NCBI GenBank assembly: GCA_951799445.1
Contig: OX637297.1
Span: 14,260,001 to 14,324,000 of the forward strand
Reading direction: 5' to 3'
Length of the DNA: 64,000 nt
Origin: Pseudisothecium myosuroides
Lineage: Eukaryota > Streptophyta > Bryopsida > Hypnales > Lembophyllaceae
Shown: positions 1-64,000 of the stretch, in pieces
Layout of the letters: every line of letters begins with the position of its first letter
Position numbering within the stretch: position 1 is the stretch's first letter
Position numbers and translations under genes: made by a program
The notes under the pieces: generated by a model
The model's database searches: none
The model's input: only the letters and a program-made list of their open reading frames with translations
Told to the model about the DNA's origin: nothing

Positions 1-2420
1 TTTCTTTTGGCCTTCTTTTCGATTCCAATTCCATGACCTTTGAGATTTTAGTTCTCTAAACTACAGGGCATGTCCAATTGTTTATTTTTTCTTTCTCGTC
101 GTGTATGTTATGAAACGGTGCACTAAATTCAGTGCACCCATGAATTATTATTTCTTGGAGTATTTACAACTTGTACATTTCTTTTGGCCTGCTTTTGGAT
201 TCCAATTCCATGACCTTTGAGATTTTAGTTCTCTAAACTACAGGGCATGGCCAATTGTTTATTTTTTCTTTCTCGTCGTGTATGTTATGAAACGGTGCAC
301 TAAATTTAGTGCACCCATGAATTAATATTTCTTGGAGTATTTACAGCTTGTACATTTCTTTTGGCCTTCTTTTGGATTCCAATTCCATGACCTTTGAGAT
401 TTTACTTCAATAAACTACAGGGCATGGCCAAATGAATTGTTTGTTTTTTCTTTCTCATCGTGAATGTTATGAAACGGTGCACTAAATTTAGTGCACCCAT
501 GAAATACTATTTCTTGGAGTATTTACAACTTGTACATTTTTTTTGGCCTTCTTTTGGATTCGAATTGCATGACCTTTGAGATTTTAGTTTAATAACCTAC
601 AGGGCATGGCCAAATGAATTGTTTATTTTTTCTTTCTCGTCGTGTATGTTATGAAACGGTGCACTAAATTTAGTGCACCCATGAATTATTATTTCTTGGA
701 GTATTTAGAACTTGTACATTTCTTTTGGCCTTCCTTTGGATTCCAATTTCATGACCTTTGAGATTTTAATTCAATAAACTACTGGGCATGGCCAAATGAA
801 TTGTTTATTTTTTCTTTCTCGTCGTGTATGTTACGAAACGGTGCACTAAATTTAGTGCACCCATGAATTATTATTTCTTGGAGTATTTACAAGTTGTACA
901 TTTCTTTTGGCCTTCTTTTCGATTCCAATTCCATGACCTTTGAGATTTTAGTTCAATAAACTCTAGGGCATGGCCAATTGTTTATTTTTCCTTTCTCCTC
1001 GTGTATGTTATGAAACGGTGCACTAAATTTAGTGCACCCAAGAAATAATATTTCTTGGAGTATTTAGAACTTGTACATTTCTTTTGGCCTTCTTTTGGAT
1101 TCCAATTGCATGACCTTTGAGATTTTAGTTCAATAAACTACTGGGCATGGCCAAATGAATTGTTTATTTTTGCTTTCTCGTCGTGTATGTTATGAAACGG
1201 TGCACTAAATTTAGTGCATCCATGAATTAATATTTCTTGGAGTATTTACAGCTTGTACATTTCTTTTGGCCTTCTTTTGGATTCCAATTCCATGACCTTT
1301 GAGATTTTAGTTCAATAAACTACAGGGCATGCCCAATTGTTTATTTTTTCTCTCTCGTCGTGTATGTTATGAATTGGTGCACTAAATTTAGTGCACCCGT
1401 GAATTATTATTTCTTGGAGTATTTACAACTTGTACATTTCTTTTGGGCTTCTTTTGGATTCCAATTCCATGACTTTTGAGATTTTAGTTCTCTAAACTAC
1501 AGGGCATGGCCAATTGTTTATTTTTTCTCTCTCGTCGTGTATATTATGAAACGGTGCACTAAATTTAGTGCACCCATGAATTAATATTTCTTGGAGTATT
1601 TAGAACTTGTACATTTCTTTTGGGCTTCTTTTGGATTCCAATTCCATGACCTTTGAGATTTTAGTTCTCTAAACTACAGGGCATGGCCAATTGTTTATTT
1701 TTTCTCTCTCGTCGTGTATATTATGAAACGGTGCACTAAATTTAGTGCACCCATGAAATAATATTTCTTGGAGTATTTACAACTTGTACATTTCTTTTGG
1801 CCTTCTTTTCGATTCCAATTCCATGACCTTTGAGATTTTAGTTCTCTAAACTACAGGGCATGTCCAATTGTTTATTTTTTCTTTCTCGTCGTGTATGTTA
1901 TGAAACGGTGCACTAAATTCAGTGCACCCATGAATTATTATTTCTTGGAGTATTTACAACTTGTACATTTCTTTTGGCCTGCTTTTGGATTCCAATTCCA
2001 TGACCTTTGAGATTTTAGTTCTCTAAACTACAGGGCATGGCCAATTGTTTATTTTTTCTTTCTCGTCGTGTATGTTATGAAACGGTGCACTAAATTTAGT
2101 GCACCCATGAATTAATATTTCTTGGAGTATTTACAGCTTGTACATTTCTTTTGGCCTTCTTTTGGATTCCAATTCCATGACCTTTGAGATTTTACTTCAA
2201 TAAACTACAGGGCATGGCCAAATGAATTGTTTGTTTTTTCTTTCTCATCGTGAATGTTATGAAACGGTGCACTAAATTTAGTGCACCCATGAAATATTAT
2301 TTCTTGGAGTATTTACAACTTGTACATTTTTTTTGGCCTTCTTTTGGATTCGAATTGCATGACCTTTGAGATTTTAGTTTAATAAACTACAGGGCATGGC
2401 CAAATGAATTGTTTATTTTT
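1..2420 (+). repeat. Ten-monomer higher-order repeat, 1,790-bp shift
   Basis: Positions 1-630 reappear at 1,791-2,420 with the same marker variants in the same order. These include TTTTCGATTCC with CATGTCCAATTG at 11/1,801, the TTCAGTGCACC palindrome variant at 128/1,918, and TTTGTTTTTTC with CATCGTGAATG at about 431/2,221. The offset of 1,790 bp equals six 177-bp plus four 182-bp monomers. After about 2,420 the second copy has lost one 182-bp monomer: the GTTACGAAACGG monomer at 835 recurs at 2,443, an offset of 1,608. The same 1,790-bp shift relates about 12,930 to 14,720. Confidence 0.8.
294..315. repeat. 22-bp perfect palindrome present once per satellite monomer (example copy)
   Basis: GGTGCACTAAA is followed directly by its own reverse complement, giving 22 bp of perfect dyad symmetry with no spacer. 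The copy at 294-315 stands for one in nearly every monomer of the array. Common variants break the right arm: TTCAGTGCACC (for example near 128 and 1918), TTTAGTGCATCC (near 1217), TTTAGTGCACTC (near 4424) and TTTATTGCACC (near 20,911). Such symmetry could form a cruciform or bind a symmetric dimer. This is the most sharply defined element in the monomer. Confidence 0.95.
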
Positions 2421-5400
2421 TCTTTCTCGTCGTGTATGTTACGAAACGGTGCACTAAATTTAGTGCACCCATGAATTATTATTTCTTGGAGTATTTACAA
2501 GTTGTACATTTCTTTTGGCCTTCTTTTCGATTCCAATTCCATGACCTTTGAGATTTTAGTTCAATAAACTCTAGGGCATGGCCAATTGTTTATTTTTCCT
2601 TTCTCCTCGTGTATGTTATGAAACGGTGCACTAAATTTAGTGCACCCAAGAAATAATATTTCTTGGAGTATTTAGAACTTGTACATTTCTTTTGGCCTTC
2701 TTTTGGATTCCAATTGCATGACCTTTGAGATTTTAGTTCAATAAACTACTGGGCATGGCCAAATGAATTGTTTATTTTTGCTTTCTCGTCGTGTATGTTA
2801 TGAAACGGTGCACTAAATTTAGTGCATCCATGAATTAATATTTCTTGGAGTATTTACAGCTTGTACATTTCTTTTGGCCTTCTTTTGGATTCCAATTCCA
2901 TGACCTTTGAGATTTTAGTTCAATAAACTACAGGGCATGCCCAATTGTTTATTTTTTCTCTCTCGTCGTGTATGTTATGAATTGGTGCACTAAATTTAGT
3001 GCACCCGTGAATTATTATTTCTTGGAGTATTTACAACTTGTACATTTCTTTTGGGCTTCTTTTGGATTCCAATTCCATGACTTTTGAGATTTTAGTTCTC
3101 TAAACTACAGGGCATGGCCAATTGTTTATTTTTTCTCTCTCGTCGTGTATATTATGAAACGGTGCACTAAATTTAGTGCACCCATGAAATAATATTTCTT
3201 GGAGTATTTACAACTTGTACATTTCTTTTGGGCTTCTTTTGGATTCCAATTGCATGACCTTTGAGATTTTAGTTCAATAAACTACTGGGCATGGCCAAAT
3301 GAATTGTTTATTTTTTCTTTCTCGTCGTGTATGTTATGAAACGGTGCACTAAATTTAGTGCACCCATGAATTATTATTTCTTGGAGTATTTAGAACTTGT
3401 ACATTTCTTTTGGGCTTCTTTTGGATTCCAATTCCATGACCTTTGAGATTTTAGTTCTCTAAACTACAGGGCATGGCCAATTGTTTATTTTTTCTCTCTC
3501 GTCGTGTATATTATGAAACGGTGCACTAAATTTAGTGCACCCATGAAATAATATTTCTTGGAGTATTTAGAACTTGTACATTTCTTTTGGCCTTCCTTTG
3601 GATTCCAATTGCATGACCTTTGAGATTTTAGTTCTCTAAACTACAGGGCATGGCCAATTGTTTATTTTTTCTCTCTCGTCGTGTATGTTATGAAACGGTG
3701 CACTAAATTTAGTGCACCCATGAATTATTATTTCTTGGAGTATTTACAAGTTGTACATTTCTTTTGGCCTTCTTTTGGATTCCAATTCCATGACCTTTGA
3801 GATTTTAGTTCAATAAACTCTAGGGCATGGCCAATTGTTTATTTTTCCTTTCTCCTCGTGTATGTTATGAAACGGTGCACTAAATTTAGTGCACCCATGA
3901 AATATTATTTCTTGGAGTATTTAGAACTTGTACATTTCTTTTGGCCTTCTTTTGGATTCCAATTCCATGACCTTTGAGATTTTAGTTCAATAAACTACAG
4001 GGCATGGCCAAATGAATTGTTTATTTTTTCTTTCTCGTCGTGTATGTTATGAAACGGTGCACTAAATTCAGTGCACCCATGAATTATTATTTCTTGGAGT
4101 ATTTAGAACTTGTACATTTCTTTTGGCCTTCCTCTGGATTCCAATTCCATGACCTTTGAGATTTTAGTTCTCTAAACCACAGGGCATGGCCAATTGTTTA
4201 TTTTTTCTCTCTCGTCGTGTATATTATGAAACGGTGCACTAAATTTAGTGCACCCATGAATTATTATTTCTTGGAGTATTTACAACTTGTACATTTCTTT
4301 TGGCCTTCTTTTGGATTCCAATTCCATGACCTTTGAGATTTTAGTTCTCTAAACTACAGGGCATGGCCAATTGTTTATTTTTTCTCTCTCGTCGTGTATG
4401 TTATGAAACGGTGCACTAAATTTAGTGCACTCATGAATTATTATTTCTTGGAGTATTTACAACTTGTACATTTCTTTTGGCCTTCTTTTGGATTCCAATT
4501 CCATGACCTTTGAGATTTTAGTTCAATAAACTACAGGGCATGGCCAAATGAATTGTTTATTTTTTCTTTCTCGTCGTGTATGTTATGAAACGGTGCACTA
4601 AATTTAGTGCACCCATGAATTATTATTTCTTGGAGTATTTACAACTTGTACATTTCTTTTGGCCTTCTTTTGGATTCCAATTCCATGACCTTTGAGATTT
4701 TAGTTCAATAAACTCTAGGGCATGGCCAATTGTTTATTTTTCCTTTCTCCTCGTGTATGTTATGAAACGGTGCACTAAATTTAGTGCACCCATGAAATAA
4801 TATTTCTTGGAGCATTTAGAACTTGTACATTTCTTTTGGCCTTCCTTTGGATTCCAATTGCATGACCTTTGAGATTTTAGTTCAATAAACTACTGGGCAT
4901 GGCCAAATGAATTGTTTATTTTTGCTTTCTCGTCGTGTATGTTATGAAACGGTGCACTAAATTTAGTGCACCCATGAATTAATATTTCTTGGATTATTTA
5001 CAAGTTGTACATTTCTTTTGGCCTTCTTTTGGATTCCAATTCCATGACCTTTGTACTTTTAGTTCTCTAAACTACAGGGCATGGCCAATTGTTTATTTTT
5101 TCTCTCTCGTCGTGTATATTATGAAACGGTGCACTAAATTTAGTGCACCCATGAATTAATATTTCTTGGAGTATTTAGAACTTGTACATTTCTTTTGGCC
5201 TTCTTTTGGATTCCAATTCCATGACCTTTGAGATTTTAGTTCTCTAAACTACAGGGCATGGCCAATTGTTTATTTTTTCTCTCTCGTCGTGTATATTATG
5301 AAACGGTGCACTAAATTTAGTGCACCCATGAATTATTATTTCTTGGAGTACTTACAACTTGTACATTTCTTTTGGCCTTCTTTTGGATTCCAATTCCATG

Positions 5401-8400
5401 ACCTTTGAGATTTTAGTTCTCTAAACTACAGGGCATGGCCAATTGTTTATTTTTTCTTTCTCGTCGTGTATGTTATGAAACGGTGCACTAAATTTAGTGC
5501 ACCCATGAATTAATATTTCTTGGAGTATTTACAGCTTGTACATTTCTTTTGGCCTTCTTTTGGATTCCAATTCCATGACCTTTGAGATTTTACTTCAATA
5601 AACTACAGGGCATGGCCAAGTGAATTGTTTGTTTTTTCTTTCTCATCGTGAATGTTATGAAACGGTGCACTAAATTTAGTGCACCCATGAATTATTATTT
5701 CTTGGAGTATTTACAACTTGTACATTTCTTTTGGCCTTCTTTTGGATTCCAATTCCATGACCTTTGAGATTTTAGTTCAATAAACTACAGGGCATGGCCA
5801 AATGAATTGTTTATTTTTTCTTTCTCATCGTGTATGTTATGAAACGGTGCACTAAATTTAGTGCACCCATGAATTATTATTTCTTGGAGTATTTAGAACT
5901 TGTACATTTCTTTTGGCCTTCCTCTGGATTCCAATTCCATGACCTTTGAGATTTTAGTTCAATAAACTACAGGGCATGGCCAATTGTTTATTTTTCCTTT
6001 CTCGTCGTGTATGTTATGAAACGGTGCACTAAATTTAGTGCACCCATGAAATATTATTTCTTGGAGTATTTAGAACTTGTACATTTCTTTTGGCCTTCCT
6101 TTGGATTCCAATTTCATGACCTTTGAGATTTTAATTCAATAAACTACTGGGCATGGCCAAATGAATTGTTTATTTTTTCTTTCTCGTCGTGTATGTTATG
6201 AAACGGTGCACTAAATTTAGTGCACCCATGAATTATTATTTCTTGGAGTATTTACAAGTTGTACATTTCTTTTGGCCTTCTTTTCGATTCCAATTCCATG
6301 ACCTTTGAGATTTTAGTTCAATAATCTCTAGGGCATGGCCAATTGTTTATTTTTCCTTTCTCGTCGTGTATGTTATGAAACGGTGCACTAAATTTAGTGC
6401 ACCCATGAAATAATATTTCTTGGAGTATTTAGAACTTGTACATTTCTTTTGGCCTTCTTTTGGATTCCAATTGCATGACCTTTGAGATTTTAGTTCAATA
6501 AACTACTGGGCATGGCCAAATGAATTGTTTATTTTTGCTTTCTCGTCGTGTATGTTATGAAACGGTGCACTAAATTTAGTGCACCCATGAATTAATATTT
6601 CTTGGATTATTTACAAGTTGTACATTTCTTTTGGCCTTCTTTTGGATTCCAATTCCATGACCTTTGAGATTTTAGTTCAATAAACTACAGGGCATGGCCA
6701 AATGAATTGTTTATTTTTTCTTTCTCATCGTGTATGTTATGAAACGGTGCACTAAATTTAGTGCACCCATGAATTATTATTTCTTGGAGTATTTAGAACT
6801 TGTACATTTCTTTTGGCCTTCCTCTGGATTCCAATTCCATGACCTTTGAGATTTTAGTTCAATAAACTACAGGGCATGGCCAATTGTTTATTTTTCCTTT
6901 CTCGTCGTGTATGTTATGAAACGGTGCACTAAATTTAGTGCACCCATGAAATATTATTTCTTGGAGTATTTAGAACTTGTACATTTCTTTTGGCCTTCCT
7001 TTGGATTCCAATTTCATGACCTTTGAGATTTTAATTCAATAAACTACTGGGCATGGCCAAATGAATTGTTTATTTTTTCTTTCTCGTCGTGTATGTTACG
7101 AAACGGTGCACTAAATTTAGTGCACCCATGAATTATTATTTCTTGGAGTATTTACAAGTTGTACATTTCTTTTGGCCTTCTTTTCGATTCCAATTCCATG
7201 ACCTTTGAGATTTTAGTTCAATAAACGCTAGGGCATGGCCAATTGTTTATTTTTCCTTTCTCCTCGTGTATGTTATGAAACGGTGCACTAAATTTAGTGC
7301 ACCCATGAAATAATATTTCTTGGAGTATTTAGAACTTGTACATTTCTTTTGGCCTTCTTTTGGATTCCAATTGCATGACCTTTGAGATTTTAGTTCAATA
7401 AACTACTGGGCATGGCCAAATGAATTGTTTATTTTTGCTTTCTCGTCGTGTATGTTATGAAACGGTGCACTAAATTTAGTGCACCCATGAAATATTATTT
7501 CTTGGAGTATTTACAACTTGTACATTTCTTTTGGCCTTCTTTTGGATTCCAATTCCATGACCTTTCAGATTTTAGTTCAAAAAACTACAGGGCATGCCCA
7601 ATTGTTTATTTTTTCTCTCTCGTCGTGTATGTTAAAAATTGGTGCACTAAATTTAGTGCACCCATGAATTATTATTTCTTGGAGTATTTAGAACTTGTAC
7701 ATTTCTTTTGGGCTTCTTTTGGATTCCAATTCCATGACCTTTGAGATTTTAGTTCTCTAAACTACAGGGCATGGCCAATTGTTTATTTTTTCTCTCTCGT
7801 CGTGTATATTATGAAACGGTGCACTAAATTTAGTGCACCCATGAAATAATATTTCTTGGAGTATTTACAACTTGTACATTTCTTTTGGCCTTCTTTTGGA
7901 TTCCAATTCCATGACCTTTGAGATTTTAGTTCTCTAAACTACAGGGCATGGCCAATTGTTTATTTTTTCTTTCTCGTCGTGTATGTTATGAAACGGTGCA
8001 CTAAATTCAGTGCACCCATGAATTATTATTTCTTGGAGTATTTACAACTTGTACATTTCTTTTGGCCTGCTTTTGGATTCCAATTCCATGACCTTTGAGA
8101 TTTTAGTTCTCTAAACTACAGGGCATGGCCAATTGTTTATTTTTTCTTTCTCGTCGTGTATGTTATGAAACGGTGCACTAAATTTAGTGCACCCATGAAT
8201 TAATATTTCTTGGAGTATTTACAGCTTGTACATTTCTTATGGCCTTCTTTTGGATTCCAATTCCATGACCTTTGAGATTTTACTTCAATAAACTACAGGG
8301 CATGGCCAAATGAATTGTTTGTTTTTTCTTTCTCATCGTGAATGTTATGAAACGGTGCACTAAATTTAGTGCACCCATGAAATATTATTTCTTGGAGTAT

Positions 8401-9769
8401 TTACAACTTGTACATTTTTTTTGGCCTTCTTTTGGATTCGAATTGCATGACCTTTGAGATTTTAGTTTAATAAACTACAGGGCATGGCCAAATGAATTGT
8501 TTATTTTTTCTTTCTCGTCGTGTATGTTATGAAACGGTGCACTAAATTTAGTGCACCCATGAATTAATATTTCTTGGATTATTTACAAGTTGTACATTTC
8601 TTTTGGCCTTCCTTTGGATTCCAATTTCATGACCTTTGAGATTTTAATTCAATAAACTACTGGGCATGGCCAAATGAATTGTTTATTTTTTCTTTCTCGT
8701 CGTGTATGTTACGAAACGGTGCACTAAATTTAGTGCACCCATGAATTATTATTTCTTGGAGTATTTACAAGTTGTACATTTCTTTTGGCCTTCTTTTCGA
8801 TTCCAATTCCATGACCTTTGAGATTTTAGTTCAATAAACTCTAGGGCATGGCCAATTGTTTATTTTTCCTTTCTCCTCGTGTATGTTATGAAACGGTGCA
8901 CTAAATTTAGTGCACCCAAGAAATAATATTTCTTGGAGTATTTAGAACTTGTACATTTCTTTTGGCCTTCTTTTGGATTCCAATTGCATGACCTTTGAGA
9001 TTTTAGTTCAATAAACTACTGGGCATGGCCAAATGAATTGTTTATTTTTGCTTTCTCGTCGTGTATGTTATGAAACGGTGCACTAAATTTAGTGCATCCA
9101 TGAATTAATATTTCTTGGAGTATTTACAGCTTGTACATTTCTTTTGGCCTTCTTTTGGATTCCAATTCCATGACCTTTGAGATTTTAGTTCAATAAACTA
9201 CAGGGCATGCCCAATTGTTTATTTTTTCTCTCTCGTCGTGTATGTTATGAATTGGTGCACTAAATTTAGTGCACCCATGAATTATTATTTCTTGGAGTAT
9301 TTACAACTTGTACATTTCTTTTGGGCTTCTTTTGGATTCCAATTCCATGACTTTTGAGATTTTAGTTCTCTAAACTACAGGGCATGGCCAATTGTTTATT
9401 TTTTCTCTCTCGTCGTGTATGTTATGAAACGGTGCACTAAATTTAGTGCACCCATGAAATAATATTTCTTGGAGTATTTACAACTTGTACATTTCTTTTG
9501 GCCTTCTTTTGGATTCCAATTCCATGACCTTTCAGATTTTAGTTCTCTAAACTACAGGGCATGGCCAATTGTTTATTTTTTCTTTCTCGTCGTGTATGTT
9601 ATGAAACGGTGCACTAAATTTAGTGCACCCATGAATTATTATTTCTTGGAGTATTTAGAACTTGTACATTTCTTTTGGGCTTCTTTTGGATTCCAATTCC
9701 ATGACCTTTGAGATTTTAGTTCTCTAAACTACAGGGCATGGCCAATTGTTTATTTTTTCTCTCTCGTCG

Positions 9770-12700
9770 TGTATATTATGAAACGGTGCACTAAATTTAG
9801 TGCACCCATGAAATAATATTTCTTGGAGTATTTACAACTTGTACATTTCTTTTGGCCTTCTTTTGGATTCCAATTCCATGACCTTTGAGATTTTAGTTCT
9901 CTAAACTACAGGGCATGTCCAATTGTTTATTTTTTCTTTCTCGTCGTGTATGTTATGAAACGGTGCACTAAATTCAGTGCACCCATGAATTATTATTTCT
10001 TGGAGTATTTACAACTTGTACATTTTTTTTGGCCTGCTTTTGGATTCCAATTCTATGACCTTTGAGATTTTAGTTCTCTAAACTACAGGGCATGGCCAAT
10101 TGTTTATTTTTTCTTTCTCGTCGTGTATGTTATGAAACGGTGCACTAAATTTAGTGCACCCATGAATTAATATTTCTTGGAGTATTTACAGCTTGTACAT
10201 TTCTTTTGGCCTTCTTTTGGATTCCAATTCCATGACCTTTGAGATTTTACTTCAATAAACTACAGGGCATGGCCTAATGAATTGTTTGTTTTTTCTTTCT
10301 CATCGTGAATGTTATGAAACGGTGCACTAAATTTAGTGCACCCATGAAATATTATTTCTTGGAGTATTTACAACTTGTACATTTTTTTTGGCCTTCTTTT
10401 GGATTCGAATTGCATGACCTTTGAGATTTTAGTTTAATAAACTACAGGGCATGGCCAAATGAATTGTTTATTTTTTCTTTCTCGTCGTGTATGTTATGAA
10501 ACGGTGCACTAAATTTAGTGCACCCATGAATTATTATTTCTTGGAGTATTTAGAACTTGTACATTTCTTTTGGGCTTCTTTTGGATTCGAATTGCATGAC
10601 CTTTGAGATTTTAGTTCAATAAACTACAGGGCATGGCCAAATGAATTGTTTATTTTTTCTTTTTCGTCGTGTATGTTATGAAACGGTGCACTAAATTTAG
10701 TGCACCCATGAATTATTATTTCTTGGAGTATTTACAACTTGTACATTTCTTTTGGCCTTCTTTTGGATTCCAATTCCATGACCTTTGAGATTTTAGTTCA
10801 ATAAACTCTAGGGCATGGCCAATTGTTTATTTTTCCTTTCTCCTCGTGTATGTTATGAAACGGTGCACTAAATTTAGTGCACCCATGAAATATTATTTCT
10901 TGGAGTATTTAGAACTTGTACATTTCTTTTGGCCTTCCTTTGGATTCCAATTTCATGACCTTTGAGATTTTAATTCAATAAACTACTGGGCATGGCCAAA
11001 TGAATTGTTTATTTTTGCTTTCTCGTCGTGTATGTTATGAAACGGTGCACTAAATTTAGTGCACCCATGAATTATTATTTCTTGGAGTATTTACAAGTTG
11101 TACATTTCTTTTGGCCTTCTTTTCGATTCCAATTCCATGACCTTTGAGATTTTAGTTCAATAAACTCTAGGGCATGGCCAATTGTTTATTTTTTTTTTCT
11201 CCTTGTGTATGTTACGAAACGGTGCACTAAATTTAGTGCACCCATGAAATAATATTTCTTGGAGTATTTAGAACTTGTACATTTCTTTTGGCCTTCTTTT
11301 GGATTCCAATTCCATGACCTTTGAGATTTTAGTTCAATAAACTACTGGGCATGGCCAAATGAATTGTTTATTTTTGCTTTCTCGTCGTGTATGTTATGAA
11401 ACGGTGCACTAAATTTAGTGCACCCATGAATTAATATTTCTTGGATTATTTACAACTTGTACATTTCTTTTGGCCTTCTTTTGGATTCCAATTGCATGAC
11501 CTTTGAGATTTTAGTTCAATAAACTACTGGGCATGGCCAAATGAATTGTTTATTTTTGCTTTCTCGTCGTGTATATTATGAAACGGTGCACTAAATTTAG
11601 TGCACCCATGAATTAATATTTCTTGGAGTATTTACAACTTGTACATTTCTTTTGGCCTTCTTTTGGATTCCAATTCCATGACCTTTGAGATTTTAGTTCT
11701 CTAAACTACAGGGCATGGCCAATTGTTTATTTTTTCTTTCTCGTCGTGTATGTTATGAAACGGTGCACTAAATTTAGTGCACCCATGAATTAATATTTCT
11801 TGGAGTATTTACAGCTTGTACATTTCTTTTGGCCTTCTTTTGGATTCCAATTCCATGACCTTTGAGATTTTACTTCAATAAACTACAGGGCATGGCCAAA
11901 TGAATTGTTTGTTTTTTCTTTCTCATCGTGAATGTTATGAAACGGTGCACTAAATTTAGTGCACCCATGAAATACTATTTCTTGGAGTATTTACAACTTG
12001 TACATTTTTTTTGGCCTTCTTTTGGATTCGAATTGCATGACCTTTGAGATTTTAGTTTAATAACCTACAGGGCATGGCCAAATGAATTGTTTATTTTTTC
12101 TTTCTCGTCGTGTATGTTATGAAACGGTGCACTAAATTTAGTGCACCCATGAATTATTATTTCTTGGAGTATTTAGAACTTGTACATTTCTTTTGGGCTT
12201 CTTTTGGATTCCAATTCCATGACCTTTGAGATTTTAGTTCTCTAAACTACAGGGCATGGCCAATTGTTTATTTTTTCTCTCTCGTCGTGTATATTATGAA
12301 ACGGTGCACTAAATTTAGTGCACCCATGAATTAATATTTCTTGGAGTATTTACAACTTGTACATTTCTTTTGGCCTTCTTTTGGATTCCAATTCCATGAC
12401 CTTTGAGATTTTAGTTCTCTAAACTACAGGGCATGGCCAATTGTTTATTTTTTCTTTCTCGTCGTGAATGTTATGAAACGGTGCACTAAATTCAGTGCAC
12501 CCATGAATTATTATTTCTTGGAGTATTTACAACTTGTACATTTCTTTTGGCCTGCTTTTGGATTCCAATTCTATGACCTTTGAGATTTTAGTTCTCTAAA
12601 CTACAGGGCATGGCCAATTGTTTATTTTTTCTTTCTCGTCGTGTATGTTATGAAACGGTGCACTAAATTTAGTGCACCCATGAATTAATATTTCTTGGAG

Positions 12701-15700
12701 TATTTACAGCTTGTACATTTCTTTTGGCCTTCTTTTGGATTCCAATTCCATGACCTTTGAGATTTTAGTTCAATAAACTACAGGGCATGGCCAAATGAAT
12801 TGTTTATTTTTTCTTTCTTGTCGTGTATGTTATGAAACGGTGCACTAAATTTAGTGCACCCATGAATTATTATTTCTTGGAGTATTTACAACTTGTACAT
12901 TTCTTTTGGCCTTCTTTTGGATTCCAATTCCATGACCTTTGAGATTTTAGTTCTCTAAACTACAGGGCATGGCCAATTGTTTATTTTTTCTCTCTCGTCG
13001 TGTATGTTATGAAACGGTGCACTAAATTTAGTGCACCCATGAATTAATATTTCTTGGAGTATTTACAAGTTGTACATTTCTTTTGGCCTTCCTTTGGATT
13101 CCAATTTCATGACCTTTGAGATTTTAATTCAATAAACTACTGGGCATGGCCAAATGAATTGTTTATTTTTTCTTTCTCGTCGTGTATGTTACGAAACGGT
13201 GCACTAAATTTAGTGCACCCATGAATTATTATTTCTTGGAGTATTTACAAGTTGTACATTTCTTTTGGCCTTCTTTTCGATTCCAATTCCATGACCTTTG
13301 AGATTTTAGTTCAATAGACTCTAGGGCATGGCCAATTGTTTATTTTTCCTTTCTCCTCGTGTATGTTATGAAACGGTGCACTAAATTTAGTGCACCCAAG
13401 AAATAATATTTCTTGGAGTATTTAGAACTTGTACATTTCTTTTGGCCTTCTTTTGGATTCCAATTGCATGACCTTTGAGATTTTAGTTCAATAAACTACT
13501 GGGCATGGCCAAATGAATTGTTTATTTTTTCTCTCTCGTCGTGTATGTTATGAAACGGTGCACTAAATTTAGTGCACCCATGAAATAATATTTCTTGGAG
13601 TATTTACAACTTGTACATTTCTTTTGGCCTTCTTTTGGATTCCAATTCCATGACCTTTCAGATTTTAGTTCTCTAAACTACAGGGCATGGCCAATTGTTT
13701 ATTTTTTCTTTCTCGTCGTGTATGTTATGAAACGGTGCACTAAATTTAGTGCACCCATGAATTATTATTTCTTGGAGTATTTAGAACTTGTACATTTCTT
13801 TTGGGCTTCTTTTGGATTCCAATTCCATGACCTTTGAGATTTTAGTTCTCTAAACTACAGGGCATGGCCAATTGTTTATTTTTTCTCTCTCGTCGTGTAT
13901 ATTATGAAACGGTGCACTAAATTTAGTGCACCCATGAAATAATATTTCTTGGAGTATTTACAACTTGTACATTTCTTTTGGCCTTCTTTTGGATTCCAAT
14001 TCCATGACCTTTCAGATTTTAGTTCTCTAAACTACAGGGCATGTCCAATTGTTTATTTTTTCTTTCTCGTCGTGTATGTTATGAAACGGTGCACTAAATT
14101 CAGTGCACCCATGAATTATTATTTCTTGGAGTATTTACAACTTGTACATTTCTTTTGGCCTGCTTTTGGATTCCAATTCTATGACCTTTGAGATTTTAGT
14201 TCTCTAAACTACAGGGCATGGCCAATTGTTTATTTTTTCTTTCTCGTCGTGTATGTTATGAAACGGTGCACTAAATTTAGTGCACCCATGAATTAATATT
14301 TCTTGGAGTATTTACAGCTTGTACATTTCTTTTGGCCTTCTTTTGGATTCCAATTCCATGACCTTTGAGATTTTACTTCAATAAACTACAGGGCATGGCC
14401 TAATGAATTGTTTGTTTTTTCTTTCTCATCGTGAATGTTATGAAACGGTGCACTAAATTTAGTGCACCCATGAAATATTATTTCTTGGAGTATTTACAAC
14501 TTGTACATTTTTTTTGGCCTTCTTTTGGATTCGAATTGCATGACCTTTGAGATTTTAGTTTAATAAACTACAGGGCATGGCCAAATGAATTGTTTATTTT
14601 TTCTTTCTCGTCGTGTATGTTATGAAACGGTGCACTAAATTTAGTGCACCCATGAATTATTATTTCTTGGAGTATTTACAACTTGTACATTTCTTTTGGC
14701 CTTCTTTTGGATTCCAATTCCATGACCTTTGAGATTTTAGTTCTCTAAACTACAGGGCATGGCCAATTGTTTATTTTTTCTCTCTCGTCGTGTATGTTAT
14801 GAAACGGTGCACTAAATTTAGTGCACCCATGAATTAATATTTCTTGGAGTATTTACAAGTTGTACATTTCTTTTGGCCTTCCTTTGGATTCCAATTTCAT
14901 GACCTTTGAGATTTTAATTCAATAAACTACTGGGCATGGCCAAATGAATTGTTTATTTTTTCTTTCTCGTCGTGTATGTTACGAAACGGTGCACTAAATT
15001 TAGTGCACCCATGAATTATTATTTCTTGGAGTATTTACAAGTTGTACATTTCTTTTGGCCTTCTTTTCGATTCCAATTCCATGACCTTTGAGATTTTAGT
15101 TTAATAAACTCTAGGGCATGGCCAATTGTTTATTTTTCCTTTCTCCTCGTGTATGTTATGAAACGGTGCACTAAATTTAGTGCACCCAAGAAATAATATT
15201 TCTTGGAGTATTTAGAACTTGTACATTTCTTTTGGCCTTCTTTTGGATTCCAATTGCATGACCTTTGAGATTTTAGTTCAATAAACTACTGGGCATGGCC
15301 AAATGAATTGTTTATTTTTGCTTTCTCGTCGTGTATGTTATGAAACGGTGCACTAAATTTAGTGCATCCATGAATTAATATTTCTTGGAGTATTTACAGC
15401 TTGTACATTTCTTTTGGCCTTCTTTTGGATTCCAATTCCATGACCTTTGAGATTTTAGTTCAATAAACTACAGGGCATGCCCAATTGTTTATTTTTTCTC
15501 TCTCGTCGTGTATGTTATGAATTGGTGCACTAAATTTAGTGCACCCATGAATTATTATTTCTTGGAGTATTTACAACTTGTACATTTCTTTTGGGCTTCT
15601 TTTGGATTCCAATTCCATGACTTTTGAGATTTTAGTTCTCTAAACTACAGGGCATGGCCAATTGTTTATTTTTTCTCTCTCGTCGTGTATGTTATGAAAC

Positions 15701-18700
15701 GGTGCACTAAATTTAGTGCACCCATGAAATAATATTTCTTGGAGTATTTACAACTTGTACATTTCTTTTGGCCTTCTTTTGGATTCCAATTCCATGACCT
15801 TTCAGATTTTAGTTCTCTAAACTACAGGGCATGGCCAATTGTTTATTTTTTCTTTCTCGTCGTGTATGTTATGAAACGGTGCACTAAATTTAGTGCACCC
15901 ATGAATTATTATTTCTTGGAGTATTTAGAACTTGTACATTTCTTTTGGGCTTCTTTTGGATTCCAATTCCATGACCTTTGAGATTTTAGTTCTCTAAACT
16001 ACAGGGCATGGCCAATTGTTTATTTTTTCTCTCTCGTCGTGTATATTATGAAACGGTGCACTAAATTTAGTGCACCCATGAAATAATATTTCTTGGAGTA
16101 TTTACAACTTGTACATTTCTTTTGGCCTTCTTTTGGATTCCAATTCCATGACCTTTCAGATTTTAGTTCTCTAAACTACAGGGCATGGCCAATTGTTTAT
16201 TTTTTCTCTCTCGTCGTGTATATTATGAAACGGTGCACTAAATTTAGTGCACCCATGAATTAATATTTCTTGGAGTATTTACAACTTGTACATTTCTTTT
16301 GGCCTTCTTTTGGATTCCAATTCCATGACCTTTGAGATTTTAGTTCTCTAAACTACAGGGCATGTCCAATTGTTTATTTTTTCTTTCTCGTCGTGTATGT
16401 TATGAAACGGTGCACTAAATTCAGTGCACCCATGAATTATTATTTCTTGGAGTATTTACAACTTGTACATTTCTTTTGGCCTGCTTTTGGATTCCAATTC
16501 TATGACCTTTGAGATTTTAGTTCTCTAAACTACAGGGCATGGCCAATTGTTTATTTTTTCTTTCTCGTCGTGTATGTTATGAAACGGTGCACTAAATTTA
16601 GTGCACCCATGAATTAATATTTCTTGGAGTATTTACAGCTTGTACATTTCTTTTGGCCTTCTTTTGGATTCCAATTCCATGACCTTTGAGATTTTACTTC
16701 AATAAACTACAGGGCATGGCCTAATGAATTGTTTGTTTTTTCTTTCTCATCGTGAATGTTATGAAACGGTGCACTAAATTTAGTGCACCCATGAAATATT
16801 ATTTCTTGGAGTATTTACAACTTGTACATTTTTTTTGGCCTTCTTTTGGATTCGAATTGCATGACCTTTGAGATTTTAGTTTAATAAACTACAGGGCATG
16901 GCCAAATGAATTGTTTATTTTTTCTTTCTCGTCGTGTATGTTATGAAACGGTGCACTAAATTTAGTGCACCCATGAATTATTATTTCTTGGAGTATTTAG
17001 AACTTGTACATTTCTTTTGGGCTTCTTTTGGATTCGAATTGCATGACCTTTGAGATTTTAGTTCAATAAACTACAGGGCATGGCCAAATGAATTGTTTAT
17101 TTTTTCTTTTTCGTCGTGTATGTTATGAAACGGTGCACTAAATTTAGTGCACCCATGAATTATTATTTCTTGGAGTATTTACAACTTGTACATTTCTTTT
17201 GGCCTTCTTTTGGATTCCAATTCCATGACCTTTGAGATTTTAGTTCAATAAACTCTAGGGCATGGCCAATTGTTTATTTTTCCTTTCTCCTCGTGTATGT
17301 TATGAAACGGTGCACTAAATTTAGTGCACCCATGAAATATTATTTCTTGGAGTATTTAGAACTTGTACATTTCTTTTGGCCTTCCTTTGGATTCCAATTT
17401 CATGACCTTTGAGATTTTAATTCAATAAACTACTGGGCATGGCCAAATGAATTGTTTATTTTTGCTTTCTCGTCGTGTATGTTATGAAACGGTGCACTAA
17501 ATTTAGTGCACCCATGAATTATTATTTCTTGGAGTATTTACAAGTTGTACATTTCTTTTGGCCTTCTTTTCGATTCCAATTCCATGACCTTTGAGATTTT
17601 AGTTCAATAAACTCTAGGGCATGGCCAATTGTTTATTTTTCCTTTCTCCTTGTGTATGTTACGAAACGGTGCACTAAATTTAGTGCACCCATGAAATAAT
17701 ATTTCTTGGAGTATTTAGAACTTGTACATTTCTTTTGGCCTTCTTTTGGATTCCAATTCCATGACCTTTGAGATTTTAGTTCAATAAACTACTGGGCATG
17801 GCCAAATGAATTGTTTATTTTTGCTTTCTCCTCGTGTATGTTATGAAACGGTGCACTAAATTTAGTGCACCCATGAATTAATATTTCTTGGATTATTTAC
17901 AACTTGTACATTTCTTTTGGCCTTCTTTTGGATTCCAATTGCATGACCTTTGAGATTTTAGTTCAATAAACTACTGGGCATGGCCAAATGAATTGTTTAT
18001 TTTTGCTTTCTCGTCGTGTATATTATGAAACGGTGCACTAAATTTAGTGCACCCATGAATTAATATTTCTTGGAGTATTTACAACTTGTACATTTCTTTT
18101 GGCCTTCTTTTGGATTCCAATTCCATGACCTTTGAGATTTTAGTTCTCTAAACTACAGGGCATGGCCAATTGTTTATTTTTTCTTTCTCGTCGTGTATGT
18201 TATGAAACGGTGCACTAAATTTAGTGCACCCATGAATTAATATTTCTTGGAGTATTTACAGCTTGTACATTTCTTTTGGCCTTCTTTTGGATTCCAATTC
18301 CATGACCTTTGAGATTTTACTTCAATAAACTACAGGGCATGGCCAAATGAATTGTTTGTTTTTTCTTTCTCATCGTGAATGTTATGAAACGGTGCACTAA
18401 ATTTAGTGCACCCATGAAATACTATTTCTTGGAGTATTTACAACTTGTACATTTTTTTTGGCCTTCTTTTGGATTCGAATTCCATGACCTTTGAGATTTT
18501 AGTTTAATAACCTACAGGGCATGGCCAAATGAATTGTTTATTTTTTCTTTCTCGTCGTGTATGTTATGAAACGGTGCACTAAATTTAGTGCACCCATGAA
18601 TTATTATTTCTTGGAGTATTTAGAACTTGTACATTTCTTTTGGGCTTCTTTTGGATTCCAATTCCATGACCTTTGAGATTTTAGTTCTCTAAACTACAGG

Positions 18701-19350
18701 GCATGGCCAATTGTTTATTTTTTCTCTCTCGTCGTGTATATTATGAAACGGTGCACTAAATTTAGTGCACCCATGAATTAATATTTCTTGGAGTATTTAC
18801 AACTTGTACATTTCTTTTGGCCTTCTTTTGGATTCCAATTCCATGACCTTTGAGATTTTAGTTCTCTAAACTACAGGGCATGGCCAATTGTTTATTTTTT
18901 CTTTCTCGTCGTGAATGTTATGAAACGGTGCACTAAATTCAGTGCACCCATGAATTATTATTTCTTGGAGTATTTACAACTTGTACATTTCTTTTGGCCT
19001 GCTTTTGGATTCCAATTCTATGACCTTTGAGATTTTAGTTCTCTAAACTACAGGGCATGGCCAATTGTTTATTTTTTCTTTCTCGTCGTGTATGTTATGA
19101 AACGGTGCACTAAATTTAGTGCACCCATGAATTAATATTTCTTGGAGTATTTACAGCTTGTACATTTCTTTTGGCCTTCTTTTGGATTCCAATTCCATGA
19201 CCTTTGAGATTTTAGTTCAATAAACTACAGGGCATGGCCAAATGAATTGTTTATTTTTTCTTTCTCGTCGTGTATGTTATGAAACGGTGCACTAAATTTA
19301 GTGCACCCATGAATTATTATTTCTTGGAGTATTTACAACTTGTACATTTC
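9770..19350 (+). repeat. Segmental duplication inside satellite: about 9.77-12.9 kb copied at 16.2-19.35 kb (offset 6,447)
   Basis: Diagnostic variants in 9,770-12,900 recur exactly 6,447 bp later. They are CATGTCCAATTG (9,914/16,361), CAATTCTATGACC (10,049/16,496), TTTTTCGTCGTG (10,660/17,107), CTCCTTGTGTATG with GTTACG (11,211/17,658) and GTCGTGAATG (12,461/18,908). The offset is 36 monomers. The interval between the copies is itself built from pieces of the same material: 9,469-10,500 matches 13,595-14,630 at offset 4,126, and 9,469-9,711 matches 15,739-15,981 at offset 6,270. Boundaries were estimated by eye and are good to about one monomer. Confidence 0.8.
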
Positions 19351-19446
19351 TTTTGGCCTTCTTTTGGATTCCAATTCCATGACCTTTGAGATTTTAGTTC
19401 AATAAACTCTAGGGCATGGCCAATTGTTTATTTTTCCTTTCTCCTC

Positions 19447-22400
19447 GTGTATGTTATGAAACGGTGCACTAAATTTAGTGCACCCATGAAATAATATTTC
19501 TTGGAGTATTTACAACTTGTACATTTCTTTTGGCCTTCCTTTGGATTCCAATTGCATGACCTTTGAGATTTTAGTTCAATAAACTACTGGGCATGGCCAA
19601 ATGAATTGTTTATTTTTGCTTTCTCGTCGTGTATGTTATGAAACGGTGCACTAAATTTAGAGCACCCATGAATTAATATTTCTTGGATTATTTACAAGTT
19701 GTACATTTCTTTTGGCCTTCTTTTGGATTCCAATTCCATGACCTTTGAGATTTTAGTTCAATAAACTACAGGGCATGCCCAATTGTTTATTTTTTCTCTC
19801 TCGTCGTGTATGTTATGAATTGGTGCACTAAATTTAGTGCACCCGTGAATTATTATTTCTTGGAGTATTTACAACTTGTACATTTCTTTTGGGCTTCTTT
19901 TGGATTCCAATTCCATGACCTTTGAGATTTTAGTTCTCTAAACTACAGGGCATGGCCAATTGTTTATTTTTTCTCTCTCGTCGTGTATATTATGAAACGG
20001 TGCACTAAATTTAGTGCACCCATGAATTAATATTTCTTGGAGTATTTACAACTTGTACATTTCTTTTGGCCTTCTTTTGGATTCCAATTCCATGACCTTT
20101 GAGATTTTAGTTCTCTAAACTACAGGGCATGGCCAATTGTTTATTTTTTCTTTCTCGTCATGTATGTTATGAAACGGTGCACTAAATTCAGTGCACCCAT
20201 GAATTATTATTTCTTGGAGTATTTACAACTTGTACATTTCTTTTGGCCTTCTTTTGGATTCCAATTTCATGACCTTTGAGATTTTAGTTCTCTAAACTAC
20301 AGGGCATGGCCAATTGTTTATTTTTTCTTTCTCGTCGTGTATGTTATGAAACGGTGCACTAAATTTAGTGCACCCATGAATTAATATTTCTTGGAGTATT
20401 TACAGCTTGTACATTTCTTTTGGCCTTCTTTTGGATTCCAATTCCATGACCTTTGAGGTTTTACTTCAATAAACTACAGGGCATGGCCAAATGAATTGTT
20501 TATTTTTTCTTTCTCATCGTGAATGTTATGAAACGGTGCACTAAATTTAGTGCACCCATGAATTATTATTTCTTGGAGTATTTACAACTTGTACATTTTT
20601 TTTGGCCTTCTTTTGGATTCGAATTGCATGACCTTTGAGATTTTAGTTTAATAAACTACAGGGCATGGCCAAATGAATTGTTTATTTTTTCTTTCTCGTC
20701 GTGTATGTTATGAATTGGTGCACTAAATTTAGTGCACCCATGAATTATTATTTCTTGGAGTATTTAGAACTTGTACATTTCTTTTGGCCTTCTTTTGGAT
20801 TCCAATTGCATGACCTTTGAGATTTTAGTTCAATAAACTACTGGGCATGGCCAAATGAATTGTTTATTTTTGCTTTCTCGTCGTGTATGTTATGAAACGG
20901 TGCACTAAATTTATTGCACCCATGAATTAATATTTCTTGGATTATTTACAAGTTGTACATTTCTTTTGGCCTTCTTTTGGATTCCAATTCCATGACCTTT
21001 GAGATTTTAGTTCAATAAACTACAGGGCATGCCCAATTGTTTATTTTTTCTCTCTCGTCGTGTATGTTATGAAACGGTGCACTAAATTTAGTGCACCCGT
21101 GAATTATTATTTCTTGGAGTATTTACAACTTGTACATTTCTTTTGGGCTTCTCTTGGATTCCAATTCCATGACTTTTGAGATTTTAGTTCTCTAAACTAC
21201 AGGGCATGGCCAATTGTTTATTTTTTCTCTCTCGTCGTGTATATTATGAAACGGTGCACTAAATTCAGTGCACCCATGAATTAATATTTCTTGGAGTATT
21301 TACAACTTGTACATTTCTTTTGGCCTTCTTTTGGATTCCAATTCCATGACCTTTGAGATTTTAGTTCTCTAAACTACAGGGCATGGCCAATTGTTTATTT
21401 TTTCTTTCTCGTCGTGTATGTTATGAAACGGTGCACTAAATTCAGTGCACCCATGAATTATTATTTCTTGGAGTATTTACAACTTGTACATTTCTTTTGG
21501 CCTTCTTTTGGATTCCAATTCCATGACCTTTGAGATTTTAGTTCTCTAAACTACAGGGCATGGCCAATTGTTTATTTTTTCTCTCTCGTCGTGTATGTTA
21601 TGAAACGGTGCACTAAATTTAGTGCACCCATGAATTAATATTTCTTGGAGTATTTACAACTTGTACATTTCTTTTGGCCTTCTTTTGGATTCCAATTCCA
21701 TGACCTTTGAGATTTTAGTTCTCTAAACTACAGGGCATGGCCAATTGTTTATTTTTTCTTTCTCGTCGTGTATGTTATGAAACGGTGCACTAAATTTAGT
21801 GCACCCATGAATTATTATTTCTTGGAGTATTTACAACTTGTACATTTCTTTTGGCCTGCTTTTGGATTCCAATTCTATGACCTTTGAGATTTTAGTTCTC
21901 TAAACTACAGGGCATGGCCAATTGTTTATTTTTTCTTTCTCGTCGTGTATGTTATGAAACGGTGCACTAAATTTAGTGCACCCATGAATTAATATTTCTT
22001 GGAGTATTTACAGCTTGTACATTTCTTTTGGCCTTCTTTTGGATTCCAATTCCATGACCTTTGAGATTTTACTTCAATAAACTACAGGGCATGGCCAAAT
22101 GAATTGTTTGTTTTTTCTTTCTCATCGTGAATGTTATGAAACGGTGCACTAAATTTAGTGCACTTATGAATTATTATTTCTTGGAGTATTTACAACTTGT
22201 ACATTTTTTTTGGCCTTCTTTTGGATTCGAATTGCATGACCTTTGAGATTTTAGTTTAATAAACTACAGGGCATGGCCAAATGAATTGTTTATTTTTTCT
22301 TTCTCGTCGTGTATGTTATGAAACGGTGCACTAAACTTAGTGCACCCATGAATTATTATTTCTTGGAGTATTTAGAACTTGAACATTTCTTTTGGCCTTC

Positions 22401-25400
22401 TTTTGGATTCCAATTGCATGACCTTTCAGATTTTAGTTCTCTAAACTACAGGGCATGGCCAATTGTTTATTTTTTCTCTCTCGTCGTGTATATTATGAAA
22501 CGGTGCACTAAATTTAGTGCACCCATGAATTAATATTTCTTGGAGTATTTACAACTTGTACATTTCTTTTGGCCTTCTTTTGGATTCCAATTCCATGACC
22601 TTTGAGATTTTAGTTCTCTAAACTACAGGGCATGGCCAATTGTTTATTTTTTCTTTCTCGTCGTGTATGTTATGAAACGGTGCACTAAATTCAGTGCACC
22701 CATGAATTATTATTTCTTGGAGTATTTACAACTTGTACATTTCTTTTGGCCTGCTTTTGGAGTCCAATTCTATGACCTTTGAGATTTTAGTTCTCTAAAC
22801 TACAGGGCATGGCCAATTGTTTATTTTTTCTTTCTCGTCGTGTATGTTATGAAACGGTGCACTAAATTTAGTGCACCCATGAATTAATATTTCTTGGAGT
22901 ATTTACAGCTTGTACATTTCTTTTGGCCTTCTTTTGGATTCCAATTCCATGACCTTTGAGATTTTACTTCAATAAACTACAGGGCATGGCCAAATGAATT
23001 GTTTGTTTTTTCTTTCTCATCGTGAATGTTATGAAACGGTGCACTAAATTTAGTGCACCCATAAAATATTATTTCTTGGAGTATTTACAACTTGTACATT
23101 TTTTTTGGCCTTCTTTTGGATTCGAATTGCATGACCTTTGAGATTTTAGTTTAATAAACTACAGGGCATGGCCAAATGAATTGTTTATTTTTTCTTTCTC
23201 GTCGTGTATGTTATGAAACGGTGCACTAAATTTAGTGCACCCATGAATTATTATTTCTTGGAGTATTTACAACTTGTACATTTCTTTTGGCCTTCTTTTG
23301 GATTCCAATTCCATGACCTTTGAGATTTTAGTTCTCTAAACTACAGGGCATGGCCAATTGTTTATTTTTTCTTTCTCGTCGTGTATGTTATGAAACGGTG
23401 CACTAAATTTAGTGCACCCATGAAATAATATTTCTTGGAGTATTTACAACTTGTACATTTCTTTTGGCCTTCCTTTGGATTCCAATTGCATGACCTTTGA
23501 GATTTTAGTTCAATAAACTACTGGGCATGGCCAAATGAATTGTTTATTTTTGCTTTCTCGTCGTGTATGTTATGAAACGGTGCACTAAATTTAGTGCACC
23601 CATGAATTAATATTTCTTGGATTATTTACAAGTTGTACATTTCTTTTGGCCTTCTTTTGGATTCCAATTCCATGACCTTTGAGATTTTAGTTCAATAAAC
23701 TACAGGGCATGCCCAATTGTTTATTTTTTCTCTCTCGTCGTGTATGTTATGAATTGGTGCACTAAATTTAGTGCACCCGTGAATTATTATTTCTTGGAGT
23801 ATTTACAACTTGTACATTTCTTTTGGGCTTCTTTTGGATTCCAATTCCATGACCTTTGAGATTTTAGTTCTCTAAACTACAGGGCATGGCCAATTGTTTA
23901 TTTTTTCTCTCTCGTCGTGTATATTATGAAACGGTGCACTAAATTTAGTGCACCCATGAATTAATATTTCTTGGAGTATTTACAACTTGTACATTTCTTT
24001 TGGCCTTCTTTTGGATTCCAATTCCATGACCTTTGAGATTTTAGTTCTCTAAACTACAGGGCATGGCCAATTGTTTATTTTTTCTTTCTCGTCATGTATG
24101 TTATGAAACGGTGCACTAAATTCAGTGCACCCATGAATTATTATTTCTTGGAGTATTTACAACTTGTACATTTCTTTTGGCCTTCTTTTGGATTCCAATT
24201 TCATGACCTTTGAGATTTTAGTTCTCTAAACTACAGGGCATGGCCAATTGTTTATTTTTTCTTTCTCGTCGTGTATGTTATGAAACGGTGCACTAAATTT
24301 AGTGCACCCATGAATTAATATTTCTTGGAGTATTTACAGCTTGTACATTTCTTTTGGCCTTCTTTTGGATTCCAATTCCATGACCTTTGAGGTTTTACTT
24401 CAATAAACTACAGGGCATGGCCAAATGAATTGTTTATTTTTTCTTTCTCATCGTGAATGTTATGAAACGGTGCACTAAATTTAGTGCACCCATGAATTAT
24501 TATTTCTTGGAGTATTTACAACTTGTACATTTTTTTTGGCCTTCTTTTGGATTCGAATTGCATGACCTTTGAGATTTTAGTTTAATAAACTACAGGGCAT
24601 GGCCAAATGAATTGTTTATTTTTTCTTTCTCGTCGTGTATGTTATGAATTGGTGCACTAAATTTAGTGCACCCATGAATTATTATTTCTTGGAGTATTTA
24701 GAACTTGTACATTTCTTTTGGCCTTCTTTTGGATTCCAATTGCATGACCTTTGAGATTTTAGTTCAATAAACTACTGGGCATGGCCAAATGAATTGTTTA
24801 TTTTTGCTTTCTCGTCGTGTATGTTATGAAACGGTGCACTAAATTTATTGCACCCATGAATTAATATTTCTTGGATTATTTACAAGTTGTACATTTCTTT
24901 TGGCCTTCTTTTGGATTCCAATTCCATGACCTTTGAGATTTTAGTTCAATAAACTACAGGGCATGCCCAATTGTTTATTTTTTCTCTCTCGTCGTGTATG
25001 TTATGAAACGGTGCACTAAATTTAGTGCACCCGTGAATTATTATTTCTTGGAGTATTTACAACTTGTACATTTCTTTTGGGCTTCTCTTGGATTCCAATT
25101 CCATGACTTTTGAGATTTTAGTTCTCTAAACTACAGGGCATGGCCAATTGTTTATTTTTTCTCTCTCGTCGTGTATATTATGAAACGGTGCACTAAATTC
25201 AGTGCACCCATGAATTAATATTTCTTGGAGTATTTACAACTTGTACATTTCTTTTGGCCTTCTTTTGGATTCCAATTCCATGACCTTTGAGATTTTAGTT
25301 CTCTAAACTACAGGGCATGGCCAATTGTTTATTTTTTCTTTCTCGTCGTGTATGTTATGAAACGGTGCACTAAATTCAGTGCACCCATGAATTATTATTT

Positions 25401-27314
25401 CTTGGAGTATTTACAACTTGTACATTTCTTTTGGCCTTCTTTTGGATTCCAATTCCATGACCTTTGAGATTTTAGTTCTCTAAACTACAGGGCATGGCCA
25501 ATTGTTTATTTTTTCTCTCTCGTCGTGTATGTTATGAAACGGTGCACTAAATTTAGTGCACCCATGAATTAATATTTCTTGGAGTATTTACAACTTGTAC
25601 ATTTCTTTTGGCCTTCTTTTGGATTCCAATTCCATGACCTTTGAGATTTTAGTTCTCTAAACTACAGGGCATGGCCAATTGTTTATTTTTTCTTTCTCGT
25701 CGTGTATGTTATGAAACGGTGCACTAAATTTAGTGCACCCATGAATTATTATTTCTTGGAGTATTTACAACTTGTACATTTCTTTTGGCCTGCTTTTGGA
25801 TTCCAATTCTATGACCTTTGAGATTTTAGTTCTCTAAACTACAGGGCATGGCCAATTGTTTATTTTTTCTTTCTCGTCGTGTATGTTATGAAACGGTGCA
25901 CTAAATTTAGTGCACCCATGAATTAATATTTCTTGGAGTATTTACAGCTTGTACATTTCTTTTGGCCTTCTTTTGGATTCCAATTCCATGACCTTTGAGA
26001 TTTTACTTCAATAAACTACAGGGCATGGCCAAATGAATTGTTTGTTTTTTCTTTCTCATCGTGAATGTTATGAAACGGTGCACTAAATTTAGTGCACTTA
26101 TGAATTATTATTTCTTGGAGTATTTACAACTTGTACATTTTTTTTGGCCTTCTTTTGGATTCGAATTGCATGACCTTTGAGATTTTAGTTTAATAAACTA
26201 CAGGGCATGGCCAAATGAATTGTTTATTTTTTCTTTCTCGTCGTGTATGTTATGAAACGGTGCACTAAACTTAGTGCACCCATGAATTATTATTTCTTGG
26301 AGTATTTAGAACTTGAACATTTCTTTTGGCCTTCTTTTGGATTCCAATTGCATGACCTTTCAGATTTTAGTTCTCTAAACTACAGGGCATGGCCAATTGT
26401 TTATTTTTTCTCTCTCGTCGTGTATATTATGAAACGGTGCACTAAATTTAGTGCACCCATGAATTAATATTTCTTGGAGTATTTACAACTTGTACATTTC
26501 TTTTGGCCTTCTTTTGGATTCCAATTCCATGACCTTTGAGATTTTAGTTCTCTAAACTACAGGGCATGGCCAATTGTTTATTTTTTCTTTCTCGTCGTGT
26601 ATGTTATGAAACGGTGCACTAAATTCAGTGCACCCATGAATTATTATTTCTTGGAGTATTTACAACTTGTACATTTCTTTTGGCCTGCTTTTGGAGTCCA
26701 ATTCTATGACCTTTGAGATTTTAGTTCTCTAAACTACAGGGCATGGCCAATTGTTTATTTTTTCTTTCTCGTCGTGTATGTTATGAAACGGTGCACTAAA
26801 TTTAGTGCACCCATGAATTAATATTTCTTGGAGTATTTACAGCTTGTACATTTCTTTTGGCCTTCTTTTGGATTCCAATTCCATGACCTTTGAGATTTTA
26901 CTTCAATAAACTACAGGGCATGGCCAAATGAATTGTTTGTTTTTTCTTTCTCATCGTGAATGTTATGAAACGGTGCACTAAATTTAGTGCACCCATAAAA
27001 TATTATTTCTTGGAGTATTTACAACTTGTACATTTTTTTTGGCCTTCTTTTGGATTCGAATTGCATGACCTTTGAGATTTTAGTTTAATAAACTACAGGG
27101 CATGGCCAAATGAATTGTTTATTTTTTCTTTCTCGTCGTGTATGTTATGAAACGGTGCACTAAATTTAGTGCACCCATGAATTATTATTTCTTGGAGTAT
27201 TTACAACTTGTACATTTCTTTTGGCCTTCTTTTGGATTCCAATTCCATGACCTTTGAGATTTTAGTTCTCTAAACTACAGGGCATGGCCAATTGTTTATT
27301 TTTTCTTTCTCGTC
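19447..27314 (+). repeat. Near-identical 3,934-bp (22-monomer) tandem duplication within the satellite
   Basis: Positions 19,447-23,380 are repeated directly as 23,381-27,314. Private variants match at an offset of 3,934: GTCATGTATG (20,157/24,091), CTTTGAGGTTTTAC (20,451/24,385), TTTATTGCACC (20,911/24,845), GCTTCTCTTGG (21,148/25,082), GTGCACTTATG (22,160/26,094), GAACTTGAACATTTC (22,376/26,310) and GGAGTCCAATTC (22,759/26,693). Only one difference was noticed, A at 19,661 against T at 23,595. The offset equals fourteen 177-bp and eight 182-bp monomers. A third, partial copy follows at about 27.32-28.75 kb, matching 21.78-23.2 kb at offset 5,547. Confidence 0.88.
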
Positions 27315-29349
27315 GTGTATGTTATGAAACGGTGCACTAAATTCAGTGCACCCATGAATTATTATTTCTTGGAGTATTTACAACTTGTACATTTCTTTTG
27401 GCCTGCTTTTGGATTCCAATTCTATGACCTTTGAGATTTTAGTTCTCTAAACTACAGGGCATGGCCAATTGTTTATTTTTTCTTTCTCGTCGTGTATGTT
27501 ATGAAACGGTGCACTAAATTTAGTGCACCCATGAATTAATATTTCTTGGAGTATTTACAGCTTGTACATTTCTTTTGGCCTTCTTTTGGATTCCAATTCC
27601 ATGACCTTTGAGATTTTACTTCAATAAACTACAGGGCATGGCCAAATGAATTGTTTGTTTTTTCTTTCTCATCGTGAATGTTATGAAACGGTGCACTAAA
27701 TTTAGTGCACTTATGAATTATTATTTCTTGGAGTATTTACAACTTGTACATTTTTTTTGGCCTTCTTTTGGATTCGAATTGCATGACCTTTGAGATTTTA
27801 GTTTAATAAACTACAGGGCATGGCCAAATGAATTGTTTATTTTTTCTTTCTCGTCGTGTATGTTATGAAACGGTGCACTAAATTTAGTGCACCCATGAAT
27901 TATTATTTCTTGGAGTATTTAGAACTTGTACATTTCTTTTGGCCTTCTTTTGGATTCCAATTCCATGACCTTTCAGATTTTAGTTCTCTAAACTACAGGG
28001 CATGGCCAATTGTTTATTTTTTCTCTCTCGTCGTGTATATTATGAAACGGTGCACTAAATTTAGTGCACCCATGAATTAATATTTCTTGGAGTATTTACA
28101 ACTTGTACATTTCTTTTGGCCTTCTTTTGGATTCCAATTCCATGACCTTTGAGATTTTAGTTCTCTAAACTACAGGGCATGGCCAATTGTTTATTTTTTC
28201 TTTCTCGTCGTGTATGTTATGAAACGGTGCACTAAATTCAGTGCACCCATGAATTATTATTTCTTGGAGTATTTACAACTTGTACATTTCTTTTGGCCTG
28301 CTTTTGGAGTCCAATTCTATGACCTTTGAGATTTTAGTTCTCTAAACTACAGGGCATGGCCAATTGTTTATTTTTTCTTTCTCGTCGTGTATGTTATGAA
28401 ACGGTGCACTAAATTTAGTGCACCCATGAATTAATATTTCTTGGAGTATTTACAGCTTGTACATTTCTTTTGGCCTTCTTTTGGATTCCAATTCCATGAC
28501 CTTTGAGATTTTACTTCAATAAACTACAGGGCATGGCCAAATGAATTGTTTGTTTTTTCTTTCTCATCGTGAATGTTATGAAACGGTGCACTAAATTTAG
28601 TGCACCCATAAAATATTATTTCTTGGAGTATTTACAACTTGTACATTTTTTTTGGGCTTCTTTTGGATTCGAATTGCATGACCTTTGAGATTTTAGTTTA
28701 ATAAACTACAGGGCATGGCCAAATGAATTGTTTATTTTTTCTTTCTCGTCGTGTATGTTATGAAACGGTGCACTAAATTTAGTGCACCCATGAATTATTA
28801 TTTCTTGGAGTATTTAGAACTTGTACATTTCTTTTGGGCTTCTTTTGGATTCGAATTGCATGACCTTTGAGATTTTAGTTCAATAAACTACAGGGCATGG
28901 CCAAATGAATTGTTTATTTTTTCTTTTTCGTCGTGTATGTTATGAATTGGTGCACTAAATTTAGTGCACCCATGAATTATTATTTCTTGGAGTATTTACA
29001 AGTTGTACATTTTTTTTGGCCTTCTTTTGAAATCCAATTCCATGACCTTTGAGATTTTAGTTCTCTAAACTACAGGGCATGGCCAATTGTTTATTTTTTC
29101 TCTCTCGTCGTGTATGTTATGAAACGGTGCACTAAATTTAGTGCACCCATGAAATATTATTTCTTGGAGTATTTACAACTTGTACATTTCTTTTGGCCTT
29201 CTTTTGGATTCCAATTCCATGACCTTTGAGATTTTAGTTCAATAAACTACAGGGCATGGCCAAATGAATTGTTTATTTTTTCTTTCTCGTCGTGTATGTT
29301 ATGAAACGGTGCACTAAATTTAGTGCACCCATGAATTATTATTTCTTGG

Positions 29350-32300
29350 AGTATTTACAACTTGTACATTTCTTTTGGCCTTCTTTTGGATTCCAATTCC
29401 ATGACCTTTGAGATTTTAGTTCAATAAACCCTAGGGCATGGCCAATTGTTTATTTTTCCTTTCTCCTCGTGTATGTTATGAAACGGTGCACTAAATTTAG
29501 TGCACCCATGAAATAATATTTCTTGGAGTATTTAGAACTTGTACATTTCTTTTGGCCTTCCTTTGGATTCCAATTGCATGACCTTTGAGATTTTAGTTCA
29601 ATAAACTACTGGGCATGGCCAAATGAATTGTTTATTTTTGCTTTCTCGTCGTGTATGTTATGAAACGGTGCACTAAATTTAGTGCACCCATGAATTAATA
29701 TTTCTTGGATTATTTACAAGTTGTACATTTCTTTTGGCCTTCTTTTGGATTCCAATTCCATGACCTTTGAGATTTTAGTTCAATAAACTACAGGGCATGC
29801 CCAATTGTTTATTTTTTCTCTCTCGTCGTGTATGTTATGAATTGGTGCACTAAATTTAGTGCACCCGTGAATTATTATTTCTTGGAGTATTTACAACTTG
29901 TACATTTCTTTTGGGCTTCTTTTGGTTTCCAATTCCATGACTTTTGAGATTTTAGTTCTCTAAACTACAGGGCATGGCCAATTGTTTATTTTTTCTCTCT
30001 CGTCGTGTATATTATGAAACGGTGCACTAAATTTAGTGCACCCATGAATTAATATTTCTTGGAGTATTTACAACTTGTACATTTCTTTTGGCCTTCTTTT
30101 GGATTCCAATTCCATGACCTTTGAGATTTTAGTTCTCTAAACTACAGGGCATGGCCAATTGTTTATTTTTTCTTTCTCGTCGTGTATGTTATGAAACGGT
30201 GCACTAAATTCAGTGCACCCATGAATTATTATTTCTTGGAGTATTTACAACTTGTACATTTCTTTTGGCCTTCTTTTGGATTCCAATTCCATGACCTTTG
30301 AGATTTTAGTTCTCTAAACTACAGGGCATGGCCAATTGTTTATTTTTTCTTTCTCGTCGTGTATGTTATGAAACGGTGCACTAAATTTAGTGCACCCATG
30401 AATTAATATTTCTTGGAGTATTTACAGCTTGTACATTTCTTTTGGCCTTCTTTTGGATTCCAATTCCATGACCTTTGAGATTTTACTTCAATAAACTACA
30501 GGGCATGGCCAAATGAATTGTTTGTTTTTTCTTTCTCATCGTGAATGTTATGAAACGGTGCACTAAATTTAGTGCACCCATGAATTATTATTTCTTGGAG
30601 TATTTAGAACTTGTACATTTCTTTTGGGCTTCTTTTGGATTCCAATTCCATGACCTTTGAGATTTTAGTTCTCTAAACTACAGGGCATGGCCAATTGTTT
30701 ATTTTTTCTCTCTCGTCGTGTATATTATGAAACGGTGCACTAAATTTAGTGCACCCATGAATTAATATTTCTTGGAGTATTTACAACTTGTACATTTCTT
30801 TTGGCCTTCTTTTGGATTCCAATTCCATGACCTTTGAGATTTTAGTTCTCTAAACTACAGGGCATGGCCAATTGTTTATTTTTTCTTTCTCGTCGTGTAT
30901 GTTATGAAACGGTGCACTAAATTCAGTGCACCCATGAATTATTATTTCTTGGAGTATTTACAACTTGTACATTTCTTTTGGCCTTCTTTTGGATTCCAAT
31001 TCTATGACCTTTGAGATTTTAGTTCTCTAAACTACAGGGCATGGCCAATTGTTTATTTTTTCTTTCTCGTCGTGTATGTTATGAAACGGTGCACTAAATT
31101 TAGTGCACCCATGAATTAATATTTCTTGGAGTATTTACAGCTTGTACATTTCTTTTGGCCTTCTTTTGGATTCCAATTCCATGACCTTTGAGATTTTACT
31201 TCAATAAACTACAGGGCATGGCCAAATGAATTGTTTGTTTTTTCTTTCTCATCGTGAATGTTATGAAACGGTGCACTAAATTTAGTGCACCCATGAAATA
31301 TTATTTCTTGGAGTATTTACAACTTGTACATTTTTTTTGGCCTTCTTTTGGATTCGAATTGCATGACCTTTGAGATTTTAGTTTAATAAACTACAGGGCA
31401 TGGCCAAATGAATTGTTTATTTTTTCTTTCTCGTCGTGTATGTTATGAAACGGTGCACTAAATTTAGTGCACCCATGAATTATTATTTCTTGGAGTATTT
31501 AGAACTTGTACATTTCTTTTGGGCTTCTTTTGGATTCGAATTGCATGACCTTTGAGATTTTAGTTCAATAAACTACAGGGCATGGCCAAATGAATTGTTT
31601 ATTTTTTCTTTTTCGTCGTGTATGTTATGAATTGGTGCACTAAATTTAGTGCACCCATGAATTATTATTTCTTGGAGTATTTACAACTTGTACATTTTTT
31701 TTGGCCTTCTTTTGAAATCCAATTCCATGACCTTTGAGATTTTAGTTCTCTAAACTACAGGGCATGGCCAATTGTTTATTTTTTCTCTCTCGTCGTGTAT
31801 GTTATGAAACGGTGCACTAAATTTAGTGCACTCATGAATTAATATTTCTTGGAGTATTTGCAACTTGTACATTTCTTTTGGCCTTCCTTTGGATTCCAAT
31901 TCCATGACCTTTGAGATTTTAGTTCAATAAACTACTAAGCATGGCCAAATGAATTGTTTATTTTTGCTTTCTCGTCGTGTATGTTAGGAAACGGTGCACT
32001 AAATTTAGTGCACCCATGAATTAATATTTCTTGGATTATTTACAAGTTGTACATTTCTTTTGGCCTTCTTTTGGATTCCAATTCCATGACCTTTGAGATT
32101 TTAGTTCAATAAACTACAGGGCATGCCCAATTGTTTATTTTTTCTCTCTCGTCGTGTATGTTATGAATTGGTGCACTAAATTTAGTGCACCCGTGAATTA
32201 TTATTTCTTGGAGTATTTACAACTTGTACATTTCTTTTGGGCTTCTTTTGGATTCCAATTCCATGACTTTTGAGATTTTAGTTCTCTAAACTACAGGGCA

Positions 32301-35300
32301 TGGCCAATTGTTTATTTTTTCTCTCTCGTCGTGTATATTATGAAACGGTGCACTAAATTTAGTGCACCCATGAATTAATATTTCTTGGAGTATTTACAAC
32401 TTGTACATTTCTTTTGGCCTTCTTTTGGATTCCAATTCCATGACCTTTGAGATTTTAGTTCTCTAAACTACAGGGCATGGCCAATTGTTTATTTTTTCTT
32501 TCTCGTCGTGTATGTTATGAAACGGTGCACTAAATCTAGTGCACCCATGAATTAATATTTCTTGGAGTATTTACAACTTGTACTTTTCTTTTGGGCTTCT
32601 TTTGGATTCCAATTCCATGACTTTTGAGATTTTAGTTCTCTAAACTACAGGGCATGGCCAATTGTTTATTTTTTCTCTCTCGTCGTGTATATTATGAAAC
32701 GGTGCACTAAATTTAGTGCACCCATGAATTAATATTTCTTGGAGTATTTACAACTTGTACATTTCTTTTGGCCTTCTTTTGGATTCCAATTCCATGACCT
32801 TTGAGATTTTAGTTCTCTAAACTACAGGGCATGGCCAATTGTTTATTTTTTCTTTCTCGTCGTGTATGTTATGAAACGGTGCACTAAATTTAGTGCACCC
32901 ATGAATTAATATTTCTTGGAGTATTTACAGCTTGTACATTTCTTTTGGCCTGCTTTTGGATTCCAATTCCATGACCTTTGAGATTTTAGTTCTCTAAACT
33001 ACAGGGCATGGCCAATTGTTTATTTTTTCTTTCTCGTCGTGTATGTTATGAAACGGTGCACTAAATTTAGTGCACCCATGAATTAATATTTCTTGGAGTA
33101 TTTACAGCTTGTACATTTCTTTTGGCCTTCTTTTGGATTCCAATTCCATGACCTTTGAGATTTTACTTCAATAAACTACAGGGCATGGCCAAATGAATTG
33201 TTTGTTTTTTCTTTCTCATCGTGAATGTTATGAAACGGTGCACTAAATTTAGTGCACCCATGAAATATTATTTCTTGGAGTATTTACAACTTGTACATTT
33301 TTTTTGGCCTCCTTTTGGATTCGAATTGCATGACCTTTGAGATTTTAGTTTAATAAACTACAGGGCATGGCCAAATGAATTGTTTATTTTTTCTTTCTCG
33401 TCGTGTATGTTATGAAACGGTGCACTAAATTTAGTGCACCCATGAATTATTATTTCTTGGAGTATTTAGAACTTGTACATTTCTTTTGGGCTTCTTTTGG
33501 ATTCGAATTGCATGACCTTTGAGATTTTAGTTCAATAAACTACAGGGCATGGCCAAATGAATTGTTTATTTTTTCTTTTTCGTCGTGTATGTTATGAATT
33601 GGTGCACTAAATTTAGTGCACCCATGAATTATTATTTCTTGGAGTATTTACAAGTTGTACATTTTTTTTGGCCTTCTTTTGAAATCCAATTCCATGACCT
33701 TTGAGATTTTAGTTCTCTAAACTACAGGGCATGGCCAATTGTTTATTTTTTCTCTCTCGTCGTGTATGTTATGAAACGGTGCACTAAATTTAGTGCACTC
33801 ATGAATTATTATTTCTTGGAGTATTTACAACTTGTACATTTCTTTTGGCCTTCTTTTGGATTCCAATTCCATGACCTTTGAGATTTTAGTTCAATAAACT
33901 ACAGGGCATGGCCAAATGAATTGTTTATTTTTTCTTTCTCGTCGTGTATGTTATGAAACGGTGCACTAAATTTAGTGCACCCATGAATTATTATTTCTTG
34001 GAGTATTTACAACTTGTACATTTCTTTTGGCCTTCTTTTGGATTCCAATTCCATGTCCTTTGAGATTTTAGTTCAATAAACTCTAGGGCATGGCCAATTG
34101 TTTATTTTTCCTTTCTCCTCGTGTATGTTATGAAACGGTGCACTAAATTTAGTGCACCCATGAAATAATATTTCTTGGAGTATTTAGAACTTGTACATTT
34201 CTTTTGGCCTTCCTTTGGATTCCAATTGCATGACCTTTGAGATTTTAGTTCAATAAACTACTGGGCATGGCCAAATGAATTGTTTATTTTTGCTTTCTCG
34301 TCGTGTATGTTATGAAACGGTGCACTAAATTTAGTGCACCCATGAATTAATATTTCTTGGATTATTTACAAGTTGTACATTTCTTTTGGCCTTCTTTTGG
34401 ATTCCAATTCCATGACCTTTGAGATTTTAGTTCAATAAACTACAGGGCATGCCCAATTGTTTATTTTTTCTCTCTCGTCGTGTATGTTATGAATTGGTGC
34501 ACTAAATTTAGTGCACCCGTGAATTATTATTTCTTGGAGTATTTACAACTTGTACATTTCTTTTGGGCTTCTTTTGGATTCCAATTCCATGACTTTTGAG
34601 ATTTTAGTTCTCTAAACTACAGGGCATGGCCAATTGTTTATTTTTTCTCTCTCGTCGTGTATATTATGAAACGGTGCACTAAATTTAGTGCACCCATGAA
34701 TTAATATTTCTTGGAGTATTTACAACTTGTACATTTCTTTTGGCCTTCTTTTGGATTCCAGTTCCATGACCTTTGAGATTTTAGTTCTCTAAACTACAGG
34801 GCATGGCCAATTGTTTATTTTTTCTTTCTCGTCGTGTATGTTATGAAACGGTGCACTAAATTTAGTGCACCCATGAATTAATATTTCTTGGAGTATTTAC
34901 AACTTGTACATTTCTTTTGGCCTTCTTTTGGATTCCAGTTCCATGACCTTTGAGATTTTAGTTCTCTAAACTACAGGGCATGGCCAATTGTTTATTTTTT
35001 CTTTCTCGTCATGTATGTTATGAAACGGTGCACTAAATTCAGTGCACCCATGAATTATTATTTCTTGGAGTATTTACAACTTGTACATTTCTTTTGGCCT
35101 TCTTTTGGATTCCAATTCCATGACCTTTGAGATTTTAGTTCTCTAAACTACAGGGCATGGCCAATTGTTTATTTTTTCTTTCTCGTCGTGTATGTTATGA
35201 AACGGTGCACTAAATTTAGTGCACCCATGAATTAATATTTCTTGGAGTATTTACAGCTTGTACATTTCTTTTGGCCTTCTTTTGGATTCCAATTCCATGA

Positions 35301-37930
35301 CCTTTGAGATTTTACTTTAATAAACTTTAGGGCATGGCCAAATGAATTGTTTGTTTTTTCTTTCTCATCGTGAATGTTATGAAACGGTGCACTAAATTTA
35401 GTGCACCCATGAATTATTATTTCTTGGAGTATTTACAACTTGTACATTTCTTTTGGCCTTCTTTTGGATTCCAATTCCATGACCTTTGAGATTTTAGTTC
35501 AATAAACTCTAGGGCATGGCCAATTGTTTATTTTTCCTTTCTCCTCGTGTATGTTATGAAACGGTGCACTAAATTTAGTGCACCCATGAAATAATATTTC
35601 TTGGAGTATTTAGAACTTGTACATTTCTTTTGGCCTTCCTTTGGATTCCAATTGCATGACCTTTGAGATTTTAGTTCAATAAACTACTAGGCATGGCCAA
35701 ATGAATTGTTTATTTTTGCTTTCTCGTCGTGTATGTTATGAAACGGTGCACTAAATTTAGTGCACCCATGAATTAATATTTCTTGGATTATTTACAAGTT
35801 GTACATTTCTTTTGGCCTTCTTTTGGATTCCAATTCCATGACCTTTGAGATTTTAGTTCAATAAACTACAGGGCATGCCCAATTGTTTATTTTTTCTCTC
35901 TCGTCGTGTATGTTATGAATTGGTGCACTAAATTTAGTGCACCCGTGAATTATTATTTCTTGGAGTATTTACAACTTGTACATTTCTTTTGGGCTTCTTT
36001 TGGTTTCCAATTCCATGACTTTTGAGATTTTAGTTCTCTAAACTACAGGGCATGGCCAATTGTTTATTTTTTCTCTCTCGTCGTGTATATTATGAAACGG
36101 TGCACTAAATTTAGTGCACCCATGAATTAATATTTCTTGGAGTATTTACAACTTGTACATTTCTTTTGGCCTTCTTTTGGATTCCAATTCCATGACCTTT
36201 GAGATTTTAGTTCTCTAAACTACAGGGCATGGCCAATTGTTTATTTTTTCTTTCTCGTCGTGTATGTTATGAAACGGTGCACTAAATTCAGTGCACCCAT
36301 GAATTATTATTTCTTGGAGTATTTACAACTTGTACATTTCTTTTGGCCTTCTTTTGGATTCCAATTCCATGACCTTTGAGATTTTAGTTCTCTAAACTAC
36401 AGGGCATGGCCAATTGTTTATTTTTTCTTTCTCGTCGTGTATGTTATGAAACGGTGCACTAAATTTAGTGCACCCATGAATTAATATTTCTTGGAGTATT
36501 TACAGCTTGTACATTTCTTTTGGCCTTCTTTTGGATTCCAATTCCATGACCTTTGAGATTTTACTTCAATAAACTACAGGGCATGGCCAAATGAATTGTT
36601 TGTTTTTTCTTTCTCATCGTGAATGTTATGAAACGGTGCACTAAATTTAGTGCACCCATGAATTATTATTTCTTGGAGTATTTAGAACTTGTACATTTCT
36701 TTTGGGCTTCTTTTGGATTCCAATTCCATGACCTTTGAGATTTTAGTTCTCTAAACTACAGGGCATGGCCAATTGTTTATTTTTTCTCTCTCGTCGTGTA
36801 TATTATGAAACGGTGCACTAAATTTAGTGCACCCATGAATTAATATTTCTTGGAGTATTTAGAACTTGTACATTTCTTTTGGCCTTCTTTTGGATTCCAA
36901 TTCCATGACCTTTGAGATTTTAGTTCTCTAAACTACAGGGCATGGCCAATTGTTTATTTTTTCTTTCTCGTCGTGTATGTTATGAAACGGTGCACTAAAT
37001 TCAGTGCACCCATGAATTATTATTTCTTGGAGTATTTACAACTTGTACATTTCTTTTGGCCTTCTTTTGGATTCCAATTCTATGACCTTTGAGATTTTAG
37101 TTCTCTAAACTACAGGGCATGGCCAATTGTTTATTTTTTCTTTCTCGTCGTGTATGTTATGAAACGGTGCACTAAATTTAGTGCACCCATGAATTAATAT
37201 TTCTTGGAGTATTTACAGCTTGTACATTTCTTTTGGCCTTCTTTTGGATTCCAATTCCATGACCTTTGAGATTTTACTTCAATAAACTACAGGGCATGGC
37301 CAAATGAATTGTTTGTTTTTTCTTTCTCATCGTGAATGTTATGAAACGGTGCACTAAATTTAGTGCACCCATGAAATATTATTTCTTGGAGTATTTACAA
37401 CTTGTACATTTTTTTTGGCCTTCTTTTGGATTCGAATTGCATGACCTTTGAGATTTTAGTTTAATAAACTACAGGGCATGGCCAAATGAATTGTTTATTT
37501 TTTCTTTCTCGTCGTGTATGTTATGAAACGGTGCACTAAATTTAGTGCACCCATGAATTATTATTTCTTGGAGTATTTAGAACTTGTACATTTCTTTTGG
37601 GCTTCTTTTGGATTCGAATTGCATGACCTTTGAGATTTTAGTTCAATAAACTACAGGGCATGGCCAAATGAATTGTTTATTTTTTCTTTTTCGTCGTGTA
37701 TGTTATGAATTGGTGCACTAAATTTAGTGCACCCATGAATTATTATTTCTTGGAGTATTTACAAGTTGTACATTTTTTTTGGCCTTCTTTTGAAATCCAA
37801 TTCCATGACCTTTGAGATTTTAGTTCTCTAAACTACAGGGCATGGCCAATTGTTTATTTTTTCTCTCTCGTCGTGTATGTTATGAAACGGTGCACTAAAT
37901 TTAGTGCACTCATGAATTATTATTTCTTGG
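29350..37930 (+). repeat. Segmental duplication inside satellite: about 29.35-31.85 kb copied at 35.43-37.93 kb (offset 6,078)
   Basis: The rare variant GGGCTTCTTTTGGTTTCC occurs at 29,913 and 35,991, an offset of 6,078 or 34 monomers. The order of marker monomers around it is kept, down to the GTGCACTC palindrome variant near 31,829/37,907. The right copy carries small private changes, such as ATTTAGAAC at about 36,860. The copy ends where the two tracts diverge after the GTGCACTC monomer. Edges were judged by eye. Confidence 0.7.
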
Positions 37931-40900
37931 AGTATTTACAACTTGTACATTTCTTTTGGCCTTCTTTTGGATTCCAATTCCATGACCTTTGAGATTTTAG
38001 TTCAATAAACTACAGGGCATGGCCAAATGAATTGTTTATTTTTTCTTTCTCGTCGTGTATGTTATGAAACGGTGCACTAAATTTAGTGCACCCATGAATT
38101 ATTATTTCTTGGAGTATTTACAACTTGTACATTTCTTTTGGCCTTCTTTTGGATTCCAATTCCATGACCTTTGAGATTTTAGTTCAATAAACTACAGGGC
38201 ATGGCCAATTGTTTATTTTTCCTTTCTCCTCGTGTATGTTATGAAACGGTGCACTAAATTTAGTGCACCCATGAAATAATATTTCTTGGAGTATTTAGAA
38301 CTTGTACATTTCTTTTGGCCTTCCTTTGGATTCCAATTGCATGACCTTTGAGATTTTAGTTCAATAAACTACTGGGCATGGCCAAATGAATTGTTTATTT
38401 TTGCTTTCTCGTCGTGTATGTTATGAAACGGTGCACTAAATTTAGTGCACCCATGAATTAATATTTCTTGGATAATTTACAAGTTGTACATTTCTTTTGG
38501 CCTTCTTTTGGATTCCAATTCCATGACCTTTGAGATTTTAGTTCAATAAACTACAGGGCATGTCCAATTGTTTATTTTTTCTCTCTCGTTGTGTATGTTA
38601 TGAATTGGTGCACTAAATTTAGTGCACCCGTGAATTATTATTTCTTGGAGTATTTACAACTTGTACATTTCTTTTGGGCTTCTTTTGGATTCCAATTCCA
38701 TGACTTTTGAGATTTTAGTTCTCTAAACTACAGGGCATGGCCAATTGTTTATTTTTTCTCTCTCGTCGTGTATATTATGAAACGGTGCACTAAATTTAGT
38801 GCACCCATGAATTAATATTTCTTGGAGTATTTACAACTTGTACATTTCTTTTGGCCTTCTTTTGGATTCCAATTCCATGACCTTTGAGATTTTAGTTCTC
38901 TAAACTACAGGGCATGGCCAATTGTTTATTTTTTCTTTCTCGTCGTGTATGTTATGAAACGGTGCACTAAATTCAGTGCACCCATGAATTATTATTTCTT
39001 GGAGTATTTACAACTTGTACATTTCTTTTGGCCTTCTTTTGGATTCCAATTCCATGACCTTTGAGATTTTAGTTCTCTAAACCACAGGGCATGGCCAATT
39101 GTTTATTTTTTCTTTCTCGTCGTGTATGTTATGAAACGGTGCACTAAATTTAGTGCACCCATGAATTAATATTTCTTGGAGTATTTACAGCTTGTACATT
39201 TCTTTTGGCCTTCTTTTGGATTCCAATTCCATGACCTTTGAGATTTTACTTCAATAAACTACAGGGCATGGCCAAATGAATTGTTTGTTTTTTCTTTCTC
39301 ATCGTGAATGTTATGAAACGGTGCACTAAATTTAGTGCACCCATGAATTATTATTTCTTGGAGTATTTACAACTTGTACATTTTTTTTGGCCTTCTTTTG
39401 GATTCGAATTGCATGACCTTTGAGATTTTAGTTTAATAAACTACAGGGCATGGCCAAATGAATTGTTTATTTTTTCTTTCTCGTCGTGTATGTTATGAAA
39501 CGGTGCACTAAATTTAGTGCACCCATGAATTATTATTTCTTGGAGTATTTAGAACTTGTACATTTCTTTTGGGCTTCTTTTGGATTCGAATGTCATGACC
39601 TTTGAGATTTTAGTTCAATAAACTACAGGGCATGGCCAAATGAATTGTTTATTTTTTCTTTTTCGTCGTGTATGTTATGAATTGGTGCACTAAATTTAGT
39701 GCACCCATGAATTATTATTTCTTGGAGTATTTACAAGTTGTACATTTTTTTTGGCCTTCTTTTGAAATCCAATTCCATGACCTTTGAGATTTTAGTTCTC
39801 TAAACTACAGGGCATGGCCAATTGTTTATTTTTTCTCTCTCGTCGTGTATGTTATGAAACGGTGCACTAAATTTAGTGCACCCATGAATTAATATTTCTT
39901 GGAGTATTTACAGCTTGTACATTTCTTTTGGCCTTCCTTTGGATTCCAATTCCATGACCTTTGAGATTTTAGTTCAATAAACTACTAAGCATGGCCAAAT
40001 GAATTGTTTATTTTTGCTTTCTCGTCGTGTATGTTAGGAAACGGTGCACTAAATTTAGTGCACCCATGAATTAATATTTCTTGGATTATTTACAAGTTGT
40101 ACATTTCTTTTGGCCTTCTTTTGGATTCCAATTCCATGACCTTTGAGATTTTAGTTCAATAAACTACAGGGCATGCCCAATTGTTTATTTTTTCTCTCTC
40201 GTCGTGTATGTTATGAATTGGTGCACTAAATTTAGTGCACCCGTGAATTATTATTTCTTGGAGTATTTACAACTTGTACATTTCTTTTGGGCTTCTTTTG
40301 GATTCCAATTCCATGACTTTTGAGATTTTAGTTCTCTAAACTACAGGGCATGGCCAATTGTTTATTTTTTCTCTCTCGTCGTGTATATTATGAAACGGTG
40401 CACTAAATTTAGTGCACCCATGAATTAATATTTCTTGGAGTATTTACAACTTGTACATTTCTTTTGGCCTTCTTTTGGATTCCAATTCCATGACCTTTGA
40501 GATTTTAGTTCTCTAAACTACAGGGCATGGCCAATTGTTTATTTTTTCTTTCTCGTCGTGTATGTTATGAAACGGTGCACTAAATCTAGTGCACCCATGA
40601 ATTAATATTTCTTGGAGTATTTACAACTTGTACATTTCTTTTGGGCTTCTTTTGGATTCCAATTCCATGACTTTTGAGATTTTAGTTCTCTAAACTACAG
40701 GGCATGGCCAATTGTTTATTTTTTCTCTCTCGTCGTGTATATTATGAAACGGTGCACTAAATTTAGTGCACCCATGAATTAATATTTCCTGGAGTATTTA
40801 CAACTTGTACATTTCTTTTGGCCTTCTTTTGGATTCCAATTCCATGACCTTTGAGATTTTAGTTCTCTAAACTACAGGGCATGGCCAATTGTTTATTTTT

Positions 40901-43450
40901 TCTTTCTCGTCGTGTATGTTATGAAACGGTGCACTAAATTTAGTGCACCCATGAATTAATATTTCTTGGAGTATTTACAGCTTGTACATTTCTTTTGGCC
41001 TGCTTTTGGATTCCAATTCCATGACCTTTGAGATTTTAGTTCTCTAAACTACAGGGCATGGCCAATTGTTTATTTTTTCTTTCTCGTCGTGTATGTTATG
41101 AAACGGTGCACTAAATTTAGTGCACCCATGAATTAATATTTCTTGGAGTATTTACAGCTTGTACATTTCTTTTGGCCTTCTTTTGGATTCCAATTCCATG
41201 ACCTTTGAGATTTTACTTCAATAAACTACAGGGCATGGCCAAATGAATTGTTTGTTTTTTCTTTCTCATCGTGAATGTTATGAAACGGTGCACTAAATTT
41301 AGTGCACCCATGAAATATTATTTCTTGGAGTATTTACAACTTGTACATTTTTTTTGGCCTTCTTTTGGATTCGAATTGCATGACCTTTGAGATTTTAGTT
41401 TAATAAACTACAGGGCATGGCCAAATGAATTGTTTATTTTTTCTTTCTCGTCGTGTATGTTATGAAACGGTGCACTAAATTTAGTGCACCCATGAATTAT
41501 TATTTCTTGGAGTATTTAGAACTTGTACATTTCTTTTGGGCTTCTTTTGGATTCGAATTGCATGACCTTTGAGATTTAAGTTCAATAAACTACAGGGCAT
41601 GGCCAAATGAATTGTTTATTTTTTCTTTTTCGTCGTGTATGTTATGAATTGGTGCACTAAATTTAGTGCACCCATGAATTATTATTTCTTGGAGTATTTA
41701 CAACTTGTACATTTTTTTTGGCCTTCTTTTGAAATCCAATTCCATGACCTTTGAGATTTTAGTTCTCTAAACTACAGGGCATGGCCAATTGTTTATTTTT
41801 TCTTTCTCGTCGTGTATGTTATGAAACGGTGCACTAAATTTAGTGCACTCATGAATTATTATTTCTTGGAGTATTTACAACTTGTACATTTCTTTTGGCC
41901 TTCTTTTGGATTCCAATTCCATGACCTTTGAGATTTTAGTTCAATAAACTACAGGGCATGGCCAAATGAATTGTTTATTTTTTCTTTCTCGTCGTGTATG
42001 TTATGAAACGGTGCACTAAATTTAGTGCACCCATGAATTATTATTTCTTGGAGTATTTACAACTTGTACATTTCTTTTGGCCTTCTTTTGGATTCCAATT
42101 CCATGTCCTTTGAGATTTTAGTTCAATAAACTCTAGGGCATGGCCAATTGTTTATTTTTCCTTTCTCCTCGTGTATGTTATGAAACGGTGCACTAAATTT
42201 AGTGCACCCATGAAATAATATTTCTTGGAGTATTTAGAACTTGTACATTTCTTTTGGCCTTCCTTTGGATTCCAATTGCATGACCTTTGAGATTTTAGTT
42301 CAATAAACTACTGGGCATGGCCAAATGAATTGTTTATTTTTGCTTTCTCGTCGTGTATGTTATGAAACGGTGCACTAAATTTAGTGCACCCATGAATTAA
42401 TATTTCTTGGATTATTTACAAGTTGTACATTTCTTTTGGCCTTCTTTTGGATTCCAATTCCATGACCTTTGAGATTTTAGTTCAATAAACTACAGGGCAT
42501 GCCCAATTGTTTATTTTTTCTCTCTCGTCGTGTATGTTATGAATTGGTGCACTAAATTTAGTGCACCCGTGAATTATTATTTCTTGGAGTATTTACAACT
42601 TGTACATTTCTTTTGGGCTTCTTTTGGATTCCAATTCCATGACTTTTGAGATTTTAGTTCTCTAAACTACAGGGCATGGCCAATTGTTTATTTTTTCTCT
42701 CTCGTCGTGTATATTATGAAACGGTGCACTAAATTTAGTGCACCCATGAATTAATATTTCTTGGAGTATTTACAACTTGTACATTTCTTTTGGCCTTCTT
42801 TTGGATTCCAGTTCCATGACCTTTGAGATTTTAGTTCTCTAAACTACAGGGCATGGCCAATTGTTTATTTTTTCTTTCTCGTCGTGTATGTTATGAAACG
42901 GTGCACTAAATTTAGTGCACCCATGAATTAATATTTCTTGGAGTATTTACAGCTTGTACATTTCTTTTGGCCTTCTTTTGGATTCCAGTTCCATGACCTT
43001 TGAGATTTTAGTTCTCTAAACTACAGGGCATGGCCAATTGTTTATTTTTTCTTTCTCGTCATGTATGTTATGAAACGGTGCACTAAATTCAGTGCACCCA
43101 TGAATTATTATTTCTTGGAGTATTTACAACTTGTACATTTCTTTTGGCCTTCTTTTGGATTCCAATTCCATGACCTTTGAGATTTTAGTTCTCTAAACTA
43201 CAGGGCATGGCCAATTGTTTATTTTTTCTTTCTCGTCGTGTATGTTATGAAACGGTGCACTAAATTTAGTGCACCCATGAATTAATATTTCTTGGAGTAT
43301 TTACAGCTTGTACATTTCTTTTGGCCTTCTTTTGGATTCCAATTCCATGACCTTTGAGATTTTACTTCAATAAACTACAGGGCATGGCCAAATGAATTGT
43401 TTGTTTTTTCTTTCTCATCGTGAATGTTATGAAACGGTGCACTAAATTTA
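30660..43450 (+). repeat. Segmental duplication inside satellite: about 30.66-35.4 kb copied at 38.7-43.45 kb (offset 8,050)
   Basis: Unusual variants recur at an offset of 8,050 (45 monomers). They are ACTACTAAGCATGG followed by ATGTTAGGAAACGG (31,981/40,031), TAAATCTAGTGCACC (about 32,531/40,581), CCATGTCCTTTGAG (34,051/42,101), GATTCCAGTTCCATG (34,755/42,805) and GTCATGTATG (35,009/43,059). The block is about 4.75 kb with a few private substitutions per copy, for example TTACTTTAATAAACTTTAGGG at about 35,314 in the left copy only. Confidence 0.75.
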
Positions 43451-46400
43451 GTGCACCCATGAATTATTATTTCTTGGAGTATTTAGAACTTGTACATTTC
43501 TTTTGGGCTTCTTTTGGATTCGAATTGCATGACCTTTGAGATTTTAGTTTAATAAACTACAGGGCATGGCCAAATGAATTGTTTATTTTTTCTTTCTCGT
43601 CGTGTATGTTATGAAACGGTGCACTAAATTTAGTGCACCCATGAATTATTTTTTCTTGGAGTATTTAGAACTTGTACATTTCTTTTGGGCTTCTTTTGGA
43701 TTCCAATTCCATGACCTTTGAGATTTTAGTTCTCTAAACTACAGGGCATGGCCAATTGTTTATTTTTTCTCTCTCGGCGTGTATATTATGAAACGGTGCA
43801 CTAAATTTAGTGCACCCATGAATTAATATTTCTTGGAGTATTTACAACTTGTACATTTCTTTTGGCCTTCTTTTGGATTCCAATTCCATGACCTTTGAGA
43901 TTTTAGTTCTCTAAACTACAGGGCATGGCCAATTGTTTATTTTTTCTTTCTCGTCGTGTATGTTATGAAACGGTGCACTAAATTCAGTGCACCCATGAAT
44001 TATTATTTCTTGGAGTATTTACAGCTTGTACATTTCTTTTGGCCTTCTTTTGCATTCCAATTCCATGACCTTTGAGATTTTACTTCAATAAACTACAGGG
44101 CATGGCCAAATGAATTGTTTGTTTTTTCTTTCTCATCGTGAATGTTATGAAACGGTGCACTAAATTTAGTGCACCCATGAAATATTATTTCTTGGAGTAT
44201 TTACAACTTGTACATTTCTTTTGGCCTTCTTTTGGATTCCAATTCCATGACCTTTGAGATTTTAGTTTAATAAACTACAGGGCATGGCCAAATGAATTGT
44301 TTATTTTTTCTTTTTCGTCGTGTATGTTATGAATTGGTGCACTAAATTTAGTGCACCCATGAATTATTATTTCTTGGAGTATTTACAAGTTGTACATTTT
44401 TTTTGGCCTTCTTTTGAAATCCAATTCCATGACCTTTGAGATTTTAGTTCTCTAAACTACAGGGCATGGCCAATTGTTTATTTTTTCTCTCTCGTCGTGT
44501 ATGTTATGAAACGGTGCACTAAATTTAGTGCACTCATGAATTATTATTTCTTGGAGTATTTACAACTTGTACATTTCTTTTGGCCTTCCTTTGGATTCCA
44601 ATTCCATGACCTTTGAGATTTTAGTTCAATAAACTACAGGGCATGGCCAAATGAATTGTTTATTTTTCCTTTCTCGTCGTGTATGTTATGAAACGGTGCA
44701 CTGAATTTAGTGCACCCATGAATTATTATTTCTTGGAGTATTTACAACTTGTACATTTCTTTTGGCCTTCTTTTGGATTCCAATTCCATGACCTTTGAGA
44801 TTTTAGTTCAATAAACTCTAGGGCATGGCCAATTGTTTATTTTTCCTTTCTCCTCGTGTATGTTATGAAACGGTGCACTAAATTTAGTGCACCCATGAAA
44901 TAATATTTCTTGGAGTATTTAGAACTTGTACATTTCTTTTGGCCTTCCTTTGGATTCCAATTGCATGACCTTTGAGATTTTAGTTTAATAAACTACTGGG
45001 CATGGCCAAATGAATTGTTTATTTTTGCTTTCTCGTCGTGTATGTTATGAAACGGTGCACTAAATTTAGTGCACCCATGAATTAATATTTCTTGGATTAT
45101 TTACAAGTTGTACATTTCTTTTGGCCTTCTTTTGGATTCCAATTCCATGACCTTTGAGATTTTAGTTCAATAAACTACAGGGCATGCCCAATTGTTTATT
45201 TTTTCTCTCTCGTCGTGTATGTTATGAATTGGTGCACTAAATTTAGTGCACCCGTGAATTATTATTTCTTGGAGTATTTACAACTTGTACATTTCTTTTG
45301 GGCTTCTTTTGGATTCCAATTCCATGACTTTTGAGATTTTAGTTCTCTAAACTACAGGGCATGGCCAATTGTTTATTTTTTCTCTCTCGTCGTGTATATT
45401 ATGAAACGGTGCACTAAATTTAGTGCACCCATGAATTAATATTTCTTGGAGTATTTACAACTTGTACATTTCTTTTGGCCTTCTTTTGGATTCCAATTCC
45501 ATGACCTTTGAGATTTTAGTTCTCTAAACTACAGGGCATGGCCAATTGTTTATTTTTTCTTTCTCGTCGTGTATGTTATGAAACGGTGCACTAAATTCAC
45601 TGCACCCATGAATTATTATTTCTTGGAGTATTTACAACTTGTACATTTCTTTTGGCCTTCTTTTGGATTCCAATTCCATGACCTTTGAGATTTTAGTTCT
45701 CTAAACTACAGGGCATGGCCAATTGTTTATTTTTTCTTTCTCGTCGTGTATGTTATGAAACGGTGCACTAAATTTAGTGCACCCATGAATTAATATTTCT
45801 TGGAGTATTTACAGCTTGTACATTTCTTTTGGCCTTCTTTTGGATTCCAATTCCATGACCTTTGAGATTTTACTTCAATAAACTACAGGGCATGGCCAAA
45901 TGAATTGTTTGTTTTTTCTTTCTCATCGTGAATGTTATGAAACGGTGCACTAAATTTAGTGCACCTATGAATTATTATTTCTTGGAGTATTTACAACTTG
46001 TACATTTTTTTTGGCCTTCTTTTGGATTCGAATTGCATGACCTTTGAGATTTTAGTTTAATAAACTACAGGGCATGGCCAAATGAATTGTTTATTTTTTC
46101 TTTCTCGTCGTGTATGTTATGAAACGGTGCACTAAATTTAGTGCACCCATGAATTATTATTTCTTGGAGTATTTACAACTTGTACATTTCTTTTGGGCTT
46201 CTTTTGGATTCGAATTGCATGACCTTTGAGATTTTAGTTCAATAAACTACAGGGCATGGCCAAATGAATTGTTTATTTTTTCTTTTTCGTCGTGTATGTT
46301 ATGAATTGGTGCACTAAATTTAGTGCACTCATGAATTATTATTTCTTGGAGTATTTACAACTTGTACATTTCTTTTGGCCTTCTTTTGGATTCCAATTCC

Positions 46401-49400
46401 ATGACCTTTGAGATTTTAGTTCAATAAACTACAGGGCATGGCCAATTGTTTATTTTTTCTCTCTCGTCGTGTATGTTATGAAACGGTGCACTAAATTTAG
46501 TGCACTCATGAATTATTATTTCTTGGAGTATTTACAACTTGTACATTTCTTTTGGCCTTCTTTTGGATTCCAATTCCATGACCTTTGAGATTTTAGTTCA
46601 ATAAACTACAGGGCATGGCCAAATGAATTGTTTATTTTTTCTTTCTCGTCGTGTATGTTATGAAACGGTGCACTAAATTTAGTGCACCCATGAATTATTA
46701 TTTCTTGGAGTATTTACAACTTGTACATTTCTTTTGGCCTTCCTTTGGATTCCAATTCCATGACCTTTGAGATTTTAGTTCAATAAACTACTGGGCATGG
46801 CCAAATGAATTGTTTATTTTTGCTTTCTCGTCGTGTATGTTATGAAACGGTGCACTAAATTTAGTGCACCCATGAATTAATATTTCTTGGATTATTTACA
46901 AGTTGTACATTTCTTTTGGCCTTCTTTTGGATTCCAATTCCATGACCTTTGAGATTTTAGTTCAATAAACTACAGGGCATGCCCAATTGTTTATTTTTTC
47001 TCTCTCGTCGTGTATGTTATGAATTGGTGCACTAAATTTAGTGCACCCGTGAATTATTATTTCTTGGAGTATTTACAACTTGTACATTTCTTTTGGGCTT
47101 CTTTTGGATTCCAATTCCATGACTTTTGAGATTTTAGTTCTCTAAACTACAGGGCATGGCCAATTGTTTATTTTTTCTCTCTCGTCGTGTATATTATGAA
47201 ACGGTGCACTAAATTTAGTGCACCCATGAATTAATATTTCTTGGAGTATTTACAACTTGTACATTTCTTTTGGCCTTCTTTTGGATTCCAATTCCATGAC
47301 CTTTGAGATTTTAGTTCAATAAACTCTAGGGCATGGCCAATTGTTTATTTTTCCTTTCTCCTCGTGTATGTTATGAAACGGTGCACTAAATTTAGTGCAC
47401 CCATGAAATAATATTTCTTGGAGTATTTAGAACTTGTACATTTCTTTTGGCCTTCCTTTGGATTCCAATTGCATGACCTTTGAGATTTTAGTTTAATAAA
47501 CTACTGGGCATGGCCAAATGAATTGTTTATTTTTGCTTTCTCGTCGTGTATGTTATGAAACGGTGCACTAAATTTAGTGCACCCATGAATTAATATTTCT
47601 TGGATTATTTACAAGTTGTACATTTCTTTTGGCCTTCTTTTGGATTCCAATTCCATGACCTTTGAGATTTTAGTTCAATAAACTACAGGGCATGCCCAAT
47701 TGTTTATTTTTTCTCTCTCGTCGTGTATGTTATGAATTGGTGCACTAAATTTAGTGCACCCGTGAATTATTATTTCTTGGAGTATTTACAACTTGTACAT
47801 TTTTTTGGGCTTCTTTTGGATTCCAATTCCATGACTTTTGAGATTTTAGTTCTCTAAACTACAGGGCATGGCCAATTGTTTATTTTTTCTCTCTTGTCGT
47901 GTATATTACGAAACGGTGCACTAAATTTAGTGCACCCATGAATTAATATTTCTTGGAGTATTTACAACTTGTACATTTCTTTTGGCCTTCTTTTGGATTC
48001 CAATTCCATGACCTTTGAGATTTTAGTTCTCTAAACTACAGGGCATGGCCAATTGTTTATTTTTTCTTTCTCGTCGTGTATGTTATGAAACGGTGCACTA
48101 AATTCAGTGCACCCATGAATTATTATTTCTTGGAGTATTTACAACTTGTACATTTCTTTTGGCCTTCTTTTGGATTCCAATTCCATGACCTTTGAGATTT
48201 TAGTTCTCTAAACTACAGGGCATGGCCAATTGTTTATTTTTTCTTTCTCGTCGTGTATGTTATGAAACGGTGCACTAAATTTAGTGCACCCATGAATTAA
48301 TATTTCTTGGAGTATTTACAGCTTGTACATTTCTTTTGGCCTTCTTTTGGATTCCAATTCCATGACCTTTGAGATTTTACTTCAATAAACTACAGGGCAT
48401 GGCCAAATGAATTGTTTGTTTTTTCTTTCTCATCGTGAATGTTATGAAACGGTGCACTAAATTTAGTGCACCTATGAATTATTATTTCTTGGAGTATTTA
48501 CAACTTGTACATTTTTTTTGGCCTTCTTTTGGATTCGAATTGCATGACCTTTGAGATTTTAGTTTAATAAACCACAGGGCATGGCCAAATGAATTGTTTA
48601 TTTTTTCTTTCTCGTCGTGTATGTTATGAAACGGTGCACTAAATTTAGTGCACCCATGAATTATTATTTCTTGGAGTATTTACAACTTGTACATTTCTTT
48701 TGGGCCTTCTTTTGGATTCGAATTGCATGACCTTTGAGATTTTAGTTCAATAAACTACAGGGCATGGCCAAATGAATTGTTTATTTTTTCTTTTTCGTCG
48801 TGTATGTTATGAATTGGTGCACTAAATTTAGTGCACCCATGAATTATTATTTCTTGGAGTATTTACAAGTTGTACATTTTTTTTGGCCTTCTTTTGAAAT
48901 CCAATTCCATGACCTTTGAGATTTTAGTTCTCTAAACTACAGGGCATGGCCAATTGTTTATTTTTTCTCTCTCGTCGTGTATGTTATGAAACGGTGCACT
49001 AAATTTAGTGCACTCATGAATTATTATTTCTTGGAGTATTTACAACTTGTACATTTCTTTTGGCCTTCTTTTGGATTCCAATTCCATGACCTTTGAGATT
49101 TTAGTTCAATAAACTACAGGGCATGGCCAAATGAATTGTTTATTTTTTCTTTCTCGTCGTGTATGTTATGAAACGGTGCACTAAATTTAGTGCACCCATG
49201 AATTATTATTTCTTGGAGTATTTACAACTTGTACATTTCTTTTGGCCTTCCTTTGGATTCCAATTCCATGACCTTTGAGATTTTAGTTCAATAAACTACT
49301 GGGCATGGCCAAATGAATTGTTTATTTTTGCTTTCTCGTCGTGTATGTTATGAAACGGTGCACTAAATTTAGTGCACCCATGAATTAATATTTCTTGGAT

Positions 49401-51304
49401 TATTTACAAGTTGTACATTTCTTTTGGCCTTCTTTTGGATTCCAATTCCATGACCTTTGAGATTTTAGTTCAATAAACTACAGGGCATGCCCAATTGTTT
49501 ATTTTTTCTCTCTCGTCGTGTATGTTATGAATTGGTGCACTAAATTTAGTGCACCCATGAATTATTATTTCTTGGAGTATTTACAACTTGTACATTTCTT
49601 TTGGGCTTCTTTTGGATTCCAATTCCATGACTTTTGAGATTTTAGTTCTCTAAACTACAGGGCATGGCCAATTGTTTATTTTTTCTCTCTCGTCGTGTAT
49701 ATTATGAAACGGTGCACTAAATTTAGTGCACCCATGAATTAATATTTCTTGGAGTATTTACAACTTGTACATTTCTTTTGGCCTTCTTTTGGATTCCAAT
49801 TCCATGACCTTTGAGATTTTAGTTCTCTAAACTACAGGGCATGGCCAATTGTTTATTTTTTCTTTCTCGTCGTGTATGTTATGAAACGGTGCACTAAATT
49901 CACTGCACCCATGAATTATTATTTCTTGGAGTATTTACAACTTGTGTATTTCTTTTGGCCTTCTTTTGGATTCCAATTCCATGACCTTTGAGATTTTAGT
50001 TCTCTAAACTACAGGGCATGGCCAATTGTTTATTTTTTCTTTCTCGTCGTGTATGTTATGAAACGGTGCACTAAATTTAGTGCACCCATGAATTAATATT
50101 TCTTGGAGTATTTACAGCTTGTACATTTCTTTTGGCCTTCTTTTGGATTCCAATTCCATGACCTTTGAGATTTTACTTCAATAAACTACAGGGCATGGCC
50201 AAATGAATTGTTTGTTTTTTCTTTCTCATCGTGAATGTTATGAAACGGTGCACTAAATTTAGTGCACCCATGAAATATTATTTCTTGGAGTATTTACAAC
50301 TTGTACATTTTTTTTGGCCTTCTTTTGGATTCGAATTGCATGACCTTTGAGATTTTAGTTTAATAAACTACAGGGCATGGCCAAATGAATTGTTTATTTT
50401 TTCTTTCTCGTCGTGTATGTTATGAAACGGTGCACTAAATTTAGTGCACCCATGAATTATTATTTCTTGGAGTATTTAGAACTTGTACATTTCTTTTGGG
50501 CTTCTTTTGGATTCGAATTGCATGACCTTTGAGATTTTAGTTCAATAAACTACAGGGCATGGCCAAATGAATTGTTTATTTTTTCTTTTTCGTCGTGTAT
50601 GTTATGAATTGGTGCACTAAATTTAGTGCACCCATGAATTATTATTTCTTGGAGTATTTACAAGTTGTACATTTTTTTTGGCCTTCTTTTGAAATCCAAT
50701 TCCATGACCTTTGAGATTTTAGTTCTCTAAACTACAGGGCATGGCCAATTGTTTATTTTTTCTCTCTCGTCGTGTATGTTATGAAACGGTGCACTAAATT
50801 TAGTGCACTCATGAATTATTATTTCTTGGAGTATTTACAACTTGTACATTTCTTTTGGCCTTCTTTTGGATTCCAATTCCATGACCTTTGAGATTTTAGT
50901 TCAATAAACTACAGGGCATGGCCAAATGAATTGTTTATTTTTTCTTTCTCGTCGTGTATGTTATGAAACGGTGCACTAAATTTAGTGCACCCATGAATTA
51001 TTATTTCTTGGAGTATTTACAACTTGTACATTTCTTTTGGCCTTCTTTTGGATTCCAATTCCATGACCTTTGAGATTTTAGTTCAATAAACTACAAGGCA
51101 TGGCCAAATGAATTGTTTATTTTTTCTTTCTCGTCGTGTATGTTATGAAACGGTGCACTAAATTTAGTGCACCCATGAATTATTATTTCTTGGAGTATTT
51201 ACAACTTGTACATTTCTTTTGGCCTTCTTTTGGATTCCAATTCCATGAGCTTTGAGATTTTAGTTCAATAAACTCTAGGGCATGGCCTATTGTTTATTTT
51301 TCCT

Positions 51305-51447
51305 TTCTCTTCGTATAAATAAGAGAATAGGGCACTAAATTTAGAACACTCATGAATTATTAGTCCTTGGAGTATTTACAACTTGTACATTTTCTTGGGC
51401 CTTCTTTTGGATTCCAATTCCATGACATTTGGGATTTTAGTTCAACA
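51305..51447 (+). repeat. Diverged terminal satellite monomer at the array edge
   Basis: The last canonical palindrome starts at 51,152. One monomer later the sequence is still alignable but heavily changed. The palindrome site at 51,329-51,350 reads GGGCACTAAATTTAGAACAC, the promoter-like TCGTCGTGTATGTTATGAAAC stretch is replaced by an AT-rich run, and later bases read TTTTCTTGGGCCTTC and CATGACATTTGGGAT. Similarity ends at about 51,447 (GTTCAACAAG), where unrelated sequence starts. Decay of the outermost unit is expected where homogenising exchange cannot reach. Confidence 0.85.
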
Positions 51448-51815
51448 AGAGTTAGATGTAGTAATAAATTAAGTATACACGTTCCGGTTCTACATTCGCT
51501 GTGTTTGGATTTAAGTTGATTTCTGCACCTTGTTCCGGTCATCTTAGGAACTTCAAGCTAAATCTGTTGGGAACGATACACAAGTCTCTTGAATGGTGTT
51601 TAAGTCACTTTTAAACAACTACAGGAGGATTTGTGCTTCCTTGTGCTACAACACCTTGGATTTACATTTTGGTCCGGCTTCATTCTATCAAATTAGAATT
51701 CTAGGATTTAAAATGCTTTCCCTGTCAGAGGGGTATGAGGACATTAGAAGATGTTCAAGAGAATGTAGTGTTGTAGAGAGCCGCCGACGTTGTTAGAGCG
51801 TCGGGGGATCCCCCG
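51448..51815. other. Unique sequence next to the satellite edge, with a 16-bp palindrome
   Basis: No recognisable gene was found here. A 67-codon plus-strand frame at 51,593-51,796 and an opposing 92-codon frame at 51,744-52,022 show no motif and probably arise by chance. At 51,801-51,816 there is a perfect 16-bp palindrome, TCGGGGGA followed by its reverse complement TCCCCCGA, directly before the candidate start codon at 51,816. Confidence 0.5.
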
Positions 51816-52417
51816 ATGGATCCATGTCCGTATATTCGTCAAGGAGCTTGGTTTAGACTTGATGTGTATTGGAAGGACGCAGGTGGACTCCTTGTTTCCT
51901 CGGTTTGTATCATTTGTTGGAGGCCGGAGGATCATTTCCAAGACAAAACACTTGGTGAAGGTTTTGTAGGTGTGACAGTCCTTGATGTTTTTGTGGGTGA
52001 CACCAAAGCCATAATGTCTCACGACAGGTGGCCAATTTCAAAGTGCTGGTTTCCCAACTGTCGTTTGTTGAAAGAGACAGTGGATCATTTTGCCTCCATT
52101 CCTGATATCGACGACCCTCTCGTTACCTCGAAGGTAGAATGAAAACACCATACTGCTTTGTAGTTTGTAAACCCAGTCTGCAATTGAAGTAATCGTAGTA
52201 CTCCCGCAAAACAACAGACGAGGAGATTTGGAAAGTCAGCTCAGAGAAGTGCTACAGACGTCTGTGTTGTCAGCATTTTAACCATGAGTTCACGCTGTTG
52301 GTAAGGCAGAAATACTATTTGAAGTCATTTGACGAGCACTGTGAATATGGGATTGGAGTGGGAGGACAACTTCACGAAAGGTACGGGGAGCGGAAGCAAA
52401 AATACGACACGCTACAG
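51816..52417 (+). pseudogene. Possible two-exon gene remnant, unknown family
   Basis: Two open stretches read like protein. The first runs from ATG at 51,816 (MDPCPYIRQGAWFRLDVYWK...) to a possible donor AAG|GTAGAA after 52,133; unspliced it ends at 52,142. The second is open from 52,199, contains EEIWKVSSEKCYRRLCCQHF, LLVRQKYYLKSFDEH and YGIGVGGQLHERYGERKQKY, and reaches a possible donor CAG|GTAGGG after 52,417. A 65-bp GT...AG intron (52,134-52,198) would join them in phase 0. This gives about 179 residues rich in Cys, Trp and charged residues. The 3' continuation was not found, because the sequence turns into the GC-rich minisatellite. I do not recognise the family. It may be the 5' end of a truncated gene or transposon ORF, or two unrelated chance frames. 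Confidence 0.35.
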
Positions 52418-52439
52418 GTAGGGTTGTCTTCCCCGACAC

Positions 52440-52550
52440 CGCGACATCGCGACAACTCGACGTCACGCGACGTCCAGTAGAGCTCCCGTGACGTCTAGTA
52501 GAGTCAACTTTACCTTTGACTTTCCGAAAAGGTAAATAACCTTTTACCTA
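52440..52550. promoter_or_regulatory. Clustered ACGT cores and a short inverted repeat
   Basis: GACGTC-type ACGT cores occur at 52,460, 52,470 and 52,491. The last two lie in a 16-bp imperfect direct repeat (GCGACGTCCAGTAGAG at 52,467 and GTGACGTCTAGTAGAG at 52,488, 21 bp apart). ACGT is the core bound by plant bZIP factors. Just downstream, AAAAGGT (52,527-52,533) and ACCTTTT (52,539-52,545) form a 7-bp stem with a 5-base loop. The tract lies about 600 bp upstream of the TATA box of the next gene. A regulatory role is only a guess. Confidence 0.25.
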
Positions 52551-52607
52551 CGCCACCTGGATGCCATGTGGCGCTTGTGTGGCAAAATCTGGATCGCATG
52601 CGTGTGT

Positions 52608-53045
52608 GGTGACTTCGGGTATAGCGTGACCATGGATGTGGGCGACCTTGAATACAGGTGACTTCGGGTAAGGGGACCGCGGGTGGGCGACTGCGGATAT
52701 GGCGACCGCGGATTCGGCGACTGCGGGTGGGAGCTTGCAGGTGGTCGACCGCGGGTAGGGACGACCTCGCCTGGAGCGACCGCGGGTGGGCAGGGTTGAC
52801 TCAAAGTCGCCCACCAGAATCCGTAGTCGCATCCAATGGACCCGAGGTCGCCTGATGAGGGACTTGCATTCGCCTACTGGGTACCCGAGGTCGCCCAAAA
52901 TCTGTACCCGAAGTCGCCTACTGGGACCGGAGGTTGCCCAGGCAGACACGGAGTCGCCTTGACTCTGTACCCGAAGTCGCCTACTAGGACCCGAGGTCGC
53001 CTAGGCGGACACGGAGTCACCTAGAATCTGTACCCAAAGTTGCCG
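52608..53045. repeat. CpG-rich minisatellite that switches orientation, upstream of the RING-H2 gene
   Basis: From 52,608 to about 52,795 a degenerate unit of about 15 bp repeats in the plus sense (GTGACTTCGGGTA, GGGACCGCGGGT, GGCGACTGCGGAT, GGCGACCGCGGAT, CGACCGCGGGTAG). From about 52,805 to 53,045 the reverse complement repeats (ACCCGAGGTCGCC, ACCCGAAGTCGCC). Part of this second half forms a 63-bp unit starting with TCTGTACCC at 52,901, 52,964 and 53,027. The tract is GC- and CpG-rich in an otherwise AT-rich region. It ends about 230 bp before the start codon at 53,275, and a related repeat lies upstream of the minus-strand paralogue. Confidence 0.85.
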
Positions 53046-53108
53046 TATGCGCGGTCACTGGAGTTGCACGTGCCTATCCAAATCTAATTCACCCGTGCTC
53101 GCCCCGCC

Positions 53109-53114
53109 TATAAG
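53109..53114 (+). promoter_or_regulatory. Candidate TATA box of the plus-strand RING-H2 gene
   Basis: CCTATAAGT lies 166 bp upstream of the start codon at 53,275, directly after the CpG-rich minisatellite. A transcription start about 30 bp further on would give a leader of about 135 nt. That leader holds one out-of-frame ATG at 53,189 whose frame runs past the main start to 53,344. There is no transcript evidence. Confidence 0.4.
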
Positions 53115-53274
53115 TTCACTCGTCCATGCCATTTCTCGCACCTTCATTCTCCTTTGAGGCTTTCGGTCTTGTATCCGTAATTGGGTGCATGCGTTACCCT
53201 CTCGTTGAATATTTATTTCTTCTTGGATTCATCCAACCCTTTGTTACCGCGAGTTCTCAACACCGACAAATCCA

Positions 53275-54651
53275 ATGGCCACCGGGGGAAGTAGCGGTGG
53301 ATCACTACCTATCCTGCACACTGCAGTTGTCACTCCTGGTGTAGCCAGGAAGGCTCTTTTAGATAAGGGGCGGATGCGCAGGGGTAATGTTCATTGCAAG
53401 CGATGGCACGTGTTGAACAGCCCAGACCACCTCGCTTTTAAAGGTTGGGAAGAGGAGACCGAGCCGTGGACAATGCAAACCTGCAAAGATTACATTGAAT
53501 GGTGCCACATCGGGAAGTTGTTTCCGGCATGGCGCCATCATTACAACCGGCGCACCAATAAGGCAAACCTAAAGTATTGTGAAAGTCCAACTTTCGTTCA
53601 AAGGTGCGTGGAAGTGTGGCAGGTCCTCTACAAAACCCCTTTCGTAGAGAGGAACGAGGTTACTCTATGCATTGCCAGAGGAGCGTATGCTGAGGTGGCA
53701 TTGAAAAAGGAGGTGGACTGGAGCACGATAAAAGAAAGTCCGTACGTCGAACGTCCAGAAATTGGATTAATCCCAAGAGGGATTCTGAAATTTCCAGACG
53801 GCGGACTTGGACCTATTCGAAGTGCTCCTCGAAACAAAGAGACTCTTGAAGTTCCCACTGACGAATCAGAGGAGGATGAAGATTCCGATGGCACACGAGT
53901 CCCAAGGACAACACGAGTCAGGGAGCAGCCCGTCGCCCCCGTGGAAGTTCAGGTTCAAAATGTTGAGGCACCTTCATCATCACGAGGACAGAGAATAAAA
54001 CATCCTCCAAAGGTGCGGCGCTCTACAAATCGAGTCAGATCTGCACTAGCCTCCGCGACGGTTTCAAGCCCACCGTTGGCAGAAGAGGATGCCATCAATG
54101 TCTTCGACTTTGGACCAAATGAGGACTTATCCATGGACGGAGGTGTTTGTACTACCATTTCCCAGCCTCGAGCGACTCCAGCTGACAACACTGTGGCCTT
54201 GTGTAAGGCCCTCGATATCTTGAAGACCAAAGACTCCACAATTGCCTCACTTCAGTCGGATGTCAGGAAATTGCAATCACTTTGCAATCACAAAAGCGCT
54301 ATCATATCTCAGCAATCTAAAGAACTACAACGCCTTCGGGAGAAAGAGCGAGAAACATTGACTTTGTCAGACATGGACGACCCCTTCATTGAGCATGATC
54401 CACATCATCTGGACAAGGTTGAAGGGGACCTCACCGACGACGTCCTTCAACAGACTCCTCCTGCCAAGTGTACCAAGCGTTCTTCACTTCTTCCAATTGC
54501 GCATCTTCCTACCATCACGGAAGACACTACCGCTGACACAAATGATCTCCGTGGGACCCAAGATTCACTTTCGTTTCCTGTTGTTCCACGCCCTGTACAG
54601 TCGGTGAAGAAATCGGGACTTGAAGAGAAAAACCGTACTCTTCGAGCGTAG
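53275..54651 (+). CDS. N-terminal part of an unrecognised RING-H2 family protein (frame interrupted by TAG)
   Basis: This is a 458-codon intronless frame. Its start codon sits in a good plant context (CCAATGGCC). Residues 35-160 form the domain shared with the minus-strand paralogue, with key motifs AFKGWEEETEPW (54-65), DYIEWCHIGKLFPAWRH (72-88), NKANLKYC (95-102), RCVEVW (110-115) and VDWSTIKE (147-154). An acidic stretch follows at 197-206 (DESEEDEDSD). A basic Ser/Thr/Pro-rich linker comes next, then a likely coiled coil at about 308-362 with Leu, Ile and Val spacing. The frame ends in TAG at 54,649-54,651, but the same frame stays open for another 371 codons. The TAG lies in a charged helical stretch (EEKNRTLRA*LGELAATYY) and would have been CAG (Gln) before a single C-to-T change. 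I infer an 830-codon ancestral gene now cut in two. The function is unknown. A sequencing error or readthrough cannot be excluded. Confidence 0.7.
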   Translation: MATGGSSGGSLPILHTAVVTPGVARKALLDKGRMRRGNVHCKRWHVLNSPDHLAFKGWEEETEPWTMQTCKDYIEWCHIGKLFPAWRHHYNRRTNKANLKYCESPTFVQRCVEVWQVLYKTPFVERNEVTLCIARGAYAEVALKKEVDWSTIKESPYVERPEIGLIPRGILKFPDGGLGPIRSAPRNKETLEVPTDESEEDEDSDGTRVPRTTRVREQPVAPVEVQVQNVEAPSSSRGQRIKHPPKVRRSTNRVRSALASATVSSPPLAEEDAINVFDFGPNEDLSMDGGVCTTISQPRATPADNTVALCKALDILKTKDSTIASLQSDVRKLQSLCNHKSAIISQQSKELQRLREKERETLTLSDMDDPFIEHDPHHLDKVEGDLTDDVLQQTPPAKCTKRSSLLPIAHLPTITEDTTADTNDLRGTQDSLSFPVVPRPVQSVKKSGLEEKNRTLRA

Positions 54652-55767
54652 TTGGGAGAGTTGGCGGCCACATACTACCATTGGAAGGTCGCCTGCATTC
54701 TCTCTATAGACAGATCACAACAAATTGCCCAAGAGTTGGATAAAGTTTTGAAGAACTTCATTGCAAGCGCTCCTAAACGGGAGAATGGACTCACATCTTG
54801 GGCATTGCTTGATACCCTTTTTCCTAGTGACATGCCCATGTTGGAGTTGCCTGGGAAGACTGTCATAGATTGGACACAAAATGGGTGGGACCACATGAAT
54901 CACAAGTCTTCCCACCTTGACGAAAAGCAACAGAAGTTGCTGTGGCTAAAGCCTGCACATTTCGTCTTGGACCACACTAAATGCCCCATATGTCTAGACC
55001 CATTTGGCCCCAAAGGAGGTTGGGCACTTGGATCCTGCGCACATGTATACCATCCTCAATGTCTCATCACGCAATGCTTGATTAGGCAACGTTGTGTCAT
55101 ATGTGCAGCGCCATTCCATAAACGGTTGTATGCCATGTTCAACTTGATGACTTACATGCCACCATCTTGGGAACACAGCGGCGACACAATGGATGAAACG
55201 AAATTTTGGGGCCAAGACTTGCTTTGGAGTTGGCGACAAGGCTTTCATGATAAAGAACCGAGAGATGTTAGCTTGCAATTGAACTGGGAAACAGACCCAG
55301 TTGAAATTGCGGCCGTTGCACCCAGGCTAATGGGAAAGGGAGCACAATATAAAGGGAAGAGGGCGTTCTTCTTCCAATGCCTTGGTGGATATTTCGATAA
55401 GAGCTCCGCAACCTTCAAGTGGGGTCCTCATCCGGAGAAGCATCGTTGGATTTTTCAAAGCGAAAGGGTGGCCAATCAGGATGAAAATGCCTCCATTCAA
55501 GAGTTGAATGATATGCAATACATGGACTCCACGTACAGGCCTTATTACCAAAGTCAAGCATTGGACTATCTATTGGAAAAACACTCTCCACAGACCCAAA
55601 AAACCCTCCTAGCTCTGAAGGATTCCAATGTCTTAGAATCCATTTTGAACGCGGATGGACCAGCTTCTCGCACTCGTGCAAAGCACAAGCTAGGGGTTGG
55701 AGAGTCATCCAATTTTGAACGTGGCGAAGGAAGCGGTTCTCAAAACGACCCAAATGTTATCAGTTAG
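54652..55767 (+). CDS. C-terminal part of the same frame, carrying a RING-H2 finger
   Basis: The frame follows the TAG at 54,649 without any shift. Its first codon is TTG, so it is probably not an independent gene. Within this 371-codon part, C111, C114, C129, H131, H134, C137, C148 and C151 give the spacing C-x2-C-x14-C-x-H-x2-H-x2-C-x10-C-x2-C. That is a complete RING-H2 zinc finger, counting as residues 570-610 of the joined frame. RING-H2 domains usually bind two zinc ions and recruit ubiquitin-conjugating enzymes, so an E3 ligase role is the natural inference. Conserved-looking segments follow (WGQDLLWSWRQGF, KGKRAFFFQCLGGYF, RPYYQSQALDYLL), then a Ser/Gly/Asn-rich tail before TAG at 55,765. 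No transmembrane segment or signal peptide was seen. The region after the RING is not a family I recognise. The intronless 2.5-kb structure suggests a retrocopy or a transposon-borne gene, but no poly(A) tract was seen. Confidence 0.68.
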   Translation: MGELAATYYHWKVACILSIDRSQQIAQELDKVLKNFIASAPKRENGLTSWALLDTLFPSDMPMLELPGKTVIDWTQNGWDHMNHKSSHLDEKQQKLLWLKPAHFVLDHTKCPICLDPFGPKGGWALGSCAHVYHPQCLITQCLIRQRCVICAAPFHKRLYAMFNLMTYMPPSWEHSGDTMDETKFWGQDLLWSWRQGFHDKEPRDVSLQLNWETDPVEIAAVAPRLMGKGAQYKGKRAFFFQCLGGYFDKSSATFKWGPHPEKHRWIFQSERVANQDENASIQELNDMQYMDSTYRPYYQSQALDYLLEKHSPQTQKTLLALKDSNVLESILNADGPASRTRAKHKLGVGESSNFERGEGSGSQNDPNVIS

Positions 55768-56500
55768 ACATTTGTTGCAATCATTTACTTGAACATCACT
55801 TCTCATTATTAGATATAATGTAAGGCTTATACATATGGGCTCATAGTATATCCATGGTCACCTAGCTAAGTAATATGTGTTGTTTTTTATTTGTTGCGTC
55901 AATTCCAGTTCTACGGCTTTGTATTGTGCTCATGCATAGCAATTATATATTGCTTGGATTTTTTAATATATACTATCCTCGCAATATTGTGAGTCAATTT
56001 TTTGCGCGAGGAATAAATGTTTGTTCTCATTTTGGGTTTTATTACTCCACTATTATATTGAAAGAAATATCCCCCAAAAATGTCTCTTCTTCTCACTTTG
56101 AAGTTGGATTTTTTTCCAAAGCTCTTACAGCATGTTAACTAATAATAAGATGTTTTTTCCATTTCGGATTGCTATTAAAAATATACTCAACTATAATGAA
56201 CTTCTAACACAAAAATAGTTGTTAGTGGGCTATAAAAAGATGTTGACCCCACCAAAAATGCAGCCGCTGAAGGGAAAAAAATTGGTGCTCTTTTTCTTAT
56301 AAAGGAAAGTTCCTACAAGGCTACAATGTCTTAAATGAAAAAAAAAAGTTTCGGTTCCCTAAAAAAAATTACTAATATAATATAGGAAAAAAATGGCTAC
56401 ACTGAACTTATTTAAATCATCCTTGTTCCTTACTTACAAAAAGAAATGGAATTTACTCGATTTCAAGGTACCCCAAAATTTGGAATATGAATATAAAAGA
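55768..56500. other. AT-rich intergenic DNA downstream of the RING-H2 gene
   Basis: No gene is supported. An 87-codon plus-strand frame at 55,875-56,138 is rich in Phe, Ile, Tyr and Cys, as AT-rich noncoding DNA would give. Poly(A) and poly(T) runs become common after 56,260. The end (about 56,400-56,570) resembles a decayed copy of the 409-bp repeat that follows. Confidence 0.6.
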
Positions 56501-58735
56501 ATAGTGATGCAATTATTTTTACGAGGGAAAATTCTGAAAACTTCTTAAATAGATTAAAAAATATTTATTATTTGCTTCAAAATATATTCAGATATACTAA
56601 TAAATAAAATCGATGCCCTTTACTTTATCCAAATGATTTTCATTTATAAATGACCGAAGGATAGAGTTCTACAAGTAGAAATCAAGAATTAAAAATACAA
56701 TGAAGGAAAAATATTGGACCTCTTCTTCTACGCAAGTTTTCTTTTAAATAAACTAATACAAATTGGGGTTCTTATTTAAAAAAAATTAAGATGTAAAGAA
56801 GAAATAAAATAAGTGCTCTTCTTCCTTTAGAAAAAAGGTTCATTCGTAACTAACCAAAGAATGGAGGCTTTCCCATAATGGAAAACATAAAATTGGAAGA
56901 ATATCAATGCAATTACTCTTCTCATTTGTAAACCTAAGTTCTCCCAATTTTTAAAAGAAATTTCAAATAATATATTATTTGCTTCAAAATGTATCCACGT
57001 ATACTAATAAACAAAATGGTTTTCAGGTTCTTTATCCTAATAATTTTAACCCCTCAAGGCCGAAGGCCTTTTTTCTGCCAAAAAACACTTAAAACTGTCA
57101 TTTGTATAGCAAGGATTCAAAAAAATTGAAAAAAAAAAAATTTGCACATTTAACGGTAGGATCCTACCTCTAACTAGTATGAGAATGTGAGGAAAAAATT
57201 TCAGAATTCTGGACCGCCCAGATTGCAAGATATATGTGTTTAAAGTGGGAAAAACAAGTATTTCAACACATTGTGGGACTAGATTTTTAAACTTTAAACA
57301 TTTTTAACTTTAAATTTTGGCACTACAAAGTTTTGAGCTTTAGATCTTTATACCAGAGAATTGAGTTGAGAGTCTAGGGAAAAAAAGAATATTCAAAATA
57401 ACTGAATTATCATTCCTAAAAAAATTATTAAATAGAAGTCAACACGAGATAGATGGAAAATCTAAAATATTCATATATTTTAGATGGAATTAAAATATAC
57501 TAATCCCAATGGTGACATTGTTCTAGCAAGTAAATTAAACCATGAGAATTTTTATTTTTTTTTAAATTGCAAAAATAGCATTCAGAAATGAATCCTACAA
57601 GTTATTTTTTTCAAGAAGATGCTCTAATTGCCCCAAAAACAAGAATGTCCCTATTAACTGTCTCATAACAAATCCAAATAAAATGAACCAAAGCTTTCCA
57701 GATAGACTAAACTATTATCTATGAAAAGAAAAATACAAAAAAACAAAATCCAATTCCTGCCAAATGTTTTTTCCTGCCCAGACTGCCCAGTTACGAAGAA
57801 AAGTCACATATTTGGCCATAACTTTTGACTCCTATTTCCAAATGTGCTGAAATTTAGTGCATATGAAAGATATTCCTTGCACCCACCTTCTATTAAAATT
57901 TCAGCTTAAAATATGGAAATCTCTAGTCACACGTACTTGCCCAAAATTCCTCTACAACCAAAAATCAGATGCTGGTCATTCAGGGGTTAATTCATAAATC
58001 ACCCAAGCATAGAGTTCTATGAGTAGAAAGCAAGAATTCAAAATACAATGAAGGAAAAAAAATCATACCTCTTCTTTTTCTAAGCAAGAGTTTTGGAAAA
58101 TAAATAGATACTAGTTCTTGTTTTTATTTTAAAGAATTTAAGATGTAGAGAAGAAATATAATAAGTGCTCTTCTTCCTTTAAAAAATAGGTTCATTTGTA
58201 ATTTACCAAAAAATGGAGGGTTTCCCATAATGAAAAACATAAAAATGGAAGAGTAGCAATACAATTACTCTTCTCATTTGTAAACCTAAGTTCTCAGAAT
58301 TTCTGGAAAAAAATGGAAATAATATATTATTTGCTTCAAAATATATACACATATACTAATAAACAAAATGAGTTCTCTTTTTTTCATCCAAATTATTTTC
58401 ATTCATGAATTACCAAAGCTTAGAGTTCTCCAAGTAGAAATCAAGAATTCAAAATATATCGGACTTCTTCTTCTTCTAAGCAAGATTTTTGATAAATAAA
58501 TAGATACAAATTCCTGTTCTTATTTTAAAAATACTTAAGATGTAAAGAAGAAATATAATAAGTGCTCTTCTTCCTTTAGAAAAAAGGTTCATTCGTAACT
58601 TACCAAAGAGGCAAAGACTGGAGGCTTTCCCATAATAAAAAACATAAAAATGGAAGAATATCAATGCGATTAGTCTTTTCATTTGTAAACCTAAGTTATC
58701 ACAATTCCATGAAAAAAAATTCGAAATGAAATATT
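56500..58735 (+). repeat. Tandem repeat of about 409 bp, three recognisable copies, one interrupted by a transposon
   Basis: The landmark TTTGCTTCAAAATAT or its variant occurs at 56,571, 56,978 and 58,330. The first spacing is 407 bp. The second is 1,352 bp, which becomes 411 bp once the 937-bp insertion and one TTAA are removed. Other landmarks recur in order: TAGAGTTCT...AGTAGAAATCAAGAAT, AAGTGCTCTTCTTCCTTT, TGGAGGCTTTCCCATAATG and CTCATTTGTAAACCTAAGTT. The third copy is partial and fades at about 58,735. A degenerate copy probably precedes 56,571. The 68-codon minus-strand frame at 58,476-58,682 lies inside the repeat and is not considered a gene. Confidence 0.85.
57050..57986. mobile_element. 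937-bp non-autonomous DNA element with TTAA target-site duplication (element E1)
   Basis: The element starts CCCCTCAAGGCCG at 57,050 and ends CATTCAGGGG at 57,986, so the ends form a short imperfect inverted repeat (CCCCTCAAGGCC against CCCCTGAATGACC). TTAA lies directly outside both ends (57,046-57,049 and 57,987-57,990). The host repeat proves insertion: removing the element and one TTAA restores ATTTTAATTCATAAATCACC, which aligns with ATTTTCATTCATGAATTACC in the next copy at about 58,396. No ORF of useful length is present. TTAA targeting with CCC-starting termini is typical of piggyBac, and TTAA duplication also of Sola3. I infer a MITE-like member of one of these groups. Confidence 0.82.
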
Positions 58736-59218
58736 TCTCAAAAATACCAAAAAAATGGATAAATTATCATGATTTTTTAAATATGGTATTCTTTTCACTG
58801 GAACAATGTAGTCGCATAACTTACCAAAATGAAGAGGGTTCTTATTTTGAAAAAAGAACCAAAATATTGGTAAGAAAATGAATTGGTATTGTTGTTCTTG
58901 TACCGAAATACATCACTATAATTGTGAACAAAAATGGATGTTATTTTAGGAAATTTGCAGGCCTCCAACAACAACTACATATAAAACGTGTATTATTCTA
59001 TACAAATAAAAATTGAACTATAATTATAAAATTATCATTCATTTTCTTGTTCCCAACCAAAAAAAGGCTCAACAATGATTTAAAAAATAGTCCAAATACA
59101 CGTGGTAAAAGAATGACAATTAGGGACTTTGGAAGGAAAAAAATGGAATTTCTTTTTCTATTCAAAGTCCATTACATCCAAAAAATGGTGCCCAAAACGT
59201 CAATTTCGTACTGAGGTC
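58736..59218. other. AT-rich intergenic DNA
   Basis: No gene, repeat copy or regulatory site could be supported. The stretch is rich in A runs and ends at the 3' side of the minus-strand pseudogene. Confidence 0.6.
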
Positions 59219-60691
59219 CTACATGCTTCTAGTATTGATCACAAAGTCGCTTCTCTTTGGCTCTGGTCCAATCCTCTCTTGTTCTACAAGGCTTGCATCC
59301 TTAGTATCTTTGCTCCACTGCAGCCATTTCCACAGAAAATGAAGTTCGCACTCCAGCAACTGAAACTCCCTATCACTTGCGTGTACCATCTCCTCGTGGA
59401 GCTTCACCAACTTTCGAAGCATTGCTAATTCTTCGGGAGTGCTACCATACTCACGAGCCATAATGAAAGGGCATAACTCCTTCGACTGTTGGACTGCAAT
59501 ATTGAAAAATTCTTTTTCTTTCTCAGCTACTTGGACGCCGATGCTTTTCCTTTGATGTTACAGCTGCCCACACTTGCATTCCAAGAGTTGGAGTTGCCTT
59601 TGATATACTGCTACATCATCCATCATGTGAGCGCGGCCCTCCTCTCTCTTCTTGAAATAATTATCTTTACTTTTCTTCAAATCAGCCAAGTACTTGTCAT
59701 TTTCAACAATGGCTTTCTTTACCGCCTCAGACTCCGTCCGCAAAGATGACACAAGACCCTCGTCCAATTCTGGTGAAGCTTCATTTTTCTTCAAGTCTTC
59801 CCATTCCATTCTGGCTTCAAGCAAAGCTTCTCGTGCACTTGCTATCGTAGCACTCAACATATCTTCATCGTCTGAAGAATCGTCCTTGTTCAAACCGCCA
59901 CCGTGCTCTAAGAATATGTGGTCCACGCGCTTGGGCTCCACATCCTCCCTGCACTGTTCATGTTTGTGGAACAGTGTTTCGGGCTCCTCAACCTTCTTCT
60001 TTCCCTACTGGTCAGCCGTCGCCTTCGAGGCTGACTTATAAAAATCCATGAGAGCGAGTGCTTCTAGGTCTTCATTGAACTCATACTCATCGTATTCATG
60101 GGTGCGCTCATCTGAGCTAGAAGCAGTTGACCACACTACCTCTTCATCGGGAATGCACAACTTCCCTGGTTTAACCAATGTCAACTTCTTCTCAACATCA
60201 ACTTGTTCATCTTCAACCAACAGTGTTGCGTCCTCTGGATGGTCTCCAATAGGCAACTCCTTTATGGTTGTCCAATCCACCCGCTTCAGAAGTATACATT
60301 TGGTATACACCATTTGGACAAGATACAAAGGAAAACTGTCGTTTCGATACGGCTGCTCCTCTAGATACAACTCCCTCCATACCTCAAGGCATCTCTTCTT
60401 GAAGTCTTCATTTTTGCAATATCCAAGATTTGCCTTGTTAGACTCCACGTGCAGCTTGTGTCACCAGAGCGGAAACAACTTGTTGATGTGGCACCAATCC
60501 ACATATTTTTTAACTATTTCATAGCTCCAAGGCTCAGGTTCCTCCTTCCAACCCAAGAAAGCCTTATTGTGTGGATGCAAAAGGATAGGCACACGCTTCT
60601 TGTGAGTTTTTCCAGTCCTCTTCCGTGGCATGTCACGATGTGCCTTCTTCTGTTGCCGAGTCAATGGCTTTGGTTGGGCCTCATCCTCCAT
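59219..60691 (-). pseudogene. Paralogue of the RING-H2 gene's N-terminal half, with three in-frame stops
   Basis: One reading frame runs from ATG at 60,691 to TAA/TAG-type termination at 59,219 (491 codons) with no frameshift. It has in-frame stops at codon 77 (TGA, 60,461-60,463), codon 229 (TAG, 60,005-60,007) and codon 378 (TAA, 59,558-59,560). The N-terminal domain aligns without gaps to the plus-strand gene: AFLGWKEEPEPW, KYVDWCHINKLFPLW, NKANLGYC, KKRCLEVWRELY, VDWTTIKELP. The TGA falls where the paralogue has Arg (PAW-R-HH against PLW-*-HK), as a CGA-to-TGA change would give. After TAG the frame goes on with acidic and then long coiled-coil sequence (DSSDDEDM; EALLEARMEWEDLKK; SLRTESEAVKKAIVEN). 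The RING and C-terminal region are absent. It lies tail to tail with the plus-strand gene. I read it as a recently inactivated gene. Short introns over the stops are a less likely alternative. Confidence 0.75.
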
Positions 60692-61017
60692 GATGATCAC
60701 TTTGTATGTGGACAATGAGTCTAGGTACTAAGTTTAATATTCTAACACTAAACTTGTACTACACGAGCGTGAAAATCCTAAACTCGTGGTATATCACATT
60801 TACAAAAAACATACATTTACAAATATATACTCAATTTACAATATCCAAATGTCAAGCCGCCAACAATCCGGTGCACGGAACGAAAGCCACAAAAATGAGG
60901 TGGAGAGACACAAAATGTCCCCCTCACAACTCTAACCCCTAGTCCACGAGCACGTAGTCACCCACTTCAAGGTGGATGAAAGACGGTGCGCAGGGCTTGG
61001 AGTGGAGAACGCGGGTG
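60692..61017 (-). promoter_or_regulatory. Upstream region of the minus-strand paralogue, candidate TATA box
   Basis: Read on the minus strand, GTATATATTT (60,821-60,830) lies about 130 bp upstream of the ATG at 60,691. The plus-strand gene has its TATA box at a comparable distance (166 bp). The rest of the interval shows no gene. Its outer part grades into the GC-rich minisatellite. Promoter activity is inferred only from position. Confidence 0.3.
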
Positions 61018-61312
61018 CAGGAGACCGCTCATATACCCGAGGTCTCGTGGGGGCGAGTGTGGGTCTGGGCGACTTTGGAAGAGGCGACCTCGCATAAGGG
61101 GCGACCTCGGGTCCACAGAGAACGCGAGTCCAGGAACCACGACCGCCGGAGGGGATTTCAGCGACCGCGCGTGGAAACTTGGGCGACATCGTGTGGCAAC
61201 TAAGGCGAACTCGGGTCTTAGGCGACCTCGCGTTATGGATCCCGGACGACCGCGGGTACTGGGCGACCTCGGGTACTGGCTTCCACGGCGACCGCGCGTC
61301 CAGCTCCACTAG
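61018..61312 (-). repeat. CpG-rich GGCGACCTCGGGT minisatellite upstream of the minus-strand paralogue
   Basis: On the plus strand GGCGACCTCGCAT, GGCGACCTCGGGT, GCGACCGCGCGT, GGCGAACTCGGGT, GGCGACCTCGCGT, CGACCGCGGGTACTGG and GGCGACCTCGGGTACTGG recur at irregular spacing. Read in the direction of the minus-strand gene these become ACCCGAGGTCGCC, the orientation of the gene-proximal half of the tract upstream of the plus-strand gene. The GGGTACTGG extension also matches the other tract (CCTACTGGGTACCCGAGG at 52,873). The tract ends about 330 bp from the start codon. Overlapping frames of 66 to 125 codons on both strands (60,932-61,379) are products of the repeat, not genes. Confidence 0.85.
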
Positions 61313-61974
61313 TATCGCATCTCCTGGAAAAGACTGTCCACATTTTCGGAAATTTGCTTTAGGTGGGTGTGAACCCTAAAGCTTTGGCCTCTTCTTATGA
61401 AATTCTAAAAAGCCAATACATAATATTGGTGGTCTAAGCTTGGGAAATAGGAGGCTCACATGTTTAGAACAGTCCAATAGAAGATCGTACGGTTACATAT
61501 GTACAACATACATTTCGTAACGTTTTGCTATTTGAAATAGACATACCATTTTTTAGTGGCTTTTTATGTTTGTGTTCAAACCCGGCGGCCTTACAAATTG
61601 AACACTTTTGTAAACATTTTTTATAAAATTTTGGTGTGGTTTTCTAGAGTTATTTATACATAAAAAGCTTTTAGTCATTCCATTTCGATGAATGAATCAA
61701 AAGTTATGAGGGTTTTGAGTTAGTGAACAGTTTTGGATTCTCTAACTTCAAATGAACTTTGCAGTCCTCTAAATTACTGAATTTCCAATATTTTTCTTAG
61801 AAAAATAAATCATAGGATGTAGATTATTCATTACAATATGACTACCATTGAATTTGGCATATTTCAATTCCATAATCAAATTCTCTGCAATTTAGTATTT
61901 AGAATCATTTTCTACTTCTTTCCATATGAAATTATTTTCCAATATGTTCTACAACTCCAAATGATTTGAACAGA
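61313..61974. other. AT-rich intergenic DNA with a small hairpin
   Basis: No gene is supported. GCTTTAGG (61,356-61,363) and CCTAAAGC (61,375-61,382) can pair as an 8-bp stem with an 11-base loop. The rest is AT-rich with no repeat that I recognise. Confidence 0.55.
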
Positions 61975-61978
61975 TTAA

Positions 61979-62814
61979 CCCCAAAAGGTTTTTGACTATG
62001 TTTTCACCAAAACCGCTCCAAAATTGCCATTTCAAATACAAGTACCAAATTTTAGAAAAAAAAAAATTTGAACAAACATAACCGTAGGATCTCGTAATAT
62101 ATCAGTTAAAAAAGATGTGGAAAAAATTTCATAATTTTCCACCATGTACATTGTAAGATATTATTGTTTGAATTGAAAAAAAATCCTTTTTTTGTCCCTG
62201 CCTGGAAGAAAACAGGCAGTTGCCCTTCTGATTGTACAACATATAGGGAAAAAATAGTAAGTAGAAAGAGGTAGAGAATGACTCAAAATACTAAATTGTA
62301 AAGAGTTTTGTTATGGAATTGAAAAATGCCAATCCCATCGGTTGTAATGTTGTAATAAACAATCTACACCCAATTTTTTTATTTTCTTTCTAAAATATTA
62401 GAAATTCAGTTCCATACATGACTTCAAAGTTTATTTTAGAATACAGATTCCTTAACTACCCTCAAACTAAAACTACTCTTCACTTTTGACTCATTCATCC
62501 AAATGGAATGATTCAAAGCTTCCCATACATATATAAATTTATACAAGCAATTTCAAATTTCGGGAATCCAAAAAAGGGATTTTCCAAGACTTTTTCGTGG
62601 TTGCCCGCTAATTGTGGAAAATGACATATCATGCAATAATTTTTTACCCATGTACTAAGAAGTTATGAATATTGTTGGGCCTTGAATCTACACTTGAGAC
62701 ACATCTTCTTTGAAAATTTCAAAGTGGCTTAATAAAAAGCCCATTTGTAGTGAACTGCTCTAAATCGCTATGTTGCCAAAAAATGGTGTTTCGTCCTTTA
62801 GGCATTAACCCCTA
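61979..62814. mobile_element. 836-bp TTAA-flanked element of the same family as E1 (element E2)
   Basis: TTAA at 61,975-61,978 is followed by CCCCAAAAGGTTTTTGAC, and the right end (CGTCCTTTAGGCA) is followed by TTAA at 62,815-62,818. Internal sequence lines up with E1 over its length. Examples are an A run then ATTTGAACAAACATAACCGTAGGATC (E1: ATTTGCACATTTAACGGTAGGATC), GTGGAAAAAATTTCATAATTTTC (E1: GAGGAAAAAATTTCAGAATTCTG), and TGCCC...GGAAAATGACATAT near the right end (E1: TGCCC...GAAAAGTCACATAT). The right terminus has decayed from AGGGG to AGGCA, so this copy is probably older than E1. No ORF was found. Confidence 0.7.
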
Positions 62815-62818
62815 AATG

Positions 62819-63453
62819 CCCAAGGCCGTTTCTAAACTTCTAGGAATTTGCTTTTAATTGAACAAGAAGCCAACATTTTGTTAAGTTCTATCAATTTTTA
62901 ATGATTTCTAAGTTTGTAACCGTACAAATTCAAACTAGACATATTAGAGGCCACATACAAAAAGAAAACACAAGAACATCACTTATAAATTGAAAGACTA
63001 TAATGTTCAAATATGAGGGTGTTCAAATTGTGAAAGTGACTTGAAGTCTTTCAATCCTCTTTTCACATGCCAAATCTAAGAAGTTGGTCATCAAAAGAAT
63101 ATGACCTAACATGCATAACCCCAATCAATTTACGGTTTCTCAAAATCTACTCTACAATTTTTGAAAATGAATTTTTAAGGTCATTTTTCCTCCAAGATCT
63201 AGTGTATTCAGGGCTCATTTCCAAGAGCCCTCAACACTACAGGAAGTGAAGATTGCAATGGGTACCTTTGCACAAAATCTTGAATAGAAAATTCATAATC
63301 CATCATTTTCAAGATCGGACTTTTGATGCTAAAATTAGACTTGAAAAAGAATATTTCAAAAATATAAATTATTAAAAATAGCAACTTTGTTAGGTTTTAG
63401 GGTACTTCAACGTTTTGTTGACACCAAAATTTGGTGCCTCGGGAATTTAGGGG
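62819..63453. mobile_element. 635-bp element with 18-bp terminal inverted repeats and TTAA flanks (element E3)
   Basis: The left end CCCCTAAATGCCCAAGGC (62,819) and the reverse complement of the right end, CCCCTAAATTCCCGAGGC (ending at 63,453), match at 16 of 18 positions. TTAA flanks both sides (62,815-62,818 and 63,454-63,457). The left end also shares CCAAGGCCG with the start of E1, but the interior does not clearly match E1 or E2. It is non-coding: the 60-codon frame at 63,067-63,249 lies inside the element and shows no motif. The left TTAA is shared with E2. Confidence 0.82.
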
Positions 63454-63457
63454 TTAA

Positions 63458-64000
63458 AGCATGTAGCAAACTTTTGTTTGAAAAAAGGGCAAACAGAGCA
63501 CTACCATTTTAGCCATTTTCCCATCATAGACGATTGAGCTGCTGCAGTGCAGCTGCCTTACTTTGCGTAGGGCCAAAAAAGTAAACAAAATGGATTTGAA
63601 TGCTTCTCTTTCAATCCACACGGTGGAAATTCTTGAAATGCTGACCTAATATTTTCAACACAATGTACGGAAAGATCCAACGGTCCCATGTGTAAAAAAA
63701 AAGTTTTGTTCCAAATATTTCGTACTTGTATCAGAAATGGCATTTTCAAAGCGTTTTCAATGAAAACAAAGTCATGGAACTTTAGAGGTTCAGGTTCTTA
63801 TTTGACTCCTTTTATCCACCTCTTATTTCAAGGGCCACTTTCTAAAGTCAAAGATATATTTCTTCAAGTAAGAAGTATCCAGACCTTGTAAACTACATCA
63901 TCTTTGCAAATGAAAATCTTTATATCATACACGATACAAATGCTCTAGAACGATTACAACAATTTTACTAAAAAATTAATAGATACATAATAGCATTTCC
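63458..64000. other. AT-rich DNA to the window edge
   Basis: No gene or repeat is supported. Two overlapping short frames (63,558-63,749 minus, 63,688-63,891 plus) have no recognisable motif. AGCTGC and GCAGCT around 63,540-63,555 form a small hairpin. Confidence 0.5.

Follow-up and report, generated by a model that had tools for sequence, protein, structure and literature searches.

The two facing genes at the right-hand side of the analysed stretch (64,000 nucleotides of Pseudisothecium myosuroides, hereafter the window), together with the motif arrays upstream of them, are the left third of a single giant transposon of the hAT superfamily. Arrays of one motif stand in front of all five of its recognized genes and just inside both of its ends, and this motif is probably the recognition site of a protein that the element itself encodes. 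Across copies the element measures about 27 to 48 kb, and it occurs in dozens of dispersed, mostly decayed copies. The features of the window copy are given in Table 1.

Table 1. The transposon copy of the window and its parts (window positions unless a contig is named).
Feature	Position	Strand	Remarks
Element, window copy	52419 to C11:14347433		35,015 bp, extends beyond the window; hAT-type ends and perfect 8-bp target-site duplication
Left target-site duplication GCTACAGG	52411..52418		exact right copy directly after the 3' end
5' terminal inverted repeat TAGGGTTGTCTT	52419..52430	+	sharp start of homology in copies with unrelated flanks
Array A, outer half, 10 units of ACCCGAGGTCGCC (≤3 mismatches)	52608..52787	-	subterminal, points to the 5' end
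Array A, inner half, 10 units (≤3 mismatches)	52799..53103	+	promoter-proximal, points to gene A
Gene A: N domain, coiled coil, RING finger	53275..55767	+	830 codons, one in-frame TAG at 54649-54651
AT-rich interval within the element	55768..59160		contains direct repeats; other copies are co-linear here
Gene B: N domain and coiled coil, without RING	59222..60691	-	about 490 codons with in-frame stops
Array B, 11 units (≤3 mismatches), 10/11 in gene B direction	61004..61299	-	313 bp upstream of the gene B ATG
Element interior	61300..64000		runs past the window edge; beyond it genes C, E, D and the 3' subterminal array

The ends of the element are of the hAT type. Among ten copies that were read at both ends, the flanking 8-bp target-site duplications agreed at all eight bases in seven, and at 7/8, 6/8 and 3/8 bases in one each; one of the ten, L035, was without a matching duplication. 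In the window copy, the right duplication directly follows C11:14347433, after the element end ...GACAACCCTG. The terminal inverted repeat reads CAGGGTTGTCTT in most copies and thus has the CAGGG start that is typical of hAT elements, while the 5' end of the window copy begins with T instead; the two termini of this copy agree at 11 of the first 12 and 17 of the first 21 bases. The first-pass annotation had offered, as one of two readings, that the 8.7-kb interval from array A to array B is a mobile or duplicated unit, and had proposed a search for target-site duplications. A mobile unit indeed exists, and the perfect duplications lie around the larger element. At the ends of the 8.7-kb interval itself no inverted termini or duplications were found, the copies are co-linear past both of these ends, and array B lies inside the element. 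Joining the flanks of the window copy was uninformative about the insertion site, as the left reading frame continues for only 9 codons. Among 921 substitutions, 640 were C>T or G>A, 305 of these at CpG, which indicates CpG decay; the decaying element is apparently methylated.

The element carries at least five genes: A (a RING protein), B (its coiled-coil paralogue), C (kinase-like), E (a third paralogue) and D (a hAT transposase). A, B and E have a common N domain, while C and D are not paralogues of A. That the facing frames A and B are homologous, as first noticed in the window, was confirmed by two blocks, residues 25-86 and 88-162 of gene A, which align to two pieces of gene B at 50% and 42% identity. 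The window copies of both genes are interrupted by in-frame stops, whereas full-length relatives of each are free of interruptions (P0027-P0031 in the case of gene B). Several copies of the gene A family are open frames. The RING finger of gene A scored 27.4 bits with PF17123 (Pfam cut-off 27), and no relatives of the RING half were found in the bacterial or viral contigs scanned. Within the young family, dN/dS of gene A (0.53) barely differs from the values in shifted frames (0.55 and 0.68), so the test for purifying selection on this gene was negative.

Gene D encodes the expected recombination enzyme. Its product contains DUF659 (9.6e-32) and the C-terminal dimerisation domain Dimer_Tnp_hAT (28.8 bits, cut-off 21.4), both above the curated Pfam cut-offs. 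At the N terminus, a Cys/His pattern is visible by eye in copy c11, and Pfam returned no BED zinc finger at E 0.1. In the window copy the gene is broken by stops and a 2.97-kb insertion. A gene D in the same orientation as gene A, and at most 90 kb downstream of it, was present at 23/30, 5/10 and 7/18 loci of three identity classes, compared to 1, 0 and 2 loci in the opposite-strand control.

The motif, ACCCGAGGTCGCC, spans 13 bp and contains two CpGs. Allowing up to 3 mismatches, the window holds 31 sites versus 2.2 expected, a number reached in none of 100 shuffles, and all 31 fall in 52608-53103 or 61004-61299. The repeat upstream of both frames is thereby borne out, as is its confinement to these two loci; the latter, however, is a weak claim, because positions 1-51445 of the window are a 177-bp satellite. 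Units are mostly spaced by about 15, 20/23 or 17/22-25 bp, and larger gaps also occur; the spacers are unlike one another. Each of the 13 positions is kept in 36-43 of the 43 near-perfect units of the window copy, compared to at most 24 of 43 for the flanking bases. A simple minisatellite or tandem repeat was rejected, since the spacing varies and the conserved part is confined to these 13 bp. Just past the inner half of array A, a TATA-like CCTATAAG was seen by eye near 53107.

Over the whole element, an array lies upstream of each of the five genes and is oriented with its gene, and outward-pointing arrays lie just inside both element ends. At up to 2 mismatches, units of the window copy point toward the gene in 7/7 (A inner half), 8/9 (B), 5/5 (C), 12/12 (E) and 10/11 (D) cases, and outward in 7/7 (A outer half) and 8/8 (3' end). 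The parts of the C10 and C6 copies that were read showed identical array directions. The initial description of units reading in gene direction at both facing genes thus applies to the inner half of array A and to array B, but not to the outer half of array A, which is reversed. Gene E is preceded by tandem repeats of whole units, each about 1.7-2.3 kb long and bearing an array.

In the source genome, the exact motif occurs 747 times, compared to 5 times for the reversed control. As had been suggested as a check, we looked upstream of other gene A copies: an array is present at 27 of the 30 best loci, in the same two-halved order. The remaining three (L026, L027 and L032) have lost this upstream part, because their homology to L009 begins at +43, -207 and -218, respectively. 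Among the first 100 listed of the 747 motif places, 62 have a listed element gene or end no more than 50 kb away, such genes and ends covering 1.6% of the contigs concerned; 36 have no listed gene A, D or E and no listed 3' end inside that distance, and several of these are clustered. Linkage to the element genes is therefore strong, yet not exclusive, and the distant places could represent derivatives shortened by deletion, different elements or sequences of another kind. The idea of a promoter module that travels with the gene family holds to this extent. The motif also changes with lineage within this one genome. It is retained as a variant in a lineage with 58-61% identity in gene A; of the six tested members that are most distant (48-51% identity), five lack it and have another GC-rich array at a similar place. 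Measured against the refuting conditions named in the first-pass annotation, these results are mixed. The motif pair matched 8 bacterial records, unrelated by title, and 0 viral contigs; no counterpart to the motif and satellite letters was found in the published literature searched.

We infer that the arrays are putative sites at which a protein of the element binds, comparable to VANC on VANDAL elements or the subterminal repeats of Ac. The motif would be recognised by the transposase or by an N-domain protein. Arrays at the element ends may gather the transposition complex, and promoter arrays may switch the element genes as a single regulon, probably by way of CpG-rich promoters that, though methylated, stay open or are opened again. 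The arrays would expand and contract in the way of tandem repeats and alter jointly with the proteins, which could insulate related elements from each other. Gene E diverges fastest (about 41% identity where A has 58-61% and D 62-66%), a pattern that might be expected of a binder with a shifting target. The joint change of motif and proteins is also a consequence of common descent and hence is no proof of binding. A more specific proposal, which we hold only tentatively, is that A, B and E, the paralogues with the N domain, form a new family of DNA-binding proteins, one of which, most likely E, reads the lineage-specific motif; motif and reader would change together, and the element would encode its own regulon and anti-silencing independently of VANC, with the RING ligase and the kinase as effectors directed against silencing by the host. 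DNA binding by the N domain is a guess, because neither Pfam, above its cut-off, nor the fold searches matched this domain. The P0008 model (mean pLDDT 54) had no counterpart among PDB or viral models at E 0.001 or better; for the P0027 model (pLDDT 67), further rows of the fold search covered almost solely the coiled coil, so that the N domain was barely probed.

Other explanations of the arrays appear less likely. They could be bound by a host transcription factor or by the silencing machinery, and thus be ordinary promoter elements or silencing targets without any binder encoded by the element. Silencing would be in line with repeats rich in CpG inside an element that decays and is apparently methylated, and the motif places far from listed element genes would suit a host motif; nevertheless, we consider this unlikely, as outward arrays at both ends fit transposase binding better and the motif differs between lineages that share the host factors of one genome. 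It is more improbable still that the shared array is a by-product, a promoter segment that was duplicated with each gene and is functionless now. Since A, B and E are paralogues, their promoters could have been copied along, and the tandem units upstream of gene E would also suit this reading. Against this, genes C and D bear the array although they are not paralogues of A, and the 13 bp are kept while spacers and flanks diverge.

Doubts about the transposon itself carry far less weight. Gene D might belong to a smaller hAT transposon nested in a different large element, and nested insertions are indeed common among these copies. We regard this as very unlikely: gene D has the same relative position in copies from three chromosomes, the array upstream of it consists of the element's own motif, its type matches the superfamily predicted from the outer ends, and its linkage to gene A persists in lineages only 40-43% alike in D. 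A conventional gene family, dispersed by segmental duplications and without a transposon, would agree with the number of copies and the open frames among them, but is hardly credible given the common sharp ends, the terminal inverted repeats and a hAT transposase linked to gene A, and it is already contradicted by the perfect 8-bp duplications.

A giant hAT element with putative self-encoded control has partial likenesses in known systems. In En/Spm, a subterminal motif in both orientations overlaps the promoter, and the element's own protein, TnpA, acts on methylated ends; the repeated subterminal motif in both orientations is shared with the element described here, whereas En/Spm belongs to the CACTA elements and has different ends and duplications and a single promoter. 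VANDAL elements are Mutator-like, and in this respect the element differs, with a transposase of the hAT type and duplications of 8 bp. It resembles the VANDAL/VANC system of Arabidopsis (PMC5735166, PMC10398659) in the dense one-orientation arrays of a short motif in noncoding parts of a multi-gene transposon, arrays that evolve as tandem repeats and differ among related families or lineages. A further difference is that the N domain matched no Pfam family above cut-off, and anti-silencing is here a prediction. The maize element Ac, according to PMC3260210, is 4.6 kb long with one transcript, and its transposase binds subterminal motif copies, with the hexamer AAACGG within the terminal 200 bp. 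Ac/Ds has 8-bp target-site duplications, short terminal inverted repeats, a hAT transposase and subterminal copies of a short motif in common with our element, which differs in its size, its at least five genes and the 13-bp motif upstream of each gene (PMC3260210). The giant Starship transposons of fungi are likewise very large with several genes aboard, but are classed by a tyrosine recombinase, while the recombination gene here is a hAT transposase.

In the published literature searched, no counterpart, i.e. a giant multi-gene hAT with shared motif arrays, was found. To our knowledge, hAT elements are a few kilobases long and have one gene. A hAT that spans 27-48 kb and places five or more genes under a common cis-motif would extend the known range of the superfamily. 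Within this single genome the lineages have different motifs and related proteins; they thereby offer a natural experiment on joint change in a transposon and its binding sites, and could show whether self-regulation against DNA methylation has evolved more than once.

The two reading frames that the first-pass annotation had described as homologous and facing each other (53,275 and 60,691; here genes A and B) proved to be so in sequence comparison. A GC-rich repeat is also present upstream of both, as proposed, but it consists of arrayed copies of a 13-bp motif, ACCCGAGGTCGCC, and is not a simple minisatellite, which is ruled out by variable spacing and by conservation confined to the 13 bp. 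Units are mostly ~15 bp apart in the outer half of array A, 20 or 23 bp in its inner half and 17 or 22-25 bp in array B, each with larger gaps in addition. Among 43 near-perfect units in the window's copy, 36-43 agree at each motif position and at most 24 at any flanking position. With the motif conserved and the flanks free, the units look like binding sites.

Both genes belong to one element with hAT ends and a transposase, in which arrays precede all five genes and lie inside both ends. In pairwise comparison of most copies, homology begins abruptly at one shared point, 854 bp before the gene A ATG in the window's copy, outside which the sequences are unrelated. The 5' end reads CAGGGTTGTCTT, in the window's copy TAGGGTTGTCTT. 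At the 3' end of this copy (C11:14347433), ...GACAACCCTG is followed by GCTACAGG, identical to the 8 bases before its start, and its two termini agree in 17 of 21 bases. Target-site duplications, named earlier as a mark of a mobile unit, do surround the copies: they are perfect over 8 bp in the window's copy and in six of nine others with both ends read, the remaining three matching at 7/8, 6/8 and 3/8 (L035). Judged from coordinates, the nine copies that match at 6/8 or better are ~27 to 48 kb long; other end pairs, unread or mismatched, lie ~24 to 80 kb apart. The window's copy contains stretches of 5.5 kb and 0.85 kb that are not in copy c11 and a 2.97-kb insertion not in copy c14, and their subtraction leaves ~26 kb, near the shortest copies. 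Three copies (two on C6, one on C10) are co-linear with the window at ~93-96% up to ~63,400, through gene A, an AT-rich interval, gene B and array B; L042, a C11 copy compared only into gene B, carries a 3.5-kb insertion. The insertion point lies ~1 kb past the satellite edge, and the short insertions listed in the table resemble small DNA elements of a non-autonomous kind, lying within the giant one.

Features in and around the window's copy of the element (window positions unless marked)
Feature	Position	Description
177-bp satellite	1-51445	~287 copies, four fifths of window
Gene remains adjoining insertion site	51816-52430	open frame of 108 aa; second open stretch to element start
Giant hAT element	52419 to C11:14347433	35,015 bp
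Array A	52608-53103	two-halved, upstream of gene A
Array B	61004-61299	upstream of gene B
Inverted repeat inside element	61626-61954 and 62232-62560	329-nt arms, 73% complementary
Short insertions	57045-57990; 62804-63458; L047 ~3772-4625	TTAACCCCT-like and AGGGGTTAA-like ends

Gene A of the window is a single 830-codon frame with one in-frame TAG; in the set of proteins examined, nine full-length relatives are uninterrupted (777-896 residues) and share the layout N domain, coiled coil and RING region. The RING scored 27.4 bits in the window's gene A (Pfam cut-off 27) and below the cut-offs in the relatives scanned. Gene B (~490 codons) is interrupted by stops in the window but has uninterrupted relatives (488-499 residues), which carry the N domain and a coiled coil; Pfam found no RING in the members scanned. 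For the N domain itself, no Pfam match exceeded the cut-off and fold searches gave nothing usable. Beyond the window, gene C is protein-kinase-like, scoring 36.9 bits for Pkinase against a cut-off of 31.7. Gene E is a third N-domain paralogue, whose genome search finds the window's gene A (40% identity, E 2.7e-30). Gene D matches DUF659 at 110 bits and the dimerisation region of hAT transposases at 28.8 bits, where the cut-off is 21.4.

Allowing up to 2 mismatches, units in the window's copy point towards the gene in the inner half of array A (7/7) and before genes B (8/9), C (5/5), E (12/12) and D (10/11); an extra 12-unit array and a pair of units upstream of gene E share the direction of its array. 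Units of the outer half of array A (7/7) and just inside the 3' end (8/8) point outwards. The same directions recurred in c14 (D array 13/14, 3' array 9/9), in c16 (E array 12/12, D array 16/17) and in the arrays of A, B, C, E and D in c11. As adjacent units are not independent, the weight rests on five of five genes and on recurrence between copies. In L043, L044 and c11 (~15.6-20.3 kb of the element), units of ~1.7-2.3 kb upstream of gene E, each made up of a motif array and a 78-bp minisatellite, form tandem repeats whose number differs from copy to copy. Beside the motif arrays of L043, AACCCT strings 7 bases apart form telomere-like CCCTAAA repeats.

A search of the source genome (387.9 Mb in 222 contigs; window at C11:14260001-14324000) yielded 95 gene A matches among the best candidates scored. 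The 30 best are 83-100% identical, 27 of them with stops inside the matched part; the rest are fragments of this class or diverged copies at 44-67%, and the genome holds a few open gene A frames. The expectation that other copies carry the array upstream was confirmed for 27 of the 30 best loci, which have at least four motif units, always in the order minus, then plus. The other three have lost the upstream region (homology to the gene A locus L009 begins at +43, -207 and -218 from the ATG). Linkage of the motif to the gene family genome-wide held in part. The exact 13-mer occurs 747 times (backwards-read control, 5); among the first 100 of these places (C1-C4), 62 have a listed gene A, gene D or 3' end no more than 50 kb away, in zones that make up 1.6% of these contigs, and two more, by eye, are equally near to a gene E match on C4. 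The other 36 form 13 clusters or single sites far from every listed landmark, and may be deleted derivatives, which are common among hAT elements, or unrelated to the element. Landmark-free clusters include C3:13845063-13848927 and C2:7161057-7168609. C11 (16.9 Mb, 4.4% of the genome) holds 16 of the 30 best gene A loci and 22 of the 41 3'-end matches; this contig, strongly enriched in the element, is possibly a sex chromosome or some other chromosome with low recombination. The genome has about eleven large contigs, from which a moss-like plant may be guessed as host.

In 18 ungapped gene A copies, C>T and G>A changes account for 640 of the 921 substitutions relative to the majority base, 305 of these on the 79 CpGs, where such an excess is the usual trace of DNA methylation. 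Since dN/dS within the young family barely departs from shifted frames, its gene A copies look like decaying remains.

We counted the loci at which gene D follows gene A on the same strand by no more than 90 kb, with the opposite strand as control; counts are lower bounds, as searches scored best candidates only. Linkage was found at 23/30 or more loci of the 83-100% class (control 1), at least 5/10 of the 58-61% class (control 0) and at least 7/18 of the 46-55% class (control 2). Gene D identity drops alongside: 86-95%, 62-66% and 40-43% (the last in 6/7). In the six 40-43% pairs A and D are only 8-17 kb apart, which suggests smaller elements. In each of the five linked pairs of the 58-61% class, a gene E match (41%) was seen by eye to sit between A and D; E thus diverges faster than A or D. 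Twelve stop-free hAT transposase matches on C1, C2, C3, C4, C6 and C7, 43% like gene D (nine in open frames of 1,063-1,076 residues), have no typed gene A partner on their strand within 90 kb and are perhaps a young, separate, possibly active hAT group.

Twelve diverged copies were compared upstream. All six of the 58-61% class carry the terminus CAGGGTTGT[CT]TTCCC[CT]GACCTGTC, and their arrays, made of variant units, have two halves. L059 (50%) has a related terminus, CAGGGTTTTCTG; most of its units resemble ACCGNCGGTCGCC, and their order is less regular (-+-++++++++). Upstream of L060-L064 (48-51%), no terminus of this kind was found and motif hits numbered at most one each (0.1-0.6 expected). 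These loci carry different GC-rich arrays within ~330 bp upstream. In L061 (1.9 copies only), L062 and L064 the repeated unit is 21 bp long and built around CCCGTTCCCGTCCCCGCCC; in L060 and L063 it measures ~22 bp and is built around GTCCACGCCCGGACC. An array near the start is thus retained while its sequence shifts by lineage. Gene D is matched downstream of four of the five, L061-L064.

The motif would be read by a protein encoded on the element, either the transposase or the N-domain proteins, with gene E as first candidate because of its fast divergence. We found no giant multi-gene hAT in the open-licence papers searched. Ac transposase binds repeated hexamers inside the terminal 200 bp (PMC3260210), and VANC of VANDAL21 binds a nine-base motif in one-orientation arrays in noncoding regions (PMC5735166), arrays that evolve by tandem repeats and whose binding protein leads to methylation loss (PMC5735166; PMC10398659). 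The outward arrays at both ends resemble the former and the one-direction arrays before genes the latter. The element unites the two layouts, with outward end arrays and gene-directed arrays before its genes.
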